Shown here: positions 1-45,120 of the stretch, piece after piece | Layout: every line of letters begins with the position of its first letter | Position numbering within the stretch: position 1 is the stretch's first letter | Source: Opitutales bacterium | GTDB taxonomy: Bacteria; Verrucomicrobiota; Verrucomicrobiia; Opitutales; UBA953 | NCBI GenBank assembly: GCA_009691685.1 | Contig: SIAU01000010.1 | Location: forward strand, 1-45,120 | DNA length: 45,120 nucleotides | Direction: 5' to 3' | The notes under the pieces: model-generated | What the model was told of the DNA's origin: nothing | Seen by the model: only the letters and a program-made list of their open reading frames with translations | Database searches by the model: none | Made by a program: the position numbers and the translations under genes

Positions 1-1625
1 GTAGATGAGGACGACACACCGGTGTTTAAACCGGTCATCTTGGTTTCAGCAGCGGAACTGAGTGGGAAGAATTCAGTTTCTAAATCGTTCGAACCTGAAT
101 CAGGACGAATTTCTAAAATGCCTTGATTGATGGTGTAAGTGAAGTTGACCTGCTTAGTAATTAAATCGATTGCCTTCTCTAAAGAGACATTACGCAGGGT
201 CATATTCACCGAAGGATTCTTACGGTCTGGATCAATAACTACCATGTTCACGCCTTTATTTTCCTTATCGTAGGATTGGGAAATATTGATGAGCTGGGTA
301 ATCGCGCGATCAAACGGCATGTCGCGGATATTGATTTCGGGTACCGTGATAGAGCGGAGTTTATCAATGGTAGGATCCGTATCAGTCTTGCCGGTGGTGC
401 CTACGACTTCGCGATTGTAGACTTCAGGAAGTTTCCAGCTTTCGTCGAGTAACTCAAACATCTTACCTTTGGTGACGCCACGATTCCATGCACCGGAATT
501 TTCGGAGACGAATTGACGAATGCGAACTTGGAAAGCTTTTGCTTCCGAGTTGTTTGGCTGGTACTGAAGAACTTCGCGATAAGCATCGAGCGCACCGGTG
601 TAATCTCCGTAGAGATAACGAGCGCGACCCTTCACTAAGAGTTCTTCGATTTTTTGATCTTTGGCGCGGAGACCAGGTGAAAGGTCGTCAATATTCTGGT
701 AAGTAGGATCCGCTTTTCTGGCGTCGTACTCTGCACGCAGTGCGACTGCCGCAGCATCATCCACTTCTAAGTTTTTGAAATCTTTGATATAACCATCGGC
801 CTTGGTCATTTCACGGGCCTCGAGGGCGGCGAGGGCACGACGAGAATAAATGGCAGCGACATCGTTTTTAATGCGGGCCGCGAGTTTCGCCGTAGCGATA
901 TTATTAGGCAGACCTTGTTTGGCCTTATCTAATTTTTCTTTTGCGGCATCATAATCTTCATCGCGAATTAAATTTTCGGCCTCAACGACGAGCGCAGTCG
1001 AAGCGCTGATTTTAACCTCATTTAATTTGGCAATACGGTCGATTTCAGCACGTGCAATGGCATCGGTTCCTTGATCACCGGCTTCACGGCGACCCAGAAT
1101 ATCTTGGCGAGTGAGAGCGATTTCATCACGTAATGCTTGCGCGGTAGGATTGTTAGGCAGCGCCCCGTTAGCACCATCGAGAATTCTCAGGGCTTGTTTG
1201 TAATTTGCTTGGTCGGCTGATTCCTTGGCTTTAGCGATAGCGGTCTCCACTTCTCGGTAGAGATTTTGGTGAGATGATTCAACGGTGGCGATGAGGTCAG
1301 TGGGTTTAGCGGGCTCGCTTGGTTTGACCACAACAGGTTCTGCAACAACAGGAGTGCCAGATTTAGTTGCTTCAGCGGCAGAGATTGCTGCGTTAACCGA
1401 GGCTAAGCCCTCTTTGGCACCTTCGTCAGCTTGATCCAATTTTTGGAGCGCTTCATAGCGGTCGCGTGCGGTTTTTAAGTCGCCTTCTTCGCGAGCCTTG
1501 AGTGCCTCGGAAAGAATTTGGGTCTTTTGCTTAATCGGATCGCTGTCCTGAGCGATCAGCGAGCCAACCGCAATGACAGCGGCGAGAGAGGCCCAAGCAA
1601 ATATGTTACGAGTGATAGTTTTCAT
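1..1625 (-). CDS. Secretin-type outer-membrane protein, Amuc_1098-like, partial
   Basis: The frame is open from ATG at 1625 to the left edge, giving about 541 residues without a stop, so the C-terminus is missing. The N-terminus is a signal peptide (hydrophobic residues about 9-25, ending IAQ). A long Ala/Lys/Glu-rich region with TPR-like helices follows (for example ARYLYGDYTGALDAYREVL). A secretin-type short N-domain begins near residue 422 (PEINIRDMPFDRAITQL) and is followed by NMTLRNVSLEKAIDLI. The secretin beta-barrel would lie beyond the edge. It is the last gene of a five-gene minus-strand set whose order matches Akkermansia Amuc_1102 to Amuc_1098, where Amuc_1098 is a large secretin-like protein. 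Likely role: outer-membrane channel of a type IV pilus-like or secretion apparatus. The assignment rests on the N-domain and the neighbours, as the barrel is not visible. Confidence 0.75.
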   Translation of the reverse strand, partial: MKTITRNIFAWASLAAVIAVGSLIAQDSDPIKQKTQILSEALKAREEGDLKTARDRYEALQKLDQADEGAKEGLASVNAAISAAEATKSGTPVVAEPVVVKPSEPAKPTDLIATVESSHQNLYREVETAIAKAKESADQANYKQALRILDGANGALPNNPTAQALRDEIALTRQDILGRREAGDQGTDAIARAEIDRIAKLNEVKISASTALVVEAENLIRDEDYDAAKEKLDKAKQGLPNNIATAKLAARIKNDVAAIYSRRALAALEAREMTKADGYIKDFKNLEVDDAAAVALRAEYDARKADPTYQNIDDLSPGLRAKDQKIEELLVKGRARYLYGDYTGALDAYREVLQYQPNNSEAKAFQVRIRQFVSENSGAWNRGVTKGKMFELLDESWKLPEVYNREVVGTTGKTDTDPTIDKLRSITVPEINIRDMPFDRAITQLINISQSYDKENKGVNMVVIDPDRKNPSVNMTLRNVSLEKAIDLITKQVNFTYTINQGILEIRPDSGSNDLETEFFPLSSAAETKMTGLNTGVSSSS

Positions 1626-1643
1626 CGGAGCTTAAAGGGTAAT

Positions 1644-2567
1644 TTATTTAGTAAGATTGGTATTGGCTTTTTCTTTGGAAGTGGGGAGCGCAGATTTAGG
1701 ATCTACGGGGACAGGTAGGGATAGGACCTGTTGGTCGGATCTTTGGCCCTTTTTGGGGTCGAGAACGTACTTCTTCTCAACGGTCACGGTCTTGTTTACT
1801 AAGTCAATGTCTTTGATAATGTACTGGGCTTTTTCGTACTTAAAATCGTCGCCTTTGTTATGGAAAGTCCATGATTTAGTGGGGTCATCGGTGGCGGTAA
1901 TAACCACATCGATGGTATCCTTAAACTCTAGGGGTTTTTCGTCGTTAATGGCGACTTTGCGACCCAATAATCTGTCATCTAAGACTAAAATCTTTTGTTG
2001 GAATCCATCCGCCTGTTTAACAACCTTATACTCGAGAGGGTAAACCGGAGTCTTATCATTCAGGGGGCGCTTTAAGCGACACTTCTCAAACCATTCCTTG
2101 GTTAAGGTATTTTCAATGGAGAATTCGCGATCCTCTTCTTTGCCAGATTTTCCAGCGACGGTGGAGCGTAAGACGAAGGGATAAGTGGGGTGGCCAACGC
2201 TGACCAGCGAAATACCAAAAGGTGGCAGAGGTATCACCTTCTTATTTGCTGGAACGTACTCGGCTTGAGCAGGATCCCAGGCGATATCAATGGTAGTGAA
2301 GAGATCGTAATCCCAGCCGTCATCGTTTTCTTCCGGAGTAAACCAATCTTTGATTTCTGAATTTAAAGTTAATTTAGGGGTCGTGGGGTATTCAACTCCA
2401 GCAGCGGCTTGTTTTAATTCGGGAATCGCCCTTTCGCGATCCTCTTCAGCAGGAACTAGTGGTTTTACACCGAGGAAACCCGAACTAAGCGCGACGTAGC
2501 CCAAGACCGATAAAATTAATACTCCCAGAGCGGTTAAAAGAACCAGTAAATCTTTTTTGAAATTCAT
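1644..2567 (-). CDS. Membrane-anchored periplasmic protein, Amuc_1099-like
   Basis: This is a 307-residue protein with one N-terminal membrane segment (about residues 8-30) after a short basic start (MNFKKD). The rest is charged and beta-rich, with no catalytic motif I recognise. It lies between the secretin gene (gap 18 bases) and the PilO/Amuc_1100-like gene (gap 15 bases), all on the minus strand. The position and architecture match Amuc_1099, which has no known enzyme activity. It probably acts as a periplasmic link between inner-membrane pilus proteins and the secretin, comparable with PilP, but it lacks the lipobox of a PilP lipoprotein. The identity comes from synteny rather than sequence motifs. 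Confidence 0.65.
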   Translation of the reverse strand: MNFKKDLLVLLTALGVLILSVLGYVALSSGFLGVKPLVPAEEDRERAIPELKQAAAGVEYPTTPKLTLNSEIKDWFTPEENDDGWDYDLFTTIDIAWDPAQAEYVPANKKVIPLPPFGISLVSVGHPTYPFVLRSTVAGKSGKEEDREFSIENTLTKEWFEKCRLKRPLNDKTPVYPLEYKVVKQADGFQQKILVLDDRLLGRKVAINDEKPLEFKDTIDVVITATDDPTKSWTFHNKGDDFKYEKAQYIIKDIDLVNKTVTVEKKYVLDPKKGQRSDQQVLSLPVPVDPKSALPTSKEKANTNLTK

Positions 2568-2582
2568 AGATTAGGAGTGGGG

Positions 2583-3677
2583 TTATTTTTTAGGCTCGGC
2601 TTCAGCGGCAGGCTTATCTTCGGGAGCGTAAAGATAATCGATTTGTAAAGTGATCTCTGAAAAGTTTTGGTTAACGACAACCTTGCGTTCTTCCTTGGCA
2701 GGAGCCGTTGGAGTTGCGGAAGAACCCAGAATAGTAGGGCTTGCCATAAAGTCTAACGGTTCAACGGCCACCAAGCCAGGGGCTGCTAGGTTGGCAATCG
2801 CGTTGGTTCCTAAAACCTTCAGAGACTCGGGCTGTGGGTTACTGATTTCGATTGAAGTGACAACGATGGGACGTCCGCTATTACGGATTTTATTAATGAA
2901 GGTACGCAGCGTGGGCGTCGTCGCGACGAAACGGACGCGGAAAGAAAGTCCTTCAACTAAGGGAGGATTACGAAACGAACGCGTCGGTAAAAATTCGTCA
3001 TTTTCTCCGCGGGCACCTTCAACGGGTCCAAACGTACCCGCATTGGGTTTACCTGCAGCAATCACTTCGTAGGTTTCGATGGGTTCACGATCGATAGAGT
3101 GTAATAAAATGGCACTGCGGTTAGGCGTGGTGGGGCGTGAGTCGGCCAGCGTTTTGAAAAGAAAATCGATAATCTGGATTTGTTGATCAACTTTCGCTAA
3201 GTTCGCACCCTTCGGGGATGTGCCTGGGTTGCGGATGTATCGACGGAAGCCAAATTCACATTTTTCGTTAGTCAGCATGCGAATATCTTTATCCGCGGCG
3301 AGTTTCGTCCACTCATCGACATTCTGTTTGATCGACGAAGCTAAATCCGAACTCGCTAAGTTTTCCTTCCCGACAAATCGGTTCGTGGAGACTCCTGAAA
3401 TAGCCAGGCGAAGATCATCACGTTGTTTCAATAAGGCGTCCGTGTCTTGCTTAGAAGCGTCAACATTTTTGGCGCTTAACGAAACGGCCGGAGAACTTCC
3501 ATCCAGCTCCTGTCCTTTAAGCAGCTTACGGTACCGCGCTAAATTTTTATTTAGTTTATCCTCCGTATCTACTCTTTTGTTGTTCGCTAAAAAGCACAGC
3601 ACTACGCCGGCAACAAAACCTGCCAAGAGCACGGCGATTAAAATATAGAAACCTTTATTCTTTTTAAAATTTTCCAT
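2583..3677 (-). CDS. PilO-like inner-membrane protein, Amuc_1100-like
   Basis: This 364-residue protein has a single N-terminal membrane helix (about residues 10-30), then a Lys/Asp-rich predicted coiled coil (about 35-95), then a mixed alpha/beta region. The C-terminus ends in a beta strand (ITLQIDYLYAP) and a short acidic/lysine tail. This is the PilO architecture and also that of Akkermansia Amuc_1100, the protein known for TLR2 signalling. The position fits: directly downstream of the PilM-like gene (gap 5 bases) and upstream of the Amuc_1099-like gene. Inferred role: structural component of the inner-membrane assembly platform. The sequence is clearly diverged from Amuc_1100, so any immunological property should not be assumed. 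Confidence 0.7.
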   Translation of the reverse strand: MENFKKNKGFYILIAVLLAGFVAGVVLCFLANNKRVDTEDKLNKNLARYRKLLKGQELDGSSPAVSLSAKNVDASKQDTDALLKQRDDLRLAISGVSTNRFVGKENLASSDLASSIKQNVDEWTKLAADKDIRMLTNEKCEFGFRRYIRNPGTSPKGANLAKVDQQIQIIDFLFKTLADSRPTTPNRSAILLHSIDREPIETYEVIAAGKPNAGTFGPVEGARGENDEFLPTRSFRNPPLVEGLSFRVRFVATTPTLRTFINKIRNSGRPIVVTSIEISNPQPESLKVLGTNAIANLAAPGLVAVEPLDFMASPTILGSSATPTAPAKEERKVVVNQNFSEITLQIDYLYAPEDKPAAEAEPKK

Positions 3678-3682
3678 GGCAA

Positions 3683-5446
3683 TTAAAGGGCGTGGTCGGA
3701 TTTAATCACCAGCGTTAAGGTGGTGCGTGGGACGTTGGCCTCCTTGGTGAAATCTACTTTAATTTCATCTTCAGGAATTTCGGCCACGAAGGGGGATTTC
3801 TTAAGGCTTTCGACTAAAGCGGCTTTCCGCTCTTTAAATTCTTGAGCCTTGAAAGATTTTCCAGGGGGAACTTTCTCTAACAAAGTTCGCGTGGTAATGG
3901 TGACCCGAGTAACTTGGGTGGCGACCCTTGAAGCATCGGGCTCGGTACCCGTTGCGACGACAGCAGACTCTCGACGAACCCGCAATTCCTCGATCCAAGT
4001 ATTCTTAGCGGTGAGCACTCGAGATTGTAAATCAGCGAGGAAGATTGGCCAGTGGGGCGAGTTGGAAGCCACAAACTCCAACTGTTGGTTAACCGCTAAA
4101 ACAACGAGCGAGTCTTCCCGGCTTTGCTTGATCGACTTCTGGTAGGCTTCAATTTCGAGAATTTTTTTATCTAAATTTCCGGGCTTGAACTCGACAAATT
4201 GGTCGGGCTTTTTTTCGTCCCATTTCTTCGGGTTTTTCCAGTACTCCGAATTTGACTGTGCGTAGTTATACGTAACGGCGTCAGAAATAGCACTGTAAAT
4301 GAGCCAGGGCGAGAGGGCTAACAATAGCGCGGCGCCCGCGAATTTAATTTTTTGTGATTCGAAACTAATTTGTCCGGCGATATCACGAGGAATTAAATTA
4401 ACGCCGAGGGCCGCTGGTGAAAGTAAGCGAGAGGCTTCCCCGACAACTTCCGAAAGCTGGTGAAGATGCTGCATCACATACTCGGCACTGATATCGGAGC
4501 TCAGTGAAATGACACCGAGCGGATTAAATTCTTCGACCGGTAAGGCGAGTGCTTCGCTCAACTGTTGGCTTAATCCAGGAACTTGGCTACTGCGACCCGT
4601 GATAACAATTTTGGTCGGACGACGGCCCAGGCGCTTGATGCTGATGAGGCGGCGATTGATATCCTGACTCAGGCGACGATTAAAGCTTTGCTTGTTCGCC
4701 TCTAAAATAGCGAACTGCGGATCCGACTCAGGTAATTGAATGACGTGAGTAAAGAAGCCAACCTTAAGAGACTCCGCATTAATCACGGGCTGGCCGGTGT
4801 TATCCGAAATTCCTTGAGTCAGTAAATTACCTCCGAGATTAGCGGCCTGAATACTCGTTCCCTTCGAACTAATAAAACTTAATCCCGTGGTGCGGGCACC
4901 CACGTTGATAAATAAAACTTCGGCATCATCAGCGATACCACCACTGACAAATTGTTGAGCCTGTACATCTAAAATCGGAGCGGCTTGGATGACTTGCGGA
5001 CGAATACCGGTCAAGGCGATCGCGTTAGCAATCCGTCCGGCTTGATCCGTACGCAGAGCAAAAAGTAAAACTTCTGCTTCCACCCCGTCGGTCGACATAA
5101 TCTGACTATCCCAAACCACTTCGTTGAGCGGATAAGGAATATTATTTTGCGCCTCAAAGGCAATGACCTGGGCCTGGCGGGCACTATCTACTTGGGCGAC
5201 TTTTAAAGATTTTTGTAAAAGTAAAAAACTCGGAACGATGATGGTAGCAGTGCCCTTGATATTTTTGCTAGAGGCTAAACGGGTAACCGCACTGGTCGCT
5301 GCATTGATCCATTCTTCGTCGCCCAGTGCAGGAGTTAAGTCCTCGGTATAAAATTGTTCTAAAACTAATTTAGCGCCATCCGCACGAAAGGCCGAAATGG
5401 AAACGTGCGAAGCAGCGAGGTTAACGATTAAATTTTTCTTACTCAT
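3683..5446 (-). CDS. pilM: PilM-like actin-fold protein fused to a PilN-like membrane region, Amuc_1101-like
   Basis: At 587 residues this is much longer than a stand-alone PilM (about 350). Residues 1-350 look like the actin/FtsA-like PilM fold, with NLAASHVSISAFR at the start, FINVGARTTGLSFI near 177 and KIVITGRSSQVPGLSQQL near 280. A membrane helix follows (FAGAALLLALSPWLIYSAI, about 370-388), then a charged, partly coiled region and an alpha/beta C-terminus. That order equals PilN appended to PilM. The usual PilM-PilN partnership joins cytoplasmic PilM to membrane PilN, so one chain could do both jobs. The gene is second in the five-gene set, 15 bases downstream of the Amuc_1102-like gene. 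Confidence 0.78.
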   Translation of the reverse strand: MSKKNLIVNLAASHVSISAFRADGAKLVLEQFYTEDLTPALGDEEWINAATSAVTRLASSKNIKGTATIIVPSFLLLQKSLKVAQVDSARQAQVIAFEAQNNIPYPLNEVVWDSQIMSTDGVEAEVLLFALRTDQAGRIANAIALTGIRPQVIQAAPILDVQAQQFVSGGIADDAEVLFINVGARTTGLSFISSKGTSIQAANLGGNLLTQGISDNTGQPVINAESLKVGFFTHVIQLPESDPQFAILEANKQSFNRRLSQDINRRLISIKRLGRRPTKIVITGRSSQVPGLSQQLSEALALPVEEFNPLGVISLSSDISAEYVMQHLHQLSEVVGEASRLLSPAALGVNLIPRDIAGQISFESQKIKFAGAALLLALSPWLIYSAISDAVTYNYAQSNSEYWKNPKKWDEKKPDQFVEFKPGNLDKKILEIEAYQKSIKQSREDSLVVLAVNQQLEFVASNSPHWPIFLADLQSRVLTAKNTWIEELRVRRESAVVATGTEPDASRVATQVTRVTITTRTLLEKVPPGKSFKAQEFKERKAALVESLKKSPFVAEIPEDEIKVDFTKEANVPRTTLTLVIKSDHAL

Positions 5447-5461
5447 TCTTCAAAAAGTAGA

Positions 5462-6172
5462 TTATTTAGCAGATAAATCTTCCCGAATGAATTCAGGGCT
5501 GGGAGGAACCACGACGGGGACCTCAGGGTAGTTGACGAGGAATTGTGGGCGGAGAATACCAGGATTATTTCCGGCACAGCGGTCAGCGACGTCTTTAGCT
5601 CCATCGAAGTTTTTCTTCTGAGACAAGTCGCGAGAAATAGCACGAGATTGCTCGGCAATTACACTGCCCTTCGCATCAAAAAGTGGCTCCTCATTTCCCG
5701 AGATTTCGGGCTGAACATAATAATAGTCGGGCTCTTTACGAAGGTTGTCGCGCTTTACCACATCCCCCGGTAAATAAAACGAAACGGTGCGCGGTTGGTT
5801 TACTTCGAGGGTTAAAATAGTGACCGCCGAGCGATAATAATTCCAATCTTCGGGCTTCGGCGATTTAGTTTTATAAACCTGCGTGACCGTGAGTTTGATT
5901 TTATCGACCCAGGTTTTATTGAGGGCTTTTGGATCGGGATTATAATTGGCCGCAACCTCTACCTGCATACGATTCCAGGGGTTAATTTGTCCGCCCAATC
6001 TATGCTGAAAAAACTTAACATCCTTAACCACAATCACTGATTTTGAAGTGGTAGACTGGACCTTCTCGGACGCAGTATTGCCCCCTTGTGTGGTAGTCGC
6101 TTGGGCGAACAATCCTGCAGGAAAAAAAACCAACACCAGGAGTACGGTGTGTACGGCTTTATTAAGGGGCAT
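5462..6172 (-). CDS. Exported protein, Amuc_1102-like, first gene of the pilus-type set
   Basis: I start this at ATG 6172, which gives 236 residues beginning with a signal peptide (MPLNKAVHTVLLVLVFFPAG, then LFAQ). The frame is open upstream to a TTG at 6244, but that start would put a charged stretch before the signal peptide and would overlap the operator candidate. The mature part begins with a Thr/Ser-rich spacer and continues as a beta-rich domain with no known catalytic motif. It heads the minus-strand pilus-type set with a promoter candidate at 6188-6217. By position it matches Amuc_1102. Its function is unknown; it could be a periplasmic or surface partner of the secretin complex. Confidence 0.65.
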   Translation of the reverse strand: MPLNKAVHTVLLVLVFFPAGLFAQATTTQGGNTASEKVQSTTSKSVIVVKDVKFFQHRLGGQINPWNRMQVEVAANYNPDPKALNKTWVDKIKLTVTQVYKTKSPKPEDWNYYRSAVTILTLEVNQPRTVSFYLPGDVVKRDNLRKEPDYYYVQPEISGNEEPLFDAKGSVIAEQSRAISRDLSQKKNFDGAKDVADRCAGNNPGILRPQFLVNYPEVPVVVPPSPEFIREDLSAK

Positions 6173-6187
6173 AAGCAATCTATCGGT

Positions 6188-6217
6188 AGGATACGCTACC
6201 TTATTGGCAAATGTAAA
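6188..6217 (-). promoter_or_regulatory. Promoter candidate for the pilus-type gene set
   Basis: Read on the minus strand there is TTTACA (6217-6212), an 18-base spacer and TATCCT (6193-6188), ending 15 bases before the ATG at 6172. It is a fair sigma-70-like match at the only gap upstream of the five genes. Confidence 0.4.
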
Positions 6218-6238
6218 AAGGTGGGAATTGAAATTTAG

Positions 6239-6255
6239 ATGCAAATAACTTGCAT
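6239..6255. promoter_or_regulatory. Dyad operator candidate before the metal ABC importer
   Basis: A perfect 6-base inverted repeat with a 5-base spacer (ATGCAA, ATAAC, TTGCAT) lies 32 bases before the ATG of the substrate-binding protein. A weak plus-strand promoter (TTGAAA at 6228, -10 near 6252) would have its spacer and -10 covered by the dyad, the usual place for a repressor. Zn and Mn importers are typically controlled by Zur or MntR/DtxR-type proteins, so a metal-sensing repressor is the natural guess. No regulator gene is nearby. Confidence 0.45.
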
Positions 6256-6287
6256 ATTAGAGCGGGTCAGGATTTACACCTCAACCT

Positions 6288-7124
6288 ATGCTTCGAATGA
6301 TCACTTTTGGCGGCCTCTTTTTGGGACTCTTTGTTGATGCAAGGGCGCAAATAACTTCGAGCTTCACGATTATTGATTATTGGGTTGGAAAACTGCTGAC
6401 TGAACCGGGTGCAATACATCAATCCATTATCCCAAGCGGCGGAGAACTTCATGGCTATCAATTAACCCCCTCCGATAGTCTAAAACTTTCTAAATCACGG
6501 GTCATCATTGGATTAAACCCCTATTCTGAAACTTGGTTAAACGATTGGATTAAGGCAAATAACCGCTCAGCTTCGGTCATTTGGATTAACGAAAAGTTTG
6601 GTCAGGTATCTCACCCATGGATGAGCCCGGCCATCTCAAAAGCCATGGTAAAAACACTCCACGACGGACTGATGATTCGCAAACTAAGTTCAGAAGTTAA
6701 TCTCAATCAAGTACTTGCAGAAATACATAATACGGAGCTATCTGTGATTCGGGAATTTGCCACTGTTCCGGAAAGTCGCCGAATCATCGTCACCCAGCAC
6801 CCCAATCTGTCGGCCTTTGCTGAAGCATTTAATCTCGAAGTGGCGGGTAGCATCCTCGAAAGCCCCGAAGCGGAATCTGCTGATCCTTCCGCGCAAAACT
6901 ACTCTCAACTCTTAAAATTGATTAAAGCTCGAAACATTCGGGTGATTACCAGCGACGCTGGCCAAAACAATCGCGTCGCCCAACAGCTCGCCAAAGATGC
7001 GAAAATTAACCCGCCCCTTCCCCTCACGGTGGAGTACCTTGAAAAAAGCGGGACCCCAGGCGATACTTGGCCGAGTATGATGTTCACCAATGCCCAGAAA
7101 ATTTCTGAAGCTCTCAAAAAATAA
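6288..7124 (+). CDS. Metal ABC transporter substrate-binding protein (Zn/Mn type)
   Basis: This 278-residue exported protein has a short signal peptide (to about residue 20, DARA) and belongs to the ZnuA/TroA-type cluster A-I binding proteins. Family metal-ligand positions are recognisable: His55 in GELHGYQLTPSD, His109 in SHPWMSP, His171 in TQHPNLSAFAEAF, and probably Asp223 in VITSDAGQ. The His-rich loop common in ZnuA is absent, so Zn and Mn cannot be told apart. Its stop overlaps the ATG of the ATPase gene by one base (TAATG), and the permease follows, giving a complete importer. It would deliver the metal in the periplasm. Confidence 0.88.
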   Translation: MLRMITFGGLFLGLFVDARAQITSSFTIIDYWVGKLLTEPGAIHQSIIPSGGELHGYQLTPSDSLKLSKSRVIIGLNPYSETWLNDWIKANNRSASVIWINEKFGQVSHPWMSPAISKAMVKTLHDGLMIRKLSSEVNLNQVLAEIHNTELSVIREFATVPESRRIIVTQHPNLSAFAEAFNLEVAGSILESPEAESADPSAQNYSQLLKLIKARNIRVITSDAGQNNRVAQQLAKDAKINPPLPLTVEYLEKSGTPGDTWPSMMFTNAQKISEALKK

Positions 7125-7909
7125 TGTCTCCGCCTAAATCCCATTGGCGAAAATTATTTTCGGAAGCCTTTAATAATTTATTTCCGGCCATTCCGTACGC
7201 GGCCCCCGAAAGCAGGGAGTCTGGAGATTGGGCAGTGGAAGTTAAAAATCTCGCCGTGCAGATTAAATCACAGAACTTGCCTGTCTTTTCTAACGTGAGT
7301 TTTGAAATCCCGGTGCACTGTCGCACCGCACTGATTGGTCCCAACGGTTCTGGAAAATCAACTCTACTAAAAACGTTAGCCGGACTTATTCCCCAATATG
7401 CCGGAGAGATTAAATTATTTGGCAGCGAGCCACGACTCGGACGCAGCCGAATTGCCTACTTGGCGCAGAGTCCGCAATTAAATCCTGATTTTCCATTGCA
7501 ACTTAAAAGGCTCGTGCAAATGGGCACCTACGCCCACCACGGATGGTTTGAAGAGTGCCATCATAGCGATGAAAAAGTGGCTTCGACCCTTAAGCTTTTA
7601 GAGTTGGAAGATTTAGTGGATCGCCCGGTGCACAATCTTTCAGGCGGCCAATTGCAACGCGGCCTCTTAGCAAGAGCCGCGGTGCAAGGGGCGGAGATTC
7701 TCCTCTTGGATGAACCTTATGCTGCGCTCGATACGAAAAGTAGAGAGATCGTGGAAAATTTTCTTTTTCACAAAGATAATTCCTTCACCGTGATTATGGC
7801 GACGCATGAAGCGGCGGATTCGCAAAAATTCGATCGAGTGTTGGAGATTTGCGACGGGTGTTTAAAAACCACACACGCCTGTGCAGGGCATAAAAATCAT
7901 CATGCTTAA
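7124..7909 (+). CDS. Metal ABC transporter ATP-binding protein (ZnuC/MntB type)
   Basis: This is a 261-residue ABC ATPase. It shows Walker A (GPNGSGKSTLLK, about 71-82), a Q-loop region (AYLAQSPQLNP), the signature LSGGQLQRG, Walker B (AEILLLDEPYAALD) and a switch His in MATHEA. The tail ends in a His/Cys-containing stretch (CDGCLKTTHACAGHKNHH) that could bind metal. It sits between the binding protein (1-base overlap) and the permease (8-base overlap from ATG 7902), so the three are translated together. It hydrolyses ATP in the cytoplasm to drive metal import. Confidence 0.92.
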   Translation: MSPPKSHWRKLFSEAFNNLFPAIPYAAPESRESGDWAVEVKNLAVQIKSQNLPVFSNVSFEIPVHCRTALIGPNGSGKSTLLKTLAGLIPQYAGEIKLFGSEPRLGRSRIAYLAQSPQLNPDFPLQLKRLVQMGTYAHHGWFEECHHSDEKVASTLKLLELEDLVDRPVHNLSGGQLQRGLLARAAVQGAEILLLDEPYAALDTKSREIVENFLFHKDNSFTVIMATHEAADSQKFDRVLEICDGCLKTTHACAGHKNHHA

Positions 7910-8708
7910 CACCCTCCTCTCCGCCTTTCAGGAAGATTTTTTTCTACGCGCCTTGCTCGCTTTATTTTTGAGCGGGATCTCCGCTGCGTGCCTAGGTTCT
8001 TATATTGTTTTAAGACGCATGTCGTTCATCAGCACCGCCATGACTCATTCGATTTTACCCGGCGTCGTGGGGGCGGTGCTCCTTGGATTTTCGGCCTATT
8101 GGGGCGCGCTCATTGCCGCATTACTCACCGCCGCGGGGATCGCTTGGATTTCATCGCGCAAGGGAAGTAGCGAGGATAGTGCGATTGGCGTGATGTTGTC
8201 CGTGATGTTCGCCCTCGGTATTGCCTTCATGGGCCTATCCCATTCGTGGCGTGATTTTACTGGGCTGCTTTTTGGAAGTATTGTTTCCGTCAGCACTGAA
8301 GATATTGGGGTGATTTTGGGCACCACTTGGATTGTCCTTTTTTGCCAAAGACTCGTGCATAAGGAATTGGAGCTGGCCTCGTTTGACGAAGAATATGCTC
8401 ACCTCTTGGGTGCCAGACCTGGATTACTTAGAGCCGTGCTGCTCATCTTGATTGCCTTAGCGGCCGTGGCTAGCGTCCGCTTAGTGGGAGCACTCCTGAC
8501 GACGGCTCTTTTTATTATTCCTTCAACGACCGGTGCTCTCATCGGAAAAAATCTTAAAGAAGTGATGTTCTGGAGCGTGCTCTGTGCCTGCGGTGGAGGC
8601 ACACTAGGTCTCCTCATTTCCTACTCCTTCCAAGGAATTCCTGCGGGTGCGGCCATCGTCCTCGGCTGTGCAATTCCCTACTTTGTCGTCCGAATCAAAA
8701 ACGCTTAA
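7902..8708 (+). CDS. Metal ABC transporter permease (ABC-3 family, ZnuB-like)
   Basis: A polytopic membrane protein of 268 residues from ATG 7902; a GTG at 7881 in the same frame is possible but would lengthen the overlap with the ATPase. It has about eight hydrophobic segments and family-typical stretches (VLRRMSFISTAMTHSILPGV near the N-terminus, VSVRLVGALLTTALFIIPS-like sequence near residue 190). This is the ABC-3 fold used by ZnuB, MntC and TroC/D permeases. It completes the importer begun at 6288. Its stop overlaps the stop of the convergent Arg/Ser-rich gene by four bases. Confidence 0.9.
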   Translation: MLNTLLSAFQEDFFLRALLALFLSGISAACLGSYIVLRRMSFISTAMTHSILPGVVGAVLLGFSAYWGALIAALLTAAGIAWISSRKGSSEDSAIGVMLSVMFALGIAFMGLSHSWRDFTGLLFGSIVSVSTEDIGVILGTTWIVLFCQRLVHKELELASFDEEYAHLLGARPGLLRAVLLILIALAAVASVRLVGALLTTALFIIPSTTGALIGKNLKEVMFWSVLCACGGGTLGLLISYSFQGIPAGAAIVLGCAIPYFVVRIKNA

Positions 8709-9040
8709 AGACGGGGCGAAGAAGAATCCCCAGAGCCCGATGGCGAACTACTGTCACCGCGGAAGTCGCCCCGAGAAGAACGGTCTCTTGGATAATCGGG
8801 ACCGCGTTCGCCCCTATGAGATGAACGCGAAGAGGAGGAATGTCTGGAACGACGAGAAGAACGACCCGATGAATGACGGGAAAAACCACGACTCTGGCGT
8901 GATCCACTGCGGCGCAATTGGCGGCTGCGACGTTCACGTTTTGAGAGCATCCAACTTCTAACACCAAATACGACGGCCATGATGATGGCAGCAAAGGCTG
9001 AAATATAAAGGAGAAAACTGTCTTCCATATTTAGATTCAT
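8705..9040 (-). CDS. Small membrane protein with Arg/Ser-rich tail
   Basis: This 111-residue protein has a membrane helix at about residues 8-30 (FLLYISAFAAIIMAVVFGV) and then an extreme Arg/Ser tail: SRQSRGFSRHSSGRSSRRSR and further SS, SR and RG pairs to the end. The tail is cytoplasmic if the N-terminus faces out, as the positive charge suggests. I do not recognise a family. A basic tail on a membrane anchor could bind nucleic acid or phosphate surfaces, but that is a guess. The frame is supported by the clean helix-plus-tail layout. A competing minus-strand frame (8695-8994) gives a less plausible protein. Confidence 0.6.
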   Translation of the reverse strand: MNLNMEDSFLLYISAFAAIIMAVVFGVRSWMLSKRERRSRQLRRSGSRQSRGFSRHSSGRSSRRSRHSSSSRSSHRGERGPDYPRDRSSRGDFRGDSSSPSGSGDSSSPRL

Positions 9041-9191
9041 AACACGAAATTAACATTAAGTAAACAGGCAAGGGATATTTTGTGGGCAAATCTCTGCTAG
9101 ATGAGAGAAAAGAGAGTGGGGCCGACGAATTATATACAGCCATGATGACCGATGAGACACCCCAGGCCAGGAGGATGACAGAAATAATTCC

Positions 9192-9221
9192 TTAATAATT
9201 CTATTAAAACTTTACTATAAT
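9192..9221 (+). promoter_or_regulatory. Promoter candidate for the CII-like regulator
   Basis: A perfect TATAAT (9216-9221) lies 34 bases before ATG 9256, with a weak TTAATA (9192-9197) 18 bases upstream, in an AT-rich gap of 215 bases. Confidence 0.45.
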
Positions 9222-9255
9222 TTTTTGCTGAGTAGTTTGTCATCGGTAAAGAATC

Positions 9256-9777
9256 ATGGCTAAAAAATCACCTCCGCACAGAAATTCCCATACCAAAGAA
9301 TCGCATCTCGTTATCCAAGATGCTCTTTTACATGTCGTAAAATCTGGCACTTCGAAAAAGAAAACCCAATTGGAGGTGCATCACGAAGTTGCCAAGTCGC
9401 TCAATATTTCTACTGCCATGTTATATAAGTGGCGCGAGCAACCCCATAAAGGATCGGGCCACGCTAATCCCTTAGATCGTGTCGCGATGTTGATTAGTGC
9501 AACGGGCGATGAACGCATTGTGGACTGGCTGGCCCATAAATCGGGCGGACATTTTATTCGCGATGAAGTTCATAATACCTCACCCGAACTTTTCCGTGCT
9601 TCCAATGCACTCATTAAAGATTTTAGCCACTTAATCACCGAATTGGCCAATGCGTGTGACGACCAGGAGATTTCCCCAGCGGAGTCAGTGGGTTTACGCG
9701 AAAAATGGAATTCGCTTAGAAAACGAGCCGAGGGTTTTGTCCGGGCCTGCGAAAAAGGCACCTACGGGTCTAAGTAA
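9256..9777 (+). CDS. Phage CII/CP76-like DNA-binding regulator
   Basis: The protein has 173 residues with a basic N-terminus (MAKKSPPHRNSHTK). A helix-turn-helix-like region follows: EVAKSLNISTAMLYKWREQ, then NPLDRVAMLISATGDERIVDWLA. The order of a HTH with a short basic turn, NP, then TGD and an (L/W)A helix resembles the phage regulatory protein CII (CP76) family. The C-terminal half is helical and charged. No other phage gene lies near, so this is probably a domesticated or stand-alone chromosomal regulator. Targets are unknown. It could equally be another small HTH family; the assignment is by pattern only. Confidence 0.6.
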   Translation: MAKKSPPHRNSHTKESHLVIQDALLHVVKSGTSKKKTQLEVHHEVAKSLNISTAMLYKWREQPHKGSGHANPLDRVAMLISATGDERIVDWLAHKSGGHFIRDEVHNTSPELFRASNALIKDFSHLITELANACDDQEISPAESVGLREKWNSLRKRAEGFVRACEKGTYGSK

Positions 9778-9821
9778 AAATAATCTGTTGCTTCATCCAA
9801 GAAGAGTTATGGTTTAGCAAG

Positions 9822-10400
9822 ATGACCGCTCAACCCATCCATCTTTACGGAGACCCAGTGCTCCGTGCTCAAGGTGATGTCGTGCGCGAATTTGGTCCAG
9901 CCCTGCGGGCGATTGGTGATGGTATGCTCGCCTCCATGCGCGCCGCCCGTGGGATTGGTTTAGCCGCACCCCAAGTGGGATTGTCCCTTCAACTTTTTGT
10001 CATCGACGTTAAGGACAAAGAAAATCCCTTGATTCTAAACGGTAAAGTCGTTGATCCCGAGACCGTCATGCCGATGCTTTTTGCTAATGCTACGGTCACC
10101 ATCCCGGCGGGTGAAAAAGAAATTTACACAGAAGGTTGTTTGTCTTTTCCCGGCGTCACGGGCGAGGTCGAGCGGGTTGAAAAAACCATCGTGCAGTTCA
10201 GAGATGCGTCCGGTGCACCGCACACCCTCGAGTGCGCAGGCATCTTAGCTCGATGCATTCAACATGAACACGACCACTGCCAAGGGGTTTTATTTATTGA
10301 TCGAATGACTCGGGCTCATCAGTTGCTCGTTTCCTCTAAAATTAAAAAGCTGAAAACGAAGACTTTGTCAGAATTAAAAAAGTCTAAAACGAAATCTTAA
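9822..10400 (+). CDS. def: Peptide deformylase
   Basis: This enzyme removes the formyl group from the N-terminal Met of new proteins, using a metal (usually Fe2+) in the cytoplasm. All three family motifs are present in 192 residues: GIGLAAPQVG (about 46-55), EGCLSFPG with Cys106, and QHEHDH with His148, Glu149 and His152. The Cys and the two His are the metal ligands and the Glu is catalytic. The C-terminus is Lys-rich (KIKKLKTKTLSELKKSKTKS), a somewhat long basic tail. The usual partner fmt is not adjacent. The gene is convergent with the next one, ending two bases before it. Confidence 0.95.
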   Translation: MTAQPIHLYGDPVLRAQGDVVREFGPALRAIGDGMLASMRAARGIGLAAPQVGLSLQLFVIDVKDKENPLILNGKVVDPETVMPMLFANATVTIPAGEKEIYTEGCLSFPGVTGEVERVEKTIVQFRDASGAPHTLECAGILARCIQHEHDHCQGVLFIDRMTRAHQLLVSSKIKKLKTKTLSELKKSKTKS

Positions 10401-10401
10401 T

Positions 10402-11625
10402 TTATTTAGTCGGACCCTTGGCCGGTGCACCCACGGTCTTGGTGGCATTACGCGGCTTGGCCTGTTCTTCTAATTTTACCGAAAGCAGGCCGACTTCAAT
10501 GAGGTCGGAGCTATTAGCCTCACAGGAAATTTTGAAGTTTTTACTCAAGTCATTCCCCTCTAAGGATGTAATTTTCCAGGTGGCCTGAGCACCGTCGAGG
10601 CTGGCAGCATCGCCCCCTAAAATATCGACGAGCGATTGGCTCGCACCGACTCCAACTTTACTATCACTTAAACAGAGATGCTTTAAGAGCGCATTTCCGA
10701 GAGGTGAATTGGTGCGCGCGTACGATACCACCCGATCACCCGAAGAGGCAAGACGGGGTAAAAAACTTTTTTCGTCACGTAAATTCACCGTAGCATTATA
10801 AACTTTGGCCACAGACTCCGCGGGATTAAAAGTAGTTAAGTACATTTCTGACCCAATCAGACGCATGGTGTAAGCATCGGCCATTCTGACCATTAACAAG
10901 GTGAGGCTGTTATCATTCGTAAGACCGTAGACCTCAACCCACACCACCGTGGTAGTGCGCGGAGATGATACCTTCCAATCTTTAGTTAATTGCGGTGCGG
11001 TAGCATCCGAACCCACTTTGTAGCTATAGCCCTCCTCGGGCACTGGAGCCAAACCCGTGGCGTCAGCCTTCGTCCAAGCGGCCCGCAGTGATTCAGTCAC
11101 CGCGGGGGTTTTGAAAATTTTCCCATCATTAAGAACCGTCATCGATCCAACAATGTGGTGAACTTTATACCCACCATCGCGGGCAATTTTCTGCAAGCGG
11201 ACCGACGCTAAGTTTAGACAATAACCTACCTTGGATTGGGGAAAATTCTCAGTTAAATTTACTGTTTTGGTTAAATCTTTGTAACGCGCCGTGGCCACGC
11301 GACGTAACCGATCTAAAGTTACGGCAGCCCCCGACACCTGGGCCTTTCCTTCATCAATTATTTTTTGGGCACGCGCTTTAGCCTGTTCGGGGGTTTCCTG
11401 AAAAGCTCCGGTTGTCGTGATACGGGGAGCGTTTAAAATACTGTTACCCTGTTGCAGGCGCTGCTGGCCCTTCTCTAATTGTTGGACGGCCCTGCCCCAT
11501 TCAATGACCTCACCCTGATTAGCTTTCAGGTACTGCGGCACTTCGGGATCGGGAATGAATTTGATGGGTGCTGGCGCAGTCTCGGCGGCGGCAAGAAGAG
11601 CAAAACTAGCAAGGAGTGCGTACAT
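10402..11625 (-). CDS. Exported protein of unknown function
   Basis: This 407-residue protein has a short signal peptide (MYALLASFALLAAAETAPA). The first third is helical and rich in Gln, Lys and Arg (about residues 40-125). It is followed by a beta-rich domain with a hydrophobic strand (TTVVWVEVYGL) and an Ala/Lys/Pro tail. I see no catalytic motif and recognise no family. It lies directly downstream of the HPr gene on the same strand (gap 2 bases), so the two are probably co-transcribed. Nothing visible explains why an exported protein would be coupled to HPr. Confidence 0.6.
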   Translation of the reverse strand: MYALLASFALLAAAETAPAPIKFIPDPEVPQYLKANQGEVIEWGRAVQQLEKGQQRLQQGNSILNAPRITTTGAFQETPEQAKARAQKIIDEGKAQVSGAAVTLDRLRRVATARYKDLTKTVNLTENFPQSKVGYCLNLASVRLQKIARDGGYKVHHIVGSMTVLNDGKIFKTPAVTESLRAAWTKADATGLAPVPEEGYSYKVGSDATAPQLTKDWKVSSPRTTTVVWVEVYGLTNDNSLTLLMVRMADAYTMRLIGSEMYLTTFNPAESVAKVYNATVNLRDEKSFLPRLASSGDRVVSYARTNSPLGNALLKHLCLSDSKVGVGASQSLVDILGGDAASLDGAQATWKITSLEGNDLSKNFKISCEANSSDLIEVGLLSVKLEEQAKPRNATKTVGAPAKGPTK

Positions 11626-11627
11626 TT

Positions 11628-11915
11628 TTAAGACTCGTCGAACTTACGATTAAAAAGAGTTTCCATTTCGTCAAAGAATTGCGCCGCCTCTTTACCTTTA
11701 ACCGAAAATTTTAGGCGCGAGCCTTGGCCGGCGGCCAACATCATCAGACCCATAATACTCTTTCCGTTAACCACTTCGTCATCTTTGGAAACCGTTATCT
11801 CGAGGTCGGCATAGCGATTAGCCAGACGGACAATCTGTGCTGACGGACGCGTGTGAATGCCCATTTTATTTTGGACAGTGAATTCGCGGGCAATAACCTC
11901 AGTTTTTTCTTCCAT
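11628..11915 (-). CDS. ptsH: HPr family phosphocarrier protein
   Basis: This 95-residue protein carries the two HPr phosphorylation sites. His21 in MGIHTRPSA is the site used by Enzyme I. Ser53 in VNGKSIMGLM is the regulatory Ser phosphorylated by HPr kinase in bacteria that have it. The length and the motif spacing are standard, with a few extra residues at the N-terminus. No Enzyme I, HprK or sugar permease is nearby, so it may serve a regulatory rather than sugar-uptake role. It is followed two bases later by an exported protein on the same strand. Confidence 0.93.
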   Translation of the reverse strand: MEEKTEVIAREFTVQNKMGIHTRPSAQIVRLANRYADLEITVSKDDEVVNGKSIMGLMMLAAGQGSRLKFSVKGKEAAQFFDEMETLFNRKFDES

Positions 11916-12057
11916 GGAATAGGGTGAAGTAGTTGGGGAAAGTATAAAGGAAGGGGCATTGTGAAGGCTAAAGGGTCAAGTCTAAACCCCTACTCTGCAG
12001 GTTCGCTTGACCTTCCCGTCCAGACTCCTCCAATCATAACCTTAAATCTGCACTCCC

Positions 12058-13164
12058 GTGGCCAAGCCCGCTATCATCACCCATCCTGAATCTCTGAAAA
12101 ACCCAGCAGGGCCATCGGAGTATTCTAAACACCCGGTCAATACCTCCCTTACCAAAGAAGCTAAAATTGCACTCTATACCAAAATGGCACGCATCCGCCA
12201 TTTTGAACAGCGCTGCATCCGCATCTACCAACAAGGAAAAATTGGTGGCTTCCTCCACCTCTACGTTGGCCAAGAAGCCGTGGCTGCCGGAACGATTTCT
12301 CTCTTAGGTAAACATGATCACATCATCACCGGCTATCGCGATCACGGTCACGGTCTGATGGTCGGCATGAGCATGAAAGAATGTATGGCCGAATTAACCG
12401 GCAAAGTAACCGGATGCTCCAAAGGTAAAGGCGGCTCGATGCACTACTTTGCTCCTGATAAAAATTATTGGGGCGGTCACGGAATCGTCGGTGGCCAAGC
12501 TCCCCTCGGAACCGGACTCGCTTACGCCGTAAAATACCGTGGAGAAAAAGGTTCATGCTTCACCTACATGGGTGATGGTGCCGTCAATCAAGGTGCCGTT
12601 CATGAAGCCTACAACTTAGCCTCACTCTGGGACCTGCCGGTTGTTTTCGTCGTCGAAAATAATGGCTACTCGATGGGCACATCCCAAGAGCGCTCCACCG
12701 CACACCCGGGTTGCTTAGCTAAACGCGCCGAAGGTTACAACATGGCCTGGGATATGATTAACGGCCATGATGTTTACGAAGTGCGTGCGAAAACAGCCGC
12801 CGCTTTAAAACGGGCCCACGAAGAATCTAAGCCCACCGTTTTAGAAATTTTCACCTACCGCTATTTCGGTCACTCCATGGCCGACCCCGATAAAACTTAT
12901 CGCGATAAAGAAGAAATCAAAGAATACCGTGATAAAAAAGATCCGGTGCTTCTCTTCGAACAAGAATTACTCGGTGAAAAAGTTCTGACGCCTGAACTCG
13001 TCGAGTCCATCAACACCGCCGCCATGGAAGAAGCCGATGCGGCAGCGGTCTTCGCTGATGAATCACCCGAGCCAACCTTTTCCGACATCACCAAACATAT
13101 TTATTGGGAAGAAGATAATCGCAGCAAAAAATCCACCAGCAGCGGAACCATTATTTTCGAATAA
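12058..13164 (+). CDS. pdhA: Pyruvate dehydrogenase E1 component, alpha subunit
   Basis: The alpha subunit of the heterotetrameric E1 binds thiamine diphosphate and decarboxylates pyruvate, passing the acetyl group to lipoyl-E2. The 368-residue protein starts at GTG 12058. It has the thiamine-diphosphate motif from GDGAVNQGA (about 172) through ENNGYSMGT. It also has HIITGYRDHGHG and the phosphorylation-loop-like region YRYFGHSMADPDKTYRDKEE. The first 30 residues (Pro/Ser-rich) precede the conserved core. It is followed by E1 beta (gap 8 bases) and E2, so this is the alpha/beta-type E1 rather than the homodimeric AceE type. Confidence 0.95.
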   Translation: MAKPAIITHPESLKNPAGPSEYSKHPVNTSLTKEAKIALYTKMARIRHFEQRCIRIYQQGKIGGFLHLYVGQEAVAAGTISLLGKHDHIITGYRDHGHGLMVGMSMKECMAELTGKVTGCSKGKGGSMHYFAPDKNYWGGHGIVGGQAPLGTGLAYAVKYRGEKGSCFTYMGDGAVNQGAVHEAYNLASLWDLPVVFVVENNGYSMGTSQERSTAHPGCLAKRAEGYNMAWDMINGHDVYEVRAKTAAALKRAHEESKPTVLEIFTYRYFGHSMADPDKTYRDKEEIKEYRDKKDPVLLFEQELLGEKVLTPELVESINTAAMEEADAAAVFADESPEPTFSDITKHIYWEEDNRSKKSTSSGTIIFE

Positions 13165-13172
13165 TTAATTTC

Positions 13173-14150
13173 ATGCCGATCATTTCCTACAGAGAAGCAC
13201 TCCGAGCCGCCATGCGCGACGAATTAAAGCGCGACGAAAACGTTGTTATCATGGGCGAAGAAGTGGCTCAATTCAACGGCGCTTATAAAATCACCGAAGG
13301 CTTACTCAAAGAGTTTGGCCCTAAACGCGTGGTGGATACCCCTATTTCTGAAGCAGGCTTCATCGGCCTCGGCATCGGTGCGTCCATGTTGGGCATTCGT
13401 CCGGTCATGGAATTAATGTTCTGGTCCTTCTCATACGTCGCCTTCGACCAAATTGTAAACAACGCCGGCAACATTCGCTACATGTCTGGCGGACTGATTA
13501 ATTGTCCGATTGTCATTCGTGGACCCGCTAACGGCGGAACCAACGTCGGCGCTACCCACTCGCACACGCCTGAAGCGATTCTCGCTTCCCACCCTGGAAT
13601 CAAAGTAGTTTGCCCAGCCACTCCGTACGACGCCAAGGGATTATTAAAAGCGGCTATCCGCGACAACGATCCGGTGTACGTCATGGAAAATACTATTCTT
13701 TATAATGATAAGGGCGAAGTGCCCGACGAAGATTACATCGTCCCCATCGGCGTGGCAGACATTAAACGCGTAGGCACCGATCTCACCATTGTCGCCCACG
13801 GTCGTGCCGTCATCACCTCACTCAAAGCCGCGGAGATTCTTGAGAAAGAACACGGCGTCAGTGTTGAAGTGGTTGACCTACGTTCCATTCGTCCGCTCGA
13901 CGAAGAAACGATTCTCGCTTCCGTCCGCAAAACTCACCGCGCACTCCTCGTTGAAGAAAATAAACCCTTCTGCGGAGTTGACGCCCAAGTAGCCTACTTA
14001 ATTCAAGCCCGCGCATTCGATGAATTGGACGCTCCCATCGGTCGAGTTTCCTCCATCGACGCTCCGCAAATTTATTCCAAAAAATTAGAGGACTTACAAC
14101 TTCCCTATCCCGCTCGCGTGGTTGAAGCTGCCCTCAAAGTTCTCGCCTAA
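13173..14150 (+). CDS. pdhB: Pyruvate dehydrogenase E1 component, beta subunit
   Basis: The beta subunit of E1 completes the active site with the alpha subunit. The 325-residue protein begins YREALRAAMRDELKRDENV, followed by MGEEVAQFNGAYKIT. It continues with DTPISEAGFIGLGIGASMLG and has the transketolase C-terminal domain near residue 200 (VAHGRAVITSLKAAEIL, then VEVVDLRSIRPLD). Length and domain order are standard. It is eight bases downstream of pdhA and 20 bases upstream of pdhC, all on the plus strand. Confidence 0.95.
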   Translation: MPIISYREALRAAMRDELKRDENVVIMGEEVAQFNGAYKITEGLLKEFGPKRVVDTPISEAGFIGLGIGASMLGIRPVMELMFWSFSYVAFDQIVNNAGNIRYMSGGLINCPIVIRGPANGGTNVGATHSHTPEAILASHPGIKVVCPATPYDAKGLLKAAIRDNDPVYVMENTILYNDKGEVPDEDYIVPIGVADIKRVGTDLTIVAHGRAVITSLKAAEILEKEHGVSVEVVDLRSIRPLDEETILASVRKTHRALLVEENKPFCGVDAQVAYLIQARAFDELDAPIGRVSSIDAPQIYSKKLEDLQLPYPARVVEAALKVLA

Positions 14151-14170
14151 TTTTCTAACACACTTCCACC

Positions 14171-15451
14171 ATGGCTGAAATTATTGATATGCCCAAACTT
14201 TCCGACACGATGTCGGTGGGTACACTTGTTAAATGGAATATTAAAGAAGGCCAAGTGGTGGTCTTCGGAGATATCCTCGCAGAAATCGAAACAGACAAAG
14301 CGACCATGGAACTTTCCTGCACCGTTCCGGGAACCATCTTAAAAATTTATGCACCCACTGGAGCGCAACTTCCGGTCGGCGATCCTATTTGTGCGATTGG
14401 AAAAAAGGGTGAAGTCGCCCCCGATCCAAAAGCAAAAGCGCCCGCGGCAAAATCAGCTCCTGCGATTCCCGAGTCCACCGGCATTCCTTGTATTCCTGAA
14501 TCTCCTAAATCTTCTAACGCCCCGGCCCCTGCGCAAACCGATGGCAGCCGCACCAAAATTTCTCCTTACGCCAAACGTATGGCAGAAAAAGCAGCGATTA
14601 ATGCCGCTTCCCTTTCTGGAACTGGCCCAGGAGGTCGCATCGTCGCTCGTGATGTTGCAGCCGCAGGCTCAGCACCCGCTACTCCCTCCGCACCAGCCGG
14701 CCCAATGAATGTTGCCGTAACTCCTCCCGCCGACGGCAAAGGAATTCAAGCCGATGCGGATCAACCTGTCAGCGGAATGCGTGCCACGATTGCTCGTCGC
14801 TTAGTAGAATCTAAAAACACCGTTCCTCACTTCTATCTCGAAGTTGAAGTGGACGCCGCTCCGCTTTTAGCGATGCGCGAAACTTTAAATAAACGTCTCG
14901 CCGAAGCCGCTGGTGAATCCGCTCTAAAACTTTCCGTAAATGATTTCATCTTAAAAGCATCGGCTGAAGCATTACGTAAAATTCCTGCCGTCAACGCTTC
15001 ATGGGCTGGCACCAGTATTCGCCAGCACTCCGCCGTTCACTTGGCCTTTGGCGTCGCCCTCGAAGACGGCTTAGTCACTCCCGTCATTCGCGATGCCCAC
15101 TCGAAATCACTTAAAGAAATCGCGCTCGATGCGAAAGCACTCATCAACAAAGCCCGTGCGAAGAAGCTTTCGCCCGCTGAAATGTCCGGCTCCACCTTCA
15201 CTGTAACGAATCTCGGGATGTACGGCGTCACTGGATTCTTCGGCATCATCAATACGCCGAACGCGGCCATTTTATCCGTCGGTGCTACCATTAAGAAGCC
15301 CGTGGTTGATGCTTCTGACCGCATCGTGATGGGTCAGCGCATGATCATTGGTCTATCCGGAGATCACCGCGTGGTCGACGGAGCTAATGCTGCACAATTT
15401 CTCCAAGCGTTAAAACAGATCATCGAAGCCCCTACTTCGATTTTAATCTAG
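14171..15451 (+). CDS. pdhC: Pyruvate dehydrogenase E2, dihydrolipoamide acetyltransferase
   Basis: E2 is the core of the complex and moves the acetyl group from lipoamide to CoA. The 426 residues show one lipoyl domain (about 1-80, lipoylated Lys43 in ETDKATMEL), a Pro/Ala/Ser linker, and the peripheral-subunit-binding domain (ISPYAKRMA to GPGGRIVARDV). A second Ala/Pro linker leads to the catalytic domain, with the active site SGDHRVVDG (His about 399, Asp about 403). Dihydrolipoamide dehydrogenase (E3) is not in this operon, so it must be encoded elsewhere. The operon ends at the strong terminator at 15471. Confidence 0.96.
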   Translation: MAEIIDMPKLSDTMSVGTLVKWNIKEGQVVVFGDILAEIETDKATMELSCTVPGTILKIYAPTGAQLPVGDPICAIGKKGEVAPDPKAKAPAAKSAPAIPESTGIPCIPESPKSSNAPAPAQTDGSRTKISPYAKRMAEKAAINAASLSGTGPGGRIVARDVAAAGSAPATPSAPAGPMNVAVTPPADGKGIQADADQPVSGMRATIARRLVESKNTVPHFYLEVEVDAAPLLAMRETLNKRLAEAAGESALKLSVNDFILKASAEALRKIPAVNASWAGTSIRQHSAVHLAFGVALEDGLVTPVIRDAHSKSLKEIALDAKALINKARAKKLSPAEMSGSTFTVTNLGMYGVTGFFGIINTPNAAILSVGATIKKPVVDASDRIVMGQRMIIGLSGDHRVVDGANAAQFLQALKQIIEAPTSILI

Positions 15452-15470
15452 TTTTAGTTTAACTTCTTCT

Positions 15471-15507
15471 AAGCCCAGAGTGCTCAAGCATTCTGGGCTT
15501 ATTTTTT
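15471..15507 (+). terminator. Rho-independent terminator of the pdh operon
   Basis: A 9-bp perfect stem (AAGCCCAGA with TCTGGGCTT) is followed by A and six T, 20 bases after the E2 stop. The T run overlaps the stop codon of the convergent SDR gene. Confidence 0.85.
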
Positions 15508-16207
15508 AGAAAAGTTTGATGGATGATAAACCGCCGTCGACGTGGATAATTTGCCCACTCATAAAACGTGCGGCATCCGAAAGTAAAAATTCGACAATTT
15601 CCGAAAACTCAGCCGACGAACCAATGCGCTGCAACGGGTGACGTTTCGCCGAAGCTTCTTTCTTTAAATCAGAATTAAGTAATCCCGCAGCCAAGGGTGT
15701 ATCGGTGAGCGAGGGAGCAATCGCATTGACTCTAATCACTGGTGCCCACTCGGCGGCTAGACTTCGGGTCAATCCTTCCACCGCGCCTTTGGCAGACGCA
15801 ATGCTGGCGTGCATCGGCATGCCTTGCGATACCGCGACGGTTGAAAATAAAATAACGGATGCATTGCCCGAAGCTTTGAGAGCCGGGAGTGCTGACTGCA
15901 GCGCTGCAACGGCGCCCAATAAATTTACTTGGAAATCTTTTTGAAAATCTTCCGCCGTTAAACGGTGAAAAGGTTTTAGCTGAATCGTGCCTGGGAAATA
16001 AACTAAGCCATCTAGTTTCTCGGGCCACACCAACGAACCGGGTGCATTAGCCTCGAACACTTGTGCGGAGATACCTGAATCAGCCAACCTCTCGGGCGAG
16101 CGACACGCCACGTGCAAAACGTATCCCTTGGACTTAAGGTGATCAATGGTGGCACGACCGATACCCGACGTTCCGCCAATAATTGCAATGTGCTTAGACA
16201 TAGGCAT
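15506..16207 (-). CDS. Atypical short-chain dehydrogenase/reductase (SDR)
   Basis: This is a classical-SDR-like protein (233 residues from ATG 16207; a second ATG lies at 16201). The cofactor motif GGTSGIG (11-17), the Asn in QVNLLG (95), Lys140 in SIASAKGAVEGLTRSLA and a C-terminal SGQIIHVDGG are present. The expected catalytic Tyr of YxxxK is Ile136, and the usual catalytic Ser region reads FSTVAV. It may therefore have a changed mechanism or no reductase activity. A minus-strand promoter candidate TTGACC (16236-16231) with its -10 abutting the first ATG suggests that the second ATG could be translated from a leaderless mRNA. Its substrate is unknown. Confidence 0.85.
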   Translation of the reverse strand: MPMSKHIAIIGGTSGIGRATIDHLKSKGYVLHVACRSPERLADSGISAQVFEANAPGSLVWPEKLDGLVYFPGTIQLKPFHRLTAEDFQKDFQVNLLGAVAALQSALPALKASGNASVILFSTVAVSQGMPMHASIASAKGAVEGLTRSLAAEWAPVIRVNAIAPSLTDTPLAAGLLNSDLKKEASAKRHPLQRIGSSAEFSEIVEFLLSDAARFMSGQIIHVDGGLSSIKLF

Positions 16208-16261
16208 AGGATTGCCAGCCTTGTCCCTAGGTCAAACAACCAGCGTCATTTTCTAAAAAGA

Positions 16262-17233
16262 TTATTTGCGAACAGGCTTCTTATCTTGGTTTGCAGCGAG
16301 TTCATCCTCTGAAAATTTGGTGACTACACCACCGGCCGGAACGTCGGCCTTTGCGGTCCAGAGAATCGCATTAAGAACCAGCATGCGCTGATTCTCGTTG
16401 GCCCAACCTGAGTGATAATGCCCACCGCAAAAGCCGAAACCGCGTCCACCATCATTTCGGTTCACTGCCCAGGCAACAATCTGGGGCTTCTTTTCTTCTA
16501 ATACCTCTCGGCGAACATCAGGATTACCGACATAGGGTCCGTCCTGAGAACTAATTATTTCGGGGGGGACGTTAGAAATAAGAATGGGCGTAACTCCCTC
16601 CATTTTATCTTTAAAGCGCATATGAAAATACCACTCGTCTCTGGAGCTAAACGATTTCACCCCGCGACTAATAGGGTGATCGGGTAATGATTTAAAGTCT
16701 GCCGTCCAATGCGGATTCACAGAATAATAGGATTCAAAGTAACCGCCGAGCCAGTCTTTGAATTCTTTTGCTCCCTTGCCTACAGAAAATCGTCCCGCGG
16801 GCGGCGGACTCACAGGTTTTCCATCCACACTCAACCAACCCGCGCGTGCATAAGCAGGCTCTACCGCGTAGTGGAGACAAACAAATCCACAACCGGCTGA
16901 CATCTTCTTGGCTAGTTGATCGAGATGAGGGAGCGCGGGATGTTTTTTACCGCCATCAGAATAAATCACAATCGTATCCGCCGCGGCGATTTGAGCATCC
17001 GATGGCCATTCGCCGTTTAACGAAAAACTGATATTAACTAAATCGGGCACCGCTTGTTTTAAACCAGCGGCAAGGAGTTGGACGCCGGCATTATGTTCAT
17101 GTTCGCCAGGCCCATGACTCGGCGATCCCGCAATAAGCAGAACATTCTTTTTGTCTGCAGCACACAGCACCGTCGCGAGTGAAACTGAAACAATTAAAAG
17201 AAACAGGCGCACAAAACTATTTCGTTCGACCAA
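16262..17233 (-). CDS. Exported ThuA domain protein
   Basis: The protein belongs to the ThuA (trehalose-utilisation-like, glutamine-amidotransferase fold) family, common in Verrucomicrobia and Planctomycetes. It shows VLLIAGSPSHGPGEHEHNAG near the N-terminus, FVCLHYAVEP, DEWYFHMRF and FGFCGGHYHSGW. A signal peptide precedes it (FLLIVSVSLATVLCA). The start is uncertain: TTG 17233 overlaps the upstream gene by 17 bases, while GTG 17212 would start just after the upstream stop. The ThuA reaction is not settled; many secreted members go with sugar oxidation or isomerisation. Here it follows a sugar-isomerase gene on the same strand, which fits. Confidence 0.85.
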   Translation of the reverse strand: MVERNSFVRLFLLIVSVSLATVLCAADKKNVLLIAGSPSHGPGEHEHNAGVQLLAAGLKQAVPDLVNISFSLNGEWPSDAQIAAADTIVIYSDGGKKHPALPHLDQLAKKMSAGCGFVCLHYAVEPAYARAGWLSVDGKPVSPPPAGRFSVGKGAKEFKDWLGGYFESYYSVNPHWTADFKSLPDHPISRGVKSFSSRDEWYFHMRFKDKMEGVTPILISNVPPEIISSQDGPYVGNPDVRREVLEEKKPQIVAWAVNRNDGGRGFGFCGGHYHSGWANENQRMLVLNAILWTAKADVPAGGVVTKFSEDELAANQDKKPVRK

Positions 17234-18071
17234 ATAACCGGTGAAGGTTTTTCAGACCCTTGACGGGGATGTCGTCTTTTCTGGCGACAATCGTTCGCCA
17301 AATAGCGGCCGCGCGCGCAATCACTTTAACATCGGGCGTAAAGGACTCGATAACCACATCACCACGATAGCCCACTTTTTTGAGAGCAGCGACGATGGGC
17401 TTCCAATCTAATGAGTCTTCCCCGGGGATCCCTCGATCCGTACCACAGGCATGAAAATGTCCCAAGTGCTTGCCGGCTTTAATAATCGCGGCGGCCTGAT
17501 TTTTTTCCTCAATATTCATATGAAAAGTATCGAGGTGTAATTTTACATATTTAGATCCCACGGCCTTAATCAATTTCAGGCCCTGGTCTACGGTATTGAG
17601 AAAGTCAGTTTCAAATCGGTTAAGAGGCTCGATGCATAATTCTATTTTTCGCTGCTCAGCATAACGGGCTAATCTTTTTAAATTTTTAACCACTAGTTTA
17701 AAATGATGCGCTTTAGTTTTTTCATCATGGGCACCCGTCAGCCCGACCACGGAGTAAATCGGTCCAATCACTCTTGGGGAATTTAAAGCGGCCGCTTGAT
17801 CAATGAGGGCCATCAAATAGACCATCGCCGTTTGTTGATCTTTAACGCTGCCCCGAAAATCTCGACCCGGACCCATCGCCGCACAAACCGCTCCAATCTG
17901 GATTCCCGCTGTCACCGCGGCGTTCTTTACAAAGGCGGGATTAATATGGTCAGGACTTTCAATCGCGATTTCGACGGTATCAAAACCCCATTTTTTGAAA
18001 CGTTTAAAGAGCTTCACTTCCTTATCGGTAAAAGGAGAAGTGTATAAGAATGTATTAATGCCGAATCGCAT
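17217..18071 (-). CDS. Sugar phosphate isomerase/epimerase (TIM barrel)
   Basis: I use ATG 18071 (MRFGINTFLYTSPF, the family-typical start), giving 284 residues; an upstream start at 18107 adds 12 unlikely residues. The protein resembles the AP-endonuclease-2/xylose-isomerase-like TIM barrel, in the D-psicose/tagatose 3-epimerase group. Metal-ligand candidates are Glu in IELCIEPLNRFETDF, Asp and His in KLHLDTFHMNIEE, His in GHFHACGTDRG and Glu near the end (DVVIESF). The substrate is probably a keto-sugar. It shares a transcript with the ThuA gene. Confidence 0.85.
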   Translation of the reverse strand: MRFGINTFLYTSPFTDKEVKLFKRFKKWGFDTVEIAIESPDHINPAFVKNAAVTAGIQIGAVCAAMGPGRDFRGSVKDQQTAMVYLMALIDQAAALNSPRVIGPIYSVVGLTGAHDEKTKAHHFKLVVKNLKRLARYAEQRKIELCIEPLNRFETDFLNTVDQGLKLIKAVGSKYVKLHLDTFHMNIEEKNQAAAIIKAGKHLGHFHACGTDRGIPGEDSLDWKPIVAALKKVGYRGDVVIESFTPDVKVIARAAAIWRTIVARKDDIPVKGLKNLHRLFGRTK

Positions 18072-18087
18072 GGGGTATGAGAGAGCG

Positions 18088-18115
18088 ACTCTATTTACCC
18101 ACACCAAGGGGTCAA
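18088..18115 (-). promoter_or_regulatory. Promoter candidate for the sugar-isomerase/ThuA pair
   Basis: On the minus strand TTGACC (18115-18110) and TAGAGT (18093-18088) are separated by 16 bases, with a leader of about 10 bases to ATG 18071. Confidence 0.45.
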
Positions 18116-18176
18116 GTTTTGGAATATTTTAAAAGTGTCGCTTCGCTTTTACTCACAATGTAATTTAGATGATGTT

Positions 18177-19226
18177 ATGGACAACCTCACCCACGCAGTC
18201 CTGGGACTTTCTGCTGGCGTCGTCGTTGCCCGCAAAGGCGGGTCTTTGTCAGCGGCTGCCGTCGCCGCATTTCTGGCTGCGGAAATTCCTGACATCGACG
18301 TGTTCATCCGCAGTGTTGACGATCCCCTAGCTTCCTTTCGGTGGCATCGACACTTCACCCACAGTTTTTCTTTCATGCCCATCTGGGCCGTGGTCTGTGC
18401 TGGATTTACCGCTTGGTTTTTTAAATGGATTAACAAACCAGGAATCAATTGGCGGGAGTTAATTATTCCAGCCTTGGCGGGTTCACTCACTCACCTACTC
18501 TGCGATGGTTGCACGAGTTATGGTACCATGCTGCTGTGGCCATTTAATGAAATACGTTATGCGTGGGATTGCTTACCAATTATCGATATTTTTGCGACGC
18601 TACCCTTATTAGTATTAACGATTATCGCCCTCGCCAAATCCTCCAAGAAAATCGCAGCCGTCGGTTTAATTTGGTTTTGTAGTTATGCTGGACTCGGCAT
18701 TTATCAGCATGCCCGCGCGGAAAAATCTCTGCGCGTTTGGTTGAACCAACAAAAAATTTCGCCGGAACGACTCGCGGTTAAACCAACCATTTCAAATCTT
18801 ATTCTGTGGCGCGGCGTTTGGTTGCACGAAGGTCAATGGCAAGTAGCCGCCGTCCGAGTAATGCCCTTTACTGACACCCTCATCGCCCCGGGAGAAAAGC
18901 GATTAGCTTGGACGCTAAGCAGTGTCGGCAATCCCCCTCCAGGCTCGGAAGGCGAAAAATTGATTACCGACTTCACGCGCTTCACGCAGGGTTGGAACGC
19001 CTACAGTATGGGAGAGTCCGGGATTTTAATCGGTGATATCCGGTTTGCGATGCTCCCCGATAGTACGCGCTCTCTTTGGTCGGTCTATTATGGTAAAAAA
19101 GATAAGTCCTATCCCGGATTAGATAGTGCTGATGTCGTTATGGACCGGAAGATCCAGGAAGCCGATTGGGCTCACCTGAAAGATCTTCTTCTAGGCGAAG
19201 ATAAAAATTATCAAAAAGTTAATTAA
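18177..19226 (+). CDS. YdjM-like metal-dependent hydrolase-type membrane protein
   Basis: Starting at ATG 18177 (MDNLTHAVLGLSAG) gives 349 residues; an in-frame upstream start at 18135 adds residues unlike the family. The N-terminal 200 residues form a multi-pass domain with NLTHA, PDIDVF and HRHFTHS, the His/Asp signature of the YdjM/LexA-binding inner-membrane hydrolase family (PF04307). Three or four membrane helices follow, then a soluble C-terminal domain of about 150 residues. YdjM in E. coli is SOS-regulated but its reaction is unknown. No SOS palindrome is seen here. The stop overlaps that of the convergent TonB-like gene by four bases. Confidence 0.82.
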   Translation: MDNLTHAVLGLSAGVVVARKGGSLSAAAVAAFLAAEIPDIDVFIRSVDDPLASFRWHRHFTHSFSFMPIWAVVCAGFTAWFFKWINKPGINWRELIIPALAGSLTHLLCDGCTSYGTMLLWPFNEIRYAWDCLPIIDIFATLPLLVLTIIALAKSSKKIAAVGLIWFCSYAGLGIYQHARAEKSLRVWLNQQKISPERLAVKPTISNLILWRGVWLHEGQWQVAAVRVMPFTDTLIAPGEKRLAWTLSSVGNPPPGSEGEKLITDFTRFTQGWNAYSMGESGILIGDIRFAMLPDSTRSLWSVYYGKKDKSYPGLDSADVVMDRKIQEADWAHLKDLLLGEDKNYQKVN

Positions 19227-19789
19227 CGTAACTCAAACCGATAAGTGGCGGTGGCCTCAGCACTGATGGGCTGGCGATCGCGTTCGGCTGGATTAAACTG
19301 CGATGAGCGCGCCGCCAACTCGGCCGCTTTATCTAAAACAGATGAGCCCGAGCTTTCTAAAATCTGGGTCGATTCTACTTTGCCCAGCGCTGAAATAAAA
19401 ACTTTTACGACCACTTTTCCTTGGCGGCCTTCACTCAATGCTTCCGTGGGATACTGAGGACTCTCCCGAACTAAAAAAACCGGAGCAGTGTAAGTAGATG
19501 ACGGGTGGCGCACCACGGGGACCACCGCTAAGTCTACGGGTAAACTTATTTTATTTTCTACTGAAGCAGAACTTGCCGAAGATAAATCCTGGGGAGACTT
19601 TGCAATAGAATTCGAATCTCTTGAAACGGGTTCGGGATTTATTTCATTAACCAATGAAACGGTCACGAAATTTTCTGGCGGCTTACGTTGATTACCGAAC
19701 ACGCCATGATCACTCACCACCAAGCCAGCCATCAGTGCAAGATGCGTTACCCCGACAATAATCCAAATGAAGCGATGACGCGTCGACAT
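19223..19789 (-). CDS. TonB-like protein
   Basis: This 188-residue protein has one N-terminal membrane helix (about 8-26) and a middle part rich in Ser and Pro. The C-terminus is a TonB domain: SPQYPTEALSEGRQGKVVVK, then VESTQILESSGSSVLDKAA and a final beta strand. TonB proteins pass proton-motive force from ExbB/ExbD to outer-membrane receptors. No exbB, exbD or TonB-dependent receptor is near, and the His after the membrane helix is not obvious. It may be an accessory TonB or a periplasmic linker. The Pro-rich rigid region is short. Confidence 0.78.
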   Translation of the reverse strand: MSTRHRFIWIIVGVTHLALMAGLVVSDHGVFGNQRKPPENFVTVSLVNEINPEPVSRDSNSIAKSPQDLSSASSASVENKISLPVDLAVVPVVRHPSSTYTAPVFLVRESPQYPTEALSEGRQGKVVVKVFISALGKVESTQILESSGSSVLDKAAELAARSSQFNPAERDRQPISAEATATYRFELR

Positions 19790-19842
19790 GCTCTAGGGTT
19801 AAAGCGACAAACGGCGTAAGTCAGCCCAGAACCTTGTCATTT

Positions 19843-20319
19843 TTAATCGGGAATGACATACCAGAGTAATCGCCAGCGACCGTAGGGGTGTCCATCCGTC
19901 GGCAAAGTTAATCTTTCGAGGGCCATCAATCCTGCCTTGCGAAAACGGACGCCCTCTTCGCCCGCCCGTAATCCCAATAACAAGCCCACCAACCCGGTGA
20001 GATGGGGATTATGACCAACCAAAAATCGGGGCTTCATCGTTTTAGACAACATGAGTGCGGTCCGACGGTAGTTATCGTCGGGCAAAATTCCCGATAATTT
20101 CTTAAGGGCGAGACGCTGGCCGGATTTTTTGAGTAACTGAGCGGTCTGCGACGCGCGCAAATAAGGACTATGCTCCACCACCAAAGTTTCTTTCAAAACC
20201 TTCTGGAGATACTTTACAGGCAATCCCCTCATTTGTTTATTTCCCTTCGGCGACAGTGGACGATCCGAATCGATCTCCCCAGGCTCGGCATGGGCATGTC
20301 TTAATAAAAATATTTTCAT
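19843..20319 (-). CDS. SixA-like phosphohistidine phosphatase
   Basis: A start at ATG 20319 gives MKIFLLRHAHAEPGE, a histidine-phosphatase motif (LRHAxA) at the very N-terminus, and 158 residues in all. The frame runs on upstream to 20652, but that part overlaps dacA and is not conserved. The second active-site His is in LVGHNPHLT and the catalytic acid region is HSPYLRASQTA. This matches the SixA family (histidine phosphatase superfamily), which dephosphorylates phospho-His on signalling proteins. HPr is encoded 8 kb away, but no functional link is shown. It is divergent from dacA. Confidence 0.85.
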   Translation of the reverse strand: MKIFLLRHAHAEPGEIDSDRPLSPKGNKQMRGLPVKYLQKVLKETLVVEHSPYLRASQTAQLLKKSGQRLALKKLSGILPDDNYRRTALMLSKTMKPRFLVGHNPHLTGLVGLLLGLRAGEEGVRFRKAGLMALERLTLPTDGHPYGRWRLLWYVIPD

Positions 20320-20377
20320 CAACAATTTATCAAGAATTGGTCTTGCCGAAAACTCCCGAGTCGCAAGCAATAAAACC

Positions 20378-21379
20378 GTGCACCGACTCCTTGTCACGAG
20401 CCTCCTGTTTTTTTGTTTTAATGCCGGACGGGCCGGTGAAGATAAATATTCGGAGGCCGGCGCCACCTTTGACGGCACCATCTGCGTAGATGCCGATACG
20501 GGGATGGTTTTATCCGAATCCACCGCCGATCGCCTAGGCCATCCAGCCAGTGTCACCAAATTAATGACGCTTCTTTTAATTTTAGAAGATGCCCGCGACC
20601 AGCAATTGAATCTCAATTCACTCGTTAAAATTAACCAAGAGGCTGCCCGCACGGGTGGCTCTCAGGTTTGGTTGGCCGCCGACGAAGAGTTTACCGTAAA
20701 AGATTTATTATATGCCTTAATGCTCCGTTCGGCCAACGATGCCGCCATTGCCCTAGCACTCACCCGCGCACCGACCGTCAAAGAATTCATCGAGCGAATG
20801 AATACTCGAGCTAAAGAATTGGGCATGGCGAACACTCGCTTCGTTTCTCCGCATGGTCTTACCTATGGAGCGGGACCCCATGACACCACCACCGCGCGTG
20901 ACTTAGCTAAACTCTGCGTCCAGTTAACCACCCTGAAAGACGCTTTTACTTTTAGCTCCTGCAAAGAATTTAATTTTCGTCCGGGATTGAAACCCACTCC
21001 GTTGACCAACCACAACCATCTGCTAAATTCCTATCCGGGGTGCGACGGATTTAAAACCGGTTGGACCGTCGCAGCCAACGCCTCGATCGCCACCACCGCA
21101 CGCAATAATAACCATCGCGTCATCGCCGTGGTACTCGGGTGCGATAGCCCCAGCGGCGCCAAAATAGCGCAACGCGTACGTGATCAGATTGCAGGTAAAC
21201 TCATGACCCAGGGATTCGACAAACTGGCGGTTTACGACGCTGAAAAAGCGAAGCTTCTCACCCTCACTCATCGCAATGCTCCCAAGAGTAAAGTAGCCAC
21301 TACACCACCCCCTAAAAAGACCGATTCAGAGGAAAAAACAGAGGAAAAAGGCTGGTTAGAGGGTTTATTTACGTTTTAA
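20378..21379 (+). CDS. dacA: D-alanyl-D-alanine carboxypeptidase (peptidase S11)
   Basis: This penicillin-binding enzyme trims the terminal D-Ala from peptidoglycan stem peptides in the periplasm. The 333 residues begin at GTG 20378 with a signal peptide (LLVTSLLFFCFNAGRAG). The three active-site motifs are SVTK (Ser58, Lys61), SAN (118-120) and KTG (226-228). The C-terminal PBP5-like beta domain and amphipathic anchor are missing. In their place is a Lys/Glu/Pro-rich tail ending in EEKGWLEGLFTF, which could still be a short membrane-associating helix. It lies upstream of recA. Confidence 0.92.
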   Translation: MHRLLVTSLLFFCFNAGRAGEDKYSEAGATFDGTICVDADTGMVLSESTADRLGHPASVTKLMTLLLILEDARDQQLNLNSLVKINQEAARTGGSQVWLAADEEFTVKDLLYALMLRSANDAAIALALTRAPTVKEFIERMNTRAKELGMANTRFVSPHGLTYGAGPHDTTTARDLAKLCVQLTTLKDAFTFSSCKEFNFRPGLKPTPLTNHNHLLNSYPGCDGFKTGWTVAANASIATTARNNNHRVIAVVLGCDSPSGAKIAQRVRDQIAGKLMTQGFDKLAVYDAEKAKLLTLTHRNAPKSKVATTPPPKKTDSEEKTEEKGWLEGLFTF

Positions 21380-21409
21380 CCCCAGATTTGCCTAGGTAAA
21401 ATAATATAG

Positions 21410-21423
21410 TGAACAAATGTTCA
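21410..21423 (+). promoter_or_regulatory. SOS-box (LexA operator) candidate upstream of recA
   Basis: TGAACAAATGTTCA is a 14-base inverted repeat (TGAAC, four bases, GTTCA) with one internal mismatch to perfect symmetry at most. It lies 56 bases before the recA ATG. Half-sites GAAC/GTTC resemble the Firmicutes LexA box. As I recall, the published Verrucomicrobia motif is TGTTC-N4-GAACA, in which the half-sites face the other way. Confidence 0.6.
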
Positions 21424-21478
21424 TTTTTACTTGCCATCCTCTAAAATAGTCTCACCGTACCCCAATCTAATTAACCCT

Positions 21479-22555
21479 ATGTCTACTACTAAGACCGACT
21501 CCACCGCCAAAGAAAAAGCGGCCGTTCAATCCTCAGAGCGCAAGACCCTCGATCTCGCCCTCTCAGCTATCAATAAACAGTACGGCGACGGCACCCTCAT
21601 GCGCATGGGCGACGCCACCAAGATGCAAGTATCAACGGTATCGACTGGCTCAGTAGCCATCGATCTCGCCCTCGGCGTAGGCGGACTGCCCCGCGGTCGT
21701 ATCATCGAAATCTTCGGGCCTGAGTCTTCTGGTAAAACCACCCTCTGTCTTTCCATCATCGCCGAAGTCCAACGTCAAGGTGGCAACGCCGTCTTCGTCG
21801 ACGTCGAACACGCTCTCGATCCACGTTACTCAAAAGTGGTCGGCGTCGATCTCGATAATCTTTTAGTGTCCCAGCCTGAATCCGGTGAAGACGCTCTTAA
21901 CATCGCCGAAACATTAATTCGTTCAGGCGCGGTGGATGTAATCGTCATCGACTCCGTCGCTGCCCTTGTTTCAAAACAAGAATTAGACGGTCAGATGGGC
22001 GATTCAACCATCGGCGTACAAGCCCGCATGATGAGCCAAGCGATGCGCCGCCTCACCGCCGCCATCAGCCGTACCAATTGCGTCGTGATTTTTACTAACC
22101 AAATTCGTGAAAAAATCGGCGTGATGTTCGGTAGCCCAGAAACCACTCCTGGTGGTCGTGCTCTTAAATTCTTCTCTTCCATTCGAATCGACATTCGTCG
22201 GATCGGACAAATCAAAGAACCTACCGGTAAAGTAATCGGCAATCGCACCAAAGTTAAAGTCGTTAAAAATAAAGTCGCTCCTCCATTCACCGAGTGTGAG
22301 TTCGACATCATGTATAACGAAGGCATCTCCCGCACGGGTTCTGTTTTAGATCTCGGTATCGAACACAAGATTCTCGAGAAGAAAGGCGCATGGATCGCTT
22401 ATAATGGTCAGCTCATCGGCCAAGGCCGCGAAGCTGCGAAAGACCACCTCGCTAAAAATCCCAAAGTTCTCGAAGAGTTACAAAAAATCATTCTCGAGAA
22501 AGTTCAGGTCGTTGGCGGGATGACCTTAGGTGCCAGCGAAAGTACCCCAGAGTAA
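21479..22555 (+). CDS. recA: Recombinase RecA
   Basis: RecA forms filaments on single-stranded DNA, drives strand exchange and triggers LexA self-cleavage. The ATG at 21479 gives a 358-residue protein. It shows Walker [11 protein letters not shown] (about 80-89), [11 protein letters not shown], the Walker B-like [12 protein letters not shown], loop L2 ([17 protein letters not shown], usually FGNPETTTGG) and the C-terminal domain. An upstream in-frame TTG at 21431 would add 16 unlikely residues. The palindrome at 21410-21423 suggests SOS control. A strong terminator follows the stop. Confidence 0.97.
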
Positions 22556-22580
22556 TTTATCGTTGTTGGCTGCCATAGCC

Positions 22581-22611
22581 CGGGCCGTACGCAAGTACGG
22601 CCCGTTTCATT
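22581..22611 (+). terminator. Rho-independent terminator after recA
   Basis: A 10-bp perfect stem (CGGGCCGTAC with GTACGGCCCG, loop GCAA) is followed by TTTCATTT, 25 bases downstream of the recA stop. Confidence 0.8.
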
Positions 22612-22640
22612 TAGTGTATTAGTCGACTTGCAATTTCTCA

Positions 22641-22776
22641 GGATTTGTGGACGTTAGTCCTCCCCTGCAGTGCTCGACACCCGCGGCAGCCTCCGTACCC
22701 TACGAACATAATATACGGGAGGTGTAACCCGACCGGCCTCGTCCGAGCCGTGGCAATGTACCGCCCACCTAAATCC
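22641..22776. ncRNA. Structured-RNA candidate between recA and radC
   Basis: The 220-base gap after the recA terminator has no plausible coding frame but folds as a rod. The closing helix is GGATTTGTGG (22641-22650) with CCAC plus AAATCC (22765-22768, 22771-22776). Then come an open internal loop, a 7-bp helix GCTCGAC (22672-22678) with GTC/CGAGC (22741-22748, one bulge), and an apical helix CCTCCGTA (22690-22697) with TACGGGAGG (22714-22722, one bulge). A closing stem, central bubble and apical arm is 6S-RNA-like topology. The class and strand are open; the pairing could also be chance. Confidence 0.35.
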
Positions 22777-22825
22777 AGGATCAACTGGAGCTCCAATCGG
22801 AATCGGCACAGGCGGGGGATCCTTT

Positions 22826-23506
22826 TTAAATCAGTCCAGCTTCACCAAAACTAAACCAGCCCTTCCCAATAGGGTCTGATTCCGGACGACCAATAATCAC
22901 GTGGTCGAGAAGTTCTACTCCAATCACCCTGCCCGCTTCCACCAGTTGCCGGGTGACCGCTCGGTCGGCCGAACTGGGTGACGGATCTCCACTCGGATGA
23001 TTATGCGCCACAATCGCAGCCGGGGCACCATAGCGCAAAGCCTGACGAAAGACTTCGCGTGGATGAAGCAATGAACTGGTCGCCGTGCCGGAACTGACTT
23101 CTTGAATCGTGATTAATCGGTTACGCCGATTTAGACATAGCACCCAACATTTTTCAACGGAGAGACTCGATGACAATGGCTCCAGCCTCGTCCAAACTTT
23201 TATCGGCGTATCTAATTTATCTCCAGGATCGTGATCGCGCTCACGAATGCGCCGAGCCAACTCCATGGCTGCGGCTAGTTCAGCGGCCTTCGCTGGACCC
23301 AGTCCATGCACGCGCTCGAAGTCCGATGTCTCCCATCGCGCCATTTCCGCCAAACTTCCCGCTTGTTCAATCAAGGCATGCGAAACCTGTTGAGCGGAGA
23401 AGCCACGCGAGCCTGCGCCGATTAATAATTCAAATAATTCCGCATCCATAAGTGCACGCGGACCCAGCCGGGTCAGTCTCTCACGCGGACGATCTTCGGA
23501 AATCAT
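22826..23506 (-). CDS. radC: RadC-family JAB/MPN protein
   Basis: The 226-residue protein has an N-terminal helix-hairpin-helix-like part (about 1-80: RERLTRLGPRALMDAELFEL, then VHGLGPAKAAELAAAMELARR). The C-terminal MPN domain keeps its metal-binding motif, HNHPSGDPSPSSAD near residue 165. RadC was linked to DNA repair but its true role is unclear; the JAB motif predicts a metal-dependent activity. The gene points toward recA with the structured gap between. A radC copy in a chromosomal setting like this is ordinary. Confidence 0.93.
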   Translation of the reverse strand: MISEDRPRERLTRLGPRALMDAELFELLIGAGSRGFSAQQVSHALIEQAGSLAEMARWETSDFERVHGLGPAKAAELAAAMELARRIRERDHDPGDKLDTPIKVWTRLEPLSSSLSVEKCWVLCLNRRNRLITIQEVSSGTATSSLLHPREVFRQALRYGAPAAIVAHNHPSGDPSPSSADRAVTRQLVEAGRVIGVELLDHVIIGRPESDPIGKGWFSFGEAGLI

Positions 23507-23560
23507 CGAGCGATTAAAAAACTTTGCCCGATTAAATCAATTGCACAAAGACCCTAGTGA

Positions 23561-24211
23561 TTACTTCTTAGCATGGTAACGTGCTAAAACCTTACCGTAG
23601 GCCGGCGTAAGACTTTCGAGTGAATCCACATTCATCCCCAGATCTTTAATCAAGCCATCACGTAGACCATAAATCCATCCATGGACTTGTAATTTTTGTC
23701 CACGTGCCCAGGCACCCTGAACAATACTCGTCTGACAAATATTTAAAGTCTGCTCAACCACGTTAAGCTCACACAGCGTATCTAGCTTAAGTGGCTCTAG
23801 AACGCTTTCCACGGCTAGAACGTGTTTATGGTGCACGTCGCGAATGTGACGTAACCAATTATCAATGAGTCCTAATTCCCGTCTCTCGAGGGCAGCTTGC
23901 ACCCCACCGCAGCCGTAGTGACCACAGACAATAATATGCTCAACCTTAAGAACTTCGACCGCGTATTGCACCACCGACAAACAGTTTAAGTCGGAATGCA
24001 CAACGACATTGGCGACATTACGGTGCACAAATAATTCACCAGGAAGTAGTCCGACAATTTCGTTGGCAGGAACACGACTATCAGAACAACCAATCCAAAG
24101 GTACCTCGGACTCTGCTGCTTAGAAAGAATTTCGAAAAACTCAGGCTGCTTGCGTCGAATTTCTTCTGACCAGTTTTTGTTTTGGATGAACAAATTTTTG
24201 ATTTCAGCCAT
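23561..24211 (-). CDS. can: Beta-class carbonic anhydrase
   Basis: The enzyme interconverts CO2 and bicarbonate in the cytoplasm. The 216-residue protein has all beta-class zinc ligands and the catalytic dyad: Cys42, Asp44 and Arg46 in GCSDSRVPANEIVGLLPGEL, and His98 and Cys101 in CGHYGCGG. Length and motif spacing match the E. coli Can type. The ATG at 24211 begins MAEIKNLFIQNKNW, family-typical. It appears to be a single-gene unit between radC and the low-complexity exported protein. Confidence 0.95.
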   Translation of the reverse strand: MAEIKNLFIQNKNWSEEIRRKQPEFFEILSKQQSPRYLWIGCSDSRVPANEIVGLLPGELFVHRNVANVVVHSDLNCLSVVQYAVEVLKVEHIIVCGHYGCGGVQAALERRELGLIDNWLRHIRDVHHKHVLAVESVLEPLKLDTLCELNVVEQTLNICQTSIVQGAWARGQKLQVHGWIYGLRDGLIKDLGMNVDSLESLTPAYGKVLARYHAKK

Positions 24212-24378
24212 AACAATGAATTGGTCTTAAAGGGGTCACCTGGCAAATAAATTTCCTTTTCGAACAAGGAGTGCCAATAGGAGGCCTAATAGGCCATTTC
24301 TCCATACCACGCAGGTTATTATTTGTTTTTGTCCAGACACCACGTGAAACCTCAGCTACACTTAGGTGTTATACTGTT

Positions 24379-24915
24379 ATGAACTTATTCGCCCTAACCT
24401 TCTTTATTGCCGCCGCCGCAACCGACCCAGCTGCGCCCACGACGCCGCCGACTAAAAAGAACCCTAAGAGTACCGCCACGATTGTCGCCGATCCCAAAGC
24501 TAATCCAGATACCGCGGCTGTTCCTAAATCAAAAAAAACTAAAGCGACCAACGAAACACCCGTCATGGCAGATGGGGCCGACCCGGCTTCCATTGTCGGC
24601 AATTCAATTGATGCCGCTACGCAGATTGCCAACGATGCCGCTAAAGCCGCCCTCGAAGAAATTGCTAAATTATCAGCCATCGGAACCGACACTGATAAAT
24701 CCACTTCCGCCGGATCAGTCATCAATGCACAAACCGTAGGCGCCGTGACCGACGGTGCGGTTGCGGTAGCCAAAGAAATTAAAAAGCCCAAAGCGAAGAA
24801 GCCGGCGGAAGATAATGGTACAACCGACGAACCAGCACCCAAGCCGGTTAAGAAATCTAAGGCTAATAATTCCGACGGTACCACTCCAACCGATAGTCCT
24901 GCTCCGAAAAACTAG
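24379..24915 (+). CDS. Low-complexity Ala/Lys/Pro/Thr-rich exported protein
   Basis: A start at ATG 24379 gives 178 residues with a short hydrophobic N-terminus (MNLFALTFFIAAAATDPAAP); the frame is open further upstream to 24271 but that part looks noncoding. The rest is disordered, with Pro/Thr/Lys stretches (for example PKAKKPAED and KPVKKSK) around one helical Ala-rich block (about 65-105). I recognise no family. It is convergent with ftsK, ending four bases before it. The frame is supported by the signal-like start and a sustained amino-acid bias, but nothing shows a function. Confidence 0.5.
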   Translation: MNLFALTFFIAAAATDPAAPTTPPTKKNPKSTATIVADPKANPDTAAVPKSKKTKATNETPVMADGADPASIVGNSIDAATQIANDAAKAALEEIAKLSAIGTDTDKSTSAGSVINAQTVGAVTDGAVAVAKEIKKPKAKKPAEDNGTTDEPAPKPVKKSKANNSDGTTPTDSPAPKN

Positions 24916-24919
24916 GCGG

Positions 24920-27445
24920 TCACTTGCCTATAATTTCGCGAGGGCTGGAACCGTTCTCAGGTCCCACGAAGCCACGGTCGTGCAAGATATCCATAATGCG
25001 GGCGGCTCGATTGTATCCGAGTTTAAGGCGACGCTGTAACATGGAAACAGAGGCCCGCTGATTTTCTTTAATGATCGACCAGGCTTGAGCGACCATTGGG
25101 TCGTCGCCCTCTTCTCCATCCCCTTCGCCACCTTCAAAGTCTTCGCTCGAGCCCTTCTCAATCGCATCCACGACCTCTTGAGCAAACTCAGGCGATCCGT
25201 TCTTCTCATTAATATAATCAATAATCGCGGACACTTCCTGCTCGCCGACGTAAGCACCTTGAACGCGACTTAAAGAAGCACTTCCTGGAGGAACGAAAAG
25301 CATGTCACCGCGACCGACTAAAGTTTCTGCACCGCTGCGATCCAAAATGGTTCGCGAGTCGATATAAGAGGCAACCTTGAAACCAATCCGCGTCGGTAAA
25401 TTCGCTTTAATTAATCCCGTGATCACATCCGTCGAAGGACGCTGGGTCGCCAAGACTAAGTGAATACCGGCGGCGCGAGCTAACTGGGCTAAGCGCGCAA
25501 TCGAAGTCTCAACTTCTTTCGCTGCCGCCATCATCAAGTCGGCCATCTCATCAATAATACAAACAATATATGGTAATTTGGTCGTCGGTATTGATATGCC
25601 ATCATCGACAACCGATTCAGCCGCTTCGCGGGCCGCCGCTTGTTCGTCAGCACTCAGCGGCAGTTCCTCTTGTTTAGGAACGCCCGCTTCTTTTTTAATT
25701 TTAGCGTTAAAGCCGGTGATGTTTTTCACGCCGCACTTCGCAAAAATTTTGTAGCGGCGTTGCATTTCAGCAATCAACCACTTGAGCGCCGCGGGCACTC
25801 GACGTGGATCGGTTTCTACCGGAATGAGAAGGTGGGGCAGCTTAGAATAAACCTGTAGCTCAACTACCTTAGGGTCGACCATGATGAACCTTAAATCCTC
25901 AGGTGTACAACGATACAATATGGAGATAATAAATGAATTGATACAAACCGACTTACCTTGACCCGTCGCACCAGCGATTAAGCAGTGCGGCATCTTAGCC
26001 AAATCCTGAATCACCGGTTTATTAGTCACACTGTCGACGCCTAAGACAACTGGGATTTCCATCGTCGATTCCGTCCAAGCCTTCGACTGAATAATTTCGC
26101 GTAGTAAAACATCCTTACGATGGAGATTGGGGATTTCGATTCCCACCGTGCCTCGACCTGGAACCGGTGCTAAAATTCGGACCGACTCCGCCGATAAATT
26201 CATCGCGATATTATTCGAGAGATTAGAAATCTTTTCTACGCGTACCCCGGGAGCAGGTTTAATTTCGTAGCGGGTAATTGATGGACCTTGTTGAATGCCA
26301 ACATCGATGCCCGCTTCGGGGTCCACCGGTACCACCGAAACTTTAAACTGCATCAGGGTCTCAATCAAATCACTGGCTCGCTTTTTAAAATCTTCGACCG
26401 GTATTTCCTTATCAACCACAGGCTCGTTAAGCAGGCTGATGGTGGGGAAAGTGTAATCGCCTTTTTTCTTCAGCTGAGCCGAAGCATTAGCCTTCTCGAT
26501 TTTATCGGTTCTGGTTACGGCAAATTTTTGAGTACCAAAAGTGGTTAAGACGGGAGTTGGAATTCTGGGAGCAAGTACTGGTGTTTCGACTGTCGGATTA
26601 GTTAAGCCGGGAGTGATTTTAACATCATCCCTTGTGACCACAACGACCGCCGGAACCTCTTCAGTCTTTTCAACTTTTTTGGGTTCAAGCGCGACTACCA
26701 CTGGCGCAGCAATCTCAACATTCTTAATTTCCATTTGTTTGCGACGCAGTTCCGCAACGCGCTCCGCTCTTTGTTTGCGCTCTATGGCTTCGCGTTTTGC
26801 AGCCTCTTTCCGCTCCGCAGTCCAAGCACCAAACATATCTCTTAGCTCCGAAAGCCAGGCCGATAAAGTCGCCTTAGGGTCATCCGCTAAAACTCCCAAC
26901 AAACAAAACCCGTAAGGAAAAATCAGAATCCAAGCACCGTAGTCTCCTAATACGGGTTGGCAGAGTTGCGTGTACAAGAACCCACCCGTGACGCCACCCG
27001 ATCCACTCGAATCAAAAGCGCCCGAGCTAGGCCCACCCAGACTCATCGTAATCACCGGCGCACCCAAAATAATACAGGCCAACATTAATGATGTTTTTGT
27101 TGGCCACAAAGTGTGGGCTCGGTGATTCAAGGAAAACCAAGCGGCCGCGAATAAAAATGTCGGAATTAAAAAAGCCGTATAACCAAATAAACTAAATAAG
27201 ATAACAGCGACCGTCGCTCCGAATAGCCCACAAGGATTATGCTCCGTCGCGACATCTGAAGAGGCCTGTAACTGAAACTTAGTTTCTATCCACTGCGGAA
27301 AGAGGGTTTGATCACTTTTACTATGAAAGACCATCGCCACCAAAATAAAGGTGCCGATTAATCCCAAAATAATAGCCAGAACGGGATGACTTTCACTGGC
27401 GGGCTTAGCTAAACTGGCTGAACGCTTACGAGCGGGTGCTGGCAT
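24920..27445 (-). CDS. ftsK: DNA translocase FtsK/SpoIIIE
   Basis: FtsK pumps chromosomal DNA at the division septum to help resolve and separate chromosomes. The 841-residue protein has four N-terminal membrane helices (between about 20 and 185). A linker follows, rich in Lys, Glu and Val (about 210-330). The motor then has Walker A GATGQGKSVCIN (about 490-501), VDPKVVELQVYSKLPHL and the Walker B-like IVCIIDEMADLMM, with HLVLATQRPSTDVITGLIK. The C-terminal winged-helix gamma domain (about 775-841) is present (QRRLKLGYNRAARIMDIL). The linker is short next to E. coli FtsK. An HAD-family gene precedes it by nine bases. Confidence 0.95.
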   Translation of the reverse strand: MPAPARKRSASLAKPASESHPVLAIILGLIGTFILVAMVFHSKSDQTLFPQWIETKFQLQASSDVATEHNPCGLFGATVAVILFSLFGYTAFLIPTFLFAAAWFSLNHRAHTLWPTKTSLMLACIILGAPVITMSLGGPSSGAFDSSGSGGVTGGFLYTQLCQPVLGDYGAWILIFPYGFCLLGVLADDPKATLSAWLSELRDMFGAWTAERKEAAKREAIERKQRAERVAELRRKQMEIKNVEIAAPVVVALEPKKVEKTEEVPAVVVVTRDDVKITPGLTNPTVETPVLAPRIPTPVLTTFGTQKFAVTRTDKIEKANASAQLKKKGDYTFPTISLLNEPVVDKEIPVEDFKKRASDLIETLMQFKVSVVPVDPEAGIDVGIQQGPSITRYEIKPAPGVRVEKISNLSNNIAMNLSAESVRILAPVPGRGTVGIEIPNLHRKDVLLREIIQSKAWTESTMEIPVVLGVDSVTNKPVIQDLAKMPHCLIAGATGQGKSVCINSFIISILYRCTPEDLRFIMVDPKVVELQVYSKLPHLLIPVETDPRRVPAALKWLIAEMQRRYKIFAKCGVKNITGFNAKIKKEAGVPKQEELPLSADEQAAAREAAESVVDDGISIPTTKLPYIVCIIDEMADLMMAAAKEVETSIARLAQLARAAGIHLVLATQRPSTDVITGLIKANLPTRIGFKVASYIDSRTILDRSGAETLVGRGDMLFVPPGSASLSRVQGAYVGEQEVSAIIDYINEKNGSPEFAQEVVDAIEKGSSEDFEGGEGDGEEGDDPMVAQAWSIIKENQRASVSMLQRRLKLGYNRAARIMDILHDRGFVGPENGSSPREIIGK

Positions 27446-27453
27446 AAAATAGT

Positions 27454-28476
27454 TTATTCAAAAAGATTACCTTGGGCAGTCGTATCCTGACGTGGTAAAA
27501 CGGGATCGGTCGAGAGGTGACGCGGTGGTCTGGTAACGCGGGCGGCTAAAACACGGGTGCGTTCTTGCGCCAAGCGTTCAACCGATGAGGTCAGAGCATG
27601 GCGAATCCACTTCGGGGTAAAACCGTTCGCAGAATAATCGCATGGACCATAACCATGCACCCGACCGGATTGTAAGAGCGCGTCATTCTGCGCGAATTCA
27701 GCCTGGTTTTCCTCAACATAAACCGCAAAAGCTTTACCACCATTTTTACGGAGTAGCGAAAAGGCAGGGACGTCGCTCGGGCCATCAGCAATATAAATCA
27801 TATTAGCGAACGGGACCCGTCGATCTTCTGGGTGCACCACGGCATTCACATCAATCGTGCTGTCTTTATTAGATCCTTTATTAACCTCAAAAATGTAGCG
27901 GGTCTTAATGGTGTTATCGACCATCGCCGCCACTTGGGTGATTTCCGAAGGTAACTGTAAATTGAGTTCATCCTGCTTCGTGAAATGCGGAGGCAAGGGT
28001 TCTTCTAAAAACTCACAGCCGTAAATTCCATCACAGTGTTGCGCTAGCTTCGTTCCGCGAATCATCTCCGCTAAGCCCGTGCTGACAATGTAGTGCTCGA
28101 GGGTGACTTCGAGGTTATGTTTTTTTCCGAGTTCAATCACCATCTCTTTAAGCGCCGGAAAAAATTCGGGGAGTCCGTTGCAAAGTTCAATATCGGCACC
28201 CAATTCGCGCAGACGATTATTGGTTAGTCCTTTGAGCGGACCCGACTTCACATAACTCAGTAAGTGATTTAAATAGACGGAATCTTTTGAAGTACGAATT
28301 CCCTTCTGCAAATAAAGTGCCGGTAATAAATTTGTTTCGCGCCAAAACTGATCTTCATCCACCCCAAAGGCACGGAAGAGAGGGGTTTGCATGTACCCAG
28401 GACAAAGAGTTTTATCAAAATCCCAAATACAAGTGAGAACGTGACTACCGCGAAGGGCCGATTCCTTTAATGACAT
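27454..28476 (-). CDS. HAD-superfamily phosphatase
   Basis: This 340-residue protein begins with the HAD nucleophile motif WDFDKTLCPGY (Asp19, general acid Asp21). A helical cap region follows, then motif II (YIVSTGL) and motif III/IV (YIADGPSDVPAF). It is longer than serine-phosphatase-type HADs because of a large insert after residue 130 and a C-terminal extension. The substrate is unknown. It is nine bases upstream of ftsK on the same strand, probably as an operon. A minus-strand TTGACT (28519-28514) with CCATTA downstream may be its promoter. Confidence 0.82.
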   Translation of the reverse strand: MSLKESALRGSHVLTCIWDFDKTLCPGYMQTPLFRAFGVDEDQFWRETNLLPALYLQKGIRTSKDSVYLNHLLSYVKSGPLKGLTNNRLRELGADIELCNGLPEFFPALKEMVIELGKKHNLEVTLEHYIVSTGLAEMIRGTKLAQHCDGIYGCEFLEEPLPPHFTKQDELNLQLPSEITQVAAMVDNTIKTRYIFEVNKGSNKDSTIDVNAVVHPEDRRVPFANMIYIADGPSDVPAFSLLRKNGGKAFAVYVEENQAEFAQNDALLQSGRVHGYGPCDYSANGFTPKWIRHALTSSVERLAQERTRVLAARVTRPPRHLSTDPVLPRQDTTAQGNLFE

Positions 28477-28576
28477 ATATTTAAAGTGGGTTAATGGTAA
28501 GGGCTTGCGGTGTGAGTCAACAACCCTCCATTAAATAACCTACGAATGGGCTATCTCCAAGCCCGAACCCAACCCA

Positions 28577-29668
28577 ATGGCCGAAATACCACTTAGACCC
28601 GACCTTTCCAGCCTCCGCCAGCGCCTAACCGAGCTAGAGGGGTTCATGGCCGACCCTGCTACCTTTGGTGATAGCCGAAAAGCCGCAGCCCTCGGGGCCG
28701 AACTGCGTTTTACCTCCAAAGCAGTAAAAGCCGACGACGCCCTGACCGCCCTCGAAAAAGAATTAGCTGAATCCATCGCACTACAAAAAGAGTCAGACCA
28801 AGAAATTCGCAAAATGGCGGAGGAAGAAATTTTGCGCCTTACGCCCGCCGTCGAAGCTGCCCGAGTCACTTTAATTCGTTCTATACTTCCGCCCAATCCG
28901 GATGACTCCCGAAATGCCATGGTTGAAATTCGGGCTGGTACCGGCGGCGAAGAAGCTTCCTTGTTCGCTTCCGAACTTTTACGGGCTTACACTCGCTTTG
29001 CCGAAAAAAAGGGTTGGAAGTACGAACTGCTTTCCCTCTCACACAGTGATTTGGGTGGAGTTCGCGAAGCCGTGCTTTTAATTGAGGGCGAAGGCGCCAC
29101 CGCCCTGCTGCGCCATGAAGCGGGCGTGCATCGAGTTCAACGCGTACCTGCGACGGAAGGTTCCGGTCGCGTTCATACATCCGCTGCAACCGTGGCTGTT
29201 TTACCCGAAGCGGAAGAGGCTGAAGTAGTTTTAAGACCAGAAGACTTAGATATGACTGTGGCGCGAGCCAGTGGGGCGGGCGGACAGCACGTGAATAAAA
29301 CTGAGTCAGCCGTGCAAATTATTCACAAGCCCTCGGGGTTAATGGTTTACTGCGCCGACGAACGTTCCCAATTACGCAATCGGCAAAAAGCCCTCCGCGT
29401 TTTACGTTCGCGCCTGCTTGATTTAACGCGAGCCAAGGAACGCGAACTTCGGGCCGACACCCGTAAAAATATGATTGGATCGGGCGATCGCTCCGAGCGC
29501 ATTCGCACTTATAACTTTCCCCAAAATCGCATTACCGATCACCGGATTGATTTAACGGTTCACGGCATCGAACAAGTTTTGGCGGGCGATCTCGATGAAC
29601 TCGTCGAAGCACTGTATGAGGCCGACTTAAGAACTCGAGCCGAAGCGATTACTCGCTCTTCAACTTAA
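28577..29668 (+). CDS. prfA: Peptide chain release factor 1
   Basis: RF1 ends translation at UAA and UAG. The 363-residue protein has the codon-recognition tripeptide PAT (about 191-193, RVPATEGSGRVHTS), which marks RF1 rather than RF2 (SPF), and the catalytic GGQ (about 235, ASGAGGQHVNKTESAVQ). The coiled N-terminal domain spans about 1-100. Its usual partner prmC, which methylates the GGQ, is not adjacent here. The 3' end overlaps the convergent membrane-anchored gene by 20 bases. Confidence 0.96.
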   Translation: MAEIPLRPDLSSLRQRLTELEGFMADPATFGDSRKAAALGAELRFTSKAVKADDALTALEKELAESIALQKESDQEIRKMAEEEILRLTPAVEAARVTLIRSILPPNPDDSRNAMVEIRAGTGGEEASLFASELLRAYTRFAEKKGWKYELLSLSHSDLGGVREAVLLIEGEGATALLRHEAGVHRVQRVPATEGSGRVHTSAATVAVLPEAEEAEVVLRPEDLDMTVARASGAGGQHVNKTESAVQIIHKPSGLMVYCADERSQLRNRQKALRVLRSRLLDLTRAKERELRADTRKNMIGSGDRSERIRTYNFPQNRITDHRIDLTVHGIEQVLAGDLDELVEALYEADLRTRAEAITRSST

Positions 29669-30161
29669 ACGCGCCCAACTCATCCGTCACTCGGAAGTCT
29701 CCCGTCTCAGGCACGCCGTCGTCCAATCTCTCGTCTAAAATTAAGAGAACTCTACGCGAGAAAATATCGGGCTCGGTTGGTTGAAAAAGGATTGTCGGAT
29801 TGCCTGCGCCCATCGGACCCGCGTTAAGAGTAAAACTCCACTTGCCTGGGATATCGCAATTACCCATCGATTTTTTGACCGCTTCACTAAATCCATAAGC
29901 GACTAAATCAGCGGAAGGTTTAGCAAAATCAAAATCCGCAGGCCAAGTATTTTTCTCAAGGTGATATTGAATAAGCGGCTTGCGGCACTGACGAAAAACA
30001 GTGGCCATGGGATCAACGCGTAAATGGTCGCGAACGAGAAAACCCAAGGTTATGACTAATCCGATAAATGCCGCGGCGATAAGTTTACCGGTTATCCGAT
30101 ACCAAAGTGGGGTAGAATCTACCTCAACGAGCTTAGGAATATTGGAAACAGGTTCGGCCAT
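29649..30161 (-). CDS. Single-pass membrane protein of unknown function
   Basis: The 170-residue protein has a membrane helix at about residues 26-44 (LIAAAFIGLVITLGFLV) after a cytoplasmic N-terminus. The outside domain has an ordered look, with a conserved-seeming CRKPLIQYHLEKNTWP and a strand-rich C-terminus. In shape it resembles a pseudopilin-like or minor periplasmic subunit, but the prepilin peptidase site is not present, so I leave the function open. The gene is convergent with prfA (20-base overlap) and divergent from tcdA. Confidence 0.65.
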   Translation of the reverse strand: MAEPVSNIPKLVEVDSTPLWYRITGKLIAAAFIGLVITLGFLVRDHLRVDPMATVFRQCRKPLIQYHLEKNTWPADFDFAKPSADLVAYGFSEAVKKSMGNCDIPGKWSFTLNAGPMGAGNPTILFQPTEPDIFSRRVLLILDERLDDGVPETGDFRVTDELGAFKLKSE

Positions 30162-30259
30162 AACAATGGGACGAGCATCCCTATCTTCACGACGCTTTCA
30201 AGTCTCGAACATCAACCTTGCGACTTGGTTTTAATATAAATTATCTATTTTCACGTTCC

Positions 30260-31048
30260 ATGGATACGCCCTACTTAAACCGATTCGCTGGCATTGGCCG
30301 TCTCTATGGCAAAGCCGGGTTGAGTCATTTAAAAGGAAGTCAGTTTATGGTCATTGGCTTAGGGGGCGTAGGATCTTGGACCGTCGAAGCCTTAGCCCGC
30401 TCAGGAGTCGGACAAATTATTCTCGTAGATGGCGATGCGGTTTGCACCTCCAACACCAATCGACAACTCCATGCTCTCACGGGCAATGAAGGATTGAATA
30501 AAACTTCCGTCATGGCGGCCCGAGCTAGAGCGATTAATCCCGACATTAAAATTACTGAAATCATCCGATTTATTTCACGTACCAATCCGAGTGAATTTCT
30601 GGATGGATTTAATGGTGTCGTCATTGACGCCATCGATGCACTTTCGCCGAAGTGCGGACTGATTAATGAAGGGCGAAGTCGTCATTTAAAAATGGTGAGT
30701 GTCGGTGGCTGTGCGGGACGACTCGACGGCACACGCATTAGAGTTACCGATATCACCGCGTCACGCGATGACCCCCTCATGATGCTGGTACGAAAACGTC
30801 TCAGACAGAATTATGATTTTCCGCGCAAGGGACTTTTTAATATTTCCTGTGTTTGGTCGGATGAACCTTTTACGCAACCCACCGATTGTGCTGGTTTGCC
30901 GGGGGGCGAAATTCCCGAGGATGAAGAGTTAAGACCAAATTGCGAATGGGGCTACGGCACAGCTTCACACATCGCAGGTGCATTTGGTTTGGCCGCAGCC
31001 GGGGAAGCCATCCGACTCTGTTTATTAGATCTTAAAAAGAGCGACTGA
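30260..31048 (+). CDS. tcdA: tRNA threonylcarbamoyladenosine dehydratase (TcdA)
   Basis: TcdA turns the t6A base next to the anticodon of many tRNAs into its cyclic form (ct6A), using ATP. A start at ATG 30260 gives 262 residues beginning MDTPYLNRFAGIGRLYG, the family pattern. The E1-like nucleotide motif GLGGVGSWTVEALARSG is followed by LVDGDAVCTSNTNRQ, and DAIDALSPK comes later. The frame is open upstream to 30218, but those residues look unrelated. The gene is convergent with, and overlaps by 24 bases, a Tsr3/DTW-like gene that also looks like an RNA-modification enzyme. Confidence 0.92.
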   Translation: MDTPYLNRFAGIGRLYGKAGLSHLKGSQFMVIGLGGVGSWTVEALARSGVGQIILVDGDAVCTSNTNRQLHALTGNEGLNKTSVMAARARAINPDIKITEIIRFISRTNPSEFLDGFNGVVIDAIDALSPKCGLINEGRSRHLKMVSVGGCAGRLDGTRIRVTDITASRDDPLMMLVRKRLRQNYDFPRKGLFNISCVWSDEPFTQPTDCAGLPGGEIPEDEELRPNCEWGYGTASHIAGAFGLAAAGEAIRLCLLDLKKSD

Positions 31049-31480
31049 TTTCAGAAACTGTTCTCGCCAGTAATAGTGAGACAACAGACTGGGGTCATCA
31101 TGGCCCAATAATTTTAACGCTAAATATAAAGCCTCAACCGAGGCGAGACCCTCCGCCGGATCCAAACCTTCATCGTTTCGTCGCGGATAAGCGGTGGGTA
31201 CGCTGGGCAATGAACGGTAAATAGGGGTACCCGTTAAACAGGATTTTAATTTCGGCACATGTTTCCAATTGCCGTCCAATAAAATGAGTGGGCGACCTGC
31301 GTCTGCCTCTGAAATAAGCGGAGCATCAACACTCAGTACAATGGCATCGGTCGCTTCAATTTTGAGCGACGCGCTAAACTGGAAAAAAGAAAGTTCTTTG
31401 TGTAAATGCAATGGCTCTAAAGTGCATTTTGCTAAATTTTCATCGGGGTGCCGAACAATGGTCGCTAAAATAGATGACAT
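31025..31480 (-). CDS. Tsr3/DTW-like aminocarboxypropyltransferase
   Basis: This 151-residue protein has the pattern LILLDGNWKHVPKL (about 65-78), YRSLPSVPTAYPRRN and LASVEALYLALKLLG. That is the layout of the Tsr3/DTW superfamily: a hydrophobic strand with D(G/C/T)xW, a Leu-Pro segment, a Tyr/Arg loop and an S(V/T)EA helix. Members transfer a 3-amino-3-carboxypropyl group from S-adenosylmethionine to tRNA or rRNA. The DTW or DCSW motif is DGNW here. The substrate RNA is unknown. It overlaps the 3' end of tcdA by 24 bases. Confidence 0.7.
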   Translation of the reverse strand: MSSILATIVRHPDENLAKCTLEPLHLHKELSFFQFSASLKIEATDAIVLSVDAPLISEADAGRPLILLDGNWKHVPKLKSCLTGTPIYRSLPSVPTAYPRRNDEGLDPAEGLASVEALYLALKLLGHDDPSLLSHYYWREQFLKSVALFKI

Positions 31481-31550
31481 AATAAATGAAAATTTCCTTG
31501 GGCTTCTCTCCTTGCGCTATTAGGGTCGAGTCGGCTATTTAATCAATAAA

Positions 31551-32447
31551 ATGAACACCCCTAAACTTCCCATGGAGGCGTTGATGACTGTGACAGGTCT
31601 ACCCTACCGCCTGCATGCCAAGGGCAAGGTGCGGGAGGTTTTCGACTGCGGTGAACATTATCTAATTATTGCGACTGATCGACTCTCGGCCTTCGACGTC
31701 GTGATGCCCAACGGCGTCCCTGGTAAGGGCATCTTACTGACTCACTTAAGTTTATGGTGGTTTGAACAAGCTAAAGAAATTTTTCCAATTCACCTCGTCG
31801 ACCAACACGCTGAACAGCTCGCAAAGATTTTAAAGGGACATGAGCATTTAATCAGTCGGTCGATGTTAGTTAAAAAATTAACTCCCCTGCCCGTCGAAGC
31901 CGTGGTCCGGGGGTACTTAGCGGGCGGTGGATATAAAGAATATAAAAACTCGGGTTCAATTTTAGATCACAAGTTACCGGCTGGATTATTGGATGGATCA
32001 AAACTCTCGAGTCCGATTTTTACCCCCACCACCAAAGCCTCTCAGGGCCACGACGAGCCGATTACTCTGGCTGCGTGCTCGGAACTTTTGGGCGAAAAAA
32101 CATTTAAGACGGTTCATGATGCATCGATTGCACTCTACACCATGGGTGTAAAACGTGCCGCCCAAGCGGGAATTATTTTAGCAGATACTAAATTTGAGTT
32201 TGGTAAGGACGCCCAAGGTAATTTGGTTTTAATCGATGAAGTCTTAACGCCTGATTCCTCGCGCTATTGGCCCGCGGCATCCTGGAAGCCGGGTCAGGCT
32301 CAGCCTTCTTACGACAAACAATTTGTGCGCGACTGGTTAGAGTCGCAGCCCTGGAATAAAACTTCGCCAGGCCCAACTCTACCCCAAGAAATTATAGCGA
32401 AGACACAGGCACTTTATGCTGAGTGCCTAGCGCGTCTTACGGCTTAA
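31551..32447 (+). CDS. purC: Phosphoribosylaminoimidazole-succinocarboxamide synthase
   Basis: The enzyme joins CAIR and aspartate with ATP to make SAICAR, step eight of purine synthesis. The 298-residue protein shows GKVREVFDCGEHYLIIATDRLSAFD near the N-terminus, PVEAVVRGYLAGGG, the ATP-binding KFEFG and the C-terminal PDSSRYWPAASWKPGQ. It is the long (about 300 residue) form rather than the 240-residue form of E. coli. No other pur gene adjoins. It converges with the toxin gene, which begins one base after its stop. Confidence 0.95.
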   Translation: MNTPKLPMEALMTVTGLPYRLHAKGKVREVFDCGEHYLIIATDRLSAFDVVMPNGVPGKGILLTHLSLWWFEQAKEIFPIHLVDQHAEQLAKILKGHEHLISRSMLVKKLTPLPVEAVVRGYLAGGGYKEYKNSGSILDHKLPAGLLDGSKLSSPIFTPTTKASQGHDEPITLAACSELLGEKTFKTVHDASIALYTMGVKRAAQAGIILADTKFEFGKDAQGNLVLIDEVLTPDSSRYWPAASWKPGQAQPSYDKQFVRDWLESQPWNKTSPGPTLPQEIIAKTQALYAECLARLTA

Positions 32448-32864
32448 TTACTTCCGTCTTTTTGGCTGCTTCGATTTGTCTGTGCGGGACAGTGAAGATT
32501 CAAGCCACTGAGCATACGAAGTTTCGGTAACCTTACCTGAGGCCAAGCCAACGGTTTGGACAACCACTTCTACCTCGGGTGCGTTGAACTTTAATCCATT
32601 TATTTCGAGGAATAAAGCTGCAAGAATAAACCCGGTTCTCTTATTCCCGTCCACAAACGGATGTCCCTCAACAATACCCGCAGCATAAGCCGCAGCTAAT
32701 TGAGGCAACTTTGCTTTTTGGTATAGAAATAAATTTTGTGGGCGAGCCAGGGCAGATTCTAGCCGGCCTTGATCGCGGATTCCGGCATCACCACCATAAT
32801 CAGAAATCAGAACGCCGTGTATGATCTGACAGGCCTCTATCGTTATCCATTTCGGCTCTTTCAT
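32448..32864 (-). CDS. Doc/Fic-family toxin
   Basis: This 138-residue protein has the death-on-curing type Fic motif HPFVDGNKRTGF (His68, Phe70, Asp72, Asn74, Lys75, Arg76), with the Lys typical of Doc in place of the Gly of AMP-transferring Fic proteins. Doc proteins phosphorylate EF-Tu and stop translation. The Lys/Arg-rich C-terminal tail (TDKSKQPKRRK) is an extra. It overlaps the antitoxin stop by four bases (ATGA), as in many toxin-antitoxin pairs. Activity is inferred from the motif. Confidence 0.88.
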   Translation of the reverse strand: MKEPKWITIEACQIIHGVLISDYGGDAGIRDQGRLESALARPQNLFLYQKAKLPQLAAAYAAGIVEGHPFVDGNKRTGFILAALFLEINGLKFNAPEVEVVVQTVGLASGKVTETSYAQWLESSLSRTDKSKQPKRRK

Positions 32865-33088
32865 TTTGCTAATTCGTCTAGAGCATTTCGGTAGCGCTTA
32901 TTGAGGGCCTTAAAAATAGCTAGGTCATCGGCAAACTTGGGATTATTTGCGGTTAACTTAATCTCATTTTTTCCACCCGTACAATAAAGTGAATCACCTT
33001 CCTCCACGCGCAATTCATCTATCAATTCCCTGGGAAGAATCACCCCTAGAGAATTACCGATTTTTCTTACCTTAATTTTTTTTGCCAT
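32861..33088 (-). CDS. AbrB/MazE-like antitoxin
   Basis: This 75-residue protein begins with a SpoVT-AbrB swapped-hairpin domain (KIKVRKIGNSLGVILPREL, about 4-22) and ends in a helix (DDLAIFKALNKRYRNALDELA) that is probably the toxin-binding segment. Its position ahead of the Doc toxin with a 4-base overlap makes it the antitoxin. Doc is classically paired with Phd, which has a different fold, although AbrB-type partners of Doc toxins are also found. It probably represses its own operon through the tandem palindromes at 33096-33119. Confidence 0.86.
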   Translation of the reverse strand: MAKKIKVRKIGNSLGVILPRELIDELRVEEGDSLYCTGGKNEIKLTANNPKFADDLAIFKALNKRYRNALDELAK

Positions 33089-33095
33089 AGCCCTA

Positions 33096-33127
33096 TTGTT
33101 ATAACAAATGTTATAACATCAAGACAA
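33096..33127 (-). promoter_or_regulatory. Tandem-palindrome operator and promoter of the toxin-antitoxin pair
   Basis: Two adjacent perfect 12-base palindromes, TTGTTATAACAA (33096-33107) and ATGTTATAACAT (33108-33119), share the core TGTTATAACA and repeat at exactly 12 bases. A minus-strand promoter fits: TTGTCT (33127-33122), 17-base spacer, TTATAA (33104-33099). The spacer and -10 are covered by the palindromes, and the leader to ATG 33088 is very short. This is a convincing repressor site, presumably for the AbrB-type antitoxin. Confidence 0.75.
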
Positions 33128-33147
33128 AAATTATGGGGGCGGGTGCT

Positions 33148-34512
33148 TTAAAAACCTTGGGTAATATAACTAAAAACCTCAGTTGGGCTTATAGAGTTAG
33201 GCACGCCCGCGTTCACCGACGTAATCATCACCGGCCAATCTAAAGGATCTTCGGGCACCCGGCCGTGCGAACCTTTTATTTTTTCTCCGGTTAAGGGTGT
33301 CAGTTTAAGTAAAGCACGTAGCCCTAAGCGTTTCTTTAAAAGAAACCAGGCTACATTTAATAAAGGAAACTTGATTGTTGAATCAATCAGCAGCTCAGCG
33401 GGATCATAACCGGGCTTGCGATGAATATCCACGGTCCGTGCATAATCGGGCGCCCGCTCGTCGTCCAGCCACCAATAATAAGAGAACCAAGCATTCTTTT
33501 TCGCGACGACGATAAAATCCCCAGAGCGCACGTGATTTATTCCGAGTTTCTTTTGTGTAACTTGATCTAAAACTTTTTCAACCCCATCAGTGCTTTCTAA
33601 AATCTTTCTAACTTCATCAAGCTTGCTACTGTCTTGGACAATCACGTGAGCGACTTGGTGATCAACGACGGCAAAGGCCTGAGAATTAAACGTATCTAAA
33701 ATTTCAACCCCAAGCTCTTCTTTGATTCTGAGCAGTCCGTATTTTCTTAAAATGCGGTTAAGCGGAATGTCCTGATTAACTTCAGTGATGGCATACTCGG
33801 ACACTATCATCACATCGACCCCTCTTTTCTCAAAGAACTCAATCAGTCCACCCACTAAATTATCGATATCCAGTCTCGCCCGACGAGCCTCTGCGCTCCT
33901 CGGACCAAATCTTTGTAAATCATAATCAAGATGCGGAAGATAAACTAAGTTTAAGTCGGGCTTCTGATTCTGCTCGATCCACTGAGACGCACGCGCAATC
34001 CACTGCGATGAAGCCAGGCCAGCAGCGGGTCCCCAAAAGTTTTTGAAGGGGAACTCGCCGAGATCAGCCTTCAGAGAATTTTTGATTTCGTAGGGATAGG
34101 TCGCTATATCAAAAACCTTACCGCCATCCGCCAAGTAATTGGGTCGAGGTGTGACCGAAATATCTGCCGAAGTTCCCATATTATACCACCAAAATAAATT
34201 AGCGATACGCAGCTTATGGGAACGTTGATGAAGTTTATCCCAAACCTTGGGCGCTTGGACGAGTCGATTAGACTGCTTCCAAAAATGCACTTCACTCAAT
34301 CCCCTGTCATACCAGCCATTGCCAACAATTCCATGAACGGCTGAACGCTCCCCGGTTAAATAATCGGACTGTGCAGTACAAGTAACAGCAGGAAATGCTG
34401 GAGAAATTTTGGCGGATGAGCCGCGCTTGGCAAATTGAGCAATGTGGGGCATTTCGCCCGACTCCAAATCGCGAGCGGAAAGACCAACTACATTTAAGAC
34501 AACACGGCGCAT
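33148..34512 (-). CDS. eboF: Alkaline phosphatase/nucleotide pyrophosphatase-like protein, EboF-like
   Basis: The 454-residue protein belongs to the type I phosphodiesterase/nucleotide pyrophosphatase fold. PAVTCTAQSDYLTGERSAVHGI (about 40-61) contains the nucleophile Thr region; LPHLDYDLQRFG (about 192) and MIVSEYAITEV have metal-ligand candidates, and IKGSHGRVPEDP (about 412) is the C-terminal His motif. In the second motif, Glu replaces the usual Asp-His pair (SDHG-like). No signal peptide is seen. It overlaps the EboD-like gene by 19 bases. As the last gene of the ebo-type run it would remove a phosphate or nucleotidyl group from the cluster's metabolite. Confidence 0.78.
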   Translation of the reverse strand: MRRVVLNVVGLSARDLESGEMPHIAQFAKRGSSAKISPAFPAVTCTAQSDYLTGERSAVHGIVGNGWYDRGLSEVHFWKQSNRLVQAPKVWDKLHQRSHKLRIANLFWWYNMGTSADISVTPRPNYLADGGKVFDIATYPYEIKNSLKADLGEFPFKNFWGPAAGLASSQWIARASQWIEQNQKPDLNLVYLPHLDYDLQRFGPRSAEARRARLDIDNLVGGLIEFFEKRGVDVMIVSEYAITEVNQDIPLNRILRKYGLLRIKEELGVEILDTFNSQAFAVVDHQVAHVIVQDSSKLDEVRKILESTDGVEKVLDQVTQKKLGINHVRSGDFIVVAKKNAWFSYYWWLDDERAPDYARTVDIHRKPGYDPAELLIDSTIKFPLLNVAWFLLKKRLGLRALLKLTPLTGEKIKGSHGRVPEDPLDWPVMITSVNAGVPNSISPTEVFSYITQGF

Positions 34513-35645
34513 GTTGATGAAAAGCGGTGGCGGAGTTCCGCGGTAACTTTTTTAATTACCTCACTCGATAATTCATGAACGTGGGTCGATTGCCCGATAG
34601 CAGTGGGCAATATTAGAGTCAGTTGCCCACCGAGATGCTCACGAAACTCTTCTAGACCCTGCAGTAGTGAATCACCGAGATTAATCTCTAGCTCCGTCGC
34701 GTATAATTGGAAACCTAAGCGAACCAGTAAATCAATGACCCGTTCCGATTCTGATTTAGAAAATAAACCAAGCTCGCGGGCGCAGAGTACATCAACCGCC
34801 AAACCAATGGCAACGGCCTCGCCGTGCGACAGACGATAATTAGATAAAGTCTCACATTTATGGGCGACCCAGTGACCCAAGTCGAGCGGTCGAGCCGAAC
34901 CGAGTTCAAACGGATCGCCGCCTTGGGTAATGTGCAGAGCATGCAGTTCAGCGGATCGACGAATGCATGCACCAATTAAAGTTAAATTTCCAGCAGCCAA
35001 CTCTCGTGAGTCTTTTTCTAGTGACTTGAAAAATTCAGGGTCTTTTAACAGAGCGACCTTGACGGCTTCAACTAAACCATCGCGCAGGTTTTTAGGACTA
35101 AGCGATTTCAGAAATGCTAAATCATTCACTACTGCATACGGCGGACTAAAAGTTCCTGTAAAATTCTTTTTCTGAAAAGCATTAATACCATTCTTCACCC
35201 CGACTCCGGCATCGGCCTGACTGAGGGTCGTTGAAGGCATCCGAATCAATCGCACTCCGCGATGGGCAATCGATGAAGCAAAACCGGCAGCATCCAAGAG
35301 TGCACCACCGCCAATAACGAGAACATAAGAATGGCGGCAAATCGCATCCCCTTCAATAGCGGCAAGGACGGCATTGACGACCGACTGATCTTTTTTACTT
35401 TCCTCACCACCCGTTAAAATCATTGGGGCGCGGGTTAACTTAATTTGATGAGCCTTTGCATACTCAATTAATTCCGACACCACAGCGGGGGACGTAGCGA
35501 CCAAGCCAGCATCAATAATCGGTAAAACTTTAGCGGCCCCCACCAGCTCTTTGAGAATATTGTTTTTAACAGCAAAGGCGTTCTCCGTGAAAAAGATTTG
35601 GTGGCGGTAAGACACCACAAATGAGAGATCGAGCCGGGAATTCAT
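34494..35645 (-). CDS. eboD: 3-dehydroquinate synthase-like sugar phosphate cyclase, EboD-like
   Basis: The 383-residue protein is a sugar-phosphate cyclase homologue. It has the NAD-binding GGGALLDAAGFASSIAHRGV (about 115-134), PSTTLSQADAGVGVKNGIN, the metal-ligand Glu in RDGLVEAVKVALL (about 190) and His in DLGHWVAHKCETLSNYRLSHGEA (about 255-276). A stand-alone shikimate-pathway AroB is shorter and usually sits with other aro genes; here the neighbours are EboC- and EboF-like genes. It may therefore cyclise a different sugar phosphate, as in 2-epi-5-epi-valiolone synthases. It lies 75 bases after the EboC-like gene. Confidence 0.82.
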   Translation of the reverse strand: MNSRLDLSFVVSYRHQIFFTENAFAVKNNILKELVGAAKVLPIIDAGLVATSPAVVSELIEYAKAHQIKLTRAPMILTGGEESKKDQSVVNAVLAAIEGDAICRHSYVLVIGGGALLDAAGFASSIAHRGVRLIRMPSTTLSQADAGVGVKNGINAFQKKNFTGTFSPPYAVVNDLAFLKSLSPKNLRDGLVEAVKVALLKDPEFFKSLEKDSRELAAGNLTLIGACIRRSAELHALHITQGGDPFELGSARPLDLGHWVAHKCETLSNYRLSHGEAVAIGLAVDVLCARELGLFSKSESERVIDLLVRLGFQLYATELEINLGDSLLQGLEEFREHLGGQLTLILPTAIGQSTHVHELSSEVIKKVTAELRHRFSSTCAVLS

Positions 35646-35720
35646 GGAAGCGTTACCTGCTTAGAGTGAAAGGTAGAGACACCCGAGGACAAGCCCAGTT
35701 CCACCTTTAAATTCAATCTC

Positions 35721-36674
35721 TTAGGTGGAAGGTATGAATTTGCGAAGCCCAAGGGTCATCCCAAAACAAATGGGCGGGGCGAGTACGGCCAGCCAAGCTA
35801 CTTCCCGCACTTGCGCGGTCCCGCCCCATGGTGCGATCATTAATAAAATAGTTCCACTCACGACTGAATCTAAAAGTGAAAAGGCAGCGATACGATCGGC
35901 CACGCGAGCGGAAATTCCTGCCGGTACCGGGTGACGGTGATTAGAAAAAACAATCCAAAGACTATAGAATATTAACGCACCCAAACTCCAGTAAGTATAA
36001 TTTCCATAAACGATGAGTGGTAGGGGTATTAAAAATAATAGGCGTTCAATCCAATAAGAGTTTTTAGCGGGCGTAAGCTCATACTTAGCCACCCAAGTCA
36101 GAGCATAAGTATAAATTCCCAAAACCACTGCATAAACATAAACGGTTGATGGTAACTCGTAGATGCCATGACAAGTTGCGACCATGAAGCCTATAATCGG
36201 CAGTAAGGCTCTACATGCACCCATCACAACGGGGGCTAGCGGATTACCTTTATGGGCAACATCGTACCAGAGAATAAAAACAACAAGCAGAGATGTTATG
36301 ATAAAAATGGGCGGTTTAAAAAACCTGCCGGCGGAGAAAGCTGAAAGTGCTAATCCTAATAATAATATAACAGTGCCGACCCACTTGGCTTTTGAACGAG
36401 AAATTAGACCGGAAGGCAATGGACGCTCGGGGCGATTTTTACAATCCCACTCGTAATCAAAAACGTCATTCAAAATCATACCCGCCACATACAGTAACGA
36501 GATTCCTAATAATAATATAAACAAGGTGCCACTCAGCGCCGATGGTACGACTACCGTCGGAGTTTGAATGACAGCAGCCATACCTAAAAGCCAGCCAGAG
36601 ATTACGTTAGACCAAACGGTGGGGAGATTGGAGCACCTTGTTAATACTAACCACTGTTTGAGATTCGCTTTCAT
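35721..36674 (-). CDS. eboC: UbiA-family membrane prenyltransferase-like protein, EboC-like
   Basis: This polytopic membrane protein (317 residues, about eight helices) has the first UbiA Asp-rich motif (NDVFDYEWDCKNRPERPLPSG, about 69-89). The second Asp motif is not recognisable: the matching helix reads GIYTYALTWVAKYEL. UbiA enzymes move polyprenyl groups onto aromatic or other acceptors; loss of the second motif could mean a different donor or a transport-like role. The start shares one base with the stop of the EboE-like gene (TGATG). Confidence 0.85.
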   Translation of the reverse strand: MKANLKQWLVLTRCSNLPTVWSNVISGWLLGMAAVIQTPTVVVPSALSGTLFILLLGISLLYVAGMILNDVFDYEWDCKNRPERPLPSGLISRSKAKWVGTVILLLGLALSAFSAGRFFKPPIFIITSLLVVFILWYDVAHKGNPLAPVVMGACRALLPIIGFMVATCHGIYELPSTVYVYAVVLGIYTYALTWVAKYELTPAKNSYWIERLLFLIPLPLIVYGNYTYWSLGALIFYSLWIVFSNHRHPVPAGISARVADRIAAFSLLDSVVSGTILLMIAPWGGTAQVREVAWLAVLAPPICFGMTLGLRKFIPST

Positions 36675-37846
36675 CAGGCAGGTCTAACTCCATATTGGCT
36701 GAGCTCATTTAAGACCCAGCGATACTCCGCCACGACTTGATCCGTCACATCCATCGACCTCAGTGACTGAGGCAAAACTTCCCAGGTATAGGTTTCGATT
36801 TCAAGTTCTCGCGCCCGACTAGGCTGCTTCATAATCACACCAAGAACTTTTTGTAAAAAATCTGTGGTATTGAAGAAGTCTTTGTCGATCGGCGATGAAT
36901 GCAGCGGTAAGTGAAAATGCACTCTCAACTCATTAAATTTCTTGAGAGCGTGAGTATCAACTAGGGCGTCAGGAATATCTTTAAAATAAGTTAAGTCACC
37001 CCCTTGGTTTTGCCCGATACACTGATGCAAATACGTGGGCTCGTCCATGCTAGCCAGGCGGCGCAATGCCTCATCCGTCGGCTTTAATCTCAAAGCAGAA
37101 CTTAAATGATATTTTAAAATCGGGGCGCCGTTCGCATTAAGTTTTTCTACCGATTGCGCAGCGTCTTCATACTGTAAGGCAAAGTGACACGTATCATAAC
37201 AAACACCTAAAAAATTATCAATCAGGCCCGGTGTAGTCTCCTGCCCTCGCAGTTGATCAAAGAAATCAATCGTCTGCTGAGTATTTTCAAAATAACCCAA
37301 CGGCTCAGGCTCTAACGCTAATTTCAGTGTCACGCCCGTACGGTCACGCAGGTGCAATAAATATTCAGTGCACTTTATAATATTTTTTTGAGATTCGGAT
37401 ACTTGAGACGCAGAACGATTGAATTTCTTAAACGTGCCGGGCAGCGTACTCACCGTGCCCTGCTGATTAGGCGGGTTTAATACCGCCAATAGGTCGAAAA
37501 GTTTTTGGGTGTATTCTAAGCGACTGGGGTCAGTCCAGTCGGGTAGAAATACCGATTCCTTAACGGACTGACCGTGAAATGCGCCGTAAGGAAATCCGTT
37601 AATCCCTGAAACAGTACAATTTTCTTTTTCGAGCCAGTCGCGAAAAGCGTTCAAGTTTTTTGCTAAGCCCAACTCATGAGCAGCCGAATTTCCTAATCTT
37701 AGTCCCACGGCATAGGGTTTACTCGGACAAACCTGTTGGCGGACTCTTAAAGTGTGCGCCTGGAGATTTGAAAAAGTTTCTGCCCAGCCGTCACCTCGAT
37801 GAACATTGGTGCAATACGCCAAAGAATGTCCCGAGGAAAGTTGCAT
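36674..37846 (-). CDS. eboE: Xylose-isomerase-like TIM-barrel protein, EboE-like
   Basis: This 390-residue protein opens with LAYCTNVHRGDGWAETFSNL, a family-typical start, and belongs to the xylose-isomerase-like TIM barrels labelled metabolite traffic protein EboE. Metal-ligand candidates are Glu in LKLALEPEPLGYFENT, Asp and His in GVCYDTCHFALQ, His in ILKYHLSSALR and Glu in ELEIETYTWE. There is no signal peptide. It follows the TatD-like gene by three bases and precedes the UbiA-like gene with a one-base overlap. It is longer than common sugar-phosphate epimerases. Confidence 0.86.
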   Translation of the reverse strand: MQLSSGHSLAYCTNVHRGDGWAETFSNLQAHTLRVRQQVCPSKPYAVGLRLGNSAAHELGLAKNLNAFRDWLEKENCTVSGINGFPYGAFHGQSVKESVFLPDWTDPSRLEYTQKLFDLLAVLNPPNQQGTVSTLPGTFKKFNRSASQVSESQKNIIKCTEYLLHLRDRTGVTLKLALEPEPLGYFENTQQTIDFFDQLRGQETTPGLIDNFLGVCYDTCHFALQYEDAAQSVEKLNANGAPILKYHLSSALRLKPTDEALRRLASMDEPTYLHQCIGQNQGGDLTYFKDIPDALVDTHALKKFNELRVHFHLPLHSSPIDKDFFNTTDFLQKVLGVIMKQPSRARELEIETYTWEVLPQSLRSMDVTDQVVAEYRWVLNELSQYGVRPA

Positions 37847-37849
37847 CCG

Positions 37850-38662
37850 TTAAATTACTTCCGGCCGAACAAATTTCTTTGATTGAGAGAGGAACTGAAT
37901 CGGATTCCCGAAAATTAAGTTATCGATGGCCTGAACGGAATGACCACGACGTTTCATTTCTAGCGCGGTCTTGGGTACGGAGAGTGGATCACTGTGACCC
38001 CAATCACACGCACTGTTAAGCCACACTCTTTGGGATGAAATCGTTTCGACCATATCGATAGCCCGCTGTGGGCTGGCTTTCGATTCGGGATAAAGCGTGA
38101 TACCTGCCCAGAATCCTTGGTCGATGACTTCTTTGAATGTGTGCTCTTCGACGTGGTCAATAATCACACGATGCGGCTCAATCTTCGGATTATTTTTGAG
38201 TGCATCCAAAATTAAACGTGTGCCCTTACGTTTATCTTCAAGGTGCGGCGTGTGTACTAAAATCAGTTGGTTGTATTTTACCGCTAAGTCGATGTGCTCC
38301 TCTAAAATCTTCATCTCGTTGCGGGTATTTTTATTCAAACCGATTTCGCCAATACCCAAAACATTCGGCGCATTTAAAAATTCAGGGATGAGCGCTAAGA
38401 CCTCGCGAGCTAAGCCCATGTCCTCTGACTCTTTCGAATTAATACATAGCCAAGAATAGTGAGGGATTCCTAATTTTTGGGCGCGGGCCGGTTCGTGTTG
38501 GGTGAGTTGGCAGAAGTAATCGTAGAAGCCGTCCGCCGATTTACGATCAAAGCCTGCCCAAAAGGCGGGTTCACAAATCGCGGCGCATCCGGCCAAGGCC
38601 ATCGCCTTATAATCATCAGTCGTTCTACTGACCATGTGTCCATGGGGCTCAATATATCGCAT
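37850..38662 (-). CDS. eboB: TatD-family metal-dependent hydrolase, EboB-like
   Basis: The 270-residue protein has an amidohydrolase TIM barrel with the metal sites in order: HGH (residues 6-8), Glu in GIGEIGL (about 105), His in LVHTPH (about 134), His in VIIDHVEEH (about 165) and Asp in NSACDWGHSD (about 219). The Trp after the final Asp and the HGHM start are unlike standard TatD nucleases (which begin DxHxH), so the substrate is probably not DNA. It follows a 90-residue gene by four bases and leads into the EboE-like gene. Confidence 0.84.
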   Translation of the reverse strand: MRYIEPHGHMVSRTTDDYKAMALAGCAAICEPAFWAGFDRKSADGFYDYFCQLTQHEPARAQKLGIPHYSWLCINSKESEDMGLAREVLALIPEFLNAPNVLGIGEIGLNKNTRNEMKILEEHIDLAVKYNQLILVHTPHLEDKRKGTRLILDALKNNPKIEPHRVIIDHVEEHTFKEVIDQGFWAGITLYPESKASPQRAIDMVETISSQRVWLNSACDWGHSDPLSVPKTALEMKRRGHSVQAIDNLIFGNPIQFLSQSKKFVRPEVI

Positions 38663-38666
38663 GGTA

Positions 38667-38939
38667 TTACAGCTTTGGCCAAACTCCGGTTGCAGCTTTC
38701 GTGTCAGATTTTTCTAAAGGTTCAGTGGTGGGGTCGCTCCATTGATTTAATATTTCCGCCACGCGATTCTTATTACCTTCGTTTAAAACTTTTAAGGCGA
38801 GGCGGAGTCCGCGGATGCGATGGTCGTCGGAACCCGCAGAGCGATCAACGCGGTCAAGGAACGCGGCGAGGTCTAACAACTTTGCCCGCGCGTCCATAAA
38901 ATGTAAATCGGCCACTTCTTTGCGCGTTGGAGAACTCAT
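38667..38939 (-). CDS. Small helical protein preceding the ebo-type genes
   Basis: This 90-residue protein has the pattern KEVADLHFMDARAKLLDLAAFLDRV, a predicted helix pair, followed by LRLALKVLNEGN and LNQWSDPTTEP. It has no signal peptide or membrane helix. It is translationally close to the TatD-like gene (4-base gap) and follows the glycosyltransferase-like gene (10-base gap). EboA would occupy this place in cyanobacterial clusters but is much longer, so this is not called EboA. I have no function for it; a scaffold or regulator of the cluster is possible. Confidence 0.68.
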   Translation of the reverse strand: MSSPTRKEVADLHFMDARAKLLDLAAFLDRVDRSAGSDDHRIRGLRLALKVLNEGNKNRVAEILNQWSDPTTEPLEKSDTKAATGVWPKL

Positions 38940-38949
38940 ATCGATTAAA

Positions 38950-39816
38950 TTAGAAGAAAAGTTGAACGTAGTGGGGAAATGTTACGTTTCTGTATTCGCC
39001 GTTAATCAGCGATGGCCAAATAAAGAGCTTCCCGCCTAAAGATCTAATACCAGCGTGAAAATGTACATGCTCACAGTATTGCCGACGACTAATCTTAAAG
39101 ATACCATCATTCGATGGTATCGATTTAATCGTGTAACCTAAATAAGGATTCGGGTTTTTTAGAATATAACTCATCCGATAAATCCCTAGCCCGCCAAAAG
39201 CAGAGTCCACTTCGATCGGTTTTTCCGTTGGAGAAAATGACGGAATTCTTTTTTTGAAGGTTTGATTAAAGGCCTCTTCGTTACTCACCGCCGGATGAGA
39301 ATTTTTATAGTCGATCACTTCTTCCCAGGCGTCTCCAGGGCAGAGAGTTTTATGCCTTAACGCCCAGATATCATAGTAGGTGCCAAGTTGATTCGCAAAG
39401 ACCCCAGCATTTTGTGAATCAGACTGAACAAATTGTATGGCTTTAGACAGTTCGCCCAAATCAATCGGCCAGGTGCCGACGTCATCCATATCAATTAAAA
39501 CAACTAGATCAAAATCCTTAAGGTTTTTATACGTGCGCAGACACTCCACATAAGTATTACGTAAAATTTCTAATTTAACTGTACGCACCCCTAGACTGTT
39601 TAAGCCATCAAAGTTCAATAATGTGAAATTGGGCCGGCCGCCTCCCCATCCATTAAGAATCGCCTTCGTATTGTCCGTTGAATCGTTTTCAAGAAATAGA
39701 AAAGCCGACTCCGACGCCAGGGTGGCCATGTTTTCGATGTTTCTTAAAACGGCAGGTAGGTGCTGGGCGCAGTTTTGAGCTAAACCGACAAAGGCGATTT
39801 TGGGCTTGGTTTCCAT
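38950..39816 (-). CDS. Glycosyltransferase-like protein
   Basis: The 288-residue protein starts PKIAFVGLAQNCAQHLPAV, has FLFLENDSTDNTKAIL (about 40-55), and a DxD-type motif in LVVLIDMDDVGTWP (about 104-117). This layout resembles GT-A type glycosyltransferases of the cryptococcal mannosyltransferase 1 (CAP59) kind. The end is aromatic-rich (HYVQLFF). No membrane helix is seen. It is the first gene of the minus-strand run leading into the ebo-type genes and may glycosylate the same product, though it could just be a neighbour. Confidence 0.72.
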   Translation of the reverse strand: METKPKIAFVGLAQNCAQHLPAVLRNIENMATLASESAFLFLENDSTDNTKAILNGWGGGRPNFTLLNFDGLNSLGVRTVKLEILRNTYVECLRTYKNLKDFDLVVLIDMDDVGTWPIDLGELSKAIQFVQSDSQNAGVFANQLGTYYDIWALRHKTLCPGDAWEEVIDYKNSHPAVSNEEAFNQTFKKRIPSFSPTEKPIEVDSAFGGLGIYRMSYILKNPNPYLGYTIKSIPSNDGIFKISRRQYCEHVHFHAGIRSLGGKLFIWPSLINGEYRNVTFPHYVQLFF

Positions 39817-39832
39817 TGATTGACCAATCCGT

Positions 39833-39860
39833 TTTTAAGCCCCTTAAATCTAATGGTCAA
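39833..39860 (-). promoter_or_regulatory. Promoter candidate for the glycosyltransferase/ebo-type run
   Basis: On the minus strand TTGACC (39860-39855), a 16-base spacer and TTAAAA (39838-39833) lie 17 bases before ATG 39816. No other good promoter is seen before the run. Confidence 0.4.
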
Positions 39861-39882
39861 GCCACGCTCAATATCTAGCCGA

Positions 39883-40347
39883 TTACTTAGGATCTTTTTG
39901 AAATTCTTCTGCGGTCCAAGGGGTTTTGCGATCAGCGTACTTTGCTTTAATCGCCTTAACCTCATCCTCGGTAACGACGGGGCCAGTGTTACCAAATGAG
40001 TTTCTTACATAGCTCACCACATCCGCAATATCACCGTCACTTAATCCGGTGACTGCGGGCATCATGCCATTGTAGATGGTGCCTTTAACGGACACTGGAC
40101 CAGTCATCCCATGTAAAATATTTCGCACGGCCACTGAGGGAGCCATCGCCACCCACTCCGATCCAGCGAGTGGTGGAAATACAGGAGGAATACCCAAGCC
40201 GGTCGGCTGGTGACAGGCAATACAGGTGCGGCTATAAACAGCCAGTCCGCGCTTCATCACTTCCGGTGATGGCGGATTCTTGTCTTCAGCATTAGCCATC
40301 ACCGAAAGGGCCAGAAGAAAAGTGAGGCTTAAAACTTTGTGATTCAT
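39883..40347 (-). CDS. Exported class I c-type cytochrome
   Basis: A start at ATG 40347 gives 154 residues with a signal peptide (MNHKVLSLTFLLALSVMANA); an upstream GTG at 40380 would spoil it. The haem-binding motif is CIACH (about 42-46) and the likely axial Met is in NGMMPAV (about 94). PPVFPPLAGSEWV after the haem site is typical of small monohaem cytochromes c of Verrucomicrobia and Planctomycetes. It acts as an electron carrier outside the inner membrane. The partner dehydrogenase is not next to it. The gene is divergent from the AraC-type regulator. Confidence 0.88.
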   Translation of the reverse strand: MNHKVLSLTFLLALSVMANAEDKNPPSPEVMKRGLAVYSRTCIACHQPTGLGIPPVFPPLAGSEWVAMAPSVAVRNILHGMTGPVSVKGTIYNGMMPAVTGLSDGDIADVVSYVRNSFGNTGPVVTEDEVKAIKAKYADRKTPWTAEEFQKDPK

Positions 40348-40532
40348 GATATAACCCAAAGAGTGAATTGCCGTTTTCACAAATCATTCCGTCATTCTTA
40401 TTTTAGAAATACCGCATTTTAATTCAGCCTCTAAGCGTGGCTTATAGCCTAATAGTACTTAAAATACTTGCGGCCGTGCTTATTTAGTTAAAAAATCCAT
40501 TAAATAGTAGGTTTTAAAGACTAACCCATTGT

Positions 40533-41288
40533 ATGAAAACGACATTTAACCCCGAAGTCGCGCTGAAGAAAATAGATCTTAAAGGCGTGATACGTATTTT
40601 TGATTATCTTCCGGGGGTTATGTTTTTTGCCAAGGATTTAGAAGGGCGATTTATCATGGCCAACCAGGCGTTTGCGGCCCGTTTTGGTTTTAAAAACATT
40701 CAGGAAATTTTAGGGAAGAATGACACCGACACCTGTTCATCGCCCGAACTTATTTCACACTATATCAAAAAAGATCGCGAAGTGATTGAATCAGGGAAAC
40801 CGCAGCCGGGGATCATTGAATTATTTCCTGATGAAAACGGAGAACATGTTTGGTACGAAACTACTAAAATTCCGTTATGGGATACGGATGGTAAGGTCTG
40901 CGGCGTTTGCGGATTTATTAAAAGTTATGAAGGCACCAAGGCCTCCATTGAGCCGTATTTACAGGTTGAACGCGCGGCTAAGTGCATCAGGCAAAATTTG
41001 AGCACTCGATTAGATATCAATAAAATTTCCAAGCTCTCGGGACTTTCGGTGAGACAATTTGAGAGAAAATTTCACAAGGCTTATCAGGTAAGTCCACGCG
41101 CCTATTTGGTGCGCATGAGAGTGGCGGCCGCGTCCGATTTATTAAAAGACACCGACTTGAGACCTTCGGAAATCGCTGAAAAAACAGGGTTTTACGACGC
41201 GAGTGACTTTTCTAGAAAATTTAAGGCCGCCATGAAACTCAGCCCGAGCGAATATCGACGACAGCATATGACTGAAAATAAAGGGTGA
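40533..41288 (+). CDS. PAS-AraC transcriptional regulator
   Basis: The 251-residue protein has an N-terminal PAS domain (about 20-130: YLPGVMFFAKDLEGRFIMAN, HVWYETTKIPLWDTDG, VCGVCGFIKS) and a C-terminal AraC-type double HTH (about 145-247: LSVRQFERKFHKAYQVSPRA, then YDASDFSRKFKAAMKLSPSEY). The PAS domain probably binds a small ligand or cofactor. It lies 77 bases upstream of an MFS transporter on the same strand and near a fucosidase, so it may activate a sugar-uptake set. The gene is cytoplasmic. The inducer is unknown. Confidence 0.88.
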   Translation: MKTTFNPEVALKKIDLKGVIRIFDYLPGVMFFAKDLEGRFIMANQAFAARFGFKNIQEILGKNDTDTCSSPELISHYIKKDREVIESGKPQPGIIELFPDENGEHVWYETTKIPLWDTDGKVCGVCGFIKSYEGTKASIEPYLQVERAAKCIRQNLSTRLDINKISKLSGLSVRQFERKFHKAYQVSPRAYLVRMRVAAASDLLKDTDLRPSEIAEKTGFYDASDFSRKFKAAMKLSPSEYRRQHMTENKG

Positions 41289-41365
41289 TTAATCGGAGGG
41301 CTGGCTAACCCGCTCGACAGAGAAAATATTTTCCTTATTAGTGACTGTATACCCCTACCCTCACT

Positions 41366-42916
41366 ATGAACACCTCATCACCCTCAACCTATAATCCCAC
41401 CCGATTACTCTGGGCAGGTTTTTTTGCGATTTTGGCCGCTGGTGCGGGCTTCGCCATTCGTGGCGGAATTTTTGGAGCCTGGGCCGCGGAATATGGATTC
41501 ACGGCAACGCAACTCGGCGCCATTGGTGGTGCCGGTTTTTCAGGATTCTGTTTCGGTATCATCATCGGTGGTCTACTCGTTGATCGACTAGGCTACGGTA
41601 AATTAGTGGCCCTCGCATTTATTGGTCATATTATTTCAGCTGTAGTTACCTTTGGTGCAACCGATGCTTCCAACGCTTACAGTTTCCTCTACTGGGGAAT
41701 GTTTATTTTCGCTTACGCCAACGGCACACTCGAGGCTGTCGCTAATCCTTTAATCGCAACCCTCTTCCCAGAAAAACGCGCTCACTATTTAAATATTCTG
41801 CACGCCTCCTGGCCACTCGGCATGGTGATCGGCGCACTCGCCACCTACGTCCTCGGATCACTTCTTCATATCGGTTGGAAGGGACAACTCGCCTTCTACC
41901 TCGTGCCAACCGTTGGCTACGCACTACTTTTCTGGAACCAAAATTTCCCTAAATCTGAAGCCGCCGAAAAAGGTGCCAGCTTCTCTGAGATGTTAAAAGA
42001 TGTCGGCTTACTCGGTGCAGCAGTTGCGGGGTACCTCTTAGCCATCTTCTTGGGTAATATTTTAGGTAACAACCAGATTGGTTACGCAATCGGTGGAGTC
42101 ATCGTCGTCGGAGTCGGAATTATTACCCGCTTTTCCTTTGGCTCACTCTTGCTCTTCGTCCTCTTCATCGCCCACGCACTCGTTGGGGCGGTGGAATTAG
42201 GAACTGATGGCTGGATTGAATCGATCACCGGAAATCTTTTTACGGCCGAACAAGGAAAAGTTTTATTCATCTGGACCTCAGCGATTATGTTCGGATTAAG
42301 ATTCTGTGTTGATTTTATTGAGAAGCGCTTAGGCCTTTCGCCGATTGGACTCTTATTCATTTCAGCAATCACGGCGTTTATCGGACTTCGACTCGCCAGC
42401 GGCATGGAGAGTTTCACCATCGCGCTGATTGCACTAGGCATCTACGCCGTCGGTAAAACGTTCTTCTGGCCAACGATGTTAGCGGTCGTCGGTGATCGCT
42501 TCCCACGCTCAGGTGCCGTCGCGATGTCCATCATGGGAGGAATTGGAATGCTCTCGGCCGGACTCGTGGGCGGCCCCGGCTTAGGCTACGCGAAAGACCG
42601 CTACACGGCCGAGGCACTCAGCAAAGACGCCCCAGCTGTTTATGAATCCGCCAAAGCTTCAACCGTTTCTAATTATTTGTTCTTAGAACCAGTCACCGCT
42701 GTTGATGGAGCTAAATTAGAAGCCGCGAAACAAGCTGGTGAAAAAGGCACCCCTGATCAGAAGGCTATCGTAAAAGCCAATCAGCAGGGTGATCGCGCCA
42801 CCCTCAAAGCGGATTCTTACATACCACTCAGCATGGCGATTATCTACCTACTCCTACTCTTCTACTTCAAACAAATCGGTGGCTACCGTGCGCTCAAAAT
42901 TGAAGAGCAGAGATAA
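41366..42916 (+). CDS. MFS transporter
   Basis: The 516-residue protein has about twelve membrane helices. An MFS loop motif is seen as [14 protein letters not shown] (about 66-79). Between the last two helices lies an unusual soluble loop of about 60 residues (430-490) rich in Ala, Lys and Asp (for example [14 protein letters not shown]). The sequence suits the sugar-type MFS common in Verrucomicrobia and Planctomycetes. The substrate cannot be read from the sequence; the neighbouring fucosidase suggests a deoxy-sugar such as fucose. A strong terminator follows. Confidence 0.85.
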
Positions 42917-42937
42917 GAGATAATTATTTATTACTAC

Positions 42938-42968
42938 AAAAAAGGGCAGCCGTATGGCTGCCCTTTTT
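42938..42968. terminator. Bidirectional rho-independent terminator
   Basis: An 8-bp perfect stem (GGGCAGCC with GGCTGCCC, loop GTAT) is flanked by six A on the left and five T on the right. It separates the convergent MFS and fucosidase genes and can act in both directions. Confidence 0.9.
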
Positions 42969-42987
42969 AATGAATACTAACTCGGAA

Positions 42988-44808
42988 CTATTGACGAGGG
43001 GTTAAGGTTACAGAACGGAGTCTCATTAATTCTTTACCAGTAATCGTCTCAGTCAGAACTTGGACATTCAGTTCACCAGGCTCCACGGTTACGGTGCCGA
43101 GATTTACTTCTACCGCTTCGCCCATTTTTGTGACTTCTCCTTTGAGTTTCTGATTTCCGATTTCCACAACATAGGTACCGCCGAAGGTATCTGTGTTTTT
43201 CTTGATCACAGTTCCGCCATCAGTCTCAACCTTTTTGTCGGCAACAGGAGCGTCATAGCTGACAACGACATCAAACTTTGTTTTCTGGTTTAAGCGAGAT
43301 GACCATTTAACGCCGCACTCTTTCGACTTCCAATCGGTTACATTCATTGAAATGATTTGGCCACGATTAAGTCTCCAACCAGCTTTATCGGTCTTACCTA
43401 ATAATTCCGCCGAGAAAACACTGAGCTTATTAGGAAGGTTATTTTGTAGGAGAAAAGCTGCATCGCCAGTAGGCGCAGCCTTACACTTAACTAAAATAAC
43501 CGTGTCGGATTGATCAGGCATATCTTTTGGAATATCGATTTCTAAATCGAGACCGATGCGTTTAATGGATAATTGTTTATCTCGGTTTGATAAAAGAACA
43601 GCGCTTTCAACATCAGCCTTTAATCCGCCAACAACTAATTTGCCGTCCTTAGGCCAATCGAAGACGTGCAGGTAAAGGTTGTTTCCTTTTAGGGTGGTAT
43701 CACCCCAGGCCTGACGCATCAGAGGAGTGCGGACAGTTCCACGAATGGACTCACCGTTTACGTCCCACCACTTACCGATTTCGCTAAGTATGGCTAAATC
43801 CTCGGGCGCCATCTTTCCAGTGCCCATCGGGCCAATATTCAACAGAAGATTTCCACCCTTAGCGGCAGACTTAGCTAAGATATGGATGAAGTGTGCAGGT
43901 GACTTATGGGTCTTATCCAACTTGTGATAACCATAAGAGTTATTGGTGGTTGGAATTGCCTCCCAGTCTTTCGCTTCGGGCTGAGTCATTGGACCAAACT
44001 CCACCGGACAATCAGGAGTCGAAAGGTAATCACCATAGAGCGCTCCAGCCACCCGTCCGTTAATGATTAAATTAGGATCCTGCTTTCGGAGGTAAGCTAA
44101 AATCTCCTCGTTAAGTTCTTTAGGATTGTGGTGCGGAGTATCGCCCCAGAAAAGCGTGGGCTGGTAATTTTCGATGAGCTCTTTGATTTGTGGAAAAACT
44201 TTTTTCGCTACAACCGCCCTACGACGCTCGGGGCCATTGGGCTCAGGATAACGAGGGTCACCGGAGATCGACCAATCTTGGGCGTGAGAATAATAGAAGC
44301 CGAGTTTTACGCCGTGTTTATCGCAGGCGTCTTTTAATTCCTTCATCGGATCTCGGCCAAACTTACTCGTCTTGACGACATTGTAGTCATCGACCTTTGA
44401 ATCAAACATCGCGACGCCATCGTGGTGCATGGAGGTAATCACGATGTACTGCATGCCGGTTGCCTTCACAGTTCTGACCCATTCATCAGCATTAAACTCT
44501 ACGGGATTAAAAGGCTTCACTACTTTTTCTAAATACTCTTCGCGATTAATTTTCATAATGCGCTGTAAATGTTCAGCATAGCCTTCAACTTTCTGACCTT
44601 TCCATTCGCCACCAAAGGACGAGTACACTCCCCAGTGAATGAACATACCGAACTTTGCCTCTCTCCACCAAGCTAAGCGCGCATCCTTATTCGGATCTTC
44701 TGCTGACGGAGTAATTTTAGCGGGGGATACGGGGGCGGTTTGCGCGCAGATATTCCAACTAGGAAAGATGGATAATACAGCGGTGATAATAAGCAGGGGT
44801 AATCGCAT
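42988..44808 (-). CDS. Exported alpha-L-fucosidase (GH29)
   Basis: The enzyme releases L-fucose from glycans such as those of algae or mucus. The 606-residue protein has a signal peptide (LPLLIITAVLSIFPSWNICA, with C-A-Q next, which could also be a lipobox). GH29 motifs are present: WWREAKFGMFIHWGVYSSFG (about 48-67), YIVITSMHHDGVAMFDSK, and the nucleophile Asp (about 223) in PTLFWGDTPHHN. LLLNIGPMGTGKMAPED follows. The C-terminal 190 residues form a beta-rich accessory region. It is convergent with the MFS transporter gene. Confidence 0.93.
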   Translation of the reverse strand: MRLPLLIITAVLSIFPSWNICAQTAPVSPAKITPSAEDPNKDARLAWWREAKFGMFIHWGVYSSFGGEWKGQKVEGYAEHLQRIMKINREEYLEKVVKPFNPVEFNADEWVRTVKATGMQYIVITSMHHDGVAMFDSKVDDYNVVKTSKFGRDPMKELKDACDKHGVKLGFYYSHAQDWSISGDPRYPEPNGPERRRAVVAKKVFPQIKELIENYQPTLFWGDTPHHNPKELNEEILAYLRKQDPNLIINGRVAGALYGDYLSTPDCPVEFGPMTQPEAKDWEAIPTTNNSYGYHKLDKTHKSPAHFIHILAKSAAKGGNLLLNIGPMGTGKMAPEDLAILSEIGKWWDVNGESIRGTVRTPLMRQAWGDTTLKGNNLYLHVFDWPKDGKLVVGGLKADVESAVLLSNRDKQLSIKRIGLDLEIDIPKDMPDQSDTVILVKCKAAPTGDAAFLLQNNLPNKLSVFSAELLGKTDKAGWRLNRGQIISMNVTDWKSKECGVKWSSRLNQKTKFDVVVSYDAPVADKKVETDGGTVIKKNTDTFGGTYVVEIGNQKLKGEVTKMGEAVEVNLGTVTVEPGELNVQVLTETITGKELMRLRSVTLTPRQ

Positions 44809-44906
44809 AGAGTTTTAGATTCGGGACTCGGGGATAAGTTCCAATATTTAGATTAAATGTTCAATTTCGTCTCCATGAGCACAAGGTTTCTTTTTCCGTC
44901 ATATAT

Positions 44907-45060
44907 TTAGTTAAGGGGACATGGTGACACGCTGGCACAGGGAGATACAAATTCATACACTACCCCATGTCACCGTGTCACCTTGCCCACTTGTCCCCTC
45001 GCGTGTAACGCACGCGCTCCTTGTCACCATGCCCACTTGCCCACGTGTCCCCTAAATTAA
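44907..45060. repeat. Clusters of a degenerate 8-bp repeat flanked by inverted arms
   Basis: Two plus-strand clusters of four 8-base units lie at 44967-44998 (ATGTCACC, GTGTCACC, TTGCCCAC, TTGTCCCC) and 45021-45052 (TTGTCACC, ATGCCCAC, TTGCCCAC, GTGTCCCC). A third cluster of three units in the opposite direction is at 44915-44938. Each cluster closes with NTGTCCCC. The ends (44907-44921 and 45046-45060) are a 15-base inverted repeat with two mismatches. Between the clusters is the hairpin CGCGTG/CACGCG (45000-45016). It lies between the fucosidase gene and a tRNA. No transposase is seen. Confidence 0.7.
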
Positions 45061-45064
45061 AACC

Positions 45065-45120
45065 TGGCGGAGGGGAAGGGATTCGAACCCCCGGTACCTT
45101 GCGGTACATCTGATTTCGAA
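45065..45120 (-). tRNA. tRNA-Ser(CGA), 3' part, cut by the right edge
   Basis: On the minus strand the sequence shows an anticodon loop TTCGAAA (anticodon CGA, 45118-45116), a long variable arm (TACCGCAAGGTA hairpin), a T-arm with TTCGAAT loop, and an acceptor end with G73 and encoded CCA (45067-45065). The long variable arm and the CGA anticodon identify serine. The D-arm and 5' acceptor half are beyond the window. Confidence 0.9.

Follow-up and report, generated by a model that had tools for sequence, protein, structure and literature searches.

Six ebo genes lie in one tight run in the 45,120-nucleotide stretch of DNA analysed here (the window), and they raise the question of what kind of molecule such an operon makes and what each of its proteins contributes. 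The ebo genes were reportedly first described in 2016. Two features of the system bear on the question: a cyclase swap that points to one chemical class for the ebo product, and an EboF protein to which databases and papers give an activity unsupported by its residues. A reading of the window from its letters alone (the sequence-only reading) had tied the ebo genes of Nostoc to export of a scytonemin precursor. This tie is as published, and single-gene ebo deletions stop metabolite export in Nostoc (PMC6282210).

An eboG-type operon common in Verrucomicrobiota

The window belongs to an Opitutales-like draft genome of the Verrucomicrobiota and carries, at positions 33148-38939 of the minus strand, an eboG-type ebo operon in the order G-B-E-C-D-F. 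The five ORFs named in the sequence-only reading were confirmed in place and strand, as were their fold families (PF01663 for EboF, PF01761/PF24621 for EboD, PF01040 for EboC, PF01261 for EboE and PF01026 for EboB), and the whole run, the sixth gene eboG included, is tightly packed, with intergenic spacings of -19, +75, -1, +3 and +4 bases. The cluster had been called complete, which holds in the eboG form only, with eboG (38667-38939) lying undescribed inside the same span. A profile check against the Ebo families gave a divided result: EboE and EboD exceeded curated cut-offs, EboC fell below its own, and EboB and EboF matched no Ebo-specific model, so that the identity of these last two rests on homology and gene order. 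Both match homologues in 11/11 plasmid ebo loci, EboF with 409-480 bits and EboB with 188-368 bits, the latter divided into 357-368 bits with the eboG loci L147, L148 and L151 versus 188-237 bits with the other eight.

The same gene order was found in 20 of the 100 Verrucomicrobiota loci examined, a count that includes some contigs twice and many other loci cut short by the end of their contig, and dN/dS relative to the nearest relative (L033) is at most 0.16 for all six genes. This recurrence and these ratios argue that the gene run is not due to chance. The nearest named locus is that of an Opitutales MAG, also of the Verrucomicrobiota, with an EboE 90% identical. The ebo cluster is present in 65/194 Verrucomicrobiota genomes, and the window holds a further example of a known operon type, common in this phylum. 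The ebo operon known from eustigmatophyte plastids, Bacteroidota and Cyanobacteria shares the enzyme families B, C, D, E and F and the tight arrangement (PMC5133447), whereas the window has eboG for eboA, the order G-B-E-C-D-F against ABCDEF, and a distant EboC (118 bits against a curated cut-off of 250). The eboG-type operon of Deinococcus and others resembles the window in that an eboG homologue adjoins eboB (PMC5133447), but the Deinococcus order is D-G-B-E-C-F. The ebo genes of the Nostoc punctiforme scytonemin system form a homologous set (PMC6282210). On the Gloeothece plasmid L191, EboB and EboD are the only Ebo proteins encoded within the stretch examined.

Verrucomicrobiota loci lacking eboD or eboF near eboE were considered as broken pathways, a reading rejected because the genes lie elsewhere in the genome. 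Sixteen such split loci were found; among the 15 genomes checked (L112 was excluded), an EboD-grade match was present in 14 and EboF elsewhere in 14, with eboD and eboF adjacent on one contig in 10, and a single genome (G247) had neither. An Rfam scan of the window gave zero matches, and promoter and terminator scans gave scores inside the shuffle spread. In IMG/VR, 13 stretches fitted a pattern and none coded for a relative, the single-sequence query reaching close relatives only.

EboG, EboB, EboE and EboC

The first of the six genes, eboG (38667..38939, minus strand), encodes a small helical protein of 90 aa, assigned by homology and position, with zero family matches among NCBIfam and Pfam profiles. 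It shares 36% over 85 aa with the small ORF ahead of eboB in the Deinococcus ebo locus (E 1e-6 in a single comparison), and it stands directly ahead of eboB in relatives too. The predicted structure consists of three helices (pLDDT 79.6, pTM 0.58). That EboG might be a shortened EboA was rejected, as hhalign found no similarity between them; the 2016 authors, who defined eboG in Deinococcus-type taxa as a substitute for EboA, had already stated this dissimilarity (PMC5133447).

The remaining proteins were compared in alignments from which short or X-containing ORFs and duplicates had been removed (EboB, C, D and E); some ORFs were translated from stop to stop and carry extra residues ahead of the start codon. 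The TatD-like metal-dependent hydrolase encoded by eboB (37850..38662, minus strand; PF01026, 38 bits) has H9, E106, H137, H170 and D220 in 63/63 rows and H7 in 61, with gaps in the other 2. These six residues, H7 included, are presumably the metal ligands, and the metal residues of EboB are thus likely to be intact. EboE (36674..37846, minus strand) is a xylose-isomerase-like TIM barrel that scores 408.3 bits against NF035939 TIM_EboE (cut-off 250), and a search for solved structural relatives returned none at E 0.01. The UbiA-type membrane prenyltransferase gene eboC (35721..36674, minus strand; PF01040, 72 bits) has prenyl_rel_EboC as the best NCBIfam match of its product, at 118 bits and under the cut-off of 250; N69, D70, D73 and D77 are present in 68/68 rows, and motif and locus position fit EboC.

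EboD is a cyclase distinct from AroB

The sugar-phosphate cyclase EboD (34494..35645, minus strand) passes NF004852 with 479 bits over a cut-off of 333. Residues H235, R252, D255, W259, E336 and H337 occur in 52/52 EboD rows, where 9/9 AroB rows have K, A, N, T, K and V. Three of these six EboD-specific residues, R, D and H, are common to the EEVS ValA, while H262 and D244 of EboD are the same as in AroB and are replaced by P and N in ValA. The sequence-only reading had named a cyclase falling inside housekeeping AroB as a result that would overturn it; on a tree with 25 of the 52 EboD rows, the EboD clade stands outside AroB with support of 100/99. The genome of the window also carries a separate AroB, and among 15 other Verrucomicrobiota genomes an EboD-grade match (~50% identity) was found in 14, an AroB-grade match (~30%) in 14, and 13 of the genomes had the two together. 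The identity of EboD with AroB is rejected by the tree, the residue pattern and the separate AroB genes.

INO1 replaces EboD in some other lineages

Among 47 plasmid EboE records, 15 carry EboD (42.9-48.5% identity, among the best 60 of 113 EboD matches) and no INO1. The other 32 have no EboD-grade match among the best 60 of 113, and 29 of them carry INO1, the INO1 match beginning 4.4-5.2 kb from where the eboE match begins; the remaining 3 of the 47 have neither cyclase nearby, judged from the best 60 of 113 EboD matches, in which an EboD of lower coverage could be missed, and from all 44/44 INO1 records. PF01658 and PF07994 are over cut-off in 3/3 INO1 proteins tested. As judged from these matches, INO1 is shown to stand in EboD's place in other lineages. 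The INO1 label requires two changes on the best EboF tree, and strongly supported branches alone force one. We did not find this swap in the literature searched.

An ebo-like cluster also occurs on four haloarchaeal plasmids, three of them with INO1 according to annotated gene content; EboF and EboB were checked in all four, the remaining genes only in L192. Haladaptatus L198 has no annotated INO1 within the stretch examined. Halomarina L193 has INO1 and lacks ebo genes, so INO1 alone is no ebo marker. The loci L153 (Actinomycetota) and L192 (Halobacteria) have EboB, a UbiA protein and EboF in common with the window, L153 also EboE and EboA, but differ from it in having INO1 for EboD and additional TIM-barrel proteins. 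Those of L192, the one haloarchaeal locus scanned, reach at most 27 bits against the EboE model (cut-off 250). The characterised substrate of INO1 is hexose phosphate and its product a cyclitol. The nearest cyclases of EboD use heptulose phosphate (PMC5133447). Since the substrates differ in this way and the prenyltransferase of the tested INO1 locus is also different (376 bits to SCO3242_trans, 126 to EboC), the EboD and INO1 forms of the cluster may differ in their products.

EboF has lost most of a two-metal site

The protein encoded by eboF (33148..34512, minus strand) has the NPP phosphodiesterase fold (PF01663), with the two-metal site mostly replaced. Its catalytic positions were taken from an alignment with Xac NPP, the last His being placed via paralogues; the catalytic set of Xac NPP comprises a nucleophilic Thr together with six residues that bind the metals, D, D, H, D, H and H. 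EboF has V, T, D, Q, E, Y and H at these seven positions in 60/60 bacterial rows (51 distinct, from six phyla and no cyanobacteria), so that D, H, D and H at four of them, presumably D54, H214, D257 and H258 in Xac NPP numbering, have become V, Q, E and Y. Relative to NPP-type phosphodiesterases such as Xac NPP (2gsn), EboF thus carries other invariant residues at four of the seven catalytic sites. The first row set comprised 27 Verrucomicrobiota and 11 rows from five other phyla, all above 350 bits, with the truncated contig-end pieces L034 (70 bits) and L042 (295 bits) excluded; the second contributed a further 22, taken from 14 Verrucomicrobiota genomes, and over a 300-residue core 51 of all 60 rows are distinct. 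Outside these counts, L195 fits the pattern, as does the remainder of L194, whose N-terminal part is missing in the frame read.

All 4/4 paralogues compared, which come from four of the EboF genomes, retain D, T, D, H, D and H, a comparison that excludes other PF01663 matches of the window's own genome. Archaeal EboF has V, E and Y in 4/4 rows, with L for Q in 3. The structure model of EboF was built from 14 sequences and is metal-free. The protein had been called alkaline-phosphatase-type, which is right for the fold family, whereas most metal ligands of that family are absent. Because Thr, one Asp and one His are kept, binding of one metal and some activity are possible. The residue replacement was not found in the literature searched.

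A lipid-linked cyclitol as the proposed product class

We give even odds to the whole explanation that the eboG-type operon makes a lipid-linked cyclitol, with a role for EboF other than two-metal catalysis. A cytoplasmic cyclase, EboD here and INO1 elsewhere, would convert a sugar phosphate to a cyclitol. This would be tailored by EboE, the TIM barrel, and by the hydrolase EboB, and EboC, in the membrane, would attach a prenyl chain to it. EboF, alike in both cyclase variants and for this reason placed at a common late intermediate, would bind or process it by some means other than two-metal phosphodiester hydrolysis, and EboG or EboA would assist as a small helical protein. The resulting lipid-linked cyclitol would then aid the passage of other small molecules into the periplasm. 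That two unrelated cyclases fill the same slot supports a cyclitol as the head group that EboC prenylates, and the sequence-only guess of a cyclitol lipid gains from this swap. The UbiA homology of EboC also speaks for the explanation, as does the loss of export in all Nostoc ebo mutants tested (PMC6282210). Points against it are the AroB-like H262 and D244 of EboD, the 3 plasmid records with neither cyclase nearby among the matches listed, the single change of the INO1 label that strongly supported EboF branches force, the differing substrates and prenyltransferase of the two variants, and the Thr, Asp and His retained by EboF. The idea itself had already been proposed (PMC5133447). Slightly short of an even chance is the broader proposition that a prenyl-cyclitol route is common to bacteria and archaea, its ring made by EboD or by the unrelated INO1, probably swapped more than once, and that EboF, rather than working as a two-metal phosphodiesterase, has been repurposed as a non-canonical member of the NPP fold that acts at the point where the variants converge.

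Two alternatives follow published names. The NCBIfam model passed by EboD is called 3-dehydroquinate synthase, as expected of a second housekeeping AroB in a cluster for aromatic amino-acid synthesis; with a separate AroB in the window's genome, both genes in 13/15 others, a clade apart on the tree and a different residue pattern, we consider this extremely improbable. A role for EboF as a conventional phosphodiesterase or pyrophosphatase that dephosphorylates a pathway intermediate accords with its published annotation and is unlikely, given V, Q, E and Y at D54, H214, D257 and H258 in 60/60 bacterial rows, canonical paralogues (4/4) and V, E and Y in 4/4 archaeal rows.

The product could instead be a prenylated aromatic such as a quinoline, EboD supplying the aromatic precursor. 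The AroB pattern is absent from EboD at six positions in 52/52 rows, and INO1, a cyclitol-making enzyme, replaces EboD, which makes this product improbable. It draws strength from the EboC homologue Ubi-297, which farnesylates 8-hydroxyquinoline-2-carboxylic acid and quinaldic acid; the quinoline farnesylation by EboC homologues, the only biochemistry on them in the literature searched, with 6/14 aromatic acceptors used, tells against the cyclitol-lipid view, but the acceptor panel consisted of aromatics only, with no cyclitol (PMC9235831). More doubtful still is an export machine built from the Ebo proteins themselves, with no carrier molecule made. In its favour, one and the same monomer piles up in the cytoplasm of all Nostoc ebo mutants tested; that study saw no lipid-conjugated monomer, in an analysis that left eboD outside, which counts against the cyclitol-lipid view (PMC6282210). 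Yet EboC alone of the six Ebo proteins is of a membrane-protein family, EboB and EboD have invariant enzyme residues across phyla, and replacing one cyclase by another is sensible only if a product is made.

Genes upstream of the operon

Ten bases upstream of eboG lies a glycosyltransferase-like gene (38950..39816, minus strand; PF11735, 21.7 bits, below the cut-off of 28.8), with a homologue at the same place in the nearest relatives (L033, L053 and L061) and no match in other loci. Farther upstream lies a gene for a class I c-type cytochrome with a signal-peptide-like start and a CIACH motif (39883..40380, minus strand; PF00034, 46 bits), possibly the first gene of the ebo unit. Such a cytochrome c, located in the periplasm, may in this genus act on the molecules that arrive there. 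A cytochrome c gene lies upstream of eboG on the same strand in 21/21 loci of the genus and close relatives with enough upstream DNA and in 0/31 others, some contigs having been entered twice in this count.

Identification of a six-gene ebo operon

The draft genome carrying the window comprises 1.33 Mb in 57 contigs and is 88% complete; the closest named locus, in an Opitutales MAG, has an EboE 90% identical. From 40380 to 33148 on the minus strand run genes for a c-type cytochrome, a glycosyltransferase-like protein, a 90-aa ORF, and TatD-like, TIM-barrel, UbiA-like, cyclase and NPP-like proteins, separated from first to last by 66, 10, 4, 3, -1, 75 and -19 bases. Gene content, gene order and curated models, passed by EboE and EboD, confirm the ebo cluster at 33148-38939; EboC gave the correct top match with a score below the cut-off. 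The interpretation as ebo is supported, with one correction (to EboF, where V, Q, E and Y replace four of seven NPP catalytic positions in all 60 bacterial rows, drawn from six phyla) and one new argument (INO1, inositol-phosphate synthase).

The sequence-only reading had spanned the 90-aa ORF but left it undescribed; it is eboG. This ORF also precedes eboB in relatives and matches the small pre-eboB ORF of Deinococcus (36% over 85 aa, E 1e-6), a taxon among those for which eboG was defined as a stand-in for eboA (Yurchenko et al. 2016, PMC5133447). The AlphaFold model of EboG has three helices, and profile comparison found no similarity to EboA. By the queries used, 11 plasmid ebo loci carry EboA (7), EboG (3) or neither (1), and none carries both. 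The low dN/dS against the nearest relative, L033 (F 0.066, D 0.048, C 0.160, E 0.095, B 0.042, G 0.012), indicates purifying selection on all six ebo genes. EboC (35721-36674) is 88% identical to that of L033 and only 44% to that of the congener L035, with which EboB shares 82%.

EboD is distinct from housekeeping AroB

A 38-row tree separates EboD (25 rows) from AroB (9) with support of 100/99; the EEVS cyclase ValA has a very long branch and an unsure placement. Six positions are invariant in EboD (52/52) and different in AroB (9/9). A second cyclase of the genome, on another contig and 33% identical to EboD, groups with known dehydroquinate synthases. Tree and residues contradict a reading of EboD as a second housekeeping AroB and agree with the 2016 tree as presented in PMC5133447, where EboD forms its own clade. 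The label '3-dehydroquinate synthase' that NCBIfam NF004852 gives to EboD (34494-35645) is unsupported by the tree.

INO1 replaces EboD in other lineages

Among 47 plasmid records with EboE, 15 hold an EboD homologue (42.9-48.5% identity). The best 60 of 113 EboD plasmid matches include one further of that grade, from a Gloeothece plasmid that carries EboB as well as EboD (43.6%); the remainder of those 60 reach 36.5% or less. A Streptomyces INO1 query matched 44 records, none of them among the 15. INO1 occurs in 29 of the 32 other EboE records, namely 25 of 28 Streptomyces, two Embleya, one Nonomuraea and one Gemmatirosa, with eboE and INO1 match starts 4.4-5.2 kb apart. Three records remain: two from Streptomyces that carry B, E, F and an EboA remnant, and a third in which EboE stands by itself within a polyketide cluster. 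Because many Streptomyces records are close relatives, they represent few independent events. Mapped onto the best EboF tree, the INO1 label requires two changes, and two to three on bootstrap trees, never one, although a single change suffices if just the strongly supported branches are taken.

Haloarchaeal plasmids, from Halocatena, Halobaculum and Natronococcus, combine TatD and UbiA proteins, TIM barrels, INO1 and EboF; a Haladaptatus plasmid has the same set with no INO1 annotated in the fetched stretch. On a Streptomyces plasmid (L196), a lone EboE (7965-9143) lies within an aromatic polyketide cluster.

A cyclitol head group as the proposed product

Two unrelated cyclases share one slot beside a prenyltransferase, for which a prenyl chain bearing a cyclitol head group is the best explanation. 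We infer the steps from EboD to EboC; EboF and EboB, kept in both variants, would act after these converge. An isoprenoid-cyclitol was proposed from EboD and EboC in 2016 (PMC5133447); Klicki et al. 2018 put forward a cyclitol lipid carrier (PMC6282210). That EboC homologues farnesylate quinolines, as described in PMC9235831, counts against a cyclitol and for a prenylated aromatic such as a quinoline, which we consider an unlikely product. In the INO1 locus examined, the prenyltransferase belongs to a different subfamily; this too counts against the cyclitol reading, and may point to a different product for each variant. Searches of a paper library for EboA together with SCO3242, a prenyltransferase or inositol-3-phosphate synthase, for INO1-UbiA-TatD-cyclitol combinations, and for prenylated cyclitols returned only known ebo or unrelated papers.

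Distribution and neighboring genes

EboE is present in 31 of 57 kinship-group genomes, the window's own included; of 194 genomes sampled across Verrucomicrobiota, 65 have an EboE scoring above the cut-off. The string Verrucomicrobi- is absent from the main texts of PMC5133447, PMC6282210, PMC6092422, PMC6529634 and PMC9235831; as NCBI models already name such genes, ebo in this phylum is an extension rather than a discovery. The operon is ordinary as a cluster and useful as a case.

A cytochrome c gene with a signal-peptide-like start lies upstream of eboG on the strand of the operon in the window (39883-40380, minus strand); it has this place and strand in 21/21 loci of the window's genus and close relatives and in 0/31 others. 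A Fic/DOC gene follows eboF in the window (32448-32864, minus strand), L033, L053 and L061, the loci with the glycosyltransferase insert. Elsewhere, a ferritin-like protein follows a large hypothetical protein near ebo genes on one plasmid each of Bacteroidota, Betaproteobacteria and cyanobacteria (L149 1856-3124, L152 5008-6090 and L191 14000-15118). Salipiger sp. CCB-MM3 has eboE, eboD and eboF matches on two plasmids, NZ_CP014597.1 (L145) and NZ_CP014598.1. In Ketogulonicigenium (L144 3786-5832), two oxidoreductases of the Gfo/Idh/MocA family, which includes inositol dehydrogenases, immediately precede eboD. Adjoining genes at 2583-5446 (minus strand) of the window are related to the Akkermansia pilus-like families Amuc_1100 (50 bits) and Amuc_1101 (187 bits), each below its own cut-off.
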